64,000 nucleotides of DNA, from the NCBI RefSeq assembly GCF_000760035.1, contig NZ_JNAO01000004.1:62001-126000 (forward strand), given 5' to 3'. Positions 1-64,000 of this stretch are shown here, one piece after another (within the stretch, counting starts at the first letter, position 1; every line of letters begins with the position of its first letter). Under the pieces are notes generated by a model, which was not told the DNA's origin, did no database searches, and saw only the letters and a program-made list of their open reading frames with translations. Made by a program: the position numbers and the translations under genes. The stretch comes from Prochlorococcus marinus str. MIT 9314. Its GTDB lineage: Bacteria; Cyanobacteriota; Cyanobacteriia; PCC-6307; Cyanobiaceae.

Positions 1-897
1 CAATCACTTTCATTCCTGCATAGTTTTGAACGATATCTATAGAATCTTGATCTAGTTTTACTAGTACCTCAATAATTCGTGAATCAGCATCCCCTGTTGG
101 ATCAGTCGATAGAACTTTTCTTTGTTTTACCTGAGGACTAATCCTAATCACCTTTCCCTTAAGATTTTTTTGGAAACCTCCATTCTCACTTCTTAATTCA
201 ACATCCTGAGAGATAAAGACTCTATCGATGTCAGATTCATAAACCTCTATCAAAGCTTCCATTTTTTGACTAGAACCAATATCCAAAATCCCTTCATTTT
301 GTGGCCTTTCACCAACTCTCGTGTTTATTCCAAGGATAAAACCATCGATTGGACTCCTTAGTTTTGAATTAAATAGATCTATTTTGATATTTTTTTGATC
401 TCCGACGAGATTTATTTTCTGTTTTTGCAATTTTAATAGTTCATCTTTTCTCTGTGAAAACTCTACAAAAGAATATACATCTTCGCTCAAAGCTAACTCA
501 TACCTTTGAATTTGATCTTTCTTTAGGGTAATTTCTTCATTGATAGTATTAATTAGATTTTCGTTTCTTTCAAGATCAGCAAATAATTTTTCTCCATTTT
601 CAAAAATTGCGAGGATATCACCTTTTTTTACGAAATCTCCTTCATTTACTAAAATTTCGACAATTCGGGGAGAAGAGCCAAACTGACTTATTGGAGCTGC
701 CAATTTTCTTATCTCTCCAGAAGGAGAAAGTTGACCGAGTGCGGCAACAGCTGTAATAGGAGGTATGAAATCTGAAGTTATTTCCTCTTTAAATTTTGAA
801 CTAGATTTATTATTTCCAGAACAAGAAATAACACCAAGAGATATTGGTGTAAATAATAAAAAATAAATAAATAAATTTTTTAATATTTTTAATTTCA

Positions 898-898
<1 letters not shown>
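1..898 (-). CDS. HlyD/DevB-type membrane fusion protein (partial)
   Basis: Periplasmic adaptor of an ABC exporter, cut by the window start so the C-terminus is missing. The N-terminus has a hydrophobic segment ending in a lipobox-like VISC, then a biotinyl-lipoyl-like half domain with GDFVKKGD, a coiled-coil hairpin, and the second half with SPIDGFIL. That order is typical of HlyD/DevB fusion proteins linking an inner-membrane ABC pump to an outer-membrane channel. Its ATG overlaps the pcyA stop (TAATG), so the two are probably translationally coupled. The exported substrate cannot be told. Confidence 0.85.
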
Positions 899-1647
<749 letters not shown>

Positions 1648-1664
1648 TTAAAGAAACAACCGAA

Positions 1665-2915
1665 ATGAACGTAGGAGATGTTAACTACCACACCCATTCA
1701 AGCAAAACTAGATGTGTGTTTGTGGATAATAAAGAATTGCCGCTTATAAGCATTGATATTTGGTGCAAAGCAGGTTCTTCATTTGAGGATGTTGATAAAA
1801 ACGGCACTGCTCATTTTCTAGAACATATGATTTTTAAAGGATCTAACAAAATAATGCCAGGTGAGTTTGACCATAAAATTGAATCACTAGGAGGATTAAG
1901 TAACGCTTCAACTGGTTATGATGATGTACATTACCATGTCTTAGTTCCACCCAATAACTTTAAAGAATCACTTGCTCTTTTGACAAATATTGTCGTTGCT
2001 CCAGATTTTAATCCTGATGAATTTATAAAAGAAAAAGGGGTAGTTATTGATGAAATAAAACAACAAAATGATCAGCCTGAAGAAAGACTATTTAATTACT
2101 TTTTGAAAAGGGTTTGGTTAAGTCCGAATTATGCCAATTCGATTCTAGGAACTGAACATAGTATTAAAAACTTAGAGATAAACGACCTTGTGAAATTTCA
2201 TAGCAAACATTACACTTCCGAAAAAATTTGTATTGCAATTGCGGGGAATCTCTCTGATGAAATTTATAAAATTTTTGAAAAAAGTGATCTATCTGGTATT
2301 AAAGAAAGTCCAAATTTAATAAATCCAAAAAATAAACCTTCACTAAAAATTAGGAATGGTAGAGAGTCAGTTAAGTTTGATAATTTAGAGTTTTCAAGAA
2401 TATTTATGGCTTGGTTTATCCCAAACCTAAATGATCAAAAAAATATTATTGGGCTTGAGATATTAGCGTCAATACTCTCTGTTGGAAGAAACAGCAGATT
2501 AGTTAAAATTTTAAAAGAAGATAGTAATCTTGTTGAATCTGTATATGTAGATGTAAATGCTGGAGAATTAGGAGGATTATTTATAGTGGAAGCAAGTTGT
2601 GAGTCCGAAGATATTGATTTAGTTGAAAAGCAAATAAATAAAACAATTAATGAGATCTCAAATTGTAAAGATTTGGCTTTGGATGAAATAAATAAAGCAA
2701 TAAATATTGTGAAAAGCAACTATATCTTTAATTTAGAGACATCTACACAACTCTCTTCATTCTTTGGAAATGAACTTCTTTGGGGGAGAAAATCTTCAAT
2801 AAAAAATTTAGATAGTCATTTAAAATATTGGAACAACATGGATAACTTCAGAGAGATCACAGAATATATCCGCGGAGAGAAATTTACTTTAGTTGCATCT
2901 CCGGGTAAATGTTAA
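1665..2915 (+). CDS. M16 family zinc peptidase, catalytic member
   Basis: 416-residue insulinase/pitrilysin-type peptidase. The inverted zinc motif HFLEH is at residues 50-54 (His50, Glu53, His54). The third ligand is probably the Glu in VIDEIKQQ near residue 130. It lies divergent from pcyA and overlaps the next gene by 7 bp. The neighbour is a second M16 protein without the zinc motif, the usual catalytic/non-catalytic pairing of bacterial M16B proteins. No clear signal peptide is seen, and the substrate is unknown; small peptides are likely. Confidence 0.88.
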   Translation: MNVGDVNYHTHSSKTRCVFVDNKELPLISIDIWCKAGSSFEDVDKNGTAHFLEHMIFKGSNKIMPGEFDHKIESLGGLSNASTGYDDVHYHVLVPPNNFKESLALLTNIVVAPDFNPDEFIKEKGVVIDEIKQQNDQPEERLFNYFLKRVWLSPNYANSILGTEHSIKNLEINDLVKFHSKHYTSEKICIAIAGNLSDEIYKIFEKSDLSGIKESPNLINPKNKPSLKIRNGRESVKFDNLEFSRIFMAWFIPNLNDQKNIIGLEILASILSVGRNSRLVKILKEDSNLVESVYVDVNAGELGGLFIVEASCESEDIDLVEKQINKTINEISNCKDLALDEINKAINIVKSNYIFNLETSTQLSSFFGNELLWGRKSSIKNLDSHLKYWNNMDNFREITEYIRGEKFTLVASPGKC

Positions 2916-4126
2916 AAAGATATTTTTTAAATAATAAAAAAAGAAATTTTTCAACTGCTTCAATTTGGATTAAAGGGGGGAGTGACATGGATAGTGCTGG
3001 CAAAAAAGGGATAAACAAGATCCTTTGTTCATTACTTACCAGAGGATGTGAAGGTTTTAACAATTTCACTCTTTCTGAGTATATTGAGTCTTATGGAGCA
3101 GAATTAAATCAAGAAATATTTGAAGATGGTATTTCAATAAGTATTAAATCCCTAAATGAACATTTCAGCAAATTATTCCCTTTACTAGATTTAATAATTA
3201 ACAAGCCAATCCTCTCGGAAACTGAATTTAAAAAAGTAAAAAAATCTTCTATAGATAACATTAAAAAAGATAAAGAGAATCCATTCAATATCTGTTTTGA
3301 AAAATGGAGAAAAATTGTTTACTCAAATCATCCTTATGCTTTCAATACATTTGGCAATACTGACGATGTCTCAAGGATTACCTATGAAGATGTTTTGCTT
3401 GAGTTTAAAAATTTAATAAATAGAGAAAAATATTTAATTTCAAATAATCCCGAAATAAATGGGGAAAATTTTGGAACATTAGAAAAAAAAGTCTTAAAAG
3501 AAAAATCAGATCCTTTAAATCATAATTTAAATACTACGAATAGATTTGATTACATTAATAATGATTCAAATCAAACAATAATAATGATGGGGGACCAAAC
3601 TTGCTCCCGAAGAAGTAGTGAATATTTTCCTCTTAAGGTTTTGGAGTCATATTTATCTTATGGAATGAGCGCTGCTTTATTTAAACTTTTTAGAGAAAAA
3701 CATGGTATCACTTATGATTTAGGTGTTTATTATCCTATCAGGAGTGGAAATGCCCCATTTTTAATTTATTTATCCGTAACTAATGAGCAAGCACTTTTTG
3801 CTTTTGAACTATTATCAACACTATGGAAAAATTTACTTAAAGATCCGTTGACTGATGCTGAAATATTTTTAGCAAAAGAAAAACTAAAAGGTTCTTTTCT
3901 ATTAGGAAATCAATCACTAGATGAAATTTTACAGAGGAATATACAGTTAGTTAGCTATGGTATTTCACCAATTTCTGAGAATGATTTAAATACAAAAATA
4001 GATAAAATATCTTCGTTAGATATTTTTAAATTAACAAATAAGTATTTTTCAAAACCTTTTCTAAGTATTTCTGGGAATAAAAAAATATGTTTAGAAATTT
4101 CTAATAGGTGGAAGAAAAACTTTTAA
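2909..4126 (+). CDS. M16 family peptidase homologue, non-catalytic partner
   Basis: 405-residue M16 protein. Where the first protein has HFLEH this one reads INKILCSLLTRG, so the zinc ligands are absent and it is unlikely to cleave alone. The C-terminal half keeps the M16 fold signature (FREKHGITYDLGVYY, close to the family R/Y motif region). Its start lies inside the end of the catalytic gene (7-bp overlap), implying coupled synthesis and a heterodimer, as known for other bacterial M16B pairs. It converges on sipA with a one-base gap. Confidence 0.85.
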   Translation: MLKRYFLNNKKRNFSTASIWIKGGSDMDSAGKKGINKILCSLLTRGCEGFNNFTLSEYIESYGAELNQEIFEDGISISIKSLNEHFSKLFPLLDLIINKPILSETEFKKVKKSSIDNIKKDKENPFNICFEKWRKIVYSNHPYAFNTFGNTDDVSRITYEDVLLEFKNLINREKYLISNNPEINGENFGTLEKKVLKEKSDPLNHNLNTTNRFDYINNDSNQTIIMMGDQTCSRRSSEYFPLKVLESYLSYGMSAALFKLFREKHGITYDLGVYYPIRSGNAPFLIYLSVTNEQALFAFELLSTLWKNLLKDPLTDAEIFLAKEKLKGSFLLGNQSLDEILQRNIQLVSYGISPISENDLNTKIDKISSLDIFKLTNKYFSKPFLSISGNKKICLEISNRWKKNF

Positions 4127-4127
4127 G

Positions 4128-4337
4128 TCAGTTTTTCTTAATCTTATCAATATCGATTAAAAACGAACCTCTTCTAAATTTTACTTCAACAGTATCTGGA
4201 GATTTAATTGAAAGGATTTCCCCAATTTCATCAATTGCTACTAGATCAGGTGGTCTTAGCATCGGCATATTATCTGAAGTCTTCAAGTAAGAGACTGGCG
4301 CAATCAACTTAACCTTATCGTTGATCTCAAATTTCAT
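4128..4337 (-). CDS. sipA: SipA, NblS-interacting SH3-like protein (DUF3148)
   Basis: 69-residue all-beta protein with the family signature MPMLRPPD near residues 24-31 and the ending RRGSFLIDIDKI. SipA proteins are cyanobacterial SH3-fold regulators that bind the histidine kinase NblS (Hik33), and they are linked to RpaB signalling under high light and nutrient stress. The assignment rests on recalled family signatures. Context supports it: the gene sits next to ftsH, clpP and psb29, all involved in thylakoid protein quality control. It converges on the M16 pair. Confidence 0.8.
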   Translation of the reverse strand: MKFEINDKVKLIAPVSYLKTSDNMPMLRPPDLVAIDEIGEILSIKSPDTVEVKFRRGSFLIDIDKIKKN

Positions 4338-4444
4338 TTATAAATTAGATACATTAAAGAGTAGTATAAACATAAATTTAGAGAAAATATCAACGAAAGG
4401 TACTGATTCAGTCTAGAATCCAATAATTAACTTTCTACAAATTA

Positions 4445-6358
4445 ATGAATCAGAAATTTAAAACATTAATTTTATGGGCTTTACCTATACTTTTAGTAAT
4501 AGCACTTTCCTACCAATTTTTATCTTCAAGCAATGTTGATTCACTTAAATCTAATGGAACTACTGTTGCACCAAGAAATTCAGCGGTAGCAAGAGTTAGT
4601 TACGGCAGATTTCTAGATTACATTAATTCAGGAAGGGTTACATCTGTTGATATTTTTGAGGGAGGTAGAAATGCAGTTATAGAGACAATAGATTCGGATT
4701 TAGATAATAAAGTACAAAGGTTGCGTGTAGATCTTCCAGGCTTAACACCAGAACTTATAAATATTTTAAAAAATGAGGGAATCAGTTTTGACGTTCATCC
4801 AGTTAAAACAGCTCCCCCTGCATTAGGAATTTTAGGTAATTTACTCTTCCCGGCTATTTTAATTGGAGGTTTAATTCTGTTAGCGAGGAGATCTAATGGT
4901 ATGCCTGGAGGTCCTGGCCAAGCAATGCAGTTTGGGAAAACAAAGGCAAGATTTGCTATGGAAGCTGAAACAGGAGTTGTATTTGATGATGTTGCAGGCG
5001 TTAATGAAGCCAAGCAAGATCTGCAAGAAGTTGTCACTTTTCTAAAAAAGCCAGAAAAATTTACTTCCGTAGGGGCAAAGATTCCCAAAGGGGTTCTGTT
5101 GGTGGGACCTCCTGGTACTGGTAAAACCCTCTTAGCTAAAGCAATTGCAGGAGAAGCTGGTGTGCCATTTTTCTCATTATCAGGTTCTGAATTTGTTGAA
5201 ATGTTTGTTGGTGTTGGCGCTAGTAGAGTTAGAGATCTTTTCAAAAAAGCTAAAGAGAATAGCCCTTGTTTAATTTTTATTGATGAAATTGATGCTGTCG
5301 GAAGACAAAGAGGTGCAGGTATTGGTGGAGGTAATGATGAAAGGGAGCAAACTCTCAATCAATTACTTACTGAAATGGATGGCTTCGAAGGTAATAGTGG
5401 CATAATAATAATTGCAGCCACAAACAGGCCCGATGTCCTAGACTCGGCCCTAATGAGACCGGGGAGATTTGATAGACAGGTAACTGTAGATGCACCTGAT
5501 ATAAAGGGCAGACTATCAATATTGGAAGTTCATGCTAGGAATAAGAAACTTCAAGAGGATTTGACACTTGAAAGCATTGCGAGAAGAACACCAGGGTTTA
5601 CTGGAGCAGATTTAGCAAATTTATTAAATGAGGCAGCTATATTAACTGCTAGGAGGAGAAAAGACTCTATAAGTATCTCAGAAATTGATGACTCTGTAGA
5701 TAGGATTGTCGCAGGAATGGAAGGTTCTCCATTAACAGATGGTAGAAGCAAGAGATTAATTGCCTATCATGAAGTTGGCCATGCTCTCATAGGTTCACTT
5801 GTTAAAGCCCATGATCCTGTTCAAAAAGTGACTGTCATTCCAAGAGGTCAAGCTAAAGGATTAACTTGGTTTACCCCAGACGATGAGCAAACCCTTGTTA
5901 GCAGGGCGCAATTAAAAGCGAGAATAATGGGTGCTTTAGGAGGAAGAGCTGCTGAAGATGTAGTTTTTGGAGAAGGTGAGATTACTACAGGAGCGGGAGG
6001 TGATTTCCAACAAGTTGCGTCAATGGCCCGCCAAATGGTTACTAGATTTGGAATGAGTAATTTAGGTCCTATAGCTTTAGAAAGCGGTAATCAAGAAGTT
6101 TTTGTTGGTAGAGATTTAATGACGAGAAGCGAAGTTTCTGATTCAATCTCTAAACAAATAGATGAAAGTGTAAGAGTTATGGTCAAAGAATGTTATAAAG
6201 AAACCTACGATATAGTAAGCAAGAATAGAGAAGCTATGGACAAGATAGTTGACTTATTAATAGAAAAAGAAACATTAGATGGCGATGAATTTGTAAGTAT
6301 TCTTTCCAAATTCACCAAAATTCCTGAGAAAGAGAGAACACCTCAGTTATTAGGCTAA
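4445..6358 (+). CDS. ftsH: ATP-dependent zinc metalloprotease FtsH
   Basis: 637-residue membrane AAA+ protease. An N-terminal membrane segment (about residues 7-26) and a second one near 120-145 flank a lumenal/periplasmic domain. The Walker A motif GPPGTGKT is near residue 220, Walker B is LIFIDEID, the second region of homology is [19 protein letters not shown], and the zinc motif HEVGH is near residue 441, with a third acidic ligand further on (GAGGDFQQ). Thylakoid FtsH degrades photodamaged D1 during photosystem II repair. It converges on clpP with a 4-bp overlap. Which cyanobacterial FtsH orthologue it is was not resolved. Confidence 0.96.
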
Positions 6359-6942
6359 ACTTTTATTGGTTTCTTATCTAACACTAGATCAATTAAACCG
6401 TACTCAACCGCTTCGTTTGGAGACATATAAAAATCTCTATCAGTATCTTCTTTGATAGTGTCATAATCCTTTCCAGTTCTTTCTGATAATTCAGTATTAA
6501 GTCGTTCTTTTAAAAACAAAATTTCATCTGCTTGAATTCTTATATCACTGGCTTGCCCTCTAGCTCCTCCAAGTGGTTGATGAATCATTATTCTTGAATG
6601 TCTAAGGCTGCTTCTTTTACCTTTAGTACCTGCCGCAAGCAAAAATGCTCCCATACTAGCTGCTAAGCCAACACAAACTGTATGAATGTCTGGCTTTACA
6701 TGTTGCATTGTGTCAAAGATACCCAATCCGTCATATACTGATCCGCCAGGTGAATTTATGTACATATAAATGTCCTTATCTGGATCCTCTGCCTCGAGGA
6801 ACAATAATTGAGCAACAATTCTATTAGCAGTTTCACTTGTAACTTGTTCTCCCAAAAAGATTATTCTCTCTCTTAAAAGTCTCGAATAAATATCAAAGAC
6901 TCTTTCACTACCACCTGATTCTTCTAAAACTAAAGGGATCAT
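6355..6942 (-). CDS. clpP: ATP-dependent Clp protease proteolytic subunit
   Basis: 195-residue serine peptidase that forms the barrel of Clp complexes. The triad is Ser96 (GLAASMGAF), His121 (MIHQPLGG) and Asp170 (DTDRDFYM), spaced as in E. coli ClpP. The oligomerisation-region motif NSPGGSV is present. Cyanobacteria carry several clpP paralogues plus an inactive ClpR; the full triad shows this is an active one. It overlaps ftsH tail to tail and is divergent from psb29. Confidence 0.95.
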
Positions 6943-7022
6943 AATAATATTTATCTGTTTATTAGATATTAACGATATTGAGTCAACATACGCTAACCTT
7001 ATTAAGGTTTACATATAAAAAA

Positions 7023-7634
7023 TTGAAAGAAAAATTGACTGTTTCAGATAGCAAAAAGGTATTTCATGAAAAATTCCCTTACGTAATCCCAGGTTTATAT
7101 AAAAGAATAGTTGATGAAATGCTTGTCGAACTTAATCTGCTAAACCATCAAAATGAATTTACCCAAAATTATCTCTTTTGTGTCGGTCTCACCGAAACAT
7201 TTAAAGAATTAATGAAGGGATATCAACCTGAAAAACATTTGGATCTACTTTTTGAATCTTTGTGCACTTCTACAAATTTTGAGCATAAGGAAATTAATGA
7301 AATATCTAAAAAGTCTCAAAAAGAATTCAAGGATAAAACATCTAAAGATATTTTAAAATTATTAATAGAAAAAAGTAATTCTAAACTTTATCCCTCAAGG
7401 ATTTTGAACTTAGGAGTATATATATTAATTTCAAACGCCCAAGAACTTAAAGAAAAAGATGAATCAGAGATAAATAAGATGATTTCCGATATTTTTGAAA
7501 AATTAAACTTATCTGCTAATAAAGCAGAAAAAGATATCGGGATTTATAAAAGCACTATTTCAAAAATGGAACAAGCGAAAGAACTAGTTGAAGAGCTAAG
7601 GATCAAAGATAAGAATAAAGAACAAAAAAAATGA
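7023..7634 (+). CDS. thf1: Psb29/Thf1 photosystem II biogenesis and repair protein
   Basis: All-helical thylakoid-associated protein with the family opening TVSDSKK, then IPGLYKRIVDEMLVE and ELMKGYQPEKH. Psb29/Thf1 is needed for photosystem II assembly and repair and stabilises FtsH complexes, so its position close to ftsH is meaningful. I place the start at the TTG at 7023 because homologues begin only a few residues before TVSDSKK; a longer frame opens at another TTG, 6978. The C-terminus is a charged coiled coil, as usual in the family. Confidence 0.9.
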   Translation: MKEKLTVSDSKKVFHEKFPYVIPGLYKRIVDEMLVELNLLNHQNEFTQNYLFCVGLTETFKELMKGYQPEKHLDLLFESLCTSTNFEHKEINEISKKSQKEFKDKTSKDILKLLIEKSNSKLYPSRILNLGVYILISNAQELKEKDESEINKMISDIFEKLNLSANKAEKDIGIYKSTISKMEQAKELVEELRIKDKNKEQKK

Positions 7635-7637
7635 TAT

Positions 7638-7778
7638 CTATTTTTTTAATCTTTTTTTATCTTTCCAAGAGACATAGGATATATAAATTACAGCAAATGT
7701 TATGAATATGAGTAAAACGAACGATGTAAGGATAAGAAATTTACTTAAATAGACTTCATAAGTTAAAAATGAAATCAT
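7638..7778 (-). CDS. 46-residue single-pass membrane protein
   Basis: Small ORF with one strongly hydrophobic stretch (about residues 13-35) and a lysine-rich C-terminal tail (WKDKKRLKK). Its ATG overlaps the petN stop codon (ATGA), so it is probably translated together with petN as a two-gene unit. I do not recognise the family. A role beside cytochrome b6f or another thylakoid complex is possible only by context. Confidence 0.7.
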
Positions 7779-7876
7779 ATATCAATGGAGCCATCGCCAT
7801 TTCTTCCCCAAACAACCATTGCAATTGAAAAAGTAAAAATTGCAGCCAATGCTGCCCAACCTATTTGAAAGATCAT
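7775..7876 (-). CDS. petN: Cytochrome b6f complex subunit 8, PetN
   Basis: 33-residue single-helix subunit of the cytochrome b6f complex in the thylakoid membrane. It begins [17 protein letters not shown] and ends [13 protein letters not shown], which I recognise as the highly conserved PetN pattern: a hydrophobic helix followed by the WGRNG turn. It is too short for normal gene callers. It shares an ATGA overlap with the small membrane gene downstream. Confidence 0.93.
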
Positions 7877-7991
7877 TAAAAATAAAGCGTTTTTATAAAT
7901 ATAACAGAACTTCAAAATTTTTAATCATTTTAAAGCTAAAGTTAATTTCTCAGAAACAAATTTTTCTCAATAGAATAAATATAAATTTAAA

Positions 7992-8270
7992 TTGGGAAGA
8001 TTAGTTTTAAATCATAGTACAAATATAGAAGGTCTAATTCCAATACTCAAAAAGTTAGCACTGGACATTAATATCAAGACAATAACTCCAGCTGCCATTT
8101 CAAGAGCCAGAGGAAGATCTTCTAAATTGATAATTAGATTATCAGTGAAAACGATAAACGGATATAAAGCAATAGCAAGAAAGGGGAAAACAGCTCAAGA
8201 AGTTTTTATTTCAACAGACTTAAGTAAAGATGAATTACGAGAAATTATAGATATTTATAATAGAAGTTAA
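7992..8270 (+). CDS. DUF2103 cyanobacterial protein
   Basis: 92-residue protein with the pattern GRLVLNHSTNIEGLIPIL ... TITPAAISRARG ... ARKGKTAQEVF, which fits my memory of the cyanobacterial DUF2103 (predicted metal-binding) family. The start is a TTG at 7992, immediately before the conserved GRLVLNHST block; there is no in-frame ATG upstream. No function is established. It stands alone between petN and a short secreted protein. Confidence 0.75.
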   Translation: MGRLVLNHSTNIEGLIPILKKLALDINIKTITPAAISRARGRSSKLIIRLSVKTINGYKAIARKGKTAQEVFISTDLSKDELREIIDIYNRS

Positions 8271-8310
8271 TTAAATTAAATAGAATTAGAAAATAGACAG
8301 GAAAGAACAA

Positions 8311-8517
8311 ATGAGATTGTTATTAAATTTTTCTATTTCTTTATTGGCCTTCTTTTCATTTAGTAATCAATCATTCTCACTTACTGACAGCCAAATAAAA
8401 AGATTTTGCGCAAAAGAGAAAAAAGTATATTTATGTATCAAAAATTTACAAGAGAAAAGATCTGATCTCCAAAAAGGAAAGCTAATTGAAATACCAGTAA
8501 CACCTTATAAACGGTAA
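8311..8517 (+). CDS. Small secreted protein, 68 residues
   Basis: An N-terminal signal-peptide-like stretch (residues 1-23, ending near NQSFS) is followed by about 45 mature residues. Two cysteines (RFCAKEKKVYLCIK), seven residues apart, could form a disulphide in the periplasm or lumen. A ribosome-site-like purine run (gaaagaac) precedes the ATG. Family not recognised. Confidence 0.7.
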   Translation: MRLLLNFSISLLAFFSFSNQSFSLTDSQIKRFCAKEKKVYLCIKNLQEKRSDLQKGKLIEIPVTPYKR

Positions 8518-8542
8518 TTAGAGATTGCGATTGAATTTGAAT

Positions 8543-8812
8543 TTAAATTTCAAATTCTGATTCGAAAATATTAAAGGCATTTTTATAGATTGTGAGAAGC
8601 TCTTCAGAATTATCAGAAAATCCTTCTCGTTCGTAATCTTCTTTTAATTCATCATATAAGTAAACCACTTTATTAAAAGCGCTCATATATTCTTTTTGTA
8701 TGTCTTCATCATCGATATCATAGATTTTTGCCAGTACTAATTCGACATTTTTTTTTGATGAGTATATTTTTTTCTCAAAATCCTTATTTAACTTCCTTCT
8801 TTTTTTTGCCAT
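8543..8812 (-). CDS. Hypothetical acidic helical protein, 89 residues
   Basis: A lysine-rich N-terminus (MAKKRRKLNKDFEKK) precedes a helical region rich in Asp, Glu and Tyr. There is no membrane segment, cysteine pair or recognisable motif. It converges with the small secreted gene to its left. Gene-like composition and an ATG start support it; function unknown. Confidence 0.65.
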   Translation of the reverse strand: MAKKRRKLNKDFEKKIYSSKKNVELVLAKIYDIDDEDIQKEYMSAFNKVVYLYDELKEDYEREGFSDNSEELLTIYKNAFNIFESEFEI

Positions 8813-8939
8813 TTAAAATTTTTCAATACAAATTAACAATACTCAAATTCATAGATAAATTAAATTAAAACTTATAAAATAAAAATATAGTTTCCAAATC
8901 AAAATAAAACCTCTACATTCCAAAAAATCATTCGATGAT

Positions 8940-9377
8940 ATGAGTAAAAAAGAAACAACTAACCATAGAGATGTTAGAAACCAAAACTATGAAGCCAAGA
9001 AAATGAATAATTCAGAAAACTTTATGAAAAAGAAAGATAAGGACCTTCCATGGTGGGTAGAGTTATTATTTGTTCAAATAGGATTACCAGATAAATTATT
9101 AATAAAAATATTAAAAGCCAAAAAAACATCTAAAGATTATATTAAAAATGATAAAAAATCAATAATAATATTTTTCTTTGTAATTACTACATTGGCATAT
9201 TTTTATCCAGTTATTAAACATGCAAAAAACAAATTAGATTGTGAAGCGATTGCTAAAAATTATATTATTAAAAATAAAAATATAATCGGAATTAATAATA
9301 GGGAACTAAAAATGATATCAACAAACTTTTGTTATGGTGGCGAAGAAATCTATGAAATAGAAAATTTAAAAAATTAA
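8940..9377 (+). CDS. Hypothetical single-pass membrane protein, 145 residues
   Basis: A basic N-terminal half is followed by one hydrophobic segment (about residues 75-92, SIIIFFFVITTLAYFYPV) and a short C-terminal domain with two cysteines. The block after the helix (YPVIKHAKNKLDCEAIAK) resembles the 85-residue gene at 36881 (SPIVKEAKYKNQCIKYS), so the two look like members of one lineage-specific family with different N-termini. Confidence 0.7.
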   Translation: MSKKETTNHRDVRNQNYEAKKMNNSENFMKKKDKDLPWWVELLFVQIGLPDKLLIKILKAKKTSKDYIKNDKKSIIIFFFVITTLAYFYPVIKHAKNKLDCEAIAKNYIIKNKNIIGINNRELKMISTNFCYGGEEIYEIENLKN

Positions 9378-9459
9378 ATTTTGAATTATTCTCTAATAAT
9401 TAATCATTTCAATATTATGATATTAACTTAAAGTTTAATAAAATTTATATTTTATTCCT

Positions 9460-9636
9460 ATGACTGATATAAGACAAAAAAAAGAGAATATTAAAATGCA
9501 TCTAAAAGATTTACGGCAAAACCTAAAGAAAATGCATTTAGAAGTTTCAGAAGAATTAATATTACCGAAGCCTGGTGATGTAAAAGACTTGATGAATAAA
9601 ATGGATGAACTATTAAAATTAATAGAATCAAAATAA
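9460..9636 (+). CDS. Small helical protein, 58 residues
   Basis: Short ORF with ATG start and two amphipathic helices around a PKPGD turn. The stretch HLKDLRQNLKKMHLEV resembles HLRYIRLELREMHQML of the 65-residue protein encoded at 10885-11082, which suggests a small paralogous family. No function recognised. Confidence 0.6.
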   Translation: MTDIRQKKENIKMHLKDLRQNLKKMHLEVSEELILPKPGDVKDLMNKMDELLKLIESK

Positions 9637-9677
9637 ACTATAATTTAAATAATTTAGAATCATAAAAAGTTAAAAAA

Positions 9678-10028
9678 ATGAAAATAATAAAACAATTTCC
9701 ACTTATAATTCTTATTGCAATTTTCTTAATTTCTTGTAGGACAGCAACGAATAAAAAGTATCCCATTAATAATTTGGAAAAAAGTATTGAGGAGAATCCT
9801 AATTCAGAAAAGAAAAGAATGGAAATAAAGTTTTCTTGTGAAGAGGATGGTATTTCAGAGTACTTAGATGATGGATGGAATATTTTAAAAGAAGATTCCC
9901 AAGAAAAAGTTTGCACCTGGAAATCTGTTCCTGCCACAAAAGATTGTAATATGGAAAAAGATAAAGGATGTAAAATAACAAAGCCAGATAAAATAGGTGA
10001 AGAGAAAATTTATTTATTGGAAAAATAA
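9678..10028 (+). CDS. Small lipoprotein, 116 residues
   Basis: The N-terminus (KIIKQFPLIILIAIFLISC) is a lipoprotein signal with lipobox LISC, Cys20 being the predicted lipidated residue. The mature part is acidic with four more cysteines (FSCEEDG, KVCTWK, KDCNMEKDKGCK), probably disulphide-bonded outside the cytoplasm. Family unknown; no neighbour suggests a role. Confidence 0.7.
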   Translation: MKIIKQFPLIILIAIFLISCRTATNKKYPINNLEKSIEENPNSEKKRMEIKFSCEEDGISEYLDDGWNILKEDSQEKVCTWKSVPATKDCNMEKDKGCKITKPDKIGEEKIYLLEK

Positions 10029-10037
10029 AGTTAATAT

Positions 10038-10166
10038 ATGACTCCAAAATCAGAACATATAGTTTATTTGATTTTTAAGAAATTAAAAAACTATAAGAAT
10101 AAAAAAATATTTTTAGAAAAAGAAAGTTTGAATAAATTTATTCTTTCGCTTTTCAAAGAAAGCTGA
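10038..10166 (+). CDS. Hypothetical 42-residue protein
   Basis: ATG-started short ORF 9 bp after the lipoprotein gene, so possibly in the same transcript. It is Lys/Phe-rich with no motif. Support is only position and an uninterrupted frame; it may not be expressed. Confidence 0.35.
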   Translation: MTPKSEHIVYLIFKKLKNYKNKKIFLEKESLNKFILSLFKES

Positions 10167-10224
10167 ATCCAAGATTTATTTAACATTATTGCTATAGTTA
10201 AACCAATTATAAATTAATAAAGAG

Positions 10225-10320
10225 ATGTATAGTTTTTCATCATTAACTGTTATTCTTTCAATAATTTTTATAGTAAGTCTTTATTTTTTATTTAGGGCAA
10301 CTTCTAGTACAAAGAATTAG
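10225..10320 (+). CDS. 31-residue single-helix membrane peptide
   Basis: ATG preceded by an aaagag ribosome-site-like run. The peptide is one hydrophobic helix (TVILSIIFIVSLYFLF) with a short polar tail. Size and shape resemble low-molecular-weight photosynthetic subunits, but I could not match it to a known Psb, Psa, Pet or Ndh peptide. Confidence 0.5.
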   Translation: MYSFSSLTVILSIIFIVSLYFLFRATSSTKN

Positions 10321-10340
10321 AAAGTATTTTTACATAATTT

Positions 10341-10523
10341 TTAGATAATCGGATCATCTCTCAGTAGTAAAACTGTATGCTTATTTAAACCGTCATTAAT
10401 CCATTCCTTATATTCTTCTAGGACACACTTTTTATCAGAATTATCTAGTAGATTAATTCTTTTTTTTGCATTATCTAAAGCCAACTTAATACAGAATTTA
10501 TAATCATTGAAGTGCTCTTGCAT
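10341..10523 (-). CDS. Hypothetical 60-residue protein
   Basis: Soluble helical protein with two cysteines and the acidic ending LLLRDDPII. ATG start. It is separated from a convergent tiny membrane peptide by about 20 bp. No family recognised. Confidence 0.6.
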   Translation of the reverse strand: MQEHFNDYKFCIKLALDNAKKRINLLDNSDKKCVLEEYKEWINDGLNKHTVLLLRDDPII

Positions 10524-10665
10524 AATTTTTTTATTAAATACTAGTAAAAATAATTTCTTATTCTGTATTGAAAATTACAATCATAAGCTTTGATTTAATA
10601 AGAGTATCAAGCAATACTGAAGAATTTTCAATATATTTGGGATAATTTGCTTTTAAATTAATCTT

Positions 10666-10860
10666 ATGTCATACGAAGCAGGCAGTAAAGAATGTAGGCA
10701 TTTAATTGAAGCCAAAGAAAGTCTTCTATCAACTTTAGATGCGTTAAGTAATATTCATTCGACCGATCTAATACAAATCCAAATTAAAGAAATTTACAAT
10801 AAATTAGAACAGATGCACGATAATAGAAAAAAAATAGAATCAGCTACAAATTCTTTTTAA
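10666..10860 (+). CDS. Hypothetical 64-residue helical protein
   Basis: Predicted helical hairpin (SLLSTLDALSNIH ... IQIKEIYNKLEQMHDN) with a single cysteine near the start. It converges with the 65-residue gene on the other strand, separated by about 24 bp. Function unknown. Confidence 0.6.
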   Translation: MSYEAGSKECRHLIEAKESLLSTLDALSNIHSTDLIQIQIKEIYNKLEQMHDNRKKIESATNSF

Positions 10861-10884
10861 TATATTTTAATTAACCGAAAGTTT

Positions 10885-11082
10885 TCAAAATTGGCTTTTT
10901 ATCTTGGTAACTTTTTTTTCTGATAATAAATCAAATAAAGCATCAAGCTGTGCGGATACTTCCTTTGCTTCATTAAGATCAGGCAACAAATCTTCTTTGA
11001 TAAGCATTTGATGCATCTCTCTAAGCTCTAACCTTATATATCTAAGGTGTGAACATACTTCCTCTCTCTTAGTTGCACTCAT
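10885..11082 (-). CDS. Hypothetical 65-residue helical protein
   Basis: Two predicted helices separated by a Leu-Pro-Asp turn (EDLLPDLNEAKEVS). The first helix resembles the gene at 9460 (see there). A good ribosome site (aggaaat in mRNA sense, just before ATG) supports the start. No function recognised. Confidence 0.65.
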   Translation of the reverse strand: MSATKREEVCSHLRYIRLELREMHQMLIKEDLLPDLNEAKEVSAQLDALFDLLSEKKVTKIKSQF

Positions 11083-11216
11083 ATTTCCTTTATGTTCTAT
11101 ATATTATACAATATGATCTTTTTGACCCCATATCATTTTTGTTAAATTGAAAAATTTTTTCAACCCCAACAACATGTCAAAACCTTCTAAAGTCGCGTTG
11201 TAGTAATATATCCTTC

Positions 11217-11390
11217 ATGAAAAAGAAAAAATCAAAAAAAAATCAAACTAATTCAAATTTTAAAGATCAAAAATTAGGTCAAACAAAAAATTCAGCAAAA
11301 TTAGTTCTTTTTGTTTTTGGGATAGGTCCAATTATTGGTATAATAATATTTTTATATAGTAAGGGATTTTTTAATTCACCAACTATTTAA
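11217..11390 (+). CDS. 57-residue membrane protein with basic N-terminus
   Basis: The short ORF begins with a lysine-rich stretch (MKKKKSKKNQ) followed by one hydrophobic helix (AKLVLFVFGIGPIIGIIIFLY), arranged as a positive-inside single-pass protein. It was found by reading the gap between larger ORFs. Role unknown. Confidence 0.6.
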   Translation: MKKKKSKKNQTNSNFKDQKLGQTKNSAKLVLFVFGIGPIIGIIIFLYSKGFFNSPTI

Positions 11391-11447
11391 ATCTTCAATA
11401 ATTAAGATTAATTTTAAATATTTAATTTTAATAAAATTTAAAACTAA

Positions 11448-11795
11448 TTATTGAAATTTTTTTAATGAAAATATCCTAAATTCAGCCATTTTTCTAGCAT
11501 TTTCTGGATTAGATATTAAAAAAGGATGGTCTGATAAAAGTTCAAATACCTTATCTATCTTTAATTTTATATCATCACAATCAATATTTTCCCATTCCTC
11601 ATCAAATGACATTGCAAAGCTATCAGCATTATCATATAGTTTATCTTTCATAATATTTGGAATTAAAGTTAAGAAAATTTCAGAAATCCGACCCAATCTG
11701 AAAGAGTAATTAGAAAAAACATATAAAGCTATCCTCATGACCATCTGAGAAATAACTTTGTATGAGTATTCTTTAAAATTATACTTTAAACTCAT
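11448..11795 (-). CDS. Hypothetical 115-residue protein
   Basis: Helical, mildly acidic protein with no membrane segment; the C-terminal part reads like a helical bundle (PENARKMAEFRIFSLKKF). It stands alone and divergent from the ribbon-helix-helix-like gene at 11882. Family not recognised. Confidence 0.6.
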   Translation of the reverse strand: MSLKYNFKEYSYKVISQMVMRIALYVFSNYSFRLGRISEIFLTLIPNIMKDKLYDNADSFAMSFDEEWENIDCDDIKLKIDKVFELLSDHPFLISNPENARKMAEFRIFSLKKFQ

Positions 11796-11881
11796 TATTT
11801 AAATTTTATAAATAAGGGTTGTCAATCAAAATCTGATTTCATTTGACAGAAGTGTTACAATATTGACATATGTAATGACCT

Positions 11882-12250
11882 ATGGAAAATAAAGTTAAAA
11901 GAATAGGATATCTCCCTAGAAAAAGAGTACTTGAAATTATTGATGAAATATCAAAAAGCGAATCTATAAGTAGATCTAAGGTAGTTGGAATATTAGTTGA
12001 GGAAGCATTAGATGCAAGAGGAATTGCGAATTTTGGATATAGTAATATCAGTAAGTCAAATATATACAAATCGGATAATTTTAAAGACCTCCAAAATGAA
12101 AATGCCCACTTAAAAGATGCTGAAGACGAATTTGTTGATGATAGTGGTTACACAGTTTCATCTCACAAAACTTTAGACCGCTCAATATCTTCTGCAGATA
12201 TTGAATTAGCAAATAAAATAAACATTCTTAAGGAATCAGGATTAATATGA
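11882..12250 (+). CDS. Putative ribbon-helix-helix (CopG-like) protein
   Basis: 122 residues. The N-terminus (KRIGYLPRKRVLEIIDEIS, then ISRSKVVGILVEEAL) has the shape of a ribbon-helix-helix DNA-binding fold: a short strand, a helix, a turn with Ser, and a second helix. The C-terminal 70 residues are polar, acidic and low in structure. There is no partner toxin gene next to it, so an antitoxin role is not supported. Assignment is by pattern only. Confidence 0.55.
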   Translation: MENKVKRIGYLPRKRVLEIIDEISKSESISRSKVVGILVEEALDARGIANFGYSNISKSNIYKSDNFKDLQNENAHLKDAEDEFVDDSGYTVSSHKTLDRSISSADIELANKINILKESGLI

Positions 12251-12381
12251 CTTTTATTGAGTAATTATTTTATTTTTTAATGCATAACATTGGATCATTG
12301 TTTATTCTTAGTCAAGAATAATATTCTTTTTACATAATTAGAATATAAAATCCTTTCTAGTATTAATTTTGTAATTGAAAA

Positions 12382-13701
12382 ATGAAAGATATTAAATGTC
12401 CTTCATGCGGCAAAACTTTCCGAATTGATCCCAGCAGCTTTGAAGAAATACTTCTTCAGATAAAAGACGAAGAATTTAACAAACAAATAAAAGAAAGACT
12501 TTTTTTGGCTGAAGAAGATAATAAAAAAGCTTTGGAAATTTTAAAACGAGAGTTAAAAATACAGTTAATAGAGCAAAATCGTATTAAAGATTCTGAGATC
12601 CAAACTCTTGAATCTAAATTAAAAATAGCTGAAGAAAAGAAAACAAATGCTCTTAATGATTTAAAAAATCAAGCAACAAATAAAATTAATTTACTGAATA
12701 ATGAATTAATCAAGTTAAAGGATGAAATTAAAAACCAGTCTTTAATTTCAGAATTATCTTTAAAAAACAAAGTTAGTGAAGCTGTTACTCATTTGGAAAA
12801 AGAAAACTCATCATTAACAAATTCCATTGAAAAGATGAGGCTTGAACATTCAATTAATGAAAAATTAATTGAAGAAAAGTTTAAAAGCAAAATTAGTGAA
12901 AGGGACTTGACAATTCAGGAGTTAAGAGAAATGAAATCCAGATTATCTACAAAAATGATAGGAGAAACATTAGAAATCCATTGCGAAACCCAATTTAATC
13001 TGAATCGTGCCTCTGCGTTTAAAAACTCATATTTCGAAAAGGATAATGATGCCACTTCTGGAAGTAAAGGGGACTATATATTTAGAGAATTTGATGAAAA
13101 TAAAACTGAAGTGGTATCAATAATGTTCGAGATGAAGAATGAAAGTTTTAATGGTACAAATAAAAGAAAAAACGAAGATTTTTTAAAAGAATTAGATAAA
13201 GATAGAAGACAAAAATCTTGTGAATATGCAGTACTCGTATCGCTTCTAGAACAGGATAGTGAACTATATAATGCAGGAATAGTAGATGTTTCTCATAGAT
13301 TCCCAAAAATGTATGTCATAAGACCTCAATTTTTCTTACCCATTATTTCTCTACTAAGAAATGCATCTATGGAAACCTTAAAATACAAATCACAAATTGA
13401 TTTAATGAAACGTGAGAATTTTGATATAACTAATTTTGAAAGTACTCTTGAGCAATTCAAAAATGCAGTTGGTAAAAATGTTTCACTTGCCCAAGATAGA
13501 TTTAACGATGCAATTACAGAAATTGATAAATCAATAACTCATTTACAAAAAACTAAGGAGGCTTTAGTTCTTTCAAAAAAACATCTTTTATCTGCTGACA
13601 GCAAATCTCAAGATTTGACAGTAAAGAAATTAACTAGAAATAACCCAACCATGAAGAAAAAGTTTAATGATTTAAATAATTTCGAAGATGAAGTAGCTTA
13701 A
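12382..13701 (+). CDS. DUF2130 coiled-coil protein
   Basis: 439 residues. It starts with a zinc-ribbon-like IKCPSCGKTF, runs through a long coiled coil (about residues 30-190) and ends in a globular domain containing the DUF2130 signature region (MIGETLEIHCETQFN ... SGSKGDYIF ... EMKNES). The globular part has a nuclease-like look (E-x-K within FEMKNE), so DNA binding or cleavage is possible but unproven. It is found sporadically in bacteria, consistent with accessory status. Confidence 0.8.
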   Translation: MKDIKCPSCGKTFRIDPSSFEEILLQIKDEEFNKQIKERLFLAEEDNKKALEILKRELKIQLIEQNRIKDSEIQTLESKLKIAEEKKTNALNDLKNQATNKINLLNNELIKLKDEIKNQSLISELSLKNKVSEAVTHLEKENSSLTNSIEKMRLEHSINEKLIEEKFKSKISERDLTIQELREMKSRLSTKMIGETLEIHCETQFNLNRASAFKNSYFEKDNDATSGSKGDYIFREFDENKTEVVSIMFEMKNESFNGTNKRKNEDFLKELDKDRRQKSCEYAVLVSLLEQDSELYNAGIVDVSHRFPKMYVIRPQFFLPIISLLRNASMETLKYKSQIDLMKRENFDITNFESTLEQFKNAVGKNVSLAQDRFNDAITEIDKSITHLQKTKEALVLSKKHLLSADSKSQDLTVKKLTRNNPTMKKKFNDLNNFEDEVA

Positions 13702-13797
13702 TTAAAAAAGTTTTTGAAATTAATAATAGTTAAAAATATATTTAATTTCTAACTTATAAATATACTATAAATAATAAATTACATAGTAAAGAAAATA

Positions 13798-14079
13798 ATG
13801 TCTATCAACACTCCTATTTTCAGTATTGCCAAAGATCTTAATGTCGAAAGTAATAGAATATTACTAGCGTGCAAGAAACTTGGAATCAACGCAAAAGGTG
13901 CGACAAAAAGATTAAATGAAGAAGAATTGGAAAAAATTAAAAGTTATTTTGAAACGGGCAAAAATGTGTCAGATGAAGTAATCAATTTAAATAAAGTTAA
14001 AACTAAAAGTAGTTCTAAAAAAATTGTAGAAAAGGTAAAGATAAAATATTTTGCTAACAGACTTATACGTAAATCTTAA
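13798..14079 (+). CDS. IF2_N-domain small protein
   Basis: 93 residues. The first 50 (SIAKDLNVESNRILLACKKLGINAKGATKRLNEEE) match the helical IF2 N-terminal domain found in translation factor IF-2 and in stand-alone cyanobacterial proteins. The tail is lysine-rich and probably disordered. It lacks any GTPase domain, so it is not IF-2; a nucleic-acid-binding role is plausible. Confidence 0.72.
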   Translation: MSINTPIFSIAKDLNVESNRILLACKKLGINAKGATKRLNEEELEKIKSYFETGKNVSDEVINLNKVKTKSSSKKIVEKVKIKYFANRLIRKS

Positions 14080-14163
14080 ATAAAAATAATTTTTTTTAAT
14101 TACTTAAAGGAATATGCCACAGAAGGAAAAAATAATAATTTAACATAAGTAAAAATACTTAAC

Positions 14164-14577
14164 ATGAGCATAAGCAAAATTTTAAATACTCTCGAAAAAT
14201 CCTGGGAAAGAGATGATATTCTTTTAAATATAAAGAAGGGGTTAGGGACAGATGAGATAGTTAATGAATTTCTTATGAAAAACGAAAGACAAATTAAAGA
14301 ATTGAATTCTTTATTAAGGCCAGAAGATATTGATTTACTAAATCAAGTAGAAAAACTCTCAACCTGCGAATCTAAATTAATAAATGAGATTAAAAATTTA
14401 AATTACTTAGAAAATAATGAAAATCATCACATTATTAATAAAAGAAAGATTGTGCCATCTAATAGAGTTTCTTTCAACAAAATTAGTTCATTCATGATTA
14501 ATTGGAGTAACAAATTTGTAGTTATTGCTTTACTAACAATTTCAGCCATAGCTTTATCAAAACAAGCGTGGGCATAA
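14164..14577 (+). CDS. C-tail-anchored hypothetical protein, 137 residues
   Basis: A soluble helical N-terminal region is followed by a single hydrophobic segment at the very end (FVVIALLTISAIALSKQAWA), giving a tail-anchored topology. It precedes the DNA repair operon by 35 bp and is in the same direction, so co-transcription is possible. No known repair domain is seen. Confidence 0.65.
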   Translation: MSISKILNTLEKSWERDDILLNIKKGLGTDEIVNEFLMKNERQIKELNSLLRPEDIDLLNQVEKLSTCESKLINEIKNLNYLENNENHHIINKRKIVPSNRVSFNKISSFMINWSNKFVVIALLTISAIALSKQAWA

Positions 14578-14612
14578 TTAGCTAAATTAACTTCATTGTA
14601 AGAGATGTAGTT

Positions 14613-15599
14613 TTGAGAACTAAACAAGAATATTTAATTAGATATAAAGATGGAAATCTTTACTGTGAACTTGGTGATATTTGGATTGATCCAAGTAAGC
14701 CAGTAAAAAAGGCATTAATAACTCATGCTCATTTTGATCACTTTACATTTGGCTGTGAAGAATACATTTCTACTAATGAAACTGCGATACTGCTTAAAGA
14801 AAGAGTTGGAGATAATATCAAAATTAAGACTTTTGAATATGGAGAAGAATTTAAGATAAATGGCATTAATATTTCTTTTCATCCATCCGGTCACATCCTT
14901 GGATCTAGTCAAATTAGGTTCATTTTTGCTGAAGAAAAATGGCTAATTTCAGGTGACTTTAAGCTTCAAAAAGATCAGACTTGTAAACAATATGAAATAG
15001 TAAAAACTGATTATTTAATAAGCGAATGTACTTTTGGTTTGCCAATATTTAAGTGGGATGAATCAAATAAAATAGCAAATGATATTTCAAAATGGATAAC
15101 TAATTCACCAGAAAAAACTTCTTTACTTTTCTGCTATTCACTTGGAAAAGCTCAGAGATTGTTAAACGAAATTAGTCAAACAAATTTTAAAGGCAATATT
15201 TATTCCCATGGCAGTATTCACAAAATGAACAATAGTTATAGAGAACTTGGAATAGATATTAAAGATACTATAAAAATTGAAAATAAAAAAAAGATAGATG
15301 AACTTAAAGGAAGTCTAATATTATTACCGCCATCTTTAAGTAAGGGTTCTTATTTAAAAAATTTCAAAAACATTCAAACAGCTTTCGCGAGTGGATGGAT
15401 GTCAATAAGAGCTCTAAGAAAAAGATCAGGATATGATAAAGGATTCGCAATCTCTGATCATGCGGATTGGGATGGGATTCTTGAAGTAGTAAAAAAGTCT
15501 GAAGCAAAAAATGTATTTTTTCATCATGGAGATAGTGAAGCCTTAAGTAAATATTTAGTTGAAAAGGAGTCAATAAATGTCCTTCTATTCGGTAAATAA
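14613..15599 (+). CDS. Ligase-associated MBL-fold DNA exonuclease
   Basis: 328-residue metallo-beta-lactamase/beta-CASP-type nuclease. The metal motif THAHFDH is at residues 37-43; further family motifs are FHPSGHILGSS, SGDFK, ISDHADWDG and FFHHGD. It matches the exonuclease of the ligase-associated DNA damage response cluster. The start is a TTG at 14613. It leads a four-gene operon with 2 bp to the ligase gene. Confidence 0.88.
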   Translation: MRTKQEYLIRYKDGNLYCELGDIWIDPSKPVKKALITHAHFDHFTFGCEEYISTNETAILLKERVGDNIKIKTFEYGEEFKINGINISFHPSGHILGSSQIRFIFAEEKWLISGDFKLQKDQTCKQYEIVKTDYLISECTFGLPIFKWDESNKIANDISKWITNSPEKTSLLFCYSLGKAQRLLNEISQTNFKGNIYSHGSIHKMNNSYRELGIDIKDTIKIENKKKIDELKGSLILLPPSLSKGSYLKNFKNIQTAFASGWMSIRALRKRSGYDKGFAISDHADWDGILEVVKKSEAKNVFFHHGDSEALSKYLVEKESINVLLFGK

Positions 15600-15601
15600 A
15601 T

Positions 15602-17242
15602 ATGAGCTTAAAAAAGTTTTCAGAATTATTTGGCGATCTAGATTCAATTAATAGTACAAATAATAAAATTGAAGTTTTAAAGAATTATTTTTTATCTAAT
15701 GATCCAATAGATAATTCATGGGCAATATATTTACTAACTGGAAAAAGTAATAAGAGATTTATTAGTGGAAGATATTTAAAAAATATTTTTTCTCAAATAT
15801 ATGAATATCCTCAATGGTTAATTGATACATGTTATTTAAAAGTTGGCGATTCTGCTGAGGTAATAACGTTATTACTTAAAAATAAAACTAATTCTAGAAA
15901 AAAGAAATTATCAAATATAAGTCTCAATGAATTACTAAGCGAAACAATACCTGCTTTATCAAAACTTAATGAGGAGGAGAAAAATTTAGAAATTAAAAAT
16001 CTTTGGGAAACATTACCTGAAGATAACCATCTAATTTTTAATAAAATCCTAACCGGAACTTTTAGAGTAGGAGTCTCTATCGGATTAATAACAAAATCAA
16101 TATCAAAACTAATTAATATTGAGGAAGAGATTATCTCTCATAGGTTGATGGGTGATTTTAAACCTTCAATTGATTCATATGAATTTTTAATTAACAAGAA
16201 TATCAATCTTCAAGAGTTAAATTCCAAACCATTTCCATTTCTTCTAGCGAATACTATTGAAGATAAAATCTTCAAAAATTCAATAAATGATTTTCAATTT
16301 GAATGGAAATACGATGGTATAAGGATGCAATTAATTAAAAGATCAGGCAATGTTTCGTTATGGACAAGAGGGCAAGAATTAGTAAATGAATCTTTCCCAG
16401 AATTAGTAGAGAAAATGTCACATATAAAAGATGATTTTGTTCTTGATGGGGAATTATTAGTTTGGAATTTTAAAGAAAAAATTGCCTTTGATTTTTCTTT
16501 ACTTCAAAAAAGAATAAATATAAAGTCTCCTACTAGATCAATCCAAATAAAATATCCAATTATTTTTATTGCTTATGATCTTTTAGAGATTAATGGGAGA
16601 GATATAAGAGAAATTAAATTAGAAAATAGAAGAATTGAGTTAGAAAAATATTTTTTAAAATGGCAAATTAAAACTGAGAATAATATCTCTGATATTTTCA
16701 AAATATGTGATTTAATCTTTCCTAAAGATTGGCCTGATGCTTTAACTTATAAAGAAAAATCTCGAGAAAATAATACTGAAGGATTAATAATTAAGAAAAA
16801 GGCTTCTATATACTCCTCTGGTAGAAAGAAAGGTATTTGGTGGAAATATAAAGTTGATCCTATGCAACTGGATGCTGTTCTAATTTACGCTAAGGGTGGT
16901 AGCGGTAGAAGAGCTGGTCTTTATACAGATTACAGTTTTGCATTATGGAAAGACAAAGAATTAATTAAATTTGCAAGTGCATATTCTGGTTTAACAAATA
17001 TTGAGATTAAAGAGCTAGATAAATGGATAAGAAAAAATACAATAGAAAAATTTGGTCCTGTTCGATCGTTAAAACCAGAAATGGTATTCGAAATATCTTT
17101 CGAGAAAATACAAATTTCTAAACGTCATAAGTCAGGCATAGCAGTAAGATTTCCAAGAATAACAAAATGGAGAAAAGATAAAAAAATTAATGATGCAGAT
17201 AGCCTAGAGAATGCTTATAAACTAATGAAAAAAATATCATGA
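15602..17242 (+). CDS. ATP-dependent DNA ligase (ligase-associated repair cluster)
   Basis: 546 residues. The N-terminal DNA-binding domain is about residues 1-210. The adenylation domain has nucleophile Lys236 in motif I (EWKYDGIRM), motif III (FIAYDLLEING), motif IV (EGLIIKKK) and motif V (WWKYKVDPMQLD). A C-terminal OB domain ends near KWRKDK. It is a second ligase type beside the NAD-dependent LigA that every bacterium needs. The stop overlaps the helicase start by 4 bp, indicating coupling. Confidence 0.92.
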   Translation: MSLKKFSELFGDLDSINSTNNKIEVLKNYFLSNDPIDNSWAIYLLTGKSNKRFISGRYLKNIFSQIYEYPQWLIDTCYLKVGDSAEVITLLLKNKTNSRKKKLSNISLNELLSETIPALSKLNEEEKNLEIKNLWETLPEDNHLIFNKILTGTFRVGVSIGLITKSISKLINIEEEIISHRLMGDFKPSIDSYEFLINKNINLQELNSKPFPFLLANTIEDKIFKNSINDFQFEWKYDGIRMQLIKRSGNVSLWTRGQELVNESFPELVEKMSHIKDDFVLDGELLVWNFKEKIAFDFSLLQKRINIKSPTRSIQIKYPIIFIAYDLLEINGRDIREIKLENRRIELEKYFLKWQIKTENNISDIFKICDLIFPKDWPDALTYKEKSRENNTEGLIIKKKASIYSSGRKKGIWWKYKVDPMQLDAVLIYAKGGSGRRAGLYTDYSFALWKDKELIKFASAYSGLTNIEIKELDKWIRKNTIEKFGPVRSLKPEMVFEISFEKIQISKRHKSGIAVRFPRITKWRKDKKINDADSLENAYKLMKKIS

Positions 17243-19725
17243 AAAATATTACGAAAAATTATAAGCAAAATAACTTAATTTCTAAAATTAAGAAGTTTTT
17301 CACTACAAATGGATGGGAGCCACTACCCTATCAGATCGAATCATGGGAAGCATTTTTAAATGGAGAAAGTGGAATAATACAAGTTCCTACTGGATGCGGC
17401 AAAACTTATGCTGCATTAATGGGACCCCTATCAAAGATAGAAGATCCCAAAAATAATAAAAGTGTGAATATATTATTAATAACCCCTTTAAAAGCACTAA
17501 GTAGAGATCTAAAAAATTCCATACAATTAGCAGCTTTGCATTTTAATAAAGCAATCACTGTTGAAATTAGGAACGGGGATACAACCCCATATGAAAAGAA
17601 AAAGCAACTAGCTAAACCACCTAATATTCTTATTACCACTCCAGAGTCTTTATCTCTTTTACTTTCTAATAAAGAATCTAATAATCTTTTCAAGGAGTTG
17701 TCATCAATAATTATTGATGAATGGCATGAATTGATGGGTAGTAAAAGAGGAAACCAGTGCGAGTTATCTTTAAGTTGGCTAAGAGGTAATATAAAAAATT
17801 TACAAATTTGGGCAATGTCTGCAACCATTGGAAATATTGAAGAAGCAGCAAGAGCAATAGTTGGGATGAGCGCTATTAAACCCAAAATAATAAGTACAAA
17901 TATTCAAAAAGAGATTGAAATTATAAGCGTTTTGCCAGAGGAGGAAACGACCTTTCCATGGAGTGGCCATCTAGGAATCAGAAGTCATTCTTCACTTTTA
18001 AAAATCCTAGATAAAAATAAAAGCACATTATTATTCACCAATACGAGAAATCAATCTGAAAGATGGTATCAATGTCTTAAATTTTTTCTGCCAGAGATGG
18101 AAGACAAAATTGCACTTCATCACGGTTCCCTCGATAAAGAAGATAGAAAAAGAGTTGAAGAAGGGGTTAAAGACGGATTAATAAAATGGGTAGTCTGCAC
18201 CAGCTCGTTAGATTTGGGAGTTGACTTTCAACCTGTAGATCAAATAGTTCAAATTGGTAGTGCAAAGAATTTAGCTAGACTTATCCAAAGAGCGGGAAGA
18301 AGTGCTCATAGACCAGGTGGAAAATCAAAAATAATTTTTATGCCTACTAATTCTTTGGAGTTATTTGAGATTAGTGCAATGAGAAGAATAATAAAAAGTG
18401 GTATATCTGAGAAAATTAGACTTCCTGAATTATCTTATGATGTGCTTCTACAACATCTAATAAGTTTGGCATGTGGAAATGGCTTTGATCCGAAAATTGA
18501 GAAAGAAAGAATCAAAAATTGCTGGAGTTATAGAAACTTAAAAGATCAAGATTGGAATTGGTGTCTTGACTTTTTAGAATATGGAGGAAAATGTCTTAAA
18601 GCATATCCAAAATATAAAAAGATAGTCAAAGAAGAATCACAAAATAACAATGAAAACTTTAAATATTTTGTAAAAGACAAATCTTTAATAAGAATGCATA
18701 AGTTCAATATTGGGACAATTACAAGTGACAAATTTGTGAATGTTAAATATATGAAAGGGAAATCCTTGGGAAATTTAGAAGAGAATTTTGCCTCAAAATT
18801 AAATCCTGGAGATACTTTTTACTTTGCTGGTAAAATGCTTCAATTTATAAGAATCAGAGATATGATTTTATATGTTAAAAAATCAACCAAAAAAAGTTCT
18901 CTAATTCCTGCATGGGTTGGAGGTCAAATGGCAATTTCTGATCTCCTTTGTGAAAGTTTGAGAAAAGAGATAGATATATGCAATGAATCAGAAAATTATG
19001 ATTGCTCGAATCCTGAACTAAATTCATTACGCCCAATATTGAAGAAACAAAAGGTTCTTTCAAATATTCCAAAGAAAGATGAATTCCTTATAGAAATATA
19101 TAAAACCAAGGATTTATCAACTATTTTTGTTTTTACACTTGATGGCAAATTTGTAAATGAAGGAATTGCATTTCTATGGGCTTTAAGATTAGCAAAATTA
19201 AAAAAATCTACATTTAGTATTGCTGCTAATGATTTTGGATTCAGCTTAACTACCTCAGAAGATTATGATTTTTCCATAATTAAAAAAGAAGCTGATTATT
19301 TTTTGGATAACAAAAAATTAGAGAATGATCTAGAAAATGCAATTAATTTTTCAGAATTAACAAAACGTAGATTTAAAAATATTGCCCAGATAAGTGGACT
19401 AGTAAATCAAAATAATCCAACCAAAACAAAAACTTCTTCTCAACTTCAAATAAGTTCAAGTCTTTTCTACGACGTCTTTACTAAATATGAAGAAGGCCAT
19501 CTTTTGATACAACAATCGCATCAAGAAGTTAAAGAATATCAATTAGAAAACAAAAGAATATCTAGATCATTAGAAAGATTAAAAAATTTAAAAATGCTAT
19601 TAAACGAGATAAGAACGCCAACTCCTTTTGCTTTCCCTTTATTAGTTGAACGACTTAAAAATACTTTAAGCAATGAGCCAATAGAAAAAAGAGTAGAAAA
19701 ACTTATAAAAAAATATAGTGATTGA
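17239..19725 (+). CDS. Ligase-associated Lhr-type DEXH helicase
   Basis: 828-residue superfamily 2 helicase. Walker A is VPTGCGKT (about residues 49-56); motif II is IDEWHE, the DEWH variant typical of this subfamily; motif III is SATIG; motif VI is QRAGRSAHRPGG. A winged-helix and C-terminal Lhr domain follow. The protein probably acts with the ligase and two nucleases in double-strand break or crosslink repair. The gene overlaps the ligase by 4 bp and abuts the PdeM gene with no spacing. Confidence 0.92.
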   Translation: MKNITKNYKQNNLISKIKKFFTTNGWEPLPYQIESWEAFLNGESGIIQVPTGCGKTYAALMGPLSKIEDPKNNKSVNILLITPLKALSRDLKNSIQLAALHFNKAITVEIRNGDTTPYEKKKQLAKPPNILITTPESLSLLLSNKESNNLFKELSSIIIDEWHELMGSKRGNQCELSLSWLRGNIKNLQIWAMSATIGNIEEAARAIVGMSAIKPKIISTNIQKEIEIISVLPEEETTFPWSGHLGIRSHSSLLKILDKNKSTLLFTNTRNQSERWYQCLKFFLPEMEDKIALHHGSLDKEDRKRVEEGVKDGLIKWVVCTSSLDLGVDFQPVDQIVQIGSAKNLARLIQRAGRSAHRPGGKSKIIFMPTNSLELFEISAMRRIIKSGISEKIRLPELSYDVLLQHLISLACGNGFDPKIEKERIKNCWSYRNLKDQDWNWCLDFLEYGGKCLKAYPKYKKIVKEESQNNNENFKYFVKDKSLIRMHKFNIGTITSDKFVNVKYMKGKSLGNLEENFASKLNPGDTFYFAGKMLQFIRIRDMILYVKKSTKKSSLIPAWVGGQMAISDLLCESLRKEIDICNESENYDCSNPELNSLRPILKKQKVLSNIPKKDEFLIEIYKTKDLSTIFVFTLDGKFVNEGIAFLWALRLAKLKKSTFSIAANDFGFSLTTSEDYDFSIIKKEADYFLDNKKLENDLENAINFSELTKRRFKNIAQISGLVNQNNPTKTKTSSQLQISSSLFYDVFTKYEEGHLLIQQSHQEVKEYQLENKRISRSLERLKNLKMLLNEIRTPTPFAFPLLVERLKNTLSNEPIEKRVEKLIKKYSD

Positions 19726-20376
19726 ATGAAAAAAAGTTCTTTTAAATTTTTTTGGGAAGATACATTGTTAGAGATGCTTCCTTCTAGAGCATTATTTCTA
19801 CCGGAAACAAAAGAGTTGTTAATATGCGATATTCATCTTGGGAAAGCCGAGTATTTTCAGCAAAATGGTATACCTCTTACTAATAATTCAGATAAAAACA
19901 ATTTCGCTAGAATAAAAAAATTAGTAAAAAAATATAGTCCAAAAAAGTTAATAATATTGGGAGATTTATTCCACAGTAAATATTCAATAGATAAAACTCT
20001 TCAAAATAAAGTTGAGGATCTTCCTGAACTACTAAAAACTAATGTTGAACTCATCCTCGGAAATCATGATGTAGGTTGCGATATTAAAAATATAAAAATT
20101 TTTGACATTAGAAAATCTAAAAATATTACATTTAGCCATGAGCCAGTTAATTTAGAAAACAATAAAATCTTGAATATTTGTGGACATTATCATCCAAAAA
20201 TCTATTTAAAAAGCAATGGAGATAAATTATCTTTTAGGTGTTTTGCAATGGATATGAATAAAAATGTTTTATATATTCCTGCATTTGGAGACTTAACAGG
20301 AGGATATCCTTGCAAAAAATCATTCAAAAAATGGGCAATTGTATCTGAAGAAGAAATTATCGAAATAAAATCTTAA
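19726..20376 (+). CDS. pdeM: Ligase-associated endonuclease PdeM
   Basis: 216-residue calcineurin-like phosphoesterase. Metal motifs are in order: DIHLGKAEYF (D-x-H), GDLFHS (GD), LGNHD (GNH-D/E) and GHYHP (G-H-x-H). It matches the single-strand DNA endonuclease PdeM of this repair cluster. It begins directly at the helicase stop (TGA then ATG), so it is the last gene of the four-gene operon. Confidence 0.88.
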   Translation: MKKSSFKFFWEDTLLEMLPSRALFLPETKELLICDIHLGKAEYFQQNGIPLTNNSDKNNFARIKKLVKKYSPKKLIILGDLFHSKYSIDKTLQNKVEDLPELLKTNVELILGNHDVGCDIKNIKIFDIRKSKNITFSHEPVNLENNKILNICGHYHPKIYLKSNGDKLSFRCFAMDMNKNVLYIPAFGDLTGGYPCKKSFKKWAIVSEEEIIEIKS

Positions 20377-20582
20377 GAAAAATCCTATTGAAGTGACTTA
20401 AATTTTTCATTTAGAAAAACCAATTTATACTTAAAAGTCTCGATTAGTTTTTTTATCAATTAATTTAAATCAATTAATCTATTTTCTACTAGCAAAAATG
20501 ATAATAAAAATTTTATACAGCTAATGACCCTTTCCTTAGCAAACAATCCACGTTATAAAAAAAATAAACACATTTTATAGAA

Positions 20583-20885
20583 ATGAAAAAATTAATAGCC
20601 TTGATTTTATTTCCATTTCTTATAACTCCATTTGCGGCAAAAGCAAATGATAATTTTTCTGTTGAGATAGAGGCACTTACACTCGTAATGGAGCAATATA
20701 AGGAAGATACTGAATCAAGTGTTGAATTAGATATAGAAGATAAAAAGCCAAGTTACATGGCTCTTAAACAAGACGAATGCAATGCCACTGTTGAAGTTAC
20801 AGAAAAAACAGGATTAGAGGTTGTAAATACTGAATCTTTCGATGTAAATGTCTGTTTGAAAGAAATCTATAAAGTAATAAACTAA
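20583..20885 (+). CDS. Small secreted protein, 100 residues
   Basis: A classical signal peptide (KKLIALILFPFLITPFAAKA) is followed by an acidic mature domain with two cysteines (DECNATVEV and NVCLKEI) that could pair. A single-gene unit downstream of the repair operon, followed by a strong hairpin. Family unknown. Confidence 0.7.
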   Translation: MKKLIALILFPFLITPFAAKANDNFSVEIEALTLVMEQYKEDTESSVELDIEDKKPSYMALKQDECNATVEVTEKTGLEVVNTESFDVNVCLKEIYKVIN

Positions 20886-20927
20886 ATAAGCAGTTTATAA
20901 AAATATTATAAAAACAAGCAAATTAAA

Positions 20928-20958
20928 GAGGTCTTTTACTTAAAGAAGGTAAGACCTC
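20928..20958 (+). other. Stem-loop after the secreted-protein gene
   Basis: The arms GAGGTCTT...AC and GTAAGACCTC pair over about 10 bp with a 2-base bulge and a purine-rich loop. No T-run follows, so it is not a canonical intrinsic terminator. It could be an mRNA 3'-end structure or part of a small RNA; the following 90 bp stays free of ATG-started ORFs. Confidence 0.45.
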
Positions 20959-21068
20959 GAGACCTAACAGAAAACTTTGGAACGGGTTCTGCATACCTAA
21001 TTGATAACTACAATGAAATTGTAGAGGTGTAATTAAAAGTACAAAACCTAAAATTATATTTTAAATAA

Positions 21069-21215
21069 TTACTTCTTCTTTGATAATGTCTTTGATTCTT
21101 CTCTAGACATTAAAGCTTCGATTTGAGCAAGAACTTTTTGAAGTTCATCCGTTTTTGTAAGAGATGCTTCTGCTACTTCTCTTAATTTTTCTAACTGTTC
21201 TTTAGTTTTATCCAT
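21069..21215 (-). CDS. 48-residue coiled-coil protein
   Basis: Short ORF encoding a highly charged helix (KEQLEKLREVAEASL ... QKVLAQIEALMSRE) with a lysine tail. Regular heptad-like leucines suggest a dimeric coiled coil. ATG start; no recognisable family. Confidence 0.6.
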   Translation of the reverse strand: MDKTKEQLEKLREVAEASLTKTDELQKVLAQIEALMSREESKTLSKKK

Positions 21216-21608
21216 GATAAATAAATTAGAAATTAACCACTCTTAAAAATGGTTTTAATACAGATTTTTCACTCCCACACAGATTCATATTCTCTCTTTT
21301 TTTTATAAAGTCAAATAAATTTCCCTTTATTAAGGTTTTATTAGGACTTCCAATTAATTCTTTATTTAATATTGAAACCATAAGATTACCTGAAATAGAA
21401 ATACTCTTAAATTATGAAGTAAATACAGGTAAACCTATTGTTGCAGTTGTTATGAGAGCTCCTGCAAAAATCAAGAAAGGTAGAAAAGGGTAGTTTTTCA
21501 AAGATAAACTTACTAATTCGAAATTACTATATAGGTATTTATACTGTTTGTCTACCCTTTATCCGTTTTAAAGCTAAAAATCTTTCTTTTAAAAGTAAAA
21601 ATTTAACA
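21216..21608. other. Intergenic stretch with an unexplained open frame
   Basis: About 390 bp between a small coiled-coil gene and pstB. On the + strand, codons from 21230 to the TAG at 21491 are all open (87 codons) and end in a basic tail, but there is no ATG, GTG or TTG start before the last 13 codons. It could be a gene relic or chance. No hairpin terminator for pstB was found by eye. Confidence 0.3.
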
Positions 21609-22418
21609 TCAGCCAAATTTACCTGATATGTATTCCTGAGTGGTTTTTTCTTTTGGAGAGTTAAAAATTTTCTTTGTCGAATTAAATTCTGCGAGGTAAC
21701 CAACCTTTCCTCCATCACCATCTTCATACTCAATTGCATTAAAAAATGCAGTCATATCACTTACTCTTAATGCCTGTTGCATATTATGAGTAACGATTAT
21801 TATTGTGTAATTCTTCTTAAGTTCATGCATCGTCTCCTCAATTTTTAAAGTTGAGATTGGATCTAAAGCAGAACATGGCTCATCCATGAGAATTATTTCA
21901 GGTTCAATTGCGATGGTTCTTGCTATACATAGCCTTTGTTGTTGTCCGCCAGATAACGAGTAACCACTATCATTCAATTTATCCTTACATTCACTCCATA
22001 CAGCAGCTTTTCTCAAGGAACTTTCCACTAATTCATCCATATCTCCCGTAAAGCCATTGATTCTTGCTCCGAATGCAATATTTTCGTAGATAGATTTTGG
22101 AAAAGGGTTAGGTTGTTGAAAAACCATTCCGATTCTTCTTCTAACTTCAACTGGATCTACTCTTTTGTCATAGATATTAGTTCCATCAAAGAGGACTGTC
22201 CCTTTTAACGAACAATTAGGGATTAAATCGTTCATTCTATTCAAAGCTCTAAGAACGGTTGATTTACCACAACCAGAAGGGCCAATGAGTGAAGTTATAT
22301 CTCCTGCTTTAAAATTTAAAAAAACATTTTTTACCGCTTCAAAAGTGCCATAACTAATAGAAACATCCTCAAGAGATAAAATGTTTTCCTTTTCCGACTT
22401 TTTAGTGTTTTTAATCAT
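21609..22418 (-). CDS. pstB: Phosphate ABC transporter ATPase PstB
   Basis: 269-residue cytoplasmic ATPase. Walker A is GPSGCGKS, the signature is LSGGQQQR, and Walker B is [13 protein letters not shown]. The PstB-specific region [15 protein letters not shown] is present. It energises inorganic phosphate import with PstA and PstC. It is last of the pstC-pstA-pstB run, with one base to pstA. Confidence 0.96.
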
Positions 22419-22419
22419 T

Positions 22420-23319
22420 TCATACCCTCTTAGTTTTCTCAGTAAAAGCGGCCAATATCCTTGAAAAAATATTAACTGTTAGTATTGATATGACAAGAAT
22501 AAATGAAGCCGCCCAGGCTAGTTTATTCTGTGCATCATAAGGTTCAAGGGCAAAATTATATATCAAGACAGCTAATGAGCCCATCTCGTAAAACAAATCT
22601 TCAAAACCTACTATGTAGTAGTAAGAAAATAAAGCAGTAAATATCAAAGGTGCTGTTTCGCCTGCAGCCCTTGCGATTCCAAGCACAACCCCAGTAGCAA
22701 TAGATCTAAATGCTGTGGGTAAAGTTATTTTTAATATTGTTGTATACATACTTGCTCCTATGCCTAGAGAAGCATACCTTAATTCATTTGGTACTAACTT
22801 TAAACCTTCATCAGTAGTTTTTATAACTGTAGGCAACATCAATATTGAAAGAGCCATACCTCCTGCTAAACCACTGTACATACTACCAAATAAAATTTTT
22901 GTTGAAACGATTAAGGCATAAATAAATACACCTGCAATTATTGAAGGAACACCGGCTAAAACATTAACTCCAAATCTAATAAATTTTGAAAAAGGTCCTC
23001 CGTTTGAATATTCAGCTAGATATATGCCACCGCCAACACCTACTGGTATGGAAATAATTGAAGCAATAGTTGTAATTACTAGTGTCCCAATTAATGCAGG
23101 ATTAATTCCTCCTGCATCTAAATCATCTCCAGGAGGATTTGGTTCTAAAGTAAATAATTCTGGTGTGATTTGAGCTCCCCCTTTAATAAGAATATATGTA
23201 ACCACAAAAATCAAAGGAAGAATTGCAATGAGTGCACAAAAAACTGATAAAGAAGTAAAGAATTTATCTCCTACATTTCGTGATAGCTTTTTCTGGTAAT
23301 AAAGAGAATTCATAATCAT
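22420..23319 (-). CDS. pstA: Phosphate ABC transporter permease PstA
   Basis: 299-residue inner-membrane permease with about six hydrophobic segments and the coupling-loop signature [11 protein letters not shown]. It directly abuts pstC (no spacing) and lies one base before pstB. It forms the phosphate channel with PstC. Confidence 0.95.
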
Positions 23320-24267
23320 CTAATATTTGAGACTAAATTTCTTAACTAGCCATTGAGCAAAGATATTAACTACTAAAGATAGGATCATTAGTACAAAAGC
23401 CGCATAAAAAAGTGATGAGACCTGACTTCCATCGGCTTCACCAAACTGGTTTGCAAGCATAGAAGAGATCGTATATCCAGGAGATAATAGTGACCAACTA
23501 AATGCATTAGAATTTCCAATAATCATCGTTACAGCCATGGTTTCACCCATTGCCCTGCCTAACGCCAATAGAACTCCTGCCATAATTCCTGATAATGCCG
23601 CAGGCAAAATTACCGAAAATATAGTTTTCCATCTACTTGCACCAATTCCATAGGAAGCATTCCTAAGCTTTTTAGGAACTTGATTCAGACTATCTCTAGC
23701 TATCGAGGTCACTATTGGTAAAAGCATTACCACTAAAATTATTATCGCTAAAAGTGAATTCCGACCTGCAGGCTCCGAACTAAATAAAGGAATCCAACCA
23801 AAGAATTTATGTAAAAAAACAAAAAACTCTCTAAAGAAAGGTTCCATAACAAATATCGCCCATAATCCCAATACGACAGATGGTATAGCTGCTAGTAATT
23901 CAACAAATGAACCTACTATTTCTCTGACAAATTTCGGAACAAAATCCTCTGTAATAAATATCGCAGTTCCAACACCTAAAGGGATAGTAATCAATAATGA
24001 AAGAAGAGAAGTAACTAATGTCCCATATATTGCTGTAAAAGCTCCATATTCATCTTTTACTGGATTCCATTCAGAAGTTACTAGAAAATTTAAGCCATAC
24101 CTTGAAAATGATTCAAATGACTGAAAAAAGACTACTAAAATAATTCCAAAAAGTACTATTGCAACAAGACTAGACAAGGCTAGGGTTGTATTTTTAAAGA
24201 TTAAATCTATATTTTTTTCAATTCCGAATCTTTTACGATTTTTGAAAAGAGTTAATTTCTCTTCCAT
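23320..24267 (-). CDS. pstC: Phosphate ABC transporter permease PstC
   Basis: 315-residue permease with six predicted helices and the loop motif RAMGETMAVTMIIGNS, characteristic of PstC. It is first intact gene of the pst operon. The usual upstream gene, pstS, survives only as a fragment 106 bp upstream, so this transporter depends on a binding protein encoded elsewhere or is not functional. Confidence 0.95.
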   Translation of the reverse strand: MEEKLTLFKNRKRFGIEKNIDLIFKNTTLALSSLVAIVLFGIILVVFFQSFESFSRYGLNFLVTSEWNPVKDEYGAFTAIYGTLVTSLLSLLITIPLGVGTAIFITEDFVPKFVREIVGSFVELLAAIPSVVLGLWAIFVMEPFFREFFVFLHKFFGWIPLFSSEPAGRNSLLAIIILVVMLLPIVTSIARDSLNQVPKKLRNASYGIGASRWKTIFSVILPAALSGIMAGVLLALGRAMGETMAVTMIIGNSNAFSWSLLSPGYTISSMLANQFGEADGSQVSSLFYAAFVLMILSLVVNIFAQWLVKKFSLKY

Positions 24268-24373
24268 AAAAAAAAGAATATCTCTATAAATCTACTACTA
24301 AATATTGGAAAAGACTTTAAGAGGGGTTAAAGGTATATGAAAGTCATGATAATTTGACATCTATTAAAAAAAT

Positions 24374-24739
24374 TTAACTACCTATTTTTTCAACGGCAGC
24401 TCTTGATTTCAAAAGGATATTTCCTTTTAAGGGGATAAATCCAAGGGATGAAGCCTTATCTTGATACTCATCACTTAACAATTATTAAAGGCTTGTTTGA
24501 TTGCTTTTGTGTTTCTACCATTACCTTTTTCGTAAGCGAGTATCCATGTCAATGAAGCGATAGGGTATGCTCCTTTTGCTGTTGGATAGGATTTTTACCC
24601 GCAAGATTTTCATCTAAAGTAATCCCATTATGAGCCTTAGCTCCTGCTTTTCCAGATGGTTTTAGAAACTCACCTGAAAGATTTTGAAGTGCAGCAGCTT
24701 TCACATTTCCTTTTATGTATGACTGGTTCATATAACCTC
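24374..24739 (-). pseudogene. pstS: pstS phosphate-binding protein, 3' fragment with frameshifts
   Basis: The last third of a PstS-like protein is readable in pieces: GYMNQSYIKGNVKAAAL and LKPSGKAGAKAHNGITLDE, then after a frameshift AKGAYPIASLTWILAYEKG, then after a second frameshift LSDEYQDKASSLGFIPLKG. An in-frame TGA precedes the first block, and the 5' two thirds are missing. Position directly upstream of pstC is the normal place for pstS. The recognition rests on recalled cyanobacterial PstS sequence. Confidence 0.85.
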
Positions 24740-24745
24740 ATTTAT

Positions 24746-25114
24746 TTAGAATTTAATTTTTGTTGTTACTCTGTTTTTATTTTGGGATTTGAATTCAAAA
24801 ATTCCTGTATCAGTAAATATGGTCAACTCATCTCCAGATGTTTCTTCAATTGAAATTCCTTCAGACTCTAAATTTTTAACATATACATTACCAATAAGTT
24901 TTAGAGATTTATCATCCTTGTCAAAAGAAAGCTTGTCAGAATAAGCCTCAAAATTACCACTATTACTCTTAATGACTACATTTCCCTTAGCCTCTAAATC
25001 TCCTTCTAAAGTATTAACTTGAGAATCAGATGTAATTGTGTAATTAGTTAATTCCTCAGCAAAAGAGAATTCAGCTATTAGAAATAAAAAAGATGCAAAA
25101 AATAAGCTTTTCAT
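24746..25114 (-). CDS. LptA/OstA-like periplasmic protein
   Basis: 122 residues. A signal peptide (SLFFASFLFLIAEFSFA) is followed by repeated beta strands of OstA/LptA type (TLEGDLEAKGNVVIKSNSG ... KSLKLIGNVYVKN). LptA proteins bridge lipopolysaccharide transport across the periplasm; short cyanobacterial relatives are common. It immediately follows the cytochrome gene without a gap, so they are probably co-transcribed. Confidence 0.75.
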   Translation of the reverse strand: MKSLFFASFLFLIAEFSFAEELTNYTITSDSQVNTLEGDLEAKGNVVIKSNSGNFEAYSDKLSFDKDDKSLKLIGNVYVKNLESEGISIEETSGDELTIFTDTGIFEFKSQNKNRVTTKIKF

Positions 25115-25486
25115 TTACTCCCAACCCTTTTCTGCATTTTGAATAATCCATTGTGCAAGAACCTTATCCTCTCCATCCTTTAATTTATTTTTATAACCCT
25201 TCATAAAACCAATCCCGTCATTGGCAATTTTTGCTATTGAAATCTCATCTGCTATTCCTCTTTTTTCAAGGTCGGAAAGTTTTAATGATTTGGATCCTTT
25301 AAGAACGACTGATCCACCTCTTACATGGCAGCCTGCACAAACATTTCTAAAAATTGTTTCTCCATCTCTAATTTCAGAAGCCATTAGATATCTATTTTGC
25401 AAAGAGGTTTGAAAAATAATTATTAAAGTTATTACAGGAATTACAAATAGAAATTTAAATATTTTCATTTGATTTATTTCACCCAC
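25115..25486 (-). CDS. Cytochrome c6-like c-type cytochrome
   Basis: 123 residues with a signal/anchor segment near residues 10-32, one haem-binding motif CAGCH and a likely axial Met in GFMKGYK. Ending QWIIQNAEKGW resembles the c6 family C-terminus. It probably carries electrons in the thylakoid lumen or periplasm, either as the plastocyanin alternative or as a c6C paralogue; I cannot choose between them. Confidence 0.82.
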   Translation of the reverse strand: MGEINQMKIFKFLFVIPVITLIIIFQTSLQNRYLMASEIRDGETIFRNVCAGCHVRGGSVVLKGSKSLKLSDLEKRGIADEISIAKIANDGIGFMKGYKNKLKDGEDKVLAQWIIQNAEKGWE

Positions 25487-25522
25487 AAATATTTTAGCAA
25501 TTAATTCTGTATCTAGATTTAT

Positions 25523-26578
25523 CTACTTTAATAGCTCTACTGCCACAACAAGATTTCCTAATAATCCGTTCAAAATATTTAGCTGTTCTTTACTACCAAA
25601 TGCTATTAATACCTGACCTGGTTGAAGTATGAAATTGCCGCCAGGATTAGTGAACAACTTTTCATTTTCCTTAATGGCTAATATTTTCGCACCACTCTTT
25701 TTGCCTATTCCAAGTTCAGAAAGTGATCTTTTCTCTGCTGTTTCAAAAAGACTAATATCATTGCTTAATTCAAATTCTTCAATTTCACATTCACTTCCTG
25801 CAAGCAGATCAAGAAAGTCAATAGCGATAGGTCTTAAAGCCATTGATGCCATAGCTCTTCCTGCTGCAATATAAGGACTTACTACTATACTTGCTCCAGC
25901 TAATCTCAACTTACTTGCAGCTTCTTCAGTTCCAGCTCTTGCAATTACTCTTATAGAACTTCTTATCCCTTTAGCGCTTAAAACGACATATAAATTTGCA
26001 GCATCGTTAGGCAAAGTCACGACCAAACTTTTACATTTTTCTAATCCTGCAAGTTTTAAAGTCTCGTCAAGAGTTGCATCAGCACAAAGAACTTCTAAAC
26101 CATTTTCTTCAGCAATCTTTTTTCTATCTTCATCGCTCTCAACCACAATAATTGGAATATTTTGCGTTTTTATTTGGTTAGATATTTCCTGACCTACCCT
26201 CCCATATCCGCACAAAATTACATGATTTTCCATTTTTCTAAGAAGTCTTTTAAAACGTAATTCGTTTACTCTTTGAAAATAGCCAGATTCGAATAATCTA
26301 ACAGCTTTTTGAAAGGTAAATTGAATAAAGATCAATCCGCCAACGATTACTAAGACAGTTACGATCCTGCCTTCAGGACTTAAAGGTTGAACTTCTCCAA
26401 AACCAATTGTGGTTATTGTGATCAGAACCATCCATAGGCAATCACTCCATTCCCATCCCTCTGTTATTCGATAGCCAATTGCACCTAAAAAAAACAGAAA
26501 GAATAAAGAATAAATAAGACCAAACCAAGGTCTTAAATAGTCTTTAATAAAATAGAACTCAAATAATCTAAGCTTCAT
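25523..26578 (-). CDS. Potassium channel with RCK (TrkA-N) domain
   Basis: 351 residues. Two transmembrane helices flank a pore loop with selectivity filter TTIGFGEV (about residues 56-63). The next part is a cytosolic Rossmann domain with nucleotide motif GYGRVGQEI and a C-terminal TrkA-C-like region. This is the MthK/Kch-type architecture for gated K+ passage. It stands alone, in the same direction as the cytochrome gene with 36 bp between. Confidence 0.9.
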   Translation of the reverse strand: MKLRLFEFYFIKDYLRPWFGLIYSLFFLFFLGAIGYRITEGWEWSDCLWMVLITITTIGFGEVQPLSPEGRIVTVLVIVGGLIFIQFTFQKAVRLFESGYFQRVNELRFKRLLRKMENHVILCGYGRVGQEISNQIKTQNIPIIVVESDEDRKKIAEENGLEVLCADATLDETLKLAGLEKCKSLVVTLPNDAANLYVVLSAKGIRSSIRVIARAGTEEAASKLRLAGASIVVSPYIAAGRAMASMALRPIAIDFLDLLAGSECEIEEFELSNDISLFETAEKRSLSELGIGKKSGAKILAIKENEKLFTNPGGNFILQPGQVLIAFGSKEQLNILNGLLGNLVVAVELLK

Positions 26579-26761
26579 ATCCCTTATTATCGTTAACTAT
26601 TCAAAAATTTCAAAAAAATTTTCTATTATGTTCCTAAAACTATTTATTTGTTTAAGTGAAATTTATATTAAGCAGGTTGATAATATTTATTTTCGTGGCT
26701 CTATGCATTAAACAAATGATTACTATCTCAGATCTTTTTTAATGCTTCATAAAAAATTAAT

Positions 26762-26893
26762 TCAAGGTTTTACTTGTACTGATTCAATAAGAAAATCAGA
26801 AGCTGCTTTTAACCAATCAGCGACGGTAAGACGAAGGTCAGGTTGAGAATATACAAGCGCGATAATAATTCCAACTAAGATTATCTTTACCAT
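26762..26893 (-). CDS. 43-residue membrane-anchored peptide
   Basis: One N-terminal hydrophobic helix (MVKIILVGIIIALVY) and a short amphipathic C-terminus (VADWLKAASDFLIE). ATG start, clean frame. It looks like one of the many small lineage-specific membrane peptides; no family assigned. Confidence 0.6.
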   Translation of the reverse strand: MVKIILVGIIIALVYSQPDLRLTVADWLKAASDFLIESVQVKP

Positions 26894-26970
26894 GGCATTT
26901 CAAATATTCTTATGAATTAAAGCACACCTATTTAGTAAAAAGAACCTTAAATTTATAAAAAATAGAATAA

Positions 26971-27324
26971 CTAAAATTTTTCTAATTGATTAAACAAGTA
27001 TTCTACTCTTCTAAGATTTACACCTAAATCAGATTGCCCTAATCTTGCTGCAGATCTTATCTGAATGATTCCTTTAGATCTATCTACATAACTCCTTACA
27101 TCAAGCTTTAAAATTTCAAGGTCATCTGGAAATCTAAAAATCAAGCTCCTACAAACACCTCTCCAATAATTTCTACCACTTTCAATAACTTCAGTACGAG
27201 GTAAACCTTCTGCCAGAGAAACAAGTTGAATAAACTTTTGATCAACATTTATTAGTTTCTTTTCTACTAAGGCACTATTTAATGGATTAGTTATTGGAGC
27301 AAGACCTTGAATTGAAGAAACCAT
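26971..27324 (-). CDS. DUF1499-like protein
   Basis: 117 residues. The C-terminus (IQIRSAARLGQSDLGVNLRRVEYL) matches the conserved DUF1499 ending, in which R-S-x-x-R-x-G-x-x-D-x-G-x-N is diagnostic. The usual N-terminal C-P-x-x-P-N-C block is replaced by MVSSIQG, so the family N-terminus is shortened. Function unknown. Confidence 0.7.
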   Translation of the reverse strand: MVSSIQGLAPITNPLNSALVEKKLINVDQKFIQLVSLAEGLPRTEVIESGRNYWRGVCRSLIFRFPDDLEILKLDVRSYVDRSKGIIQIRSAARLGQSDLGVNLRRVEYLFNQLEKF

Positions 27325-27446
27325 ATTTTTTTAGGAATGATGTAGATGTTCTAACCGATTTCATATACAAAGTGAGAGAAAAAAGTAAAGAATTTTCCCA
27401 TAAATTTGATCTCTTTATAAAGATTCCTTATTTTGTGATCAAAATT

Positions 27447-27584
27447 CTAAAATTTGAGATTTTTTATTGTTTTTTTTGATAGAGATGGTTGCCTACTTTG
27501 TTTACTAATAAGTTTCCTAACCCATAAAAAAACTCCAACAAACAAAAAAATTTCAACAATAATTCCAACCGATATTAGATTCAT
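27447..27584 (-). CDS. 45-residue single-pass membrane protein
   Basis: I start at the ATG at 27584 because a good ribosome site (agagg) lies just upstream in mRNA sense. The product is one hydrophobic helix (ISVGIIVEIFLFVGVFLWV) with a basic tail. A longer frame to 27647 and an overlapping + strand frame look like shadows. Confidence 0.6.
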   Translation of the reverse strand: MNLISVGIIVEIFLFVGVFLWVRKLISKQSRQPSLSKKTIKNLKF

Positions 27585-27680
27585 TTTTAATCCTCTTTTT
27601 TCTTGTTGGTGCCCTCTATGTATGGCACAAGAATATTTAATAACCACTTTTTAAATGAACTTAAAGGTTTCATAATCTAT

Positions 27681-28064
27681 TTACTTGCCTTTTCTCCATA
27701 AACTCCTCCCTTTAACGAGATCCTCTATATTTGGCCAAGCTGCTATTAATTCTTTAAGTGCTTTTCTATTAGGAGTATAGAAAACACATGACAATGCACT
27801 TATTACATAAAGGATGAACCATAACTTACTTTCTGAATAAGCTAAAAACAAAGAGAAAAGAAAACTTCCAATAAAGAAAAAGAAAAATGACCTATTTAAT
27901 ATTTCTAATGGAGTTCTTTTGAGTCTGTAGAATTTAATCTTTTTAATATCTTCTTCAGTATCTTTCTGAAATTTACTTTCGTACGAATTAATTATTTCTT
28001 CTTCTAGAACTTTTTCATACTCTAAATTATCAATTGGATCACTTTGATCCTTTTTATTTATCAT
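27681..28064 (-). CDS. Two-helix membrane protein, 127 residues
   Basis: A charged N-terminal half is followed by two adjacent hydrophobic helices (SFFFFFIGSFLFSLFLAY and KLWFILYVISALSCVFY) and a conserved-looking tail (RKALKELIAAWPNIEDLVKG). No known family recognised. Confidence 0.7.
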   Translation of the reverse strand: MINKKDQSDPIDNLEYEKVLEEEIINSYESKFQKDTEEDIKKIKFYRLKRTPLEILNRSFFFFFIGSFLFSLFLAYSESKLWFILYVISALSCVFYTPNRKALKELIAAWPNIEDLVKGRSLWRKGK

Positions 28065-28347
28065 TGGTATCTATACAGTACAAATATGGTAACTAATTTA
28101 AGGTATTTTAAAAAGTATCAAATTTTATCTGATAACTTGGACTATACGAACAGATCATGGTTTTGAAAATACTTCAAGATTGTCTTATTTATAAAAGATA
28201 AATTAGTCAAAATATTCTTTTTAATTTTCCCAAATCTTTCGGTCATTTAAAACAATCACTTCTATAAACTTCATAGCATTAATTAAATTAGGAGGCAATA
28301 TCTAAATCTAGAGTTAAAATAGTTTAGAGATTTTAATAATAATCTAT

Positions 28348-28659
28348 ATGCAAAGGTATTTGATTTCCTACGAATTTACTGATGGCGAGGATCAAGAAGA
28401 AGGAGCAGAAATGCTAATTAATTGGTATGAATCGGGAGGTCCCCAAAACAGACCTGAAAACTATGAGGTTCATTCTTGGATTTTTATGGTTCAAAATGGG
28501 ATTGGACATTCTGTAGTAAGTGCAGATTCTCTTGAGACAATTTGGAAGCAATGGCATCCCTGGAGAAGGTTAATGGATATAAGTATTCAGCCGTGTATGG
28601 ATCTTGATGAGACAGTCGGATTATTCAAAAAACAAAAAATGAATACAAGGATAGTCTAA
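28348..28659 (+). CDS. DUF3303-like protein
   Basis: 103-residue small alpha/beta protein with the pattern MQRYLISYEF ... NYEVHSWIFM ... WKQWHPWRRLMDISIQPCMDLDE, matching the cyanobacterial DUF3303 fold (ferredoxin-like dimer type). A distant relative is encoded at 40792 on the island. Function unknown; stands alone. Confidence 0.72.
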   Translation: MQRYLISYEFTDGEDQEEGAEMLINWYESGGPQNRPENYEVHSWIFMVQNGIGHSVVSADSLETIWKQWHPWRRLMDISIQPCMDLDETVGLFKKQKMNTRIV

Positions 28660-28752
28660 AAGTATTTGAATTCCAAATATAAATATCTTTTTAGTAGCAC
28701 CTAATACTACATACATATCTCACTGCGTTAAAAAGGATAAGATTAATTTTCC

Positions 28753-28947
28753 ATGATGAATGATTCTTATCACATTTACTTCAAAGGAGAAATTCTTTTC
28801 AAGAATTTAAGTAAAGATGAATTTGAATTTGTTTGGGGAAAACTTTATACATCTTATATAAATGCCCTAAATAAAGAGCTAACCTACGAATTAATTAGCG
28901 AAAACAATATTATGGAGCCGGTATTTAACCTTGAGCCATCTTACTAA
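28753..28947 (+). CDS. Conserved small protein, 64 residues
   Basis: Begins MMNDSYHIYFKGEILFKNLS and ends FNLEPSY, a layout I associate with a small protein family common in marine picocyanobacteria (short beta hairpin, helix with W-G-K/R-x-Y-T). No function is known. It converges on the 80-residue gene on the other strand. Confidence 0.6.
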   Translation: MMNDSYHIYFKGEILFKNLSKDEFEFVWGKLYTSYINALNKELTYELISENNIMEPVFNLEPSY

Positions 28948-28967
28948 ATCAAGAACTAAATCCTAGA

Positions 28968-29210
28968 TTATGAATAAAACAAGAAAAGCTGTCTCTCTTT
29001 TATTTTGAGGTACTCTTTTTCTTCTTTAGTTATATCTAAAGCAATTCTATTTGCCTCAATTTCAACATTCGAACTATAAGTTTCAAAGTTTTCCTCTCTT
29101 TTGAATAGAGCAACAATGCCAATATCGGTTATGAACCAAATAAAATGATTAGTTTCTCCAATTGGCTCTCCTTTTAAAGAATCAATAATCAAATCACAAG
29201 TTGAATCCAT
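28968..29210 (-). CDS. Hypothetical 80-residue protein
   Basis: Small soluble alpha/beta-looking protein with one cysteine and an acidic helical C-terminus. It is 21 bp from the upstream small membrane gene in the same direction, so the two may share a transcript. Family unknown. Confidence 0.55.
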   Translation of the reverse strand: MDSTCDLIIDSLKGEPIGETNHFIWFITDIGIVALFKREENFETYSSNVEIEANRIALDITKEEKEYLKIKERQLFLFYS

Positions 29211-29231
29211 TTAATTAATCTGAGAGGGGGT

Positions 29232-29468
29232 TTAATTGCCCCCATTGCAGTACCTTACGGCCTCAGAATTGGTGCCACCATCTTCAATTATTTCTGCAAC
29301 ACATTTATTAAAAAGTTTAGATTCCTTTTTTACTGAACAGAATCCAAAAGCGATTGCAGCTAAAGCTATTGCCGATACGAAACTAGACCCAAGTTGTATA
29401 AAACCATAGGCAAACATAATGTTTTTCTTTCCAGAACATTTTTTTGAATCCTTTTTTTCTTCTGACAT
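29232..29468 (-). CDS. 78-residue membrane protein, paralogue of the gene at 46317
   Basis: A lysine-rich N-terminus, one long hydrophobic helix (GSSFVSAIALAAIAFGFCS) and a short C-terminal domain with conserved cysteines (LFNKCVAEI ... VRYCNGG). The gene at 46317-46550 encodes the same layout (FFNECVEEM ... VRFCTGG), so these are clear paralogues, one of them inside the integrated element. Confidence 0.72.
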   Translation of the reverse strand: MSEEKKDSKKCSGKKNIMFAYGFIQLGSSFVSAIALAAIAFGFCSVKKESKLFNKCVAEIIEDGGTNSEAVRYCNGGN

Positions 29469-29828
29469 TTTAGATATTTAACTAATACAAACCTATTTGA
29501 TTAATCATGCGTTTGGGAATTGTTGCCATAGAGAAAACCGAATTAAACAATTTTTAATCAGCTATGACAAAAATCAAAAATTTCAAGTTTAGATTGATTT
29601 TTCTTCACTTTAATTTTCAATTTGATACTTCATGAAGAAAAAACTTTTTGAATTTTTTATCAACATGAGCTTTTGGTATAGAAAATTTATCTTTTTTAAA
29701 AAGTAATGATCCCATAGTCATAACAAGAGATTATGTTACTTTTTAAACTATATTTTATTTTTTTTGATGAAGTATTAATACTTAAAAATTTTTCCAGAAA
29801 AGCTTGTTTTGATAATGCTCCCGAAGAG

Positions 29829-29939
29829 TTATCCACTTTTTAAGCGTTTTTCAACAGGGTTTTCCACAATATGTTGATTAAATTTGAATTTCTATGTGCA
29901 AAATAAAATATTATCTTCTTTTAAGAAAAACTATCCACA
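29829..29939 (+). promoter_or_regulatory. Cluster of three DnaA-box-like motifs
   Basis: Within 111 bp and in one orientation are TTATCCACT (29829), TTTTCCACA (29860) and CTATCCACA (29931). TTTTCCACA is the consensus recalled for cyanobacterial DnaA boxes. The flanks are very AT-rich. The whole gap 29469-29999 holds no other convincing gene; a 24-codon ORF at 29632 is weak. Confidence 0.45.
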
Positions 29940-29999
29940 ATTTTTTTTTGGGATCACTATGATCTCAAATGTCTTTAAATAATTTTCAGTAGAAATCTT

Positions 30000-30125
30000 A
30001 TGAATCTAAAAGAGACAAATAAGGATTTAAATCCTGAAATCAAAAAAGTGTTGGAAAAATCTAAGCTCGAAGTTCTTACTAATGAAAATGATTTTTTAGT
30101 TAAAAACCTCAAGAAGGCTGGATAA
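30000..30125 (+). CDS. 41-residue hydrophilic protein
   Basis: Short charged ORF (ATG start) ending LVKNLKKAG, about 60 bp after the DnaA-box-like cluster. It has no membrane segment or motif. Between it and 30414 there is nothing else recognisable. Confidence 0.4.
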   Translation: MNLKETNKDLNPEIKKVLEKSKLEVLTNENDFLVKNLKKAG

Positions 30126-30413
30126 TACACTAGAACTTTAAAAATTTTTTAAACAATAAATTTCTAAAATTCCTTCCCGAGACAAAATAATATTTCTTGA
30201 ATGATCACCCAAAAAGTTTAAGTTTATCAAATATAAAATTTCTATTAAAAATATAAATTAATTTTCTTTATGCCAAACATATAAAACAAATCCTAGTTAT
30301 ATTAACTTAATCTCAGTAAGAGATCAGATTAGAAATATAAACGGGAAATCCAAAGTTCTTTAATTTATTAAAACATTCAATTTTCCCTGTTTCGCATCTT
30401 AGATTCAATAAAG

Positions 30414-30665
30414 ATGAATATTCAAGAACTTAAAGTCAACTACAAAAAGCTTTTAAACAAAGCTGCCAAAGCAAACGGCCGTAAAGAAACTGTTTCTTAC
30501 TTAAATCGTGCTGCTAAAATTAAATCAAAAATCTATTCAAACACAAAAGTAAATTGCTTTAGATGTAATGGAGCAGGTTTTCTAAGAATTTCACTAGATG
30601 AGACTAAAACATGTCTATCTTGCTACGGGAAGGGTTTTTTAATTAAAGAAATTCAGCAGGTTTAA
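30414..30665 (+). CDS. Small zinc-finger protein with DnaJ-type CxxCxGxG pair
   Basis: 83 residues. A helical N-terminal half is followed by CFRCNGAGFL and CLSCYGKGFL, the paired Cys-x-x-Cys-x-Gly-x-Gly repeats of the DnaJ zinc finger, expected to bind one zinc ion. There is no J-domain, so it is a stand-alone zinc-binding module of the type seen in cyanobacterial assembly factors. Partner unknown. Confidence 0.75.
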   Translation: MNIQELKVNYKKLLNKAAKANGRKETVSYLNRAAKIKSKIYSNTKVNCFRCNGAGFLRISLDETKTCLSCYGKGFLIKEIQQV

Positions 30666-30680
30666 AAAATTTGATTGCTC

Positions 30681-30836
30681 ATGAAAGATCTCATTCAAGC
30701 TCACAAAAAATTAATTAAAACAGTTAAAGAACAAATGGGATTTTCCGATTATGGGATGTATTGGTTAGCTTTCCTAGAAGGTGGTCTAACTATATGGCTG
30801 TTGGATAGAATATTTTTCCACTGGTTAAAGTTTTAA
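30681..30836 (+). CDS. 51-residue membrane protein
   Basis: ATG 15 bp after the zinc-finger gene, same direction. A basic amphipathic helix is followed by a hydrophobic helix (MYWLAFLEGGLTIWLLDRIFF). The FLEGG motif inside the membrane segment also occurs in the 36502 product (FLFFLEGGIAKIE), hinting at a shared family. Confidence 0.6.
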   Translation: MKDLIQAHKKLIKTVKEQMGFSDYGMYWLAFLEGGLTIWLLDRIFFHWLKF

Positions 30837-30928
30837 TTTTTATTTAGGTCAAAAAAGATTTCTGCAGGTATTTAATAAATTAATTTATCGAAACCATTTG
30901 AAAACTTGTAGGATGGTAAAAAACTAAT

Positions 30929-31156
30929 ATGCAATTACTCGGATTAATTCTTCTTCTAGCTAGTAGCTGGTATTTATGGAAATTAACATCAAACTTTCTT
31001 GATGAACCAACAAAAAAAGAACTGACTAAAAGTTTAAATAACCTCAAAAATAAATTCTCTGAGGGAAAACAAAATTTCACTAAAGCAAAAATAAGCGAAG
31101 CTTGGGAAAAATACAAAGAAGAAAGTGGTGCCTTATCTAATAAAGACAAAAGCTAG
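30929..31156 (+). CDS. 75-residue membrane-anchored helical protein
   Basis: N-terminal membrane helix (LLGLILLLASSWYLW) followed by a charged amphipathic helical tail. The stop codon (TAG) shares its G with the GTG start of the next gene, indicating translational coupling in a string of four tiny membrane genes. Confidence 0.65.
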   Translation: MQLLGLILLLASSWYLWKLTSNFLDEPTKKELTKSLNNLKNKFSEGKQNFTKAKISEAWEKYKEESGALSNKDKS

Positions 31157-31410
31157 TGGACTTTTTTATTATTACAAGTCTCACTAAAGATATTTCTAGA
31201 ATTGATCTGATTGGTATTTTAATTGGTCATTTAATATTTGGTATTGCATTGACGCAGCTTTTAGATTGGACCTGGTTGAAGAACCTTATGAGTGAAGAAG
31301 ATAAAAAAAGAATGCTTAAAAGTTACACATGGAAAGACTTATTAGTTGATGGAGCAATTGTTGCGGTAGTTCTAGGAATAATCTTTTTGATAATTAGCAT
31401 TTTTCTATAA
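31156..31410 (+). CDS. Two-helix membrane protein, 84 residues
   Basis: GTG start overlapping the previous stop. Hydrophobic segments at about residues 18-36 and 62-84 flank a charged loop (NLMSEEDKKRMLKSYTWKD). The next tiny gene starts directly after its stop (TAA then ATG). Function unknown. Confidence 0.65.
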   Translation: MDFFIITSLTKDISRIDLIGILIGHLIFGIALTQLLDWTWLKNLMSEEDKKRMLKSYTWKDLLVDGAIVAVVLGIIFLIISIFL

Positions 31411-31500
31411 ATGAACGTAACTTACATCCTTTTATTTTTTTTAATGATATCAATTGTGATTTTCACTCAAATAATCAATTACTCCGATAAATCAAAATAA
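31411..31500 (+). CDS. 29-residue membrane peptide
   Basis: One helix (YILLFFLMISIVIFTQII). It begins at the base after the preceding stop and ends at the base before the next ATG, so the four genes 30929-31602 are packed without spacing. Confidence 0.55.
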   Translation: MNVTYILLFFLMISIVIFTQIINYSDKSK

Positions 31501-31602
31501 ATGACCGAAGTAACTAGCAACTCCTCAACTGGATGGTACTTAATCGCTTTGGTAAGCACTTTATCTTTTTTAGCCTTAATTTACTTCGGCCAAAAAAGAT
31601 AG
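31501..31602 (+). CDS. 33-residue membrane peptide
   Basis: One hydrophobic helix (WYLIALVSTLSFLALIYFG) with a basic end. Last of the packed run of tiny membrane genes; a perfect-stem terminator follows at 31633-31670. The size would fit a small subunit of a membrane complex, but I could not identify it. Confidence 0.55.
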   Translation: MTEVTSNSSTGWYLIALVSTLSFLALIYFGQKR

Positions 31603-31632
31603 AGTAACTTTTGAAAGACTATTTAAATTCAT

Positions 31633-31670
31633 AAAAAAAGCTCTGCAACTTCATGAGATACAGAGCTTTT
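31633..31670. terminator. Bidirectional intrinsic terminator
   Basis: AAAAGCTCTG (31636-31645) and CAGAGCTTTT (31661-31670) form a perfect 10-bp stem. It has A/T runs on both sides, seven A before the left arm, so it can stop transcripts from the tiny-gene run on + and from the small gene on -. Confidence 0.85.
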
Positions 31671-31722
31671 AATTATTGAGTAACTGATTTATATAAATCT
31701 GTTGATTATAAAACCTTTTTTC

Positions 31723-31812
31723 TTAATCAAAGAAAAAGAGACCGATGAATGTGATGAAGATACTAAATTCACGGCCTCTATGATAACCGCATTTTTCGGT
31801 AGATACGACAAT
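31723..31812 (-). CDS. 29-residue peptide gene with strong SD and apparent ATT start
   Basis: A near-perfect ribosome site (GGAGGTGA, minus sense) precedes two overlapping frames. The frame starting ATT at 31812 gives VVSTEKCGYHRGREFSIFI and a hydrophobic end (FIGLFFFD), with C-ending codons (ATC, TTC, GTC, CTC) typical of highly expressed genes. The alternative is a TTG start at 31811 giving 40 unremarkable residues to 31689. The shared downstream terminator supports a real transcript. Product unidentified. Confidence 0.5.
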   Translation of the reverse strand: MVVSTEKCGYHRGREFSIFITFIGLFFFD

Positions 31813-31943
31813 GAATCACCTCCTTTACTAATGTTTTTTTAAAGATAACTAAAAGAATTAAATAAGGAAAGAAATTCGTTAAAAATTTAAAAGTTTTTTA
31901 ACAAATTAAGGATATAAATCTCTTGAAAATAAATGTGTTGATA

Positions 31944-32609
31944 TTACCAAGGCAAAACTTCTCCTTTGGCATGCCAGAACGTACCCGAGTTATTTTTATT
32001 TAAAGAATCTATACGTTTTAAAAGACCATTTGCTGATTCTTCAGGACTAATTCCATTTCTTGTAAAGCCAGTCATTCTTGTACTCACTAACCCAGGATGC
32101 AAAATAGCTACATAAATATCTTCTCTTGATAAATCTATGGAAAGTGATTTTGCTGCCATGGACAAAGCTACTTTAGACATCCTGTAACCATAAGAACTTC
32201 CTGATGTATTATCTTCAATAGACCCCATTCTACTTGTGATAAAAGCAACTTTAGAAGATCTTTTTAAAAGATGTTTAAGTGATTGAGTCATACATATTGG
32301 GCTCAATGCATTGACTTCAAATTGCCGTAAAATACTTTTCTTTTCTAAGTTTTCGAAAGAATTAAATTCATAAATTCCTGCATTATGAATTAAGCAATCT
32401 AATTTAACTCCAGATAGTTTTTTGCACAAATTTGTTATCGACTCATCAGAAGAAATTTCTATATTCTCTTCAATTCTCACTCCTAAATCTCTAAGTTCTT
32501 TTGAAGCTTTCCTACACGTTGCAATTACATCATCTCCCCTTTTATGGATTTGCCTACATAGTTCTAATCCAATACCCCTATTTGATCCTGTAATTAGATA
32601 AGTCGACAT
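31944..32609 (-). CDS. Short-chain dehydrogenase/reductase
   Basis: 221-residue classical SDR: cofactor motif TGSNRGIG (residues 7-14), NAG motif (HNAGIYEF), active-site Tyr and Lys in YGYRMSK with an upstream Ser in FITSRMGS. It is an NAD(P)H-dependent oxidoreductase of the cytoplasm. It is slightly shorter than the usual 250 residues; substrate unknown. Confidence 0.88.
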   Translation of the reverse strand: MSTYLITGSNRGIGLELCRQIHKRGDDVIATCRKASKELRDLGVRIEENIEISSDESITNLCKKLSGVKLDCLIHNAGIYEFNSFENLEKKSILRQFEVNALSPICMTQSLKHLLKRSSKVAFITSRMGSIEDNTSGSSYGYRMSKVALSMAAKSLSIDLSREDIYVAILHPGLVSTRMTGFTRNGISPEESANGLLKRIDSLNKNNSGTFWHAKGEVLPW

Positions 32610-32782
32610 CTCTAAACTAAAAAATAAAAAATTAATCTAAATCCAAATATAAAAGAAAACGAACTAGAAAAAGAAAAATTTATAAAATTCCTTATTAGAT
32701 TTTTTAAGGTTATGATGGGTTATGAAATTTAAAATATTCTATAAAATAAAGCAAAGATATTTGTATCATCAAAAATTAATTT

Positions 32783-32989
32783 ATGGAAATTTTCAATCAA
32801 GAATTTATAGAAGAGTTTATTAGGTTAACGTGGAGAAATCCTGCTTTCATGGCTATAGCTATCGCGTTAGTTTGGCTTATCCCACAATTATTTATCAGAA
32901 AAATGATGGCAAAAAAATATGAAATAAGAAAAATAGAAATTCAGAAAAATAAAATTCAGAAGCTTTACCCAACTAATACTCCTAAATAA
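32783..32989 (+). CDS. 68-residue membrane-anchored protein
   Basis: A short acidic N-terminus, one hydrophobic helix (AFMAIAIALVWLIPQLFI) and a long basic, coiled-coil-like tail (KYEIRKIEIQKNKIQKL). Probably inserted with the basic tail in the cytoplasm. Family unknown. Confidence 0.65.
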   Translation: MEIFNQEFIEEFIRLTWRNPAFMAIAIALVWLIPQLFIRKMMAKKYEIRKIEIQKNKIQKLYPTNTPK

Positions 32990-33050
32990 GATTTTTATTT
33001 ATAAGATGAACTAATGAATCAAAAAAATACTTTTAGGATCTAAGTAAAAT

Positions 33051-33221
33051 ATGACCTACAAAATAATTAGAATTGATGGGAAAGATGACGAATTAACATC
33101 TCAAAGTTTTGATAAGTATTCAGATGCGTACGATTTATTAGAGGAACTATATGGAGATTTATGTTGTTCAGATGCTGATTATGGAGACATAACCTATTAC
33201 GATATTGTGGAAAATAATTAA
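33051..33221 (+). CDS. 56-residue acidic protein
   Basis: Begins MTYKIIRIDGKDDE and is strongly acidic, with an adjacent Cys pair (LCCSDADYGD). ATG start directly after an AT-rich leader. 9 bp separate it from the next gene, so co-transcription is likely. No family assigned. Confidence 0.6.
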   Translation: MTYKIIRIDGKDDELTSQSFDKYSDAYDLLEELYGDLCCSDADYGDITYYDIVENN

Positions 33222-33230
33222 AAAATTTTA

Positions 33231-33440
33231 ATGGAGAATAAAAAATGGGCTCCCTCCCAAGAAGAAAATTTGGGGGTAATAACGAGTGTATATGAATTCA
33301 TTAAAGAAGAACTTTCAGAACTTCAAAAAAAAACTGGATGTCCTGATTCATTTATTTATGATTTTATTGGCAAGATTCAGAATGAATGGCATCCTGAATC
33401 TTGCCACTCCATAGTTAGAAATAAAAAAAGGAAAAATTAG
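33231..33440 (+). CDS. Hypothetical 69-residue protein
   Basis: Soluble helical protein with two cysteines (KKTGCPDSF, PESCHSI) and a basic C-terminal tail. Closely follows the 56-residue gene. No function can be suggested from sequence. Confidence 0.6.
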   Translation: MENKKWAPSQEENLGVITSVYEFIKEELSELQKKTGCPDSFIYDFIGKIQNEWHPESCHSIVRNKKRKN

Positions 33441-33510
33441 AAAATATTAAATCTTCAACGCAAATTTATAAAATTTCTCTAATATAATTTGAATTTTAAA
33501 ATACTAAATC

Positions 33511-33597
33511 ATGATTATTAGAATACTAGGAATCGTACTTATCCTTGGTACTATTGCATATTATGGTTTAGTGTTAACTGGGCAAAGCAACCTTTAG
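33511..33597 (+). CDS. 28-residue membrane peptide
   Basis: One hydrophobic helix (IIRILGIVLILGTIAYYG) with a short polar end. Too short to classify; included because composition, ATG start and position in a run of co-directional genes fit a real microprotein. Confidence 0.45.
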   Translation: MIIRILGIVLILGTIAYYGLVLTGQSNL

Positions 33598-33620
33598 TTT
33601 TTTAACTTTTAAAATTTCTC

Positions 33621-33833
33621 ATGAAATGGCCTCCTACTTTGTGTTGGACAGCACCAAAAACAATTAATGGTAATAGGCATTTTCAAGTTAAAGCTTATGG
33701 TGGAAAAAATGAAGATAGATGGGTTGATATTTTTCCTACCAAAAATAAAAAAGATATTAAAAGAATCTCGTGGGCAAAACTAAAAACAGAATGGACTACT
33801 GGATGGTTAAGGCTCCCAAAAGATAAAGATTAA
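33621..33833 (+). CDS. Trp-rich 70-residue protein
   Basis: Contains six tryptophans (MKWPPTLCWTAPK, RWVDIFP, ISWAKLK, EWTTGWLRLP). The conserved look of the W and G positions suggests a small folded domain. Starts 23 bp after the 28-residue peptide gene. Family not recognised. Confidence 0.6.
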   Translation: MKWPPTLCWTAPKTINGNRHFQVKAYGGKNEDRWVDIFPTKNKKDIKRISWAKLKTEWTTGWLRLPKDKD

Positions 33834-33932
33834 TTTGTCTATGTAAACAAATATTATTAACCAGAAAACTGTAAAAAATAATACCTAACTCAAAAAAAAT
33901 AACTTCTAAAATTTTTTAAATTGCTGTTTAAT

Positions 33933-34106
33933 ATGAAGTCAGAACCCAAGAAAAAACTCCCTAATAAAAAAGTTATAAGTTCAGCAAAATTTGAGGCTAA
34001 AGAACAATTCACAAAATCTGCATTAGAAAATTTAAAAACAGAAAATGAAAGACTTGTTAATTCACTAAAAAAATCTGGGGAGATTAAAGAATCAAAAAGA
34101 AAATAG
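33933..34106 (+). CDS. 57-residue charged coiled-coil protein
   Basis: I use the ATG at 33933 (MKSEPKKK); a TTG four codons upstream is less likely. Lys/Glu-rich with leucine spacing (ALENLKTENERLVNSLKK) suggesting a coiled coil. No further clue. Confidence 0.5.
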   Translation: MKSEPKKKLPNKKVISSAKFEAKEQFTKSALENLKTENERLVNSLKKSGEIKESKRK

Positions 34107-34157
34107 ACTTACAGTATTTAAAAATTTTTATTATTATAGAAATTTATACATTGAGAA

Positions 34158-34277
34158 ATGATTGAAAAAATCTCTCTAGCAAATTCTCATTTACCTCAAC
34201 TTGTTGGGTTCGTTCTGATGTCAATTGGATATACATTAGGCAATAAATTCTACCTTCCGGAAATCAAACAAAAATAA
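34158..34277 (+). CDS. 39-residue membrane peptide
   Basis: ATG preceded by a purine-rich leader (ttgagaa). One moderately hydrophobic helix (LVGFVLMSIGYTLGN) between polar ends. No assignment possible. Confidence 0.45.
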   Translation: MIEKISLANSHLPQLVGFVLMSIGYTLGNKFYLPEIKQK

Positions 34278-34625
34278 TAATTTCTAATCACTAAAAATAT
34301 TTAAATAAATAACATTGAAAATATATTCCTTATAAAATTTTTCAAAATTTTATCTAATTTAAAGTAAAAACCTTAAAGTTAATTCTCTCATTCAATTAAG
34401 ACTAGTCTTAGGATGTACCTGACACATATATGTAACAGTAAAGTACTTAAAATTGTGAAATCGAAAGAAAAAGTAAGAATTCATACTAATTTTTTTTAAA
34501 TATGTTACATTCTTTAATAATTAAAGGGTTTCCTCTGTAAATAAAGCAGAAATTAGGAAATGTTTGATGTATAAAAATGTCATTTATTCTTTGGCTTACT
34601 AATTGGTCACATATGAAATCTAAAA
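34278..34625. promoter_or_regulatory. Long leader region upstream of the HLI gene
   Basis: About 350 bp without a gene. It contains two GTTACA-type half sites: TGTTACATTC near 34503 and, on the other strand, TGTTACATA near 34430. GTTACA repeats are the building block of the HLR1 element bound by RpaB, but the proper 10-bp tandem spacing is not met. A light-stress promoter for the HLI gene is inferred from context only. Confidence 0.35.
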
Positions 34626-34880
34626 ATGGATGCACTTACTAGTTTTATAGTTGTTATCATCGCAATTACAATTCAATTCTCTTTATACGCCATCAAAAGG
34701 TTGCAGGAACCTTTAGAACCAAATTATTTGATAGATAAAAATTCGAAAAAAAATAGAAACTATATGGGTAAATTTTGGAAAAATGCCGAAATAACAAATG
34801 GGAGATTAGCTATGATTGGTTTTTTTGCTTTGATAATAAACTACGGTTTTTTTGGGTGGATAATACCTGGTTTTATTTAA
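34626..34880 (+). CDS. hli: High-light-inducible protein (HLIP/Scp)
   Basis: 84 residues. The chlorophyll-binding motif AEITNGRLAMIGF (E-x-x-N-G-R-x-A-M-x-G) lies near residues 54-66 and continues into a hydrophobic helix, as in all HLIPs. An additional N-terminal hydrophobic stretch (FIVVIIAITIQFSLYAI) makes it longer than the shortest members. HLIPs bind pigments in thylakoids and protect photosystem II under light stress. A long upstream gap may hold its stress promoter. Confidence 0.9.
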   Translation: MDALTSFIVVIIAITIQFSLYAIKRLQEPLEPNYLIDKNSKKNRNYMGKFWKNAEITNGRLAMIGFFALIINYGFFGWIIPGFI

Positions 34881-34974
34881 ACTATCAATACAGTAAGGTC
34901 TTAAAGAAAAAATCTCTTGTTCAAAACAAACTCTCCTTTTAAAAAAAAAATTTTTATTATAAGAAAAAAAGCAT

Positions 34975-35172
34975 TTGAGTAATTCTGATTTTGATGAAAA
35001 TGGATTTGATAGCTATGGAATACATTGGCTTCAATATGCTGCTTTTGCTGTCTCTGGTTTTGCTATTTTTACAACCTGGGCATTTTTTTATGATGAAAGA
35101 TTCCACAACTTTGTAATGAATATTTTCAGGGTTATTAACTGCAGTGGCTTCAACTGTAATGGAGCATTTTGA
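34975..35172 (+). CDS. Hypothetical 65-residue membrane protein
   Basis: TTG start. One hydrophobic helix (LQYAAFAVSGFAIFTTWAFFY) and a C-terminal pair of cysteines (INCSGFNCNGAF). It is 6 bp ahead of the next small gene, so these form a pair downstream of the HLI gene. Confidence 0.55.
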   Translation: MSNSDFDENGFDSYGIHWLQYAAFAVSGFAIFTTWAFFYDERFHNFVMNIFRVINCSGFNCNGAF

Positions 35173-35178
35173 AATTCT

Positions 35179-35361
35179 ATGGCTAATCCAGATCAAAAAA
35201 CATTATTAATTGATAATGCTTTTGAGGAAATAAAAAACATTTGTATAAATCTTCAAAAAGATGCTGATGCCTCGAATTCAGAACTTAAAAGTTTACTAAA
35301 ACTAATTATTAATGAATGGGAAGAAAAAGAAGAACAAAAAACTGGTTTTGGATTCAGGTAA
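35179..35361 (+). CDS. Hypothetical 60-residue acidic protein
   Basis: Helical, acidic (NEWEEKEEQK) with two cysteine-free ends and one central Cys. Follows the membrane gene at 34975 by 6 bp. A short CTAAG/CTTAG hairpin occurs about 20 bp after the stop. Function unknown. Confidence 0.55.
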   Translation: MANPDQKTLLIDNAFEEIKNICINLQKDADASNSELKSLLKLIINEWEEKEEQKTGFGFR

Positions 35362-35465
35362 GGTTAGCCACTATCTAAGAAGAGACTTAGCCAAAATCAT
35401 TTTAATATGAACAGTTTTTTACTTTTAAAATTTAATACTTATAATTTACATTTTTTAGAAAGAAA

Positions 35466-35502
35466 TTAAAAAGGAATGAATCTCAGATAAAAGACTCATT
35501 CC
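35466..35502 (-). terminator. Intrinsic terminator on the minus strand
   Basis: GGAATGA (35473-35479) pairs with TCATTCC (35496-35502), and in minus sense the stem runs directly into TTTTTAAT. It ends the transcript carrying the 13-codon ORF at 35529-35570. Confidence 0.75.
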
Positions 35503-35528
35503 AGATTTAGCATTAGTTTTATCTAGAT

Positions 35529-35570
35529 TTAAATTTTATAATTTAACTCCTCTGGTGGACTGTCAATCAT
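35529..35570 (-). CDS. 13-codon ORF with strong ribosome site
   Basis: In minus sense GGAGGGATCTA precedes ATG, and the frame reads MIDSPPEELNYKI then stop, with an intrinsic terminator 26 bp later. SD, start, stop and terminator together argue for a translated microprotein or leader. The first codons share ATTGACAGTC with the island repeats at 40350-47889. Confidence 0.45.
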   Translation of the reverse strand: MIDSPPEELNYKI

Positions 35571-35652
35571 TAGATCCCTCCTATTCAACAAGTTAAACCT
35601 ACGCCTTACTTATTAAGAAAGTAAATCAGTAAAAATGCTGATTTATTATTTT

Positions 35653-35754
35653 CTAAAATGTTTGAATTAAAGATGCCAATTCTGGTGCATCTAATAAAAG
35701 TGCAAAAAATGTAAGCACAACTAATAAAAATATGGAAAAGTAGAATTGAATCAT
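35653..35754 (-). CDS. 33-residue membrane peptide
   Basis: A single helix (FYFSIFLLVVLTFFALLL) followed by an acidic-amphipathic end (DAPELASLIQTF). ATG start. It looks like a small thylakoid peptide; identity unknown. Confidence 0.5.
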   Translation of the reverse strand: MIQFYFSIFLLVVLTFFALLLDAPELASLIQTF

Positions 35755-35854
35755 GCTTTAAAATTACTTAAAAAGAATTTTTTAAGTTGTATAAAATAAT
35801 GCTTTGTTTACATAATTAAATATCTCTACCTAGAGAAGTTTAATTAGAGAATAA

Positions 35855-36088
35855 TTAAGATCCTTCAGGGGAAAATATCGTCCTATTTTTTTGCCAATAC
35901 TCACAGCCTTTAAGTAAATGATCACCCTGTGGTATGCGTTTTTCGTATTTTGGACAGATTAAGATAGTAGCAAAAGTTTCTGTAGTGCTGTAGCGAAAGT
36001 GATGGCAAGTAATGCAAATCTTTGTTCGTTTTCGTTTTAGGATAGATTCTTTTAGATATTCCCATTTTGACGGATTTACCTTGATCAT
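35855..36088 (-). CDS. Putative zinc-binding 77-residue protein
   Basis: Four cysteines and two adjacent histidines (ICITCHHFRYS, LICPKYEK, KGCEYWQ) make a plausible metal-binding knuckle. It follows the DUF1651-like gene with a 2-bp gap, so the two are co-transcribed from the promoter with the LexA-like box at 36388. Confidence 0.65.
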   Translation of the reverse strand: MIKVNPSKWEYLKESILKRKRTKICITCHHFRYSTTETFATILICPKYEKRIPQGDHLLKGCEYWQKNRTIFSPEGS

Positions 36089-36090
36089 GA

Positions 36091-36381
36091 CTACTGGAAT
36101 TTATTAGTAACAATTTGCCAACCTCCTGAAATTAATTCATTCCATGTTTCACAAGCACACTCAATGGAATGAAGTCTTGAATTTTTAATTTGAGCTGGTT
36201 CACCTAATTCATTTGCATAGAAAAGATGAGTATATACTTGTAAGTTATTAGATAAAGATTTCTTATAACTCTCAAAAAAAATTAATAAACCACTTTTTTT
36301 GTTAAACAACCAGCCAGTTGGGGGGTCAATAAGACTGCCACGATAAAAATAAGTCCGAACATTAGCAACTCCTGATGTCAT
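36091..36381 (-). CDS. DUF1651-like protein (copy 1)
   Basis: 96 residues with the layout TSGVANVRTYFYRG, then PPTGWLFNKKSGLLIFF, then YANELGEPAQIKNSRL and a helical C-terminus with Trp. It is a paralogue of the 38529 product (SPSGWLLSPDRSRLILF ... YANDLGEPMAIKSS). The pattern fits picocyanobacterial DUF1651. A near-identical promoter with a LexA-like palindrome precedes both genes. Confidence 0.65.
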   Translation of the reverse strand: MTSGVANVRTYFYRGSLIDPPTGWLFNKKSGLLIFFESYKKSLSNNLQVYTHLFYANELGEPAQIKNSRLHSIECACETWNELISGGWQIVTNKFQ

Positions 36382-36387
36382 AAAGAT

Positions 36388-36401
36388 AATACAGTTGTAC
36401 T
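36388..36401 (-). promoter_or_regulatory. LexA-like operator upstream of DUF1651 copy 1
   Basis: Minus-sense AGTACAACTGTATT follows TTGACG (-35-like) and TATATTAAT (-10-like). It differs at one position from the cyanobacterial LexA consensus as I recall it (RGTACNNNDGTWCB). The same arrangement precedes the paralogue at 38837. Confidence 0.5.
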
Positions 36402-36501
36402 ATTAATATAGATGTACTACTCGTAGGCGTCAAGTATTCCTCTGGTAATTATTTAAAACCTAAAATTACTTTCCAGAAATAATCAGCCATAAACTTCTTA
36501 T

Positions 36502-36810
36502 TTGGTAATAGTGAATACAAGTAACTACTTGAAAAGGAAAATATCATTTAAAGAGTATCTCCAAAAGAATGCAATGTATCGAAATCCCTTCTACTTAGGA
36601 TGGAATAAAGGTTGGTCTTTTTTATTTTTTTTAGAGGGTGGCATTGCAAAAATTGAAGCAAAAGGTTTTGGTATTTCTATTACAACAAAAGTTAAGAAAG
36701 GAGAATCACCCCTAGAATCTGCGGATAGATTAGTTTCGAAAGAGCAAAGGATTAGAAAATCAAGATATTATTCTTGGGTTAAATCTATTAATGAAAAAAC
36801 AATAAATTAA
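36502..36810 (+). CDS. Hypothetical protein, about 100 residues
   Basis: Start is uncertain: TTG at 36502 or GTG at 36511. The first conserved-looking block is ISFKEYLQKNAMYRNPFYLGW, followed by a hydrophobic WSFLFFLEGGIAKIE and a polar C-terminus. It shares the FLEGG motif with the gene at 30681. Function unknown. Confidence 0.55.
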   Translation: MVIVNTSNYLKRKISFKEYLQKNAMYRNPFYLGWNKGWSFLFFLEGGIAKIEAKGFGISITTKVKKGESPLESADRLVSKEQRIRKSRYYSWVKSINEKTIN

Positions 36811-36838
36811 CCAATCCTTAAATTTCTAAAGTAATTTG

Positions 36839-36857
36839 TTGACAGTCAATTTAAAAT
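36839..36857 (+). repeat. Diverged copy of the TTGACAGTC box
   Basis: TTGACAGTCaATtTAAAAT lies 24 bp before the GTG start of the gene at 36881. It matches the box repeated inside the element (40350, 41118, 47475, 47844) except for the CGAT centre, and lacks a clear hairpin after it. Confidence 0.4.
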
Positions 36858-36880
36858 AGAAAAATAGTCATTTATTTTTC

Positions 36881-37138
36881 GTGTCCAATAAATTTTATGA
36901 ATGGTGGAAAAACCATAGAAAAGTTGTAACCTATGGGGCTTTTATCATCTTGTTTGGTTTTTATTTATCTCCTATTGTCAAAGAAGCAAAATACAAAAAC
37001 CAATGTATTAAGTACTCTACTAAAGGAGCTTTAACTAAATTTAATAAGAATGATATTGGAAAAACTTTACTAGAAGAAACAGGTTTGAATATTGAAGAAC
37101 TAGCAAAGATTGAAGGTTATAAGAATTGCATTAATTAA
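36881..37138 (+). CDS. 85-residue membrane protein
   Basis: GTG start. One hydrophobic helix (VVTYGAFIILFGFYLSPIV), then a domain with two cysteines (KYKNQCIKYS, YKNCIN). Related in its post-helix region to the gene at 8940. Preceded by a diverged TTGACAGTC box. Function unknown. Confidence 0.6.
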   Translation: MSNKFYEWWKNHRKVVTYGAFIILFGFYLSPIVKEAKYKNQCIKYSTKGALTKFNKNDIGKTLLEETGLNIEELAKIEGYKNCIN

Positions 37139-37169
37139 AAAGTTCGCAAAAATTATGCTGAGTTTTTAA

Positions 37170-37376
37170 ATGATTAAAGGTATCTCTAAACTTATTTTAT
37201 TAATACTATTATTTGGATTTATATCAATAAGTCCAAAAACAAGATACTTGGTTGGCATAACTCTAAAAGAAATTTCTTCATTTCTTTTATGGACTGTTAA
37301 ATTTGAAGATAGAGAAAAATGGATTATAGATAAACCAAGTTGGATACCTGACCAAAAAATTAAGCCATCTTATTAA
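37170..37376 (+). CDS. 68-residue membrane protein, paralogue of 47263
   Basis: An N-terminal hydrophobic segment (ISKLILLILLFGFISISPKTRY), then a second mildly hydrophobic helix ending FLLWTVKFEDREKW. The 47263 product has the same plan (FNPISRIYIADYLEKIS, FLFKTVSEEDLNKW). It ends directly at the ATG of the ligase-domain gene (TAA then ATG). Confidence 0.6.
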   Translation: MIKGISKLILLILLFGFISISPKTRYLVGITLKEISSFLLWTVKFEDREKWIIDKPSWIPDQKIKPSY

Positions 37377-38126
37377 ATGAAGACTTATTTAGAAGAACGA
37401 ATTGAATGGTATGACGATAATTATAGAAATGGGAATGCTTTAATCTCTGATAAGCAGTTCGACCAACTTGAAAAAAATTTATTAAAAACAAACCCTAATT
37501 GTGATTACTTTAAAAAGAAAAATAAACTAGTTTTACCTTCACTAGAAAAGGATTCAATAGATGAATTTTTGAAAGGATTATTAGTAGATACCAGATTATT
37601 AATTGAACCCAAAATTGATGGTTGTGCTGTTGCTTTGCAATATAGGGATGGAACCTTGGAGAAAGCAATTTCAAGAAAAGGGGCAGACGTTACTAGTAAA
37701 ATTACTAAAGTCCAAGACATTCCCAATAATCTCCCTTTACGAGGAGTTCTTCAGGTTAGAGGTGAATTATATGCACCCAACCAAAGTCCAAATATCTCCC
37801 AGAGAATCGCTTCTGGATTTCTAAGAGCTAAAGAAGGATTTCCTGAAAGTCTTAGCTTCTGCGGATTTCAAATACTTAATTCAACACTTAACCAATATGA
37901 GTCCAAAAAAAGTCTTTCAAAGCTTGGCTTCACGATCCCTCAGGATATTTCATGCAACTTTACGAGCCAAGTTGAAGTATTTAGAAAACAATGGCTAGTA
38001 GGGAAGCTTTTTAATAAATATCCAACAGATGGAATAGTTGTAAAAATAAATTCTAGAAAATTACAATTGATTAGAGAAAAATCAAATTTAGATTATCCTT
38101 ATTGGCAAGTGGCAATAAAACGTTAA
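37377..38126 (+). CDS. Stand-alone NAD+-dependent DNA ligase adenylation domain
   Basis: 249 residues against about 670 for a full LigA. A short Ia-like segment (DDNYRNGNALISDKQFDQLE) precedes nucleotidyltransferase motifs: motif I EPKIDGCAV, motif III VRGELYAP, motif IV TDGIVVKIN and motif V WQVAIK. The OB, zinc-finger, helix-hairpin-helix and BRCT domains are absent. It may be a phage-like mini-ligase, a decayed ligA copy, or an NMN/adenylate-transfer enzyme. Framed by tiny membrane genes without gaps. Confidence 0.8.
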   Translation: MKTYLEERIEWYDDNYRNGNALISDKQFDQLEKNLLKTNPNCDYFKKKNKLVLPSLEKDSIDEFLKGLLVDTRLLIEPKIDGCAVALQYRDGTLEKAISRKGADVTSKITKVQDIPNNLPLRGVLQVRGELYAPNQSPNISQRIASGFLRAKEGFPESLSFCGFQILNSTLNQYESKKSLSKLGFTIPQDISCNFTSQVEVFRKQWLVGKLFNKYPTDGIVVKINSRKLQLIREKSNLDYPYWQVAIKR

Positions 38127-38239
38127 TGGAATTAATACACCAGATTTTTCCTACTTGGCATATTTACTTGGATATGTTTTTGGTTGGCTTTGCAACTTAC
38201 GGTTTTCTGAGAATTAAGAAAAAAATAAAAACTAAATAA
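38126..38239 (+). CDS. 37-residue membrane peptide
   Basis: Overlaps the ligase-domain stop (TAATG), so it is probably coupled. One hydrophobic helix (YLDMFLVGFATYGFL) and a lysine-rich tail. No family recognised. Confidence 0.5.
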   Translation: MELIHQIFPTWHIYLDMFLVGFATYGFLRIKKKIKTK

Positions 38240-38249
38240 AGTTTTTAAA

Positions 38250-38402
38250 TCATCCGTGGTCCTTAAGCATGGATTTAAGTTGTTGGGTATCTAATTGTTC
38301 AAGATAATTTCTCATTGCCAACCAAGATCTTCTGCTTTCTAACTTTCCACTTTGTTTAAATAAATTTGCGGAAACTTGATCTATTAAATCTTTATGAGTC
38401 AT
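38250..38402 (-). CDS. 50-residue helical protein
   Basis: Start chosen at ATG 38402 (MTHKDLIDQVSANLF), which overlaps the end of the upstream 46-residue gene by 11 bp; a longer frame reads into that gene. Third gene of the operon led by DUF1651 copy 2. Function unknown. Confidence 0.55.
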   Translation of the reverse strand: MTHKDLIDQVSANLFKQSGKLESRRSWLAMRNYLEQLDTQQLKSMLKDHG

Positions 38403-38532
38403 ATTTATATTCTTCATCAAGTTCAACGACAACACCATTAAAAAATTCTGCTAATAATTTTGATGGGTCTTGCATAGATATCTTTCTATCTACTTTTGAT
38501 AATTTCTTTTTGATTGGATTTAAGTTAGTCAT
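38392..38532 (-). CDS. 46-residue acidic protein
   Basis: ATG overlaps the DUF1651 stop (ATGA), and its own end overlaps the next start. Basic N-terminus (PIKKKLSKVDRK), acidic C-terminus (ELDEEYKYDS). Together with its neighbours it forms a coupled three-gene operon behind the LexA-like promoter. Confidence 0.55.
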   Translation of the reverse strand: MTNLNPIKKKLSKVDRKISMQDPSKLLAEFFNGVVVELDEEYKYDS

Positions 38533-38828
38533 ACAGATTCAGGTAATTCAAGTTCTTCAAAAGTCCAACCTTCTAATTGAAGGTCATGCCATTTATCCCA
38601 AGCATTATCCAAATACATTTGAGTGGATGATTTAATTGCCATTGGCTCACCAAGATCATTTGCATAATATGTATGAGCAAAGATTCTCATACTATTTCTT
38701 GGAGATTTTTTATTCCTTATAAATAAAATTAATCTGCTGCGGTCTGGGCTAAGCAACCAACCACTTGGGGACTCATTACGATAACCGTAAGAAAAATTAG
38801 TCCAAACATTAGCTCCTCCTAAAGTCAT
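38529..38828 (-). CDS. DUF1651-like protein (copy 2)
   Basis: 99 residues, paralogue of the 36091 product, with SPSGWLLSPDRSRLILFI and YANDLGEPMAIKSS as the best conserved blocks and a Trp-containing helical end (WDKWHDLQLEGW). It heads a three-gene operon with ATGA-type overlaps and is preceded by a LexA-like box at 38837. Confidence 0.65.
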   Translation of the reverse strand: MTLGGANVWTNFSYGYRNESPSGWLLSPDRSRLILFIRNKKSPRNSMRIFAHTYYANDLGEPMAIKSSTQMYLDNAWDKWHDLQLEGWTFEELELPESV

Positions 38829-38836
38829 TACTTAGT

Positions 38837-38850
38837 AATACATGTGTACT
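38837..38850 (-). promoter_or_regulatory. LexA-like operator upstream of DUF1651 copy 2
   Basis: Minus-sense AGTACACATGTATT, in the same position relative to TTGACG and TATATTTAT as the box at 36388. The palindromic core TACA-NN-TGTA is kept in both copies while the central two bases differ, which argues for selection on the half sites. Confidence 0.5.
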
Positions 38851-38944
38851 ATAAATATAAATACATTAGGAATGGATCGTCAAGTATTTTGACAAATAAA
38901 TTATTTACGCTGATAGAGAATAAAAACAGCTCAGTTATTCCAAA

Positions 38945-39042
38945 AAAAATAAAATACCTACCAAAAGCATGTTATAGCATGCATTTTGATAGGTAACACC
39001 AGATCCCCGTCAGTTCTCTGCTGCATCGACCTGGAAATGCCA
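38945..39042. repeat. Left attachment repeat: displaced 3' end of 6S RNA
   Basis: 98 bp matching 48842-48939, with a 36-bp block identical in both (39002-39037 and 48899-48934). It comprises the 3' end of 6S RNA and its terminator hairpin, without the rest of the gene. A base of the 6S closing stem is changed (A at 39001). This is what an integrase leaves when it inserts into the 3' end of an RNA gene. Confidence 0.8.
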
Positions 39043-39096
39043 TAGTCTCAAAGAATTCCAATAATAGCTTGAATTACTGGGTTTTCATTGCTATTT

Positions 39097-39119
39097 TGGT
39101 CCTGCATAATGGTCCTGCA
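39097..39119 (+). repeat. Two TGGTCCTGCA direct repeats inside the left end
   Basis: Copies at 39097-39106 and 39110-39119, spaced 13 bp start to start, 55 bp inside the left attachment repeat. The same decamer occurs as an array near the right end (48646-48829), in the same orientation. Pattern resembles arm-type recombinase binding sites. Confidence 0.7.
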
Positions 39120-39122
39120 CGA

Positions 39123-39884
39123 GTGTCTAGTATTCACCAAAGAAAAGGTAGAACTGGTTATTACATAACAGTTGCGACACCAAAGTCTTTAAGGTCTAAG
39201 CTTGGAAATTCAATTAGAAAAAAGGTAGGTAATACTCACAAAGAAGCACTGGCGAATAGGTCAAAGGTCGAAGCAGAAATTCAACGTCAAATTGGAAAGG
39301 AACTAAATCAACTTTCACTCGTTGAGGAAGTTCAAGAGAGTTATAAAAAGAATGATCTTTATGAATTACCAAAATCCGAGAAAGAGTTGCTCAAGGATAT
39401 ATATCAAATTGATTTTGATAAAGAAGGAAAACCAACCAACCCTGAAGAGGTAGCACTTTGGGAAGAACTTGATGGGAAGACAACTTACCATCAATGGATC
39501 AACAAAAGAAAAATGATTGAAGGTGTGAGTAAATCAACCGTTAATGGATGGCATACAAAACTAAGAAAATTAGCTAACTGGAAAGGATCAGATTATTTAG
39601 CAGAACTAACAAAATCGCAAGCAATTAAGTTCAAAGATCATCTCATTCAAAAAGGATATGAACCATCATCAGTCAAAAATATCATTGGGACTCTAAATGC
39701 TTTTTGGAATTGGGGAATGGAGAATGAGATTGTCGAAATGAATATTTGGACAGGGTTAAAAAAACGATTGCCAGATCCAGAAAAGAAGGGACTACCTCCA
39801 AAAGAAGTCTTGTATAAAGCTACAGAAAAAGCCGTCACAAACCTACACAGGAGACCAATCAATACAACTAATACTCCTAACTAA
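39123..39884 (+). pseudogene. Tyrosine recombinase lacking its catalytic domain
   Basis: An N-terminal arm-binding-like region (GRTGYYITVATPKSLRSKLG), a core-binding SAM-like domain (KSTVNGWHTKLRKLANW ... SSVKNIIGTLNAFWNWG) and the linker (NPW-like MNIWTGLKKRLPDPEKKGL) are present. The frame then ends after about 25 unrelated residues, so the R-H-R-Y catalytic domain is missing. I prefer GTG at 39123; a TTG at 39069 would place the arm repeats inside the coding region. It points into the element from the left attachment repeat. Confidence 0.8.
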
Positions 39885-40132
39885 AAATTGACTGATTAGC
39901 AGACCTAACTAACTGCTATTACTACCGCATAGAGGCGGGCGGTAGTTCTTATACAACAAGAGGCGGAGCCTAACTTCGTTAACCTGATATCCTCAGCGAA
40001 CGAAGTGAGCGGGTGAATGGATATCTTGTTAACACTCTCCCACACTCATCTAACTAAGTGGATAGTGATGAGATTAATTACAATTAACATCCATTAATAA
40101 CACTATTAATACCAAATCAATAAACAAAGAAA
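39885..40132. repeat. Inverted-repeat region after the recombinase
   Basis: GTTAAC-CT-GATATCC (39978-39992) and GGATATC-TT-GTTAAC (40019-40033) are inverted copies around a 26-base centre. A smaller hairpin, CTACCGC with GCGGTAG, lies just upstream near 39925-39948. These GC-richer palindromes contrast with the AT-rich neighbourhood. No gene is seen here. Confidence 0.6.
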
Positions 40133-40309
40133 ATGAAGGATCAAAACAACAAACTATTTAATAGAGATATGAAGCAAGCTATTAGTCTTGCAATAAAAAT
40201 AAAAGATCAATATGACAAATCTAAAAATAATCCTAGAGATTATTCAGAACTTAAATCAGACTTTAATAATGAACTATATGTTGATGGTGGAGCTGTAAGA
40301 GTAAGGTGA
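40133..40309 (+). CDS. Hypothetical 58-residue protein
   Basis: ATG start with a purine-rich leader (aaagaaa). Polar, helical protein without membrane segment (FNRDMKQAISLAIKIKDQYD). First intact gene in the element after the recombinase. Function unknown. Confidence 0.5.
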   Translation: MKDQNNKLFNRDMKQAISLAIKIKDQYDKSKNNPRDYSELKSDFNNELYVDGGAVRVR

Positions 40310-40349
40310 GATGTGGTTTAACAAAGAGCAGTAAAAGTTAAGATTTATA

Positions 40350-40397
40350 TTGATTGACAGTCGATCTAAAATTAAGGGCAATTAGTCCCTTTGTTTT
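40350..40397 (+). repeat. Box-plus-hairpin repeat, copy 1
   Basis: TTGATTGACAGTCGATCTA is followed by AAGGG-caattagt-CCCTT and a T-rich tract, ending right before the ATG at 40399. Related copies: 40698 (degenerate), 41118, 47475 and 47844. The first part could be a promoter or protein site, the second looks like an intrinsic terminator or attenuator. Confidence 0.65.
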
Positions 40398-40398
40398 T

Positions 40399-40662
40399 AT
40401 GCCTAATACGTTAGTTGTTTCGACCTTTGGTTGTCCTTTTTCTGAATTTGAAATGATGGTAAAAAAAGTTGATAAAGAACAAGGATATGTTTTTTGTTCT
40501 GAGTTGGAGATTGTAAAAGTAAATGAACATAAGGCAATGATTCTTATGAACTGTTCTGATTTAGAAAAGTTTGGTGCAATGCTTGAACAACCAGAATTAA
40601 AACAATGGGATATTGATAACAACTGTGTAGATACTGTTTATAATCTTGAACTTGTTGAATAA
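40399..40662 (+). CDS. Small alpha/beta protein, DUF3764-like
   Basis: 87 residues from the ATG at 40399; a longer frame would translate the upstream repeat. The order of predicted strands and helices and the end (NCVDTVYNLELVE) loosely match the DUF3764 proteins at 45388 and 47521, but identity is low. A relic of a lipoprotein start follows immediately at its stop codon. Confidence 0.55.
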   Translation: MPNTLVVSTFGCPFSEFEMMVKKVDKEQGYVFCSELEIVKVNEHKAMILMNCSDLEKFGAMLEQPELKQWDIDNNCVDTVYNLELVE

Positions 40663-40722
40663 ATGAAACGCTTACTACTTGCAGCTAAATTAAATACGAT
40701 TGAAAGTCGATCTAAATCTTAA
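40663..40722 (+). pseudogene. Relic of an MKRLL-type lipoprotein start fused to a repeat
   Basis: MKRLLLAAKLN then a degenerate repeat copy (ATTGAAAGTCGATCTAAAT, 40699-40717) and stop after 19 codons. The opening equals that of the intact lipoprotein at 45697 (MKRLLFPLL) and of the short relic at 48415. It sits immediately after the preceding gene's stop. Confidence 0.5.
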
Positions 40723-40791
40723 TTTAAAGATAAATTAAATGCTTTTAAAATTATCGTTTTTAGATTGAAATTATACTATCCAATTTTAGTT

Positions 40792-41112
40792 ATGGCTTAC
40801 TATCACGTTCATGGCGTTATCCCAGATACTCTTTCGCAATCCGAAGGTTACAAACTCTTTGAACAATATATTGCTTCTGGCGCACCTAAGGATAATTTTG
40901 ATGGATTTGAACTGATTAGTAGAGTACATGCTCCACAAACTGGAGAAGTTTTTGTAACATGCAAAGCTGACAGTCATCTGAAAATGGCTGAACATTTTGG
41001 TATTTGGAGAGCAAAATTTGGCGTTGAATGGAATGTACTTCCCGTTTTTAATGATGAAGAAGTTATTCTAAGAAATAAACAACTTGCTGAAGAACTAGCA
41101 GCGATGGGATAA
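40792..41112 (+). CDS. DUF3303-like protein
   Basis: 106 residues from the ATG at 40792 (MAYYHVHGVIPD). Later blocks (FDGFELISRVHAPQTGEVFVT, FGIWRAKFGVEWNVLPVFND) align by eye with the DUF3303 gene at 28348. Flanked by repeat copies at 40698 and 41118, so it behaves like one unit in a repeat-separated series. Function unknown. Confidence 0.6.
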   Translation: MAYYHVHGVIPDTLSQSEGYKLFEQYIASGAPKDNFDGFELISRVHAPQTGEVFVTCKADSHLKMAEHFGIWRAKFGVEWNVLPVFNDEEVILRNKQLAEELAAMG

Positions 41113-41117
41113 TTTAA

Positions 41118-41156
41118 TTGATTGACAGTCGATCTACCATAATTAGCATTTAGCTC
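41118..41156 (+). repeat. Box-plus-hairpin repeat, copy 3
   Basis: TTGATTGACAGTCGATCTA is intact; the hairpin part is weak (TTAGC-attta-GCTcc) and no gene follows in the same direction. It separates the DUF3303-like gene from the convergent phnE operon end. Confidence 0.6.
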
Positions 41157-41184
41157 CATTAAACAAAATAGTATTGAATCTATT

Positions 41185-42000
41185 CTATAGAATAAATCTC
41201 CTTATTTTTGCTGTAATCCATTCACTAAAAACAACCGCTACTACTATTGCTAATAAAATAACTGATACCTTAGCCCAAGCTAAGTCTCCTATTTGAGCAT
41301 CTAATTCTATCCCTATACCTCCTGCTCCAACTAAGCCAACAACAGTTGCTTCTCTAATATTTATATCCCACCTATAAATAGAAATACTCGTAAATGCTGG
41401 GAGAATTTGAGGCACTATGCCAAAGGTCATAATTTGTGCTTTATTTGCCCCTGTTGCCTCAATAGCTTCAATTTGGTTTTCATCAATTTCCTCTATAGCT
41501 TCATAAAGTAATTTTCCACAAAATCCAATCGATCTTAATCCGATAGCAATTATGCCAGCCAAGACTCCCGGACCGACAACTGCAACAAGAAGTAATGCCC
41601 AGATTACTGAATTAATTGATCTGCTTGAAACTATGCAAAATAAGGCTAAAGGTCTTAAAAACTTTTTACTTGGGGTAGTATTGTTTGCGGATAAAAAAGC
41701 TAATGGTATTGCAATTAAAGTTCCAATCGTTGTACCAATAGTCGCGATATTTAAAGTATCCCAAATAGGTTTTATTAAAGTTAAGAAATAATTAGTTTCT
41801 GGAGGAAACATCCTACCTAAAAGATCTAAAGCCTCATTATGTGAATCAAATACATAAAACCAGATTGTTTTACTACTAATCAGACCGAAACAAAAGCTAA
41901 AAATTAAAGTACCTAAGAACCAACAAAGCCAGTTTTGTAAATCTCTTTTTCGATCAAATTTTTTCCAGGTTTTGTAATCCTTTTGTTTTATTATTGGCAT
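41185..42000 (-). CDS. phnE: Phosphonate/phosphite-type ABC permease (second PhnE)
   Basis: 271-residue inner-membrane permease with about six helices and a PhnE coupling region (AIEATGANKAQIMTFGIVPQ). The conserved end part IREATVVGLVGAGGIGIEL is diagnostic of PhnE. Last gene of phnD-C-E-E; its ATG overlaps the stop of the first permease (TAATG). Confidence 0.9.
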   Translation of the reverse strand: MPIIKQKDYKTWKKFDRKRDLQNWLCWFLGTLIFSFCFGLISSKTIWFYVFDSHNEALDLLGRMFPPETNYFLTLIKPIWDTLNIATIGTTIGTLIAIPLAFLSANNTTPSKKFLRPLALFCIVSSRSINSVIWALLLVAVVGPGVLAGIIAIGLRSIGFCGKLLYEAIEEIDENQIEAIEATGANKAQIMTFGIVPQILPAFTSISIYRWDINIREATVVGLVGAGGIGIELDAQIGDLAWAKVSVILLAIVVAVVFSEWITAKIRRFIL

Positions 42001-42797
42001 TACTTTATTAATTTCCTGAGATGACTAGATGTATATTCAACAATCATCACGATAGAAATAATTACGATAAGAACAGCCGCTGCAGTCTCAAATTCATATC
42101 TATCAAAAGCTGTATTTAAGGTAGAACCAATACCTCCTCCCCCAACAATTCCAATTACCGCAGACTCTCTAAAATTAATATCCAATCTGTATAAAGATAA
42201 TCCAATAAATCTTGGCATAACTTGAGGCTGGACACCATAATTAACCCATTGAAACCAACTGCTGCCAGTAGATTTGATTGCTTCAGCTTGGGATTTATTT
42301 ATGTCTTCAATATCTTCAGATAATAATTTAGCGAAAAACCCTATTGTCGATAAACTCAGAGTTACCATCCCAGCAAAAGGTCCAAAACCCATTAACTTGA
42401 CAAAAAATATTGCTAGGATAACTTCCTGAAAACTCCTCGACAATGTGATAACTCCTCTTGATAAGAAATAAACAAATTTAGGAGCTATGTTTTTAGCCGC
42501 CCCTAAGGATACAGGTATAGAAATAAGTATCCCCACAATAGTTGCAACAATAGTCATCCATAGACTTTCAAAAATGCCTGCCAAAATCTCATCAGATCTA
42601 GTTATAAAATCTGGAGGGAAAAAAGCAAATATAAAATTTTTACCCCTTGGGATCCCTTCAAGAATTCTTTGCCAATCAATTTCGGTAGTTAGGAAAACAG
42701 ATAATAAGTAAGTACTAATTAGCAAAATTAATCCAATTCTTAATAACCTATTTTTTATTAGCGGTTTTCTTTTCCAAATTACTTTCTTATCATTCAT
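42000..42797 (-). CDS. phnE: Phosphonate/phosphite-type ABC permease (first PhnE)
   Basis: 265-residue permease paralogue with AIKSTGSSWFQWVNYGVQPQ as coupling loop and FRESAVIGIVGGGGIGSTL as PhnE signature. The two permeases probably form a heterodimer. 11 bp after phnC. Which ligand is transported (phosphonate, phosphite or methylphosphonate) is not visible. Confidence 0.9.
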   Translation of the reverse strand: MNDKKVIWKRKPLIKNRLLRIGLILLISTYLLSVFLTTEIDWQRILEGIPRGKNFIFAFFPPDFITRSDEILAGIFESLWMTIVATIVGILISIPVSLGAAKNIAPKFVYFLSRGVITLSRSFQEVILAIFFVKLMGFGPFAGMVTLSLSTIGFFAKLLSEDIEDINKSQAEAIKSTGSSWFQWVNYGVQPQVMPRFIGLSLYRLDINFRESAVIGIVGGGGIGSTLNTAFDRYEFETAAAVLIVIISIVMIVEYTSSHLRKLIK

Positions 42798-42808
42798 TTA
42801 ATATATTC

Positions 42809-43576
42809 CTAATTTGCTACAGTTTTAGACCAGTCTTCTTCTCCATATATTTTTGTCAGTATTGTCTCTGATAAGCCACTTGGCTTGCCATCGTAAACAA
42901 TTTCTCCAGCTTTTAAACCTATTATTCTTTCTGCAAAATTCTGAGCAAGAAAAACATCATGAATATTTATAATCGCAGCAAGATTTCTTTCCTTACATAA
43001 CTCGCATATTAATCGCATAATTTGCCTGGAATTTTTGGGATCTAAACTAGCTGTAGGTTCATCTACTAAAAGTAATATTGGATTTTGTATCAAAGCTCTA
43101 GCAATTCCTACTCTTTGCCTCTGCCCTCCTGACAATTCATCGGCTCTTTTATCAAGCATATGCTCTAGTCCAATTCTTTGAAGCAGACGGAATGCTTCTT
43201 CAATATCTTTTTGAGGAAATTTCCTGAAAAAACTATTCCAAAATCCTACGTAACCTAATCTGCCGGAAAGGACATTTTCCATTACACTTAATCTTTCTAC
43301 CAAAGCAAATTCCTGGAAAATCATTCCAATTTGTCTTCTTATTTTTCTTAATTTAGATTTATTTAAAGAAATAATGTCATTTTTTTCATTAGCGAAATAA
43401 ACTTTCCCTGAAGTGGGCTCAACTAATCTATTTATTGTTCTAATAAAAGTACTTTTACCAGCACCTGAAGGACCGATAAGAGCAACTACTTGCCCATTAG
43501 GAATTTCTAGGTTTATTCCTTTAAGCGCCTCTTCTCCATTTGGATAAACCTTTTTGAGGTTTATTGTTTTAAGCAT
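42809..43576 (-). CDS. phnC: Phosphonate/phosphite-type ABC ATPase PhnC
   Basis: 255-residue ATPase: Walker A GPSGAGKS, signature [12 protein letters not shown], Walker [14 protein letters not shown] and a PhnC-type H-loop region ([11 protein letters not shown]). Second gene of the transporter operon. Energises import through the two PhnE subunits. Confidence 0.92.
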
Positions 43577-43607
43577 TAAGTCTGATTTTATTTATGATTA
43601 ATAATTT

Positions 43608-44606
43608 TTATTTGCAATCATAAACAACACCATTAGCCTTATCTATTTTTCTAATAACATCCCAATCGTGCTTGTGACTTATTGAAATGAATCTATCAGC
43701 CTTTTTAAATTCTTTATCTAATGTTGAATTATCCCAGTTATAGGTGTAAAAAGCTTGCTTTACTTTTGCAACTACAGCTGGATGTAGATTATGAGCATGA
43801 GCATAACCTGTCGTTGGGAAGGTTTGGGATTTATAAATAGTTCTTATTTTAGAAGAATCAACAACACCTCTTGCATCCATTCTTGTAAGAACTGAGTTAG
43901 CAATTGGTGCTACTTCATAATCTTTGTTTGCAACACCCATTATTGAATTTTGATGCTTGCCAGAAAAGACTGGGGTGAAATCTTTATTTGCCTCAAGACC
44001 AAATTCTCCTTTAAGAATGGCCGATGGTGCTTTAAATCCTGAATTAGATGTCTTAGATGTAAATGTAACTTTTTTACCTTTTAAATCTGCAGGAGAATTA
44101 ATTGGACTATCAGAAGGAACAATAATTTCCATTTCATAACCGTAAGATAAATCTTTTTTAGCCATCATTCCAAATGGAACTGCTCCTGCACATGCTGCTG
44201 CCACTGTATTGCTTCCAGTATTAATTCCTGCTACATGAAGACGTCCAGATCTCATTGCCTCAACTTGAGCAGCATAAGATTGAACTGGTAAGAAAGTGAC
44301 TTTTTTACCAGTCACCTTAGACATATGTATTACAAAATCTTCCCAAACTTTTGCATAAACGGAGGGGTCTTCAACAGGTGTATATGAGAACACAATGGTT
44401 TCAGGATCTATCCATTCATCTTCGGAAAGGGGTAGATCTGCGAGAAAATCTCCATCTCGATCACAATATTTGCTGTCAACAGTATTATTTGGATTGCAAT
44501 CAGATAAATCTAAATCTCCAATTAAATCACTTGATTTGTTTCCACAACTTGAAATACTTGTACTAATTATTGATAGACCTAAGACTATCTTTAATAAATT
44601 TTTCAT
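43608..44606 (-). CDS. phnD: Phosphonate/phosphite-binding lipoprotein PhnD/PtxB-like
   Basis: 332 residues. A lipoprotein signal with lipobox SISSC places it outside the inner membrane. Binding-protein features include FSYTPVEDPSVYAKVWEDF, SGRLHVAGINTGSN (ligand-loop region) and KGKKVTFTSKTSNSGF (phosphonate-binding S-T/S-x-S-G turn). First gene of the operon and divergent from the Crp-like regulator at 44799. No ptxD, phnY, phnZ or C-P lyase gene is in the window. Confidence 0.9.
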   Translation of the reverse strand: MKNLLKIVLGLSIISTSISSCGNKSSDLIGDLDLSDCNPNNTVDSKYCDRDGDFLADLPLSEDEWIDPETIVFSYTPVEDPSVYAKVWEDFVIHMSKVTGKKVTFLPVQSYAAQVEAMRSGRLHVAGINTGSNTVAAACAGAVPFGMMAKKDLSYGYEMEIIVPSDSPINSPADLKGKKVTFTSKTSNSGFKAPSAILKGEFGLEANKDFTPVFSGKHQNSIMGVANKDYEVAPIANSVLTRMDARGVVDSSKIRTIYKSQTFPTTGYAHAHNLHPAVVAKVKQAFYTYNWDNSTLDKEFKKADRFISISHKHDWDVIRKIDKANGVVYDCK

Positions 44607-44798
44607 TAGTGTTGAATTTATTCTTCATATTTAACTTGCTCTAAAGAGATTAACTTTTTCCCAAAAAGAGTTTAAATTCTGATTAATTGTTTTATTTTGA
44701 GTTAGTCAATTTTTAATCAGATTTATTAGGGAATTAAATAATTTTTAATTTATTTTTAACTTTATAAATTTAGGTTGAAAGCATTTTAAGAAATAAAT

Positions 44799-45335
44799 AT
44801 GATAATTCCTGAAAAGCAAAATATAGAATTTAAAGAAAATACAATTCTAGAAGTCAAATCAGGAATATTAATAATGCAATCAAAAATCAAGAATAAGAAA
44901 AATATTGTTGGGATAATAAATGAAAATGTTGTAATAAATTTGGAATTATGTAACTACGAAAATATTCAATTAATTGCGTTGACAAATTGCGAAATTAAAA
45001 CAATTAAAAGAGGGCTATTTTTTTCATCTACAGACTTAATAACAAAAAGTCTAAAAAGAATTGATCAATTGGAAAAACTTTTATTAATAAGTAATATAAA
45101 AAAATCAGAAGAAAAACTAAAAGAATTTCTTTTATACTTATCTTCAATTATTGGCTTAAAAAAAGATAAACATATTTATCTAAATTTAAAAGAATTTAAT
45201 TTTACCCATAAAATTATTGGTAAGTCAATTTCTTCAACAAGAGTAACCGTAACAAGAAATTTAAAAATACTAGAAAAAAAAGGTTGGCTCAAATTTGAAA
45301 AAAAAGGTATTTTAATTCCGTTTAAAGATAATTAA
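44799..45335 (+). CDS. Crp/Fnr-family-like transcription regulator
   Basis: 178 residues. A short beta-roll-like N-terminal sensor region lacks cAMP-contact motifs, a central helix acts as dimer interface, and a C-terminal winged helix shows the family recognition pattern (THKIIGKSISSTRVTVTRNLKILEKKGWL). It is divergent from phnD with about 190 bp between, the standard layout for a local regulator. It resembles the small Crp-type regulators of Prochlorococcus phosphorus genes (e.g. PtrA), but identity with those is not shown. Confidence 0.75.
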   Translation: MIIPEKQNIEFKENTILEVKSGILIMQSKIKNKKNIVGIINENVVINLELCNYENIQLIALTNCEIKTIKRGLFFSSTDLITKSLKRIDQLEKLLLISNIKKSEEKLKEFLLYLSSIIGLKKDKHIYLNLKEFNFTHKIIGKSISSTRVTVTRNLKILEKKGWLKFEKKGILIPFKDN

Positions 45336-45387
45336 CCAAGCCTTAATAAAATAGATTTATTTTATATATACAAACAATATCTTTATT

Positions 45388-45693
45388 ATGTCTTGCTCTA
45401 TAACATCTGTTTTTACTTTTAGAATTGAAAGCACTTTCGATGAATGGGCAGCAATATTTGATAGTGCAGAAGCAGATAAAAGGCATTCAGAATTTGATAT
45501 TAAGCCACTTTTTAGAGGAGTAAGTAAGAAAGATCCTCAAAAAGTTATTGTTATTCATCAAGCTCCAGAAGGTAATGTTCAAAAGTTTGTAGAAGCTAAT
45601 GGTGACTGGATGGCAACTCATAGAGTTGACTTATCAACAATGGAAGAATCATCTTGGACTTTTTCAGCAACAACGGAGAATTGTTGTGATTAA
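45388..45693 (+). CDS. DUF3764 family protein
   Basis: 101 residues. Blocks FTFRIESTFDEWAAIFDSAEA, FDIKPLFRGVSKKDPQKVIVIHQAP and VEANGDWMATH match my picture of the cyanobacterial DUF3764 family, a small dimeric alpha/beta-barrel-like fold. 52 bp after the regulator, 3 bp before the lipoprotein gene. Function unknown. Confidence 0.75.
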   Translation: MSCSITSVFTFRIESTFDEWAAIFDSAEADKRHSEFDIKPLFRGVSKKDPQKVIVIHQAPEGNVQKFVEANGDWMATHRVDLSTMEESSWTFSATTENCCD

Positions 45694-45696
45694 CAA

Positions 45697-45945
45697 ATGA
45701 AAAGACTACTATTCCCACTACTAGCTCTCTCAACTATTATCCTTGCGAGTTGTACTAGTAACCCAAACAAAATAGGTACTCAAAAGGTTTCTGAAACCCA
45801 AAAGCAGAGAGAAGTCTGTCTAGATTGGTATGGCTACAGAATTGATACCAATAAAGCAATTAATGATTTAAATCTAAAAATTGAAACCGAATCAGAATTA
45901 ATGGCTTACTGCGATTTCTTCAAGAATGTAGCTGATACAAAATAG
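45697..45945 (+). CDS. Small lipoprotein (intact MKRLL type)
   Basis: 82 residues with lipobox LASC (MKRLLFPLLALSTIILASC), then a polar domain with two more cysteines (EVCLDWYGYRID, YCDFFKNVAD). It follows the DUF3764 gene by 3 bp. It is the only intact copy of a gene start that recurs as short relics at 40663, 47808 and 48415. Confidence 0.75.
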   Translation: MKRLLFPLLALSTIILASCTSNPNKIGTQKVSETQKQREVCLDWYGYRIDTNKAINDLNLKIETESELMAYCDFFKNVADTK

Positions 45946-46009
45946 ATTTTTACAAAAGAATTTATAATCGATTACTCAATAAATATCATTAATCACAAAC
46001 CATCGTAGA

Positions 46010-46162
46010 TTAAGTAGCATCAGATATATTGTTATTCGTATCTTCAATCTTTTCAATCTCTTTAATCATTTCCTCTAGCCATAAAGTATTATCTTCTGAT
46101 CTCTTTTTAAAATAAGAAATCTTAGGTTGATTGATTTCTAATGTCTCATAATCTCCACTCAT
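46010..46162 (-). CDS. 50-residue acidic helical protein
   Basis: MSGDYETLEINQPKISYFKK followed by a long acidic helix (WLEEMIKEIEKIED). ATG start with ribosome-site-like aggaaa. Convergent with the lipoprotein gene. Function unknown. Confidence 0.55.
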   Translation of the reverse strand: MSGDYETLEINQPKISYFKKRSEDNTLWLEEMIKEIEKIEDTNNNISDAT

Positions 46163-46316
46163 AAAATTTTCCTAAATTTATAACCACTTAAATTTTAGTT
46201 AGTTTATTTATTAGTTTTACTAAGGGGAAAATAAGAAAAAATTAATTTATGGTTAATATGAACTAAGACAAATTAAATATTATTTATAAAAATATCGGCA
46301 CTTAATTTACCTAATG

Positions 46317-46550
46317 CTAACCACCAGTACAGAAACGAACCGCATCAGCTGTTGGCGAACCAGTCGCTTTCATTTCTTCAACACATTCATTAAAGAACTT
46401 TGATTCTTTTTTTAATGAGCAAAAGCTTAGTGCAATAGCTACTAAGGCAACAGCTGATACAACTGCTGATCCTAGTTGTATCACTCCGTAAGCAAGCATA
46501 GCTTTATTCTTTTTAAAATCTTTTTTTGTATCTTTCTTTTTATCAGACAT
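46317..46550 (-). CDS. 77-residue membrane protein, paralogue of 29232
   Basis: I use the ATG at 46550 (MSDKKKDTKKD) because that gives the same length and layout as the 29232 product; a frame to 46601 is longer. One helix (GSAVVSAVALVAIALSFCS) and a C-terminal domain with conserved cysteines. Function unknown. Confidence 0.7.
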   Translation of the reverse strand: MSDKKKDTKKDFKKNKAMLAYGVIQLGSAVVSAVALVAIALSFCSLKKESKFFNECVEEMKATGSPTADAVRFCTGG

Positions 46551-46840
46551 TTTTTTTGAAATTCTTAGCTTATTATATTCAACTAAATAACTAGACTCCA
46601 CATAAAGAAAAGGTGCGTTATAAAGTTAAATGTATATTGTTAATCCCATAACCAAATTCTGAAGAGGAAAAGCTCAAACTAAAGAGTAGAAAAAGTGATG
46701 AGAAAATTAATTAAAAATTTATTTGAAATTAATTATTTTGTGATTGGTTTTTGAAAATAATTTAATTTCTTAAAGATAACGTTTTCTTAAATTATTTTTA
46801 AATTTCATATGACATTAATATAGATAATTGAATAATCTTA

Positions 46841-47242
46841 ATGCATATTGATGATGCAGTGTTTTTAGAGGATTTATGCCCTAAGCTCAAATTAAGATTC
46901 TGGCGAAAGTCTATTCATACATTTACGAGCAAAAGATGCATATATTGCGGAAAACCTTCAGAATCAATTGATCATATATTGCCACGAAGTAAAGGAGGTT
47001 TAAACTTAACAGAAAATTGCGTTCCAGCTTGTCTTTCATGCAATGGAAACAAATCAGACGAGAATGTTTTTTCTTGGTACAGAAAGAAAAATTTTTATGA
47101 CCCTCGAAGAGCAATGGCTATTAGAGCATGGTTAGAGGGAGATTTAAGATTATCTATAAGATTATTAGAATGGGCTAATAAAGAAATTAAGGAAAATAAA
47201 GAAAATTTTGAACAAGAAGAATTAAATCTAGATGCTGCTTAA
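46841..47242 (+). CDS. HNH endonuclease family protein
   Basis: 133 residues. Zinc-binding CIYCGKPSESIDHILPRSKGG and CLSCNGNKSD give the Cys-x-x-Cys ... His ... Cys-x-x-Cys frame of HNH nucleases; the catalytic His is in IDHILP and an Asn-rich end follows (CNGNK). Such genes are common on mobile elements, though many cyanobacterial ones are chromosomal. 20 bp before the next gene. Confidence 0.85.
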   Translation: MHIDDAVFLEDLCPKLKLRFWRKSIHTFTSKRCIYCGKPSESIDHILPRSKGGLNLTENCVPACLSCNGNKSDENVFSWYRKKNFYDPRRAMAIRAWLEGDLRLSIRLLEWANKEIKENKENFEQEELNLDAA

Positions 47243-47262
47243 CTAGAAAATTTGAGGGAAAT

Positions 47263-47478
47263 TTGAGGGGACGCTTATTAAAAACAATACTTTTGTTAGG
47301 TTCAATTTTTGTTGTTTTTATTTGTTTTAATCCAATTTCAAGAATTTATATTGCTGATTATTTAGAAAAGATATCCTTATTTTTATTTAAAACAGTAAGT
47401 GAAGAAGATTTAAATAAGTGGTATGAGAAAAGAGATAAGTATGAATTACTTGAGAAATTAGGAGGAACTTCTTATTGA
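47263..47478 (+). CDS. 71-residue membrane protein, paralogue of 37170
   Basis: TTG start with good ribosome site (gaggg). An N-terminal helix (KTILLLGSIFVVFICF) and a second helix region (YLEKISLFLFKTVSEED). The paralogue lies outside the element at 37170. Its stop codon lies inside repeat copy 4. Confidence 0.6.
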   Translation: MRGRLLKTILLLGSIFVVFICFNPISRIYIADYLEKISLFLFKTVSEEDLNKWYEKRDKYELLEKLGGTSY

Positions 47479-47520
47479 TTGACAGTCGATCTACAATAAG
47501 TAGCAATTAGCTTCTTTTTT
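47475..47520 (+). repeat. Box-plus-hairpin repeat, copy 4
   Basis: TTGATTGACAGTCGATCTA, then AAGTAGC-aatta-GCTTCTT and a T6 run, ending exactly at the ATG of the gene at 47521. The hairpin keeps pairing although its arm bases differ from the other copies (AAGGG/CCCTT at 40350), i.e. compensatory change. Confidence 0.65.
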
Positions 47521-47805
47521 ATGTCAATTGAAACAACTGTTTTAGATTTCAAATTAAGCAATACTTTTGAGGAATATGAGGCTCACATGACCGCTCCTGA
47601 ACAACAAGCCATGTTTAAAGAGATGGGAGTAAAAACCTTTTATATTGGCAAATCGTTAGAAGACCCAAAGAGAGCAACCGTTATGTTTCAAGGACCAGTA
47701 AATACTTGTTACGACATCTTTATTAACCCAGAAACCAAACCAATAGTTGAAGCATCTGGTCATATTTATGAAGGAACAATAATTAACCGCTGGATTTCTG
47801 AATAA
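47521..47805 (+). CDS. DUF3764 family protein
   Basis: 94 residues: VLDFKLSNTFEEYEAHMTAPE, KTFYIGKSLEDPKRATVMFQ and the end VEASGHIYEGTIINRW align with the 45388 protein. It starts directly after the T-run of repeat copy 4 and is followed by a relic and copy 5. Function unknown. Confidence 0.75.
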   Translation: MSIETTVLDFKLSNTFEEYEAHMTAPEQQAMFKEMGVKTFYIGKSLEDPKRATVMFQGPVNTCYDIFINPETKPIVEASGHIYEGTIINRWISE

Positions 47806-47807
47806 TT

Positions 47808-47843
47808 TTGAAATGCTTACTAACTTGCACCTCCAAAAATTAG
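47808..47843 (+). pseudogene. Short relic of an MKRLL-type lipoprotein start
   Basis: After a TTG: MKCLLTCTSKN and stop, 11 codons. The nucleotide string tgaaatgcttact matches tgaaacgcttact at 40664 and 48416. Too short to be functional; interpreted as decayed gene start. Confidence 0.4.
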
Positions 47844-47889
47844 AAATTGACAGTCGATCTAAAATAAGGGGCAATTAGCTCCTTTTTCT
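47844..47889 (+). repeat. Box-plus-hairpin repeat, copy 5
   Basis: ATTGACAGTCGATCTAAAAT is followed by AAGGGGC-aatta-GCTCCTT and T5. It ends one base before the TTG start of the lipoprotein gene at 47891. Best-preserved hairpin of the set with copy 1. Confidence 0.65.
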
Positions 47890-47890
47890 T

Positions 47891-48418
47891 TTGAAGAGAT
47901 TTGTTTTATTACCCTTATCATTGATTTTACTGACTAGTTGTTCCGCCGTAGATAATTATAAAAGCGAGTTAAAAGAGGAATTAAAAACCGAATTAAAATC
48001 TGAAATCACAGCTACTTTAAAAGAAGAATTTGATAAAAATAATAAATACGAGATACAAATTATAGATGATACTTTACTGGGTATAAGTAATTTTGAAACA
48101 GAACAACCTAGCTATGGAGGTTGCAGAGTTGAAGGGGATTTTAAATTTAATATAAAAGTACCTGACAATTTTACTGGTGATATTTCAGATACAGAAGCAA
48201 CTTACCTAATTAAAGGAAAAGAAAAAATTTATTCTTATTTTGAGACATTCATTGATGGTAAATCTCTTAATGGTACAAATTTATATGAATACGAAGAAAA
48301 TCGACTTTCTACAGATGGACAATTAATATGTTCAATAAATTCTTCTGATGATATTAAATTAAAGTCTTTTAGTAAAAAAATTATGTTATTCCCTGCGATC
48401 AAGCCACTAGTAAAATGA
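47891..48418 (+). CDS. Lipoprotein, 175 residues
   Basis: TTG start, lipobox LTSC in MKRFVLLPLSLILLTSC. A short charged coiled coil (SELKEELKTELKSEITATLKEE truncated here) precedes a beta-rich domain with cysteines (SYGGCRVEG, QLICSINSS). Located on the surface or in the periplasm. Its stop overlaps another MKRLL relic (ATGA). Not assigned to a family. Confidence 0.7.
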   Translation: MKRFVLLPLSLILLTSCSAVDNYKSELKEELKTELKSEITATLKEEFDKNNKYEIQIIDDTLLGISNFETEQPSYGGCRVEGDFKFNIKVPDNFTGDISDTEATYLIKGKEKIYSYFETFIDGKSLNGTNLYEYEENRLSTDGQLICSINSSDDIKLKSFSKKIMLFPAIKPLVK

Positions 48419-48453
48419 AACGCTTACTACTTCTACTAATTTTTAAATACTAA
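48415..48453 (+). pseudogene. Third MKRLL-type relic
   Basis: MKRLLLLLIFKY then stop, 12 codons, overlapping the preceding stop by ATGA. Same opening as the intact lipoprotein gene at 45697. Probably the remains of a linked lipoprotein gene. Confidence 0.4.
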
Positions 48454-48645
48454 AATTGATTCTAAAAAAATGGTACAAATTTTTTAACCCGCATATCGCT
48501 ACAGAATGGATTCAGATTAACCCCCTAAGGGGTCTAGAAGCTCCTAAAAGGAGCCTTAGCCATAAGATGATATATATCAATTTGATATGCAGTCCCTTAA
48601 GTCAAGCTATAAAGTTTGCTATGACTCTATTTATAGATATTAGAG
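48454..48645. other. Gene-free stretch with two palindromes
   Basis: Holds ACCCC-ctaa-GGGGT (48520-48533) and GCTCCT-aaa-AGGAGC (48540-48554) back to back; neither is followed by a T-run. A frame of 85 codons spans the region but has no gene-like features. Likely the right terminal, non-coding part of the element. Confidence 0.5.
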
Positions 48646-48829
48646 TGGTCCTGCATAATTATCTTTTTAATAAAGGAAAAGCCGGTATTCGAGTCTTTTT
48701 ATATCCTAATTAATAAATTATTTATTTATCTAGCGATCTGTTGCCTCAGTTATAACTTAGTTTTGTGAGCGATTGCTAATATGGTCCTGCAATTGGTACT
48801 GCAATTTGGTCCTGCACTGTGGTCCTGCA
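48646..48829 (+). repeat. TGGTCCTGCA array inside the right end
   Basis: Exact decamers at 48646, 48782, 48807 and 48820 and a one-mismatch copy (TGGTACTGCA) at 48794. The last four are spaced 12-13 bp, i.e. slightly more than one helical turn. All share orientation with the left-end pair and end 13 bp before the attachment repeat. Confidence 0.75.
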
Positions 48830-48841
48830 CCCCTAATTATG

Positions 48842-48939
48842 AAAAATAAAATACCTACCAAAAGCCTGTAATAACAAGCAGTTTGATAGGTAACACCGGA
48901 TCCCCGTCAGTTCTCTGCTGCATCGACCTGGAAAAGCCA
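48842..48939. repeat. Right attachment repeat within the 6S RNA 3' end
   Basis: 98 bp, counterpart of 38945-39042. It includes the terminator hairpin of 6S RNA (ACCTACC... with ...GATAGGT) and the last part of the RNA. Because this copy is joined to the complete 6S gene, the element restored the gene on insertion. Confidence 0.8.
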
Positions 48940-49075
48940 GAAGAGGATTCAAAGTGGGCTTTCGTTTCCGATTACAAGATCGGTTTACTACCGCATCACG
49001 ACAGTCTCCTCAAGTCGAAAGAGAGTCAGATCAGAGCACATAAAGAAGAACTTAACCAAAGATCCAGTAATCTAA
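48890..49075 (-). ncRNA. ssrS: 6S RNA
   Basis: Roughly 185-nt RNA gene immediately downstream of purK in the same direction, where cyanobacterial 6S RNA is known to lie. In RNA sense the 5' ACTGGATC (49068-49061) pairs with 3' GATCCGGT (48902-48895), an 8-bp closing stem with one G-U, and a terminator hairpin follows. 6S RNA binds RNA polymerase holoenzyme and modulates transcription. Ends are estimated from pairing. Confidence 0.75.
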
Positions 49076-49090
49076 CTCTAACTTATTTTT

Positions 49091-50281
49091 TTATGCATTT
49101 GGAGATGGCCAAATGTCTCTTACCATAGTTAACAAAATTTGAGCTTCATCATATCTTTCTAAATGCGTTTTACCATTTAATAAAAATGTGATGTGAGCCA
49201 TTTTTCTTCCCAGAATTTCGCGAGATTTTCCATAACAATGAATATTAGAACCCTCAATTTCAGATAACATTTTAATTCTGGTTTCCATTGAGATTGGGAA
49301 ATTCTTTTTTAACCCCAGTAGATTTATCATAATTGCACCTTCACAGTTCATTTTAATTTCAGGTGACATTATCCCAGAAGAAATGCAAACATATTGATCA
49401 AACTGACTTGAAGTGCAAGCTTCAATAGAGAAATGAGCTGAGTTATGTGTTCTAGGAGCTATTTCATTAATTAAAAGACCATTATCTCCATAGAAGAATT
49501 CAATAGCTAAAACTCCAACGTAATTAAGTTCATTAACTATTGAAGAGAAAATATTTATTGCAAATAAGTTCAAATCATATTCATTTGTTCCAGGTGCAAG
49601 AACCCAATCACAAACATGGTTTGATTGAAATGTCTCAACTATTGGGAAGAATCTTATCTTACCGGACCTATCTCTCGAACCAACGAGAGCTAGTTCTTTT
49701 TCATACTTTATCCATTCTTCTATTAACCATTCATCAGAATTATTCTCTGTTAAAAAAGAATCTAAATCTTCTTTTGTCTTTATTTTTCTGTTCCCCTTAC
49801 CGTCATATCCACCTTTATTTGATTTTGCCATTAGAGGAAAATTCCAATTATTGATTTCCTCATCCGAGAGATTTTTAAAATCTTCAATGCTTATCCATTT
49901 TGGACAGGGAATATTCATTCTATCTATTAATTTTTTTTGAGAAAACCTATCTACTAATGGCTTAATTGCATCAAGGCTTGGGACAAAAATATCTTTATTG
50001 TCAATTAAATTTAATTTATCAATCTTTATCCATTCATTTTCAAAAATTATTTTTTCACACTCATTAACTAATGATTTATTACCTCTTATCTTTAAAGGAT
50101 CAGCTTCTATGACATGATCTGCTTTTGAACCAGCAGGATCATCACAAGATTTTGTTTGCACACATACTTCTAAATTTCTTTTTTTTGCTGCCTCGGTTAA
50201 CATCAAAGCCAATTGACCACCTCCAATTATTCCCAGGGAATATTTTTTCTTAAGATCGTTTATATTTTTTTTAAAACTCAT
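49091..50281 (-). CDS. purK: 5-(carboxyamino)imidazole ribonucleotide synthase PurK
   Basis: 396-residue ATP-grasp enzyme of purine synthesis, converting AIR, bicarbonate and ATP to N5-CAIR. Opening LGIIGGGQLALMLTEAAKKR and metal-binding VLAIEFFYGDNGLLINEIAPR, RTHNSAHFSIEAC are PurK signatures. The 6S RNA gene follows. It lies divergent from aroB. Confidence 0.94.
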   Translation of the reverse strand: MSFKKNINDLKKKYSLGIIGGGQLALMLTEAAKKRNLEVCVQTKSCDDPAGSKADHVIEADPLKIRGNKSLVNECEKIIFENEWIKIDKLNLIDNKDIFVPSLDAIKPLVDRFSQKKLIDRMNIPCPKWISIEDFKNLSDEEINNWNFPLMAKSNKGGYDGKGNRKIKTKEDLDSFLTENNSDEWLIEEWIKYEKELALVGSRDRSGKIRFFPIVETFQSNHVCDWVLAPGTNEYDLNLFAINIFSSIVNELNYVGVLAIEFFYGDNGLLINEIAPRTHNSAHFSIEACTSSQFDQYVCISSGIMSPEIKMNCEGAIMINLLGLKKNFPISMETRIKMLSEIEGSNIHCYGKSREILGRKMAHITFLLNGKTHLERYDEAQILLTMVRDIWPSPNA

Positions 50282-50406
50282 AGCATGATTTTATTACCAT
50301 TTCTAATTCTTAACAACTGAATTTTTAAGTATCTAGAGCTTAGATTTTGCTAATATATAAAGTATTTAATACTAAATATTTATAAATTTTAACTAGGTAA
50401 TCAATT

Positions 50407-51498
50407 GTGAATAAGAGAAAAATATTAGTCCCATTAGGCGTTAAGTCATACGAAGTTACTCTAGAACCAGGGATACTGAATAATATCAGCGAAGAACTTT
50501 TAAAAATTGGAATAACAAAGAATAGAAAAATACTTGTGATTTCAAATGAAGAAATATCAAATTTGTATGGAGAAAAATTTTTAAATAATTTAAAAGATAA
50601 TAAATTTCAGGCCCAAATGTTCCTTATCAAAGCTGGAGAATCATATAAAAACTTAAAAACCTTAAGTGAAATATATGATGTAGCATTTGAATTTGGCTTA
50701 GATAGAAATTCAATAATTATTGCCCTTGGAGGAGGAATTGTTGGCGATGTAAGTGGTTTTGCAGCTGCGACTTGGCTGAGAGGTATCGAATATATTCAGA
50801 TTCCAACAACATTATTATCAATGGTTGATTCATCTGTGGGAGGAAAAACAGGAGTAAATCATCCAAAAGGTAAGAATTTAATTGGAGCTTTCAATCAACC
50901 AAAAGCAGTTTTTATTGATCCAGAAACTTTAAAAAGTTTGCCCAAAAGAGAATTTAGTGCAGGCATGGCCGAAGTAATAAAATACGGAGTAATAAGAGAT
51001 AAAGAACTTTTCGAATACTTAGAAATTGAAAAAAACAAGAATGAGCTTGTAAATCTCAAGAATGAATATCTAATTAAAATAATTGATAGTTCAATAAAAA
51101 CAAAGTCACATATTGTTTCGCAAGACGAACATGAAAATGGTGTTAGAGCAATATTGAATTATGGTCATTCTTTTGGTCACGTTATTGAAAATTTGTGTGG
51201 ATACGGCAAATTTCTACATGGTGAGGCAATATCAATTGGTATGAATATTGCGGGGGAAATAGCAATTGAGAAAGGGTTATGGTCTAAGGAAGAGTTAGAG
51301 AGACAGAAAAATCTTTTGAAGAATTATGATCTTCCTACCCAGATCCCCAAAATAAATAAAGAAGACGTTCTAACAATACTTATGGGCGATAAAAAAGTTC
51401 GTGATGGCAAAATGAGATTTATATTACCGAAAGAGATTGGTGAAGTAGATATATATGATGATGTAGAGGATTCATTATTTTTAAAGTTTTTTTCTTAA
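50407..51498 (+). CDS. aroB: 3-dehydroquinate synthase AroB
   Basis: 363-residue NAD-dependent shikimate-pathway enzyme. Motifs: [18 protein letters not shown] (NAD-binding), [14 protein letters not shown], zinc ligands in GHSFGH and the Glu of the AEVIKYG region. GTG start at 50407. Converges on the MidA-like gene with a 4-bp overlap. Confidence 0.95.
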
Positions 51499-52685
51499 CG
51501 CAAACAGGTTGAATTTATATTCATTTTCTTCTCATTAAACTTTTTAAAAACAAACCACTTAAAATCGCCTAAACAAACAGGATCAACGAGTCTAAGTAAT
51601 GCTTCTCTTCTTAGGAGGGCATTTGATAAATCCTCTTTAATTTCTTTCTGAATCCCATAAAGTCTCTCTGCTAATCCAAGTGCCAACAAAGCCTCTCCTT
51701 GTTTAGCTATTCCAACAGTATCAAATCCAAGAGTCTCAGCATCATTAATTAAAGTTTCTATGCAAACATGAGATGTTAAATCGCAATTTCCAGGAGAATC
51801 TAGGACATTATTCGTCATTTTTTGATTTTCATAAGAAACTATCGTCCCATCAGAATTCTTAGAGGTGTAGTATTTTTTAGCTTCTTTAGCGTAATCAATT
51901 ATCAATAAAATACCATTATTGATTTTCCCATAAATAGCTTCTAACCATTTTGAGTTATCTATATGCCATTCTGTCGTCCATCCTTCAAGAGCATCTTCAG
52001 GCGGAATAATGATTCCCAACTCACTTTTAGCAAGTTCAATACATTTTCTCAATTCACTTGTAATTTGCATTTCATCAAAATATAATTTACTAGATTTTTT
52101 GTCTATAGAAACTGCTTGTCGAAGTAATTTTCCTTTTGAAAAGGTTATTCTCTCTACTGGCAAAGCATCCAAAACCTCATTTGCTAGAACTATTCCATTT
52201 ATATTATTTTCCTCTACTTCATCCAAATCTTTCCATAAAATATCAATACCTAAGTTCAAAAATTCTTCCAATTTATTTTTTTGTTTTTCTACCATCCCTT
52301 CATTTGGTTCGATAATTACAAAAGAAACTTCTTCCAAAAAATTCTTATTGTTTTCTAAAAAATATTTAATTAATCCACTCATAAAGCTTCCATCTCCTGC
52401 TCCAAATTCAACTACAGCTAATTTCTGATTAGATAAAAAACTATTTTTGAACTGAATCAACCAATCTTCTATTTGTTTACCAACCAAAAAAGCAAAATCA
52501 TCAGATAAAGAGGGTGATGTGACAAAATCTCCTCGAAAGCCTAACTCAGCTTTACCGCTGCCGTAATAACCATTAATAGGATCATTTAATGCAAAATTCA
52601 TAAAGTCATAAAAACTTATAGTCCCACCCATTTTTATTATTTCTTTTACTAACCAATCTGGATTATTCGCGGGAAAGCTATTCAT
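51495..52685 (-). CDS. MidA/NDUFAF7-like SAM-dependent methyltransferase
   Basis: 396 residues. Blocks [39 protein letters not shown] and [16 protein letters not shown] (SAM-binding G-x-G) match the DUF185/NDUFAF7 family, known to methylate an arginine of a complex I subunit in mitochondria. A role in NDH-1 assembly is possible here but unproven. Divergent from the TPM-domain gene. Confidence 0.88.
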
Positions 52686-52716
52686 CGGCGAAAATATAAA
52701 AAGACAGAACTTATTT

Positions 52717-53514
52717 ATGCCTTCAAAGATTAACTATTTATTAGGAATATTTCTATCTATTTTAGTTTTAATTTCACATAAACCCGTTTTCGCTATAAAT
52801 AATCCAAATCTCTTACCAGAAGAAAAAACACCAGTAATTGATTTAGCTAAAACATTAAGCCCTAATCAAAAAAAATCTTTAGAGGAAAAGCTAAACAATC
52901 TAGAAATTGAAAGTGGGTGGAAAATTAAATATTTATCTCAGTTTGAGAGTTCACCTGGTAGCGCAATAAAGGACTATTGGGATTTAGATGAGACAAGTTT
53001 GTTGATAGTTGCGGATCCTAGAGGGGGAAATTTGCTGAACTTTAACGTGGGAGAGGCTTATTTTAATTTTATGCCAAGGTTATTTTGGGTTGAACTTCAA
53101 ACAAGATTTGGCAACCAATACTATGTTAAAGATCACGGTGAGGATGGTGCAGTACTAGATGCAATTGATTCAGTAAAGATTTGCCTCGAAAGAGGAGGAT
53201 GCCAAGTTGTCCCTGGCCTACCCAAAGAGCAATATATCTGGACTTTATGTACATCTATTCTTGGAGGTTTAGTAGCAGGTTTTGCATCTGCTCCAAGAAA
53301 AGAAGGTCAAGTCATATCAATTGGATTTTTAGCTCTTCTTTCTCCCTTATGGGGAATGTTATTTGGAATTTTTGGTTTGGCACCGATAATATCCAGGACA
53401 AATGATTTATTACCTTTATTTAAAAATGGTTTAGCTTTTACAGCCGCAGGAATTGCGGGTTATATGTTGTCTCAAACATTATTTTCAAGATATGAAAAGC
53501 CCAAAAATACTTAA
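52717..53514 (+). CDS. TPM-domain protein (Psb32/TLP18.3-like)
   Basis: 265 residues. A signal/anchor (LLGIFLSILVLISHKPVFA) is followed by a TPM domain (VIDLAKTLSPNQKKSLEEKL ... SLLIVADPRGGNLLNF ... DGAVLDAIDSV) and two or three C-terminal membrane helices. TPM proteins include thylakoid Psb32/TLP18.3, linked to photosystem II repair. The unusual C-terminal membrane part suggests thylakoid anchoring. Confidence 0.85.
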   Translation: MPSKINYLLGIFLSILVLISHKPVFAINNPNLLPEEKTPVIDLAKTLSPNQKKSLEEKLNNLEIESGWKIKYLSQFESSPGSAIKDYWDLDETSLLIVADPRGGNLLNFNVGEAYFNFMPRLFWVELQTRFGNQYYVKDHGEDGAVLDAIDSVKICLERGGCQVVPGLPKEQYIWTLCTSILGGLVAGFASAPRKEGQVISIGFLALLSPLWGMLFGIFGLAPIISRTNDLLPLFKNGLAFTAAGIAGYMLSQTLFSRYEKPKNT

Positions 53515-53537
53515 AATATAAACAAAAATATCTAATT

Positions 53538-54371
53538 CTAAAAAAATTTATCTTCTTCACGAATTACACCAGACTCTGAATACCATCGATGAGAAACATG
53601 ACTTAATCCCTTTTTTTCAAACTCAATCCATGAAAAGTTAATTAGTAATTTCCCATCTTCATCAGTTTTATATCTTGGCACCACAGCAGTGTTGAAATAA
53701 ATTGTTCCTTTAGTATCAATTTTAAACATCTCTCTTAATCCAAGATTTCTTTTAAGCCGGTTGTGCATATGACCAAAAATTACAAGATCAACTTTTCTTC
53801 TCTTTTGTATTTGAGAAATAGCTACAGACAAATCTCTATCTCCCCAATCTAATGAGGGTAATTTCCAGTCTTTTCCACAAATGCTTTTAGGTTCTGAACC
53901 TAAACCCGAGGGGCCAGCATGAGACATAATTATTAAAGGTATATCTTCTACAGTCTTTTCCGAACATTTGATAATTTTATTTATTGAATCTTGTTCGGTG
54001 ATAGGTCCATAAACACCTTTAACTTCTTTCGAAAGATAATAGCCGCCGCCAGAACTACATGGTCTAGCAGACAACAAATTTATTTGATTATTAACAACTT
54101 TCAAATCCCATGCAGAATATTTTTCACCAAGAACACGTATCTGCTTTGAGAGAGTTTCCCCTGTAGAATCTTTCCCTCTATCATGATTTCCTAAAATCAC
54201 AAAAGTAGGAATTTTGATCTCATTGATTTTTTTAATTATTTTGACACTCCCATCAGAAATATCACCAACAAATAAAACAATATTTGGTTTGATAATCGAT
54301 AAAACCTTCAAGTCTAATTCAGACCATTGACCATGACAGTCACCAACAATAGCAATTTTAAAATTTGTCAG
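53538..54371 (-). CDS. Metallophosphoesterase family protein
   Basis: About 277 residues if started at the CTG at 54371. This start is needed because the first metal motif, GDCHGQW, lies upstream of the first ATG (54311); an in-frame TAA at 54384-54386 limits the extension. Further motifs: FVGDISDG, LGNHDRGKDS, MSHAGPSG and GHMHNRL. It resembles a conserved cyanobacterial calcineurin-like family; substrate unknown. Confidence 0.82.
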   Translation of the reverse strand: MTNFKIAIVGDCHGQWSELDLKVLSIIKPNIVLFVGDISDGSVKIIKKINEIKIPTFVILGNHDRGKDSTGETLSKQIRVLGEKYSAWDLKVVNNQINLLSARPCSSGGGYYLSKEVKGVYGPITEQDSINKIIKCSEKTVEDIPLIIMSHAGPSGLGSEPKSICGKDWKLPSLDWGDRDLSVAISQIQKRRKVDLVIFGHMHNRLKRNLGLREMFKIDTKGTIYFNTAVVPRYKTDEDGKLLINFSWIEFEKKGLSHVSHRWYSESGVIREEDKFF

Positions 54372-54420
54372 AATTTTTTCTGTTTAAAGGCATATAATCT
54401 ATTTAGAGATATTCTAAATC

Positions 54421-55389
54421 CTGACCAGTATAACTTCTACTGCAAAACAGAAATCAGTTCAAAATGAAGAGGATTTGATTTCTGAAATAAAGGAGCGTTG
54501 CAAAAAAGCTAATGCAATTATTCTTGCGCACTATTATCAAGCTCCAGAAATTCAGGAAATTGCAGATTTTATTGGCGATTCATTAGATCTATCTAAGAAA
54601 GCTGCAAATAATGATGCTGATATAATAATTTTTTGCGGAGTGCACTTTATGGCCGAAACCGCAAAAATACTTAGCCCAAATAAAACAGTCCTATTACCAG
54701 ATATTGACGCAGGATGCTCATTAGCAGATGATTGTCCCTCAGATAAATTTCAAAAGTTCAGGGAAGAAAATCCAGATCACTATGTAGTAAGTTATATAAA
54801 TTGTACTGCAGAAGTAAAAGCTCAAAGCGATCTGATATGTACAAGCAGTAATGCAGTCTCATTAATTAAGAAGATACCTCAAGATAAAAAGATAATATTT
54901 GCACCAGATCAGAATCTTGGGAGATGGGTACAGAAAAATTCTGGAAGAGATCTTAAATTATGGCCTGGCAGCTGCATTGTTCATGAATCATTTAGTGAAG
55001 AAGCACTTCTAAAATTAAAATATCAAAATCCAGGTTCAAAAGTAATTGCTCATCCTGAATGTAGTCAAAATTTACTAATTCTCTCAGACTTTATTGGATC
55101 AACAAGTAAGCTGCTTGATTTCGTAAGTAAAGATACATCTAAAACTTACATGGTGTTAACTGAACCTGGAATAATCCACCAAATGAAGAAGAAAGAACCT
55201 AACAAAAATTTTATTGAAGTCCCCGACATAGAAGGTTGTAAATGTAACGAGTGTCCATATATGAAATTAAATACCTTAGAAAAAATTCTTGATTGTTTAA
55301 AAAATAATTCCCCGTCTATCGAACTTGACCCAGAGATAATAAGAAGAGCCTATGTACCGATAAAGAGAATGCTGGATATGAGTAATTAA
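54421..55389 (+). CDS. nadA: Quinolinate synthase NadA
   Basis: [4Fe-4S] enzyme condensing iminoaspartate with DHAP in NAD synthesis. Motifs: AIILAHYYQAPEIQEIADF, IGDSLDLS, FCGVHFMAETAK, YINCTAEVKA and CKCNECPYMKLN. From the TTG at 54475 it has 304 residues; I extend to a CTG at 54421 because other cyanobacterial NadA proteins carry about 18 more N-terminal residues and the frame is open. Converges on the protease gene. Confidence 0.93.
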   Translation: MTSITSTAKQKSVQNEEDLISEIKERCKKANAIILAHYYQAPEIQEIADFIGDSLDLSKKAANNDADIIIFCGVHFMAETAKILSPNKTVLLPDIDAGCSLADDCPSDKFQKFREENPDHYVVSYINCTAEVKAQSDLICTSSNAVSLIKKIPQDKKIIFAPDQNLGRWVQKNSGRDLKLWPGSCIVHESFSEEALLKLKYQNPGSKVIAHPECSQNLLILSDFIGSTSKLLDFVSKDTSKTYMVLTEPGIIHQMKKKEPNKNFIEVPDIEGCKCNECPYMKLNTLEKILDCLKNNSPSIELDPEIIRRAYVPIKRMLDMSN

Positions 55390-56720
55390 TTTAACGCAAA
55401 TACCTGATCTTTTTTATTAATTTTTAGGAATGCATTAAGGTTTGTAGTGTTTGGATTAAATTCACTTATCTGATTATTTCTTTTAATTATATTTACTAGC
55501 TCTTTTTCACCAGCTCTATATTGTTTATCTTTTCTAGTTCCAATCTCTTTTTGGAGAATAGGGTTGATATTCATTTTTACTTCTATATCTGGAATAATTC
55601 CAGATTTGTTTATATCAGTGCCGTTAGGAGTTAAATACTTGGCGACAGTAACAGTTAGACCTGAACCATCAACTAAAGTTCTCATGGATTGAACTAGACC
55701 TTTACCAAAGGTTTTCTTCCCAACTAATTTTCCTCTTTTGTTATCTTTTATTGCACCAGAAACTATTTCACTAGCACTAGCAGAACCCTCATTAACCAAG
55801 ACCACTAAGGGCTTTTCTGTTAGAGCTTGACCGTTTCCTTTTTTCGTTTCTTTTAAACCATCTTTACTTACTGTACTTACTATTACTCCCCTGTTAATGA
55901 AGTGCCTTGAGATATCAATGCTTGATTCTAATAAACCTCCTGGATTACTTCTCAAGTCAAGAACATATCCTGCGACTTTTTTTGTTTCTAAATCCTTAAT
56001 AGCATCTCTAGTTTCTTTTGATGCATTTGCATTAAATTGTTTAATTCTTACATAGCCAATTAATAATCCATTTTTGGTTTGATTGACTTTACTTGATACA
56101 GATTTTATTTCAATTTTTTCTCTTGATAAAGTCTTAAAAAAGGATTGAGAACCTCTAAGAATTTCAAGCTTTACTTTAGTACCTCTTTGTCCTCTTATTA
56201 ATTTCACGGCATCCTCAATATTCATACCTTCAGTAGAAATATCATCTATAGATAATATTTTATCTCTAGCTTTAATACCAGCATCAAATGCAGGGGTACC
56301 CTCTATGGGAGAAATAATTATTAAATCATCAGATTCTTTATCTTTAACTATTTGGATACCAACACCAGTTAACTCGCCAGAGGTATCAATTCTCATTTGA
56401 TTAAATTCCTTAGGTTCTAAAAATCTTGTATAAGAATCATCTAAATTAGAAAGCATATCTCTAATTGCATCATATGCTTCATTGCTGTCAGAATATGTTT
56501 TTGATAAAGCTTCTTTTCTTATATTAATCCAATTGGACTTTTGAAATTTACCAGTTGAGTCAAGAAAATCTCTATATACAATTTGCCAAACATGATCAAT
56601 CACTTCTTTATAACCATTATTTAAAACTGTTGCTTCTGCAAAGTTATTTAAAAATAGCCCAGAAAAGGTTGTCGCAAAGAAAATTATAAATTTTTTTTTA
56701 ACCAATTTTCTTATCTTCAA
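55386..56720 (-). CDS. ctp: Carboxyl-terminal processing peptidase (S41)
   Basis: 444 residues. N-terminal signal peptide (IIFFATTFSGLFLNNFAEA), PDZ domain (GVGIQIVKDKESDDLIIISP) and S41 catalytic core with Ser in VNEGSASASEIVSGA and Lys in KKTFGKGLVQS. Cyanobacterial CtpA trims the D1 C-terminus in the lumen; paralogues CtpB and CtpC exist, and which one this is was not settled. Confidence 0.9.
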   Translation of the reverse strand: MKIRKLVKKKFIIFFATTFSGLFLNNFAEATVLNNGYKEVIDHVWQIVYRDFLDSTGKFQKSNWINIRKEALSKTYSDSNEAYDAIRDMLSNLDDSYTRFLEPKEFNQMRIDTSGELTGVGIQIVKDKESDDLIIISPIEGTPAFDAGIKARDKILSIDDISTEGMNIEDAVKLIRGQRGTKVKLEILRGSQSFFKTLSREKIEIKSVSSKVNQTKNGLLIGYVRIKQFNANASKETRDAIKDLETKKVAGYVLDLRSNPGGLLESSIDISRHFINRGVIVSTVSKDGLKETKKGNGQALTEKPLVVLVNEGSASASEIVSGAIKDNKRGKLVGKKTFGKGLVQSMRTLVDGSGLTVTVAKYLTPNGTDINKSGIIPDIEVKMNINPILQKEIGTRKDKQYRAGEKELVNIIKRNNQISEFNPNTTNLNAFLKINKKDQVFALN

Positions 56721-56782
56721 AGAATTCGATATTTTTTATTATAAAAAGAATTTATTTATATTTTCAAAAACTTGACAAATCC

Positions 56783-58000
56783 TTAAGGATTAATCCACTT
56801 CCCATCATCCTTAATAAGTTGGATTAAAGCATTAACCCCCTCATCTTCAGGTACTCTTTTTATCTCTTCTTTTCTTCTATATAAGGCAATAGTTCCTTTA
56901 CCTTTCCCAACATAACCATAATCAGCATCTGCCATTTCACCTGGCCCATTAACAATACATCCCATTATTGCTATATCTAGACCTGTTAAATGTGAAGTGG
57001 CGTTCCTAACTTTATCTACAACTTCTTCTAGATTGAAAAGTGTTCTCCCACAACTAGGACAACTGATGTATTCAACCATTGTTTTTCTTAATCCCAAAGA
57101 TTGCAAAATTGAATAGCACACTGGTATTTCCTTTTCTGGAGCTTCTGTTAAGGAAACTCTGATGGTATCTCCTAATCCCTCTGCTAAAAGCGTTCCAATT
57201 CCAGCAGTACTTTTAATCCTTCCATAATCACCATCACCAGCTTCGGTCACTCCCAAATGTAAGGGATAGTTATAGCCTTCTGAGTCAAGCCTATCTGCAA
57301 TCATTCTGTAAGCTGCCATCATGACCGGAGCTCTGGAAGCTTTCATAGAAATAATTATGTTATGAAAATCAAGCTCATCACAAATTTTGACAAACTCCAT
57401 CGCAGATTCTGTCATTCCTAATGGCGTATCTCCATAAGTAAAAAGCATCCTCTCAGATAAAGACCCATGATTAACGCCAATCCTTAAAGCTTTGTTTTCA
57501 GCTTTTAAAACTTCAACTAAAGGGGTAAATCTTTTAAGTATTGTTTGCTTAATAGTTTCAAATTCCTCATCTGTATATTCAGTTCTTGTAGGGTCTGATT
57601 TTTCAAACACAAACAATCCAGGATTAATTCTTACTTTATCGACATGTTTTGCAACTTCCATTGCAATTTTCATACCATTATGGTGAACATCAGCTACCAA
57701 GGGGGTGTTGATATTATTTTCTAATAATTTTGCCTTTATATCTCCTACAGCTTTGGCATGTGCTAAGGAAGGAACAGTTAACCTTACTATTTCACAACCC
57801 ACATCATGAAGTCTTTTGATAGCTAAGTAAGCATTTTCGACATCCATCGTATCTTCATTTATCATCGACTGAACTCTTACTGGATAATCACTTCCAATAG
57901 CTATATCACCAACCATTACTGTTCTAGTTATCCTTCTCTCAATATGAGTTGAATATCTTTTGGAGAGACTATTAACCTCTTTTGATTGAGTTAATGACAT
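56783..58000 (-). CDS. ispG: 4-hydroxy-3-methylbut-2-enyl diphosphate synthase IspG
   Basis: 405-residue [4Fe-4S] enzyme of the plastid-type MEP isoprenoid pathway. It has the TIM-barrel signature [11 protein letters not shown] and the cluster ligands in [11 protein letters not shown] and [10 protein letters not shown] with the Glu of that loop. Needed for carotenoid, chlorophyll and quinone side chains. Confidence 0.96.
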
Positions 58001-58035
58001 TAAAATTCTTGATATTCAAAAAGGATTTCACTAAA

Positions 58036-58539
58036 TTATACGGCATATAGTTTACCCCTTACATTCTCAAGGTCTTTCAAAGTTAGATGGTAAGGTTTAT
58101 TGATTTCTTTTGAAGGAAATCTCAACAAATAAGATGGATGAAAAATTACCATAATTTCTCTCCCATCTTTTTTAATCCATTGACCTCTTAAATTACTTAT
58201 AGGATCTTTAACTTCTAAAATAGCTCTCATAGCAGTTGAACCAGTAAGTAATATAAATTTTGGATCAACAAGCTTTATTTGCTGTAATAACCAAGGTTTA
58301 TGAATATTAATTTCTCTAGCAGTGGGTTTTCTATTATTTGGTGGACGACATTTAATTACATTACAAAAATAAACATCCTTCTTATAGTCAATCCCAGCAT
58401 GTATTAATAATTCGTTTAATAGCTTCCCAGATTTACCCACATAAGGTTTTCCTTCTAAATCTTCCTGTGCTCCAGGTGCCTCACCAATTATTAACAAATC
58501 TGCAAATACACTTCCTCTCCCAATTACTAACCTTTTCAC
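58036..58539 (-). CDS. Family-4-type uracil-DNA glycosylase, N-terminally short
   Basis: 167 residues, GTG start. Motif 1 IIGEAPGAQEDLEGKPYVG, cluster Cys pair CNVIKCRPP, motif 2 HPSYLLR. Family members normally have two more Cys ligands in an N-terminal helix; here the frame has a stop upstream and no such Cys, so the classical four-Cys cluster cannot form from this protein alone. It could still be a relative with other function. Confidence 0.82.
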   Translation of the reverse strand: MKRLVIGRGSVFADLLIIGEAPGAQEDLEGKPYVGKSGKLLNELLIHAGIDYKKDVYFCNVIKCRPPNNRKPTAREINIHKPWLLQQIKLVDPKFILLTGSTAMRAILEVKDPISNLRGQWIKKDGREIMVIFHPSYLLRFPSKEINKPYHLTLKDLENVRGKLYAV

Positions 58540-58700
58540 CGAAAATAAAACTTTAAATATTTTTATCTTAAGAACTCAAAACATGAAAATAAAATAGATT
58601 AAGAAAATGAACTAAATTAAACCATTGTGTGATAGTTTTATTTATTCTTAATTTATGCATTTGTCATTCTTAAAAGTCATATTTGAAAAGTCATAAGTCA

Positions 58701-59879
58701 ATGATTCAAGTTAATTTATCTGATCGGGCACTTTCAATTGAGCCTTCTCTTACATTGCAGATAAGTGCTAAAGCAAATCAATTATCTGCAGAAGGAGTGG
58801 ACATTTGCAATTTAAGTGCAGGAGAACCTGATTTTGATGCCCCAAAAGAAGTTATAGAGGCTACAAGTAAAGCTATATTTGATGGATTCACAAAGTACGG
58901 GCCTGCAGCGGGTAATTTGGATCTCCGAAAAGCAATTGCAAATAAACTTCAAATTCAAAACGATTTAAATTATGAATTTGAAAATGTAATGGTCACAAAT
59001 GGTGCTAAGCAGGCAATATATAATCTTTTCCAAGTCTTTTTAAATGCTGGAGACGAAGTTATTATTCCTTCTCCATATTGGTTGAGTTATCCCCAGATGG
59101 TTAGATTGGCCGGTGGGGAGCCAGTTTTTACAAATTCTTCTGCTGAAGATGGATTTAAAATAAATATAAAAGACTTGAAGTCTAAAATCTCTTCAAAAAC
59201 TAAATTTATAATTATCAATTCTCCTAATAATCCTACTGGAAGAGTTATGTCAAAGGAAGAATTATTACAAATTGCCGATTTAGCTAGAGAAAATCCAAAT
59301 ATCAATATTCTTTCTGATGAGATTTATGAACTAATCATTAAAAAAGAATTTAAACACTACAGTTTACCTTCATTAGCAAATGACTTAAAAGATAGGATTT
59401 TTATAATAAATGGGTTTGCGAAAGGATGGGCTATGACTGGCTGGAGGATAGGTTATTTAGTAGGTCCCAAAGATGTAATCAAAGCATCCTCAGCATTACA
59501 AAGTCAAAGTACAAGTAATGTTTGCTCTTTTGTTCAAAAAGGTGCTTTAGAGGCTTTAAAAATTAATAATGAGTTTTTCTCAATGATAAATAGCCATTAT
59601 GATCACAGAAGAAGACTTCTCTATGAGGGCCTTAACAATATAAATGGGACTTATATTGAAGAACCTAATGGAGCATTTTACGCATTTCCAAAATTACCTA
59701 ACTCCTCAATTACTTCTATTGATTTCTGTAATAAAGCTCTTCAAGATTACGGATTAGTTGTTGTACCTGGAAAAGCTTTTGGACATGATCAATGTATTAG
59801 GATATCTTGTGCAGCTTCAGAAATTAAAATAAAAGATGGACTACAAAGGATTGAAAAAGCAATCTCTGAATACTATTAA
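58701..59879 (+). CDS. aspC: Class I/II aminotransferase (aspartate aminotransferase type)
   Basis: 392 residues from the ATG at 58701; a TTG at 58683 extends the frame by six codons. PLP fold signatures: NLSAGEPDFDAP, TNGAKQAIYN, NSPNNPTGRV, LSDEIYE, and the Schiff-base Lys in GFAKGWAMTGWRIGY. Transaminates aspartate/2-oxoglutarate or similar amino acids. 12 bp from the phosphonate-binding gene, possibly same transcript. Confidence 0.92.
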   Translation: MIQVNLSDRALSIEPSLTLQISAKANQLSAEGVDICNLSAGEPDFDAPKEVIEATSKAIFDGFTKYGPAAGNLDLRKAIANKLQIQNDLNYEFENVMVTNGAKQAIYNLFQVFLNAGDEVIIPSPYWLSYPQMVRLAGGEPVFTNSSAEDGFKINIKDLKSKISSKTKFIIINSPNNPTGRVMSKEELLQIADLARENPNINILSDEIYELIIKKEFKHYSLPSLANDLKDRIFIINGFAKGWAMTGWRIGYLVGPKDVIKASSALQSQSTSNVCSFVQKGALEALKINNEFFSMINSHYDHRRRLLYEGLNNINGTYIEEPNGAFYAFPKLPNSSITSIDFCNKALQDYGLVVVPGKAFGHDQCIRISCAASEIKIKDGLQRIEKAISEYY

Positions 59880-59891
59880 TTAAATTAAGTT

Positions 59892-60785
59892 ATGTTTAAT
59901 TTAAAAAATTTTCTACTAAGTTCATCTCTATTATTTTCTATTTTTTTATCACCTGTATTTTCAAATCCCAAATTTTTAAAAGTTGGAGCAATACCTGATC
60001 AAAACCAAGATGTTTTGGACAAAAGATTTAATTTATTTTCAGAAGAATTATCCAAACAACTTGATGTAGAAGTTAAATACATTCCTGTTATTAATTATGT
60101 TGCAGCAGTAACTGGATTTAGAACTAAAGATTTAGATTTAGTTTGGTTTGGCGGTTTATCAGGAGTTCAAGCCAGACTACAAACTCCTAATTCAATTGTC
60201 ATAGCTCAAAGAGATATCGATAAGGAATTTAAAAGTGTTTTTATAGTAAACAAAAATTTAGAACTTAACCCAATTTCAAACATTAAAGGACTTAAAAAAC
60301 TAAAAAATTTGAGATTTACTTTTGGCTCTGACAACTCAACTTCTGGAAGATTAATGCCAGAATATTTTTTAAATCGAGCAGGGGTTGAAATTAAACACTT
60401 TAAAGGTGAAAAAGCAGGTTTTAGTGGTAGTCATGATGCCACTATAGCTTTAGTTAATAGTGGAGCATTTGATGCTGGAGCTTTAAATAAACAAGTTTGG
60501 GAAAACAATCTTAAAAATAATCCCAAAAGAACAAGTAATTTAGAATTATTCTGGATCACCCCAGAATATGTTGACTATCATTGGGTAGCTCAAGGGGATC
60601 TTGAAAATAGATTCGGAGAAGGGTTTATAAATGAACTTAAATCAGTAATTCTAAATTTAGATATAAATCAAAATTCACATAAACAGATTTTAGATATGTT
60701 CAATGCAAAAAGATTTATAAATGCAGAAGCAAAACAGTATAAAAATATAGAGGAAATAGGTAGGAAATTAAATAAAATTAGATGA
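59892..60785 (+). CDS. phnD: Phosphonate-type ABC substrate-binding protein (core system)
   Basis: 297 residues. Signal peptide (LLSSSLLFSIFLSPVFS), then VGAIPDQNQDVLDKRF and ligand turns FTFGSDNSTSGRLMPEYFL and HDATIALVNSGAFDAGALN, typical for PhnD-like proteins. It probably binds a small oxyanion or phosphonate in the periplasm. Overlaps the ATPase gene by 4 bp. Confidence 0.88.
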   Translation: MFNLKNFLLSSSLLFSIFLSPVFSNPKFLKVGAIPDQNQDVLDKRFNLFSEELSKQLDVEVKYIPVINYVAAVTGFRTKDLDLVWFGGLSGVQARLQTPNSIVIAQRDIDKEFKSVFIVNKNLELNPISNIKGLKKLKNLRFTFGSDNSTSGRLMPEYFLNRAGVEIKHFKGEKAGFSGSHDATIALVNSGAFDAGALNKQVWENNLKNNPKRTSNLELFWITPEYVDYHWVAQGDLENRFGEGFINELKSVILNLDINQNSHKQILDMFNAKRFINAEAKQYKNIEEIGRKLNKIR

Positions 60786-61522
60786 ATAATACTCTCTTAG
60801 AATTAAAAAATATATCTTATAAATACAAAAATAATCTGATTCTAAATAAAGTAAATTTAAAAATAAATTCAGGGGAGAAAATTGCACTTTTAGGTAAAAG
60901 CGGCTCAGGAAAAACTACACTTATATCAGTACTTAATGGCACTATCAAGCCAACTCAAGGTGAGGTTAAATTATTCAATAAAAGTTTTGAGGAATTAGAT
61001 AGAAAGCAGAAAAGTAAGATATCAACTATTTGGCAAGATTTAAGATTAATAGAAGATCTCTCTGCAGAACAAAATGTTAATTGTGGACTACTAGCGGAAA
61101 ACAATTTTTATTTCGCTTTTAAAAATTTGCTAAATATGAGTTCTTTTAAGAAGGCGCATAAATATATGCAATTATGTAGACTTCATAACTCTGTTTACGA
61201 CAAAAAAATCAGAACACTATCTGGGGGGCAAAAACAAAGGGTGGCTGTAGCTAGATCATTAATTCAAGGATCAAATATATTACTTGCAGATGAGCCTTTT
61301 AATAATTTAGATCCCAAATTGATAACAACAATTAAAAACCTTCTGCTAGAAAATGTAGATAAAAATAATACAAAAAAATCCCCAAAGACGGCATTAGTTG
61401 CATTACATAGATTAGATTTGCTTAAGGATTTTGATAAAGTTATTGGAATAAGGGATGGTAAAATTTTTTTCAATATTAAAATAAATAACTTAAAGAAGCT
61501 TCATTTAGAAAAAATATATTAA
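60782..61522 (+). CDS. phnC: Phosphonate-type ABC ATPase (core system)
   Basis: 246-residue ATPase: Walker A GKSGSGKT, signature LSGGQKQRVAVA, Walker B ILLADEPFNNLDP. Second gene of the D-C-E operon; 4-bp overlap with the binding protein and 4 bp to the permease. Energises the fused permease downstream. Confidence 0.9.
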   Translation: MNNTLLELKNISYKYKNNLILNKVNLKINSGEKIALLGKSGSGKTTLISVLNGTIKPTQGEVKLFNKSFEELDRKQKSKISTIWQDLRLIEDLSAEQNVNCGLLAENNFYFAFKNLLNMSSFKKAHKYMQLCRLHNSVYDKKIRTLSGGQKQRVAVARSLIQGSNILLADEPFNNLDPKLITTIKNLLLENVDKNNTKKSPKTALVALHRLDLLKDFDKVIGIRDGKIFFNIKINNLKKLHLEKIY

Positions 61523-61526
61523 TTAG

Positions 61527-63029
61527 TTGAATAAATTAAAATTAAACTATACCTCATTATCTTTTCTTCCAATTTTGGTATGCATACCTCTAGGGTATCA
61601 ATTAATAAACAATCTTCATTTTGGAGGATTTAAATTATTCCAAGAATTTTTAATTTCTGCATTTAATCCCAAGATCGATAATGAAATTATTATTACCGTA
61701 ATTAATCGATTAAATGAAACTATCTTAATTGGTTTTTTTAGTTGGTTAGTAAGTATTATTTTTGGAGCAATTTTTGGAATAATATCCTCAAATATTTTTT
61801 ATAAAATCTTTAATATTCCAAATTTTTTCTACAGCATGATAAGGTTTTTTCTAACAATAATTAGATCTATTCATGAAGTGGTTTGGGGAATAGTATTAAT
61901 GCAAATATATGGCATAAATTTTTCAATAGGAATAATAGCTATATGTATACCTTATATTGCCGTAAATTCAAAAGTTTTTGCTGAACAATTAGAAACTATT
62001 GACTACAAAAGATTTGAATCTATAAATCAAATAAATGCACCTAAATTTTCATCTTTATTAACTATAGTATGGATTCCAATAATAAATACATTTAAAAACT
62101 TTGGTTTATATCGATTAGAGTGTTCAATAAGAAGTACAGTGATTTTAGGACTTTTTGGGATAGGAGGAATAGGTACTAGTATTTTTTTATCTTTCCAGAC
62201 TTTGAATTTTAGGGAGTTATGGACTTATTTATGGTCCTTATCAATTTTGATAATTCTTTCTGGATTAATATTCAAAAAAATAAAATTTAATACTAAAAAT
62301 AAAATCCTATCTATTTTTTTTATTGCAGTTTTTTTCATAACAATTTTATTTTCTTTTTCATATTTTCTCTATTTTATTTTTAATAATAATTTTGAAAATT
62401 TCAATTCCGTTAGTTCTCTATTTAAATCAAGCTCAGATTTAGGATTATTTGATTTCTTAAAACTTATATTAGAAACAATAATTTTAAGTCTCTTATCGAC
62501 AGGAATCGCGATTAGTTTGCCTCCAGTAGTAATAGGAATTTTTAACAACAATACTTCTAAAATTTTTATAAAAATTTTTGCATTTTTATTACGTTTAATA
62601 CCTACACCTGTAATACTTCTAATTCTATTAACTTTTAATAATCCTTCTTTATCTTTAGCAGCTTTAACATTAGGTCTTCACAACGCAGGCATTACAAGCA
62701 AATTACTTTTTACAAATCTAGAAAGCCAAGACAGGGGAAATTACATTGCAATGAAATCTCTAGGAATCTCAAAAAAGACTAGTTGGCTTTTAGGTTTATT
62801 TTCTCAACAAGCAAAAAGTTACTTAGCATATTGCGCTTATAGATCTGACATTATTATTAGAGAAACTGCAATTGTTGGGGTCATTGGAAGTGTTGGTCTA
62901 GGTTGGCAATTGCAAGAATCTCTAAGTTCCTTCGCATGGCAAGAAGTTACAATAGTATTGATAGCTTATAGCTCCATTGCAATAATTGGCGAATTAATAA
63001 GTGGTAAAATCAAAAATAGTTTAGCTTGA
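61527..63029 (+). CDS. phnE: Fused double PhnE permease
   Basis: 500 residues, about twice a normal PhnE, with around twelve helices. Two coupling regions and two family ends can be seen: IRSTVILGLFGIGGIGTSI (about residue 200-218) and IRETAIVGVIGSVGLGWQL (about residue 445-463). So two permease units are fused in one chain, in contrast to the separate phnE genes on the element. TTG start. Confidence 0.9.
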   Translation: MNKLKLNYTSLSFLPILVCIPLGYQLINNLHFGGFKLFQEFLISAFNPKIDNEIIITVINRLNETILIGFFSWLVSIIFGAIFGIISSNIFYKIFNIPNFFYSMIRFFLTIIRSIHEVVWGIVLMQIYGINFSIGIIAICIPYIAVNSKVFAEQLETIDYKRFESINQINAPKFSSLLTIVWIPIINTFKNFGLYRLECSIRSTVILGLFGIGGIGTSIFLSFQTLNFRELWTYLWSLSILIILSGLIFKKIKFNTKNKILSIFFIAVFFITILFSFSYFLYFIFNNNFENFNSVSSLFKSSSDLGLFDFLKLILETIILSLLSTGIAISLPPVVIGIFNNNTSKIFIKIFAFLLRLIPTPVILLILLTFNNPSLSLAALTLGLHNAGITSKLLFTNLESQDRGNYIAMKSLGISKKTSWLLGLFSQQAKSYLAYCAYRSDIIIRETAIVGVIGSVGLGWQLQESLSSFAWQEVTIVLIAYSSIAIIGELISGKIKNSLA

Positions 63030-63078
63030 TTTGTAAGAATAATTTGTTGAATCAAGTAATTATTTTTTTCCGGTTATA

Positions 63079-63723
63079 GTGAATAGTTTACCAAAACAGC
63101 TAGTTGTAATTGGAGATAGCTCAGTTTATGGATGGGGAGATAATGAAGGTGGCGGATGGTGTGAAAGGCTTAGAAAAGATTGGTGCAACAACCAAAATGG
63201 GCCAGTAATTTATCAACTTGGCATAAGGGGAGATGGGATAGAAAAAGTTTCAACTAGATGGGAAAAAGAATGGTCATCTAGAGGAGAAACTAGAAGAAAT
63301 AAACCTAAAGCAATCCTGCTTAATGTTGGTCTTAACGACACTGCAGCAATTGGTCAGAAAAACGGAAGACATCAATTAGATATAGATGGATTTGAATATG
63401 GATTAGAGAGACTTATTAATGAAATGCACTCTCAAACAAATGTCTTTGTTATTGGTTTAACACCTGTTGACGAAAGCAAAATGCCGTTTGCAGGATGTCT
63501 ATGGTACTCAAATGATTTTTGTAATTCTTATGAAAGGAGAATGGAGGAAGTATGCCTCAATCAGAGTGTCCCATTTCTTCCTACTTTTAGAGAAATGTAC
63601 TCTGATAAAAGGAGTAAAAATTGGATTACGCAAGATGGGATTCATCTAAATTCCGAAGGTCATTTCTGGCTTTTCCAAAGACTGAAGAGCTGGGAGATTC
63701 TTACAAAATGGAAGGAATCCTAG
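63079..63723 (+). CDS. SGNH/GDSL-type hydrolase
   Basis: 214 residues. Block I VIGDSSVYGWGD (Ser nucleophile), block III LLNVGLNDTA, block V QDGIHLN (Asp, His). GTG start. A cytoplasmic esterase or lipase-like enzyme; no signal peptide. Lies alone after the phosphonate-type operon. Confidence 0.88.
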   Translation: MNSLPKQLVVIGDSSVYGWGDNEGGGWCERLRKDWCNNQNGPVIYQLGIRGDGIEKVSTRWEKEWSSRGETRRNKPKAILLNVGLNDTAAIGQKNGRHQLDIDGFEYGLERLINEMHSQTNVFVIGLTPVDESKMPFAGCLWYSNDFCNSYERRMEEVCLNQSVPFLPTFREMYSDKRSKNWITQDGIHLNSEGHFWLFQRLKSWEILTKWKES

Positions 63724-63739
63724 GCCTTTTCAAATATTT

Positions 63740-64000
63740 TTAATTTAAAAAATATGAATATAAAATAAGAGCAAACATAGCAAAAATAGAAGCAATACTT
63801 GTCTGAATAGCATTCACCAATTCATTACTTAATTTATATTTGTTTTGAAATTTAGCACCAATAATACTTTCAGAAAGTGTTGCCAAGAATCCAGAAACTA
63901 CAACAACTATAAAATGATATTTTGTAGAAATAATTGATAGACGAAGCATTATAAAAGCCATAAATATTGATCCCAAAACACTAGCTAATGTTCCTTCTAT
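63740..64000 (-). CDS. DUF92 membrane protein (partial, C-terminal end)
   Basis: The gene enters from the right edge; 86 residues are visible, beginning EGTLASVLGSIFMAF. Hydrophobic helices with FLATLSESIIGAKFQNKY and ELVNAIQTSIASIFAM fit the C-terminus of DUF92 proteins (TIGR00297), related to plant VTE6 phytyl-phosphate kinase. That implies a role in phytol salvage, by family only. Confidence 0.72.
   Translation of the reverse strand: MEGTLASVLGSIFMAFIMLRLSIISTKYHFIVVVVSGFLATLSESIIGAKFQNKYKLSNELVNAIQTSIASIFAMFALILYSYFLN

Follow-up and report, generated by a model that had tools for sequence, protein, structure and literature searches.

A probable small-protein gene of Prochlorococcus with a TTG start, an extended Shine-Dalgarno site and a predicted structured transcript

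The window analysed here, i.e., the whole 64,000-nucleotide stretch of Prochlorococcus marinus str. MIT 9314 (RefSeq assembly GCF_000760035.1, contig NZ_JNAO01000004.1, positions 62,001 to 126,000), comes from a high-light (HL) type of Prochlorococcus and carries Rfam matches to Yfr17 (29713-29978, minus strand; 109.6 bits) and 6S RNA (48889-49073, minus strand; 92.3 bits), while Rfam at curated thresholds returned nothing at the locus described below. The nearest complete relative is a genome that we take to be MED4. The minus strand carries the sequence AAAGGAGGTGATTCATTG, and the following features were assigned at the locus:

31842..31847, minus strand: possible -10 element TATCTT, 18 nt upstream of GGAGG here and about 18-20 nt in the alignment, proposed by eye from conservation
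31812..31824, minus strand: extended Shine-Dalgarno sequence AGGAGGTGATTCA, a 13-nt pairing with the 16S rRNA 3' tail that includes one G-U pair and reaches the start codon
31778..31816, minus strand: micro-frame opening with ATT, 12 codons and then TAG, not conserved and rejected
31689..31811, minus strand: small-protein open reading frame (ORF) with a TTG start, 40 aa (MSYLPKNAVIIEAVNLVSSSHSSVSFSLIKKKGFIINRFI) and stop codon TAA, assigned from conservation and coding tests
31737..31779, minus strand: hairpin within the ORF, with a U-rich stretch after it, assigned from folding and from pairing among HL sequences
31686..31699, minus strand: palindrome GATTTATATAAATC over the stop codon, assigned from sequence
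31636..31670, minus strand: terminator hairpin with a U-tract and a long loop, -16.2 kcal/mol, with none of 200 shuffles as stable

The 3' tail of 16S rRNA, located in the same genome, reads GGATCACCTCCTAA, and AGGAGGTGATTCA, whose core GGAGG occupies 31819-31823 (minus strand), scores highest as its complement on either strand of the window; a second 13-nt match, at 17610, contains more wobble pairs. Under our own energy model, the duplex formed by AGGAGGTGATTCA and the 16S tail reaches -21.9 kcal/mol, as compared to a best value of -10.0 and a median of -2.7 kcal/mol upstream of the 44 ORFs in the window that are at least 120 aa long; only 2 of 25,592 twenty-base windows attain -21.9 kcal/mol, both of them overlapping the AGGAGGTGATTCA site, and the site of this gene ranges, by the same model, from -21.9 to -24.8 kcal/mol. 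A preliminary description of this DNA had considered a perfect Shine-Dalgarno sequence to be rare in a genome that mostly lacks strong ribosome sites. The latter point agrees with our counts, as none of these 44 long ORFs is preceded by GGAGG, AGGAG or GAGGT and only five are preceded by GGAG, GAGG or AGGA, with ORF starts taken crudely as the first ATG. The former point holds for the extended match but not for the octamer GGAGGTGA (31816-31823, minus strand), which is not rarer than chance in the window, where it occurs twice against 0.77 expected (14 of 100 shuffles reach two); the whole genome contains 28 copies, as compared to 41 of the reversed control. Four of the 28 genomic octamers lie 4-11 nt before the start codon of a frame of at least 40 codons, namely at the present locus, at two genes that we take, from their sequences, to be L4-like and L24-like, and at a TTG inside a longer frame. 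The exceptional feature of the site is the extended 16S match rather than the octamer alone.

The window's own genome was also compared with four others that we take to be MED4, NATL2A, SS120 and MIT9211. Fully pairing 12-nt sites numbered four to nine per genome, and the total of 30, against 33 for the reversed pattern, indicates that the number of such sites is not above chance; one of them, in each of the five genomes, is the complement in the 16S gene itself. An extended site at ribosome-site spacing before a start was found at the present locus in all five genomes, at the L24-like gene in three and at a 49-codon GTG frame in the genome taken as MIT9211, and the remaining candidate starts at extended sites were internal to longer frames or opened frames of at most 27 codons. 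Among these five genomes, extended 16S complementarity at ribosome-site spacing is nearly unique to this locus.

Two overlapping micro-ORFs do follow the site, as had been described, one of 40 codons opening with TTG (31811..31689) and one of 12 codons opening with ATT (31816..31778). The preliminary description favoured ATT as the apparent start and drew an analogy to infC, in which case both the ATT codon and its frame should be conserved. Among 100 distinct sequences, however, the ATT position is ATT in 40 and ATC in 60, ATC being the codon of low-light relatives, and the frame stops after 6-25 codons; GGAGG ends 2 nt before ATT and 7 nt before TTG. An infC-like gene with an ATT start, to which the ATT that does come after the ribosome site in HL genomes would belong, is thus ruled out by the ATC codons, the unkept frame and the 2-nt spacing, and we consider it virtually without prospect. 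Nor does the ATT translation (IHCRIYRKMRLS) have the biased, C-ending codons and hydrophobic end that had been ascribed to it, as only 2 of its 12 codons have C in the third position and the peptide does not finish in a hydrophobic stretch. The infC comparison falls with this frame, the protein frame being the one that opens with TTG; what stands is the proposed small protein preceded by an exceptional ribosome site, for which the TTG frame provides both conservation and a coding signal.

TTG is the start in all 99 distinct coding sequences (CDS), with one substitution allowed in the motif used for cutting, although this count is biased, since the searches that yielded most loci used TTG-containing patterns or a model derived from loci so obtained. 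The invariant TTG may be a weaker start kept for control. Prior to these counts, a chance match in a Phycisphaerae metagenome-assembled genome with an unrelated frame (L071) and two off-target fragments (L029 and L030) were dropped. The 99 CDS encode 33 aa (51 CDS), 40 aa (39 CDS), 26 aa (two), 30 aa (two) and, in one case each, 18, 27, 32, 35 and 41 aa; the C-terminal motif G-x-x-[IL]-N-[RK]-F-I is kept in 94 of them, once with an extra K. As the forms of 30, 32, 33, 35, 40 and 41 aa all keep this motif in the TTG frame, the insertions and deletions that separate them represent whole codons. Within a length class, in-frame stops are missing by construction, and this was excluded as evidence.

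The preliminary description had named third-codon-position patterns in relatives as a check, and this check gave a clear result in the C-terminal block and a modest one over the whole ORF. In the C-terminal block (43 distinct variants), single-base codon variants in the TTG frame were synonymous in 13 cases and non-synonymous in six, as compared to 3/19 and 2/19 in the other two frames, and none of 1000 column shuffles reached this synonymous excess. Over the whole ORF, the 39 distinct 33-aa CDS had a synonymous fraction of 0.44, as compared to 0.24 in shuffles (reached by 1 of 200), and the 38 distinct 40-aa CDS had one of 0.415, as compared to 0.272 (reached by 7 of 200); variable columns at the three codon positions numbered 20/19/24 in the 33-aa set and 11/15/18 in the 40-aa set, a slight third-position excess. 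The alignments covered part of the distinct sequences, i.e., 37 of 39 33-aa CDS and 27 of 38 40-aa CDS. A divergent HL copy (L184) keeps RGFIINRFI with a different arginine codon. The frame hence shows the synonymous bias and whole-codon length changes of a small-protein gene, with a coding signal that appears strong in the C-terminal block and modest over the whole ORF, and together the C-terminal bias and the length differences argue that the TTG frame is protein-coding. In HL sequences, the first six codons do not vary at all, such that this block may reflect a constraint on the RNA.

The encoded protein has conserved ends, MS[Y/H]LP and KGFIINRFI, and a variable, poorly conserved middle; in 33 chosen full-length members, M1, S2, L4 and P5 as well as G, I, N, R, F and I at the end are invariant. 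Searches with two members yielded zero matches up to E 1 in Pfam, NCBIfam and PHROG, and the family profile found zero matches in the PDB; the product accordingly bears no likeness in Pfam, NCBIfam or PDB to a ribosomal protein of the rpsU type, which controls the 16S tail. The predicted structure is of low confidence (mean pLDDT 59.8), with one tentative helix and no confident fold, and no hydrophobic membrane span was seen by eye.

With regard to the transcript, none of 200 shuffles folds as well as the minus-strand region (z -4.1), and the plus strand likewise surpasses most shuffles (z -2.9; 1 of 200). The hairpin inside the ORF is paired in 98.6% of cells among 27 HL sequences (of 38 distinct), with pairing kept mostly by exchanges of G-U with A-U or G-C that alter the amino acid, while its low-light (LL) counterpart is looser, with 81.3% of cells paired; double changes were not clearly above shuffles in either group. 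At the stop codon, 52 low-light sequences have in common a stem ATTAATAG[A/G] / [T/C]CTATTAAT, for which all 52 rows gave 92.5% of cells paired (93.5% in a subset of 41 of 53 rows) and at most 53.5% when the arms were slid. This hairpin contains 27 double-changed cells against 13.1 in shuffles (0 of 500) and has a covariation score of 0.183 against 0.135 (0 of 500), although shuffled alignments often did as well in the number of pairs with a double change (117 of 500) and of pair types (245 of 500), and a single A-U/G-C exchange, which may reflect few events, accounts for 20 of the 27 double-changed cells. On paired and double-changed cells, RNA structure at the low-light stop codon is conserved beyond coding need, as is expected of a dual-function sRNA. 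The HL palindrome GATTTATATAAATC is possibly the counterpart of this hairpin. The terminator that had been reported to follow is present at 31670..31636; a promoter and terminator scan missed it, its loop being long, and proposed one terminator-like site inside the ORF (31791..31770; 0.1 expected), which is not used in our reading. A sigma-70 scan found no promoter-like site at the locus. In loci L061-L104, an element like GAAnATTGTnnTAAT, about 50-66 nt before GGAGG, and a GCTAnT box recur upstream of the ORF, as judged by eye, and these may represent a regulated promoter.

Five of the 99 distinct CDS lack the C-terminal motif. In four (L079, L094, L096 and L167, the latter from the genome taken as SS120), the hairpin of the ORF leads into a T-stretch ahead of any stop codon, which resembles a terminator, and KGFIINRFI is missing; a transcript terminated there would be without a stop codon. 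The fifth copy (L168, near 806,900 on contig C1 of genome G124) keeps the ribosome site and the hairpin arms with an ORF cut to 18 codons and is apparently decaying. Retention of the RNA part upon loss of the protein end suggests, for these copies, either an RNA role or decay.

A sequence-only profile with strict filters found the gene in 120 of 400 family genomes, with one copy in each; the window's genus contributes 60 of its 68 genomes and 13 other genera contribute 60 more (14 of 59 genera, with 45 family genera having no match), and no matched genome exceeds 2.05 Mb. The eight genomes of this genus that the profile did not match (G236, G002, G413, G425, G023, G431, G437 and G442) are 95-99% complete, which points to either loss or strong divergence. 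Of 44 named stretches that contain an exact 18-base low-light pattern, 43 are from Prochlorococcus and the remaining one is a chance match; nine of 145 genomes of the class matched, eight of which fall in the family, the outsider (E 0.005) being at chance level. A phage origin was considered and rejected, as viral contigs had no exact match and phage records no protein match, and DNA matches to 13 Escherichia, Shigella and Thermus phage records were at chance level only (E 0.7). In the window's clade, the gene lies 120 nt after a short-chain dehydrogenase gene on the same strand; elsewhere the neighbours vary from clade to clade, such that the gene is not part of a fixed operon, and one low-light clade has a common same-strand gene about 600 nt downstream. 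The convergent neighbour (31501-31602, plus strand) is a 33-aa hydrophobic ORF in the window's clade, and in the genome taken as MED4 (L106) it is a 242-aa gene that, from its sequence, we presume to be amidotransferase-like, such that the downstream side of the locus is exchanged between clades.

We interpret the locus as a stand-alone, single-copy Prochlorococcus small-protein gene with a TTG start and an extended Shine-Dalgarno site, the structured transcript of which is probably under constraint as an RNA as well and perhaps functions as one; we place the probability of this reading at roughly 0.78. A protein of 30-41 aa with conserved ends and a variable middle would be made from TTG on a short mRNA that recruits ribosomes through a Shine-Dalgarno helix of 12-13 nt, which would engage nearly the whole free 16S 3' tail up to the start codon, and this recruitment would be set in a genome where few genes carry such sites. 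The transcript would end at its own terminator and, given its hairpins in the ORF and over the stop codon, is probably also constrained as RNA. What the sequence comparisons best support is thus the translation of a small protein from a structured RNA with a perhaps dual function.

The alternative that deserves most attention, although we consider it unlikely, is a regulatory RNA of the Yfr type, in which function would reside in the 16S-complementary 5' region and the hairpins, and the ORF would be incidental or would serve ribosome loading only. The 5' part is indeed the most conserved block at the nucleotide level, hairpins occur in the ORF and at the stop codon, and five distinct copies lose the protein C-terminus while keeping the 5' block and hairpin arms; by contrast, it is in one frame only that most C-terminal changes are synonymous, and the forms with the C-terminal end differ by whole codons. 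Control of a downstream gene by a leader peptide or attenuator would account for a short ORF with, in HL sequences, an internal hairpin and then a U-rich run, and the common same-strand gene in one low-light clade would suit it there; however, the terminator comes after the ORF, the window has its next downstream ORF in the opposite orientation, and the gene found downstream varies with the clade, all of which make this explanation quite improbable. A type I toxin of a toxin-antitoxin pair, a role that has been suggested for Yfr6/Yfr14 and Yfr8/Yfr9 in published ncRNA work (PMC2518516), would likewise be small, with a structured mRNA and a strong ribosome site, but a gene that 60 of the 68 genomes in the genus retain, and whose product shows no hydrophobic membrane span by eye, is a very poor candidate for such a toxin.

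Comparison of the small-protein gene with described systems yields two published parallels for its ribosome site. In Flavobacterium and other Bacteroidota, rpsU, which encodes bS21, typically stands alone in carrying an extended site (up to 13 bp, below -13 kcal/mol) within a site-poor genome, and Flavobacterium rpsU is read preferentially by ribosomes that lack bS21, with autoregulation shown (PMC9976891). The present locus is similar in that one gene carries an extended site (-21.9 to -24.8 kcal/mol in our own energy model) in a genome mostly without Shine-Dalgarno sites; it differs in that its product, 30-41 aa long, belongs to no known family and is not a ribosomal protein controlling access to the 16S tail as in rpsU, and in that L4- and L24-like genes also carry strong sites. 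In Staphylococcus aureus, extended, start-proximal Shine-Dalgarno helices have been described at about 30% of initiation sites (PMC13009471); there, as here, pairing runs past the core toward the start codon, affecting start choice in S. aureus, including at non-canonical starts, while extended sites are common in that organism and nearly unique here. These likenesses concern the anatomy of the ribosome site, and the gene is not an rpsU.

Among Prochlorococcus RNAs, Yfr6 and Yfr9 of MED4 have been described as ncRNAs with a 33- and a 44-aa ORF, respectively (PMC1242208, PMC2518516), and likewise represent short, structured transcripts with a conserved small ORF, for which a dual RNA has also been proposed. 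The gene is distinct from Yfr6, since MED4 Yfr6 (627729-627972) encodes a different peptide (MTLIYRG...); in the genome taken as MED4, the locus starts at 661996, a position covered by none of the published MED4 ncRNA positions that were compared. Yfr103, which is 290-328 nt long, with seven paralogs in Synechococcus CC9605 and occurrences in other Synechococcus (PMC5069720), is likewise conserved in low-light Prochlorococcus and stands alone, but the present gene is shorter, has one copy per genome and gave no match in genomes above 2.05 Mb; from what that report gives, length, copy number and distribution make identity with Yfr103 unlikely. No description of the gene was found in the literature searched, and it may already bear a name.

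A further and rather doubtful idea, suggested by analogy, is that the small protein acts as a sentinel gene for ribosomes with a free 16S tail (immature, damaged or protein-depleted), with the product or the RNA feeding back on the ribosome; if so, it would be an analogue of bS21 autoregulation built on an unrelated protein in an unrelated phylum. Genomes of Prochlorococcus are very reduced, yet many lineages keep this tiny gene. Prochlorococcus is described, in a statement that itself cites another paper, as likely not reliant on Shine-Dalgarno sites (PMC5607370), and a 12-13 nt pairing in such an organism makes the gene a natural probe of whether and when ribosomes there engage the 16S tail. 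In addition, the sharp signature MS[Y/H]LP...KGFIINRFI makes the family searchable in existing proteomes and transcriptomes.

Finally, two other loci with extended sites were noted in the five-genome comparison. The L24-like ribosomal protein gene starts with GGAGGTGATTTAAATG, a second extended ribosome site, in three of the five genomes (L206, L204 and L217), and in the genome taken as MIT9211 a 49-codon GTG frame, hydrophobic near its start, lies behind GGAGGTGATTTGTG (L209) and represents another possible small protein.
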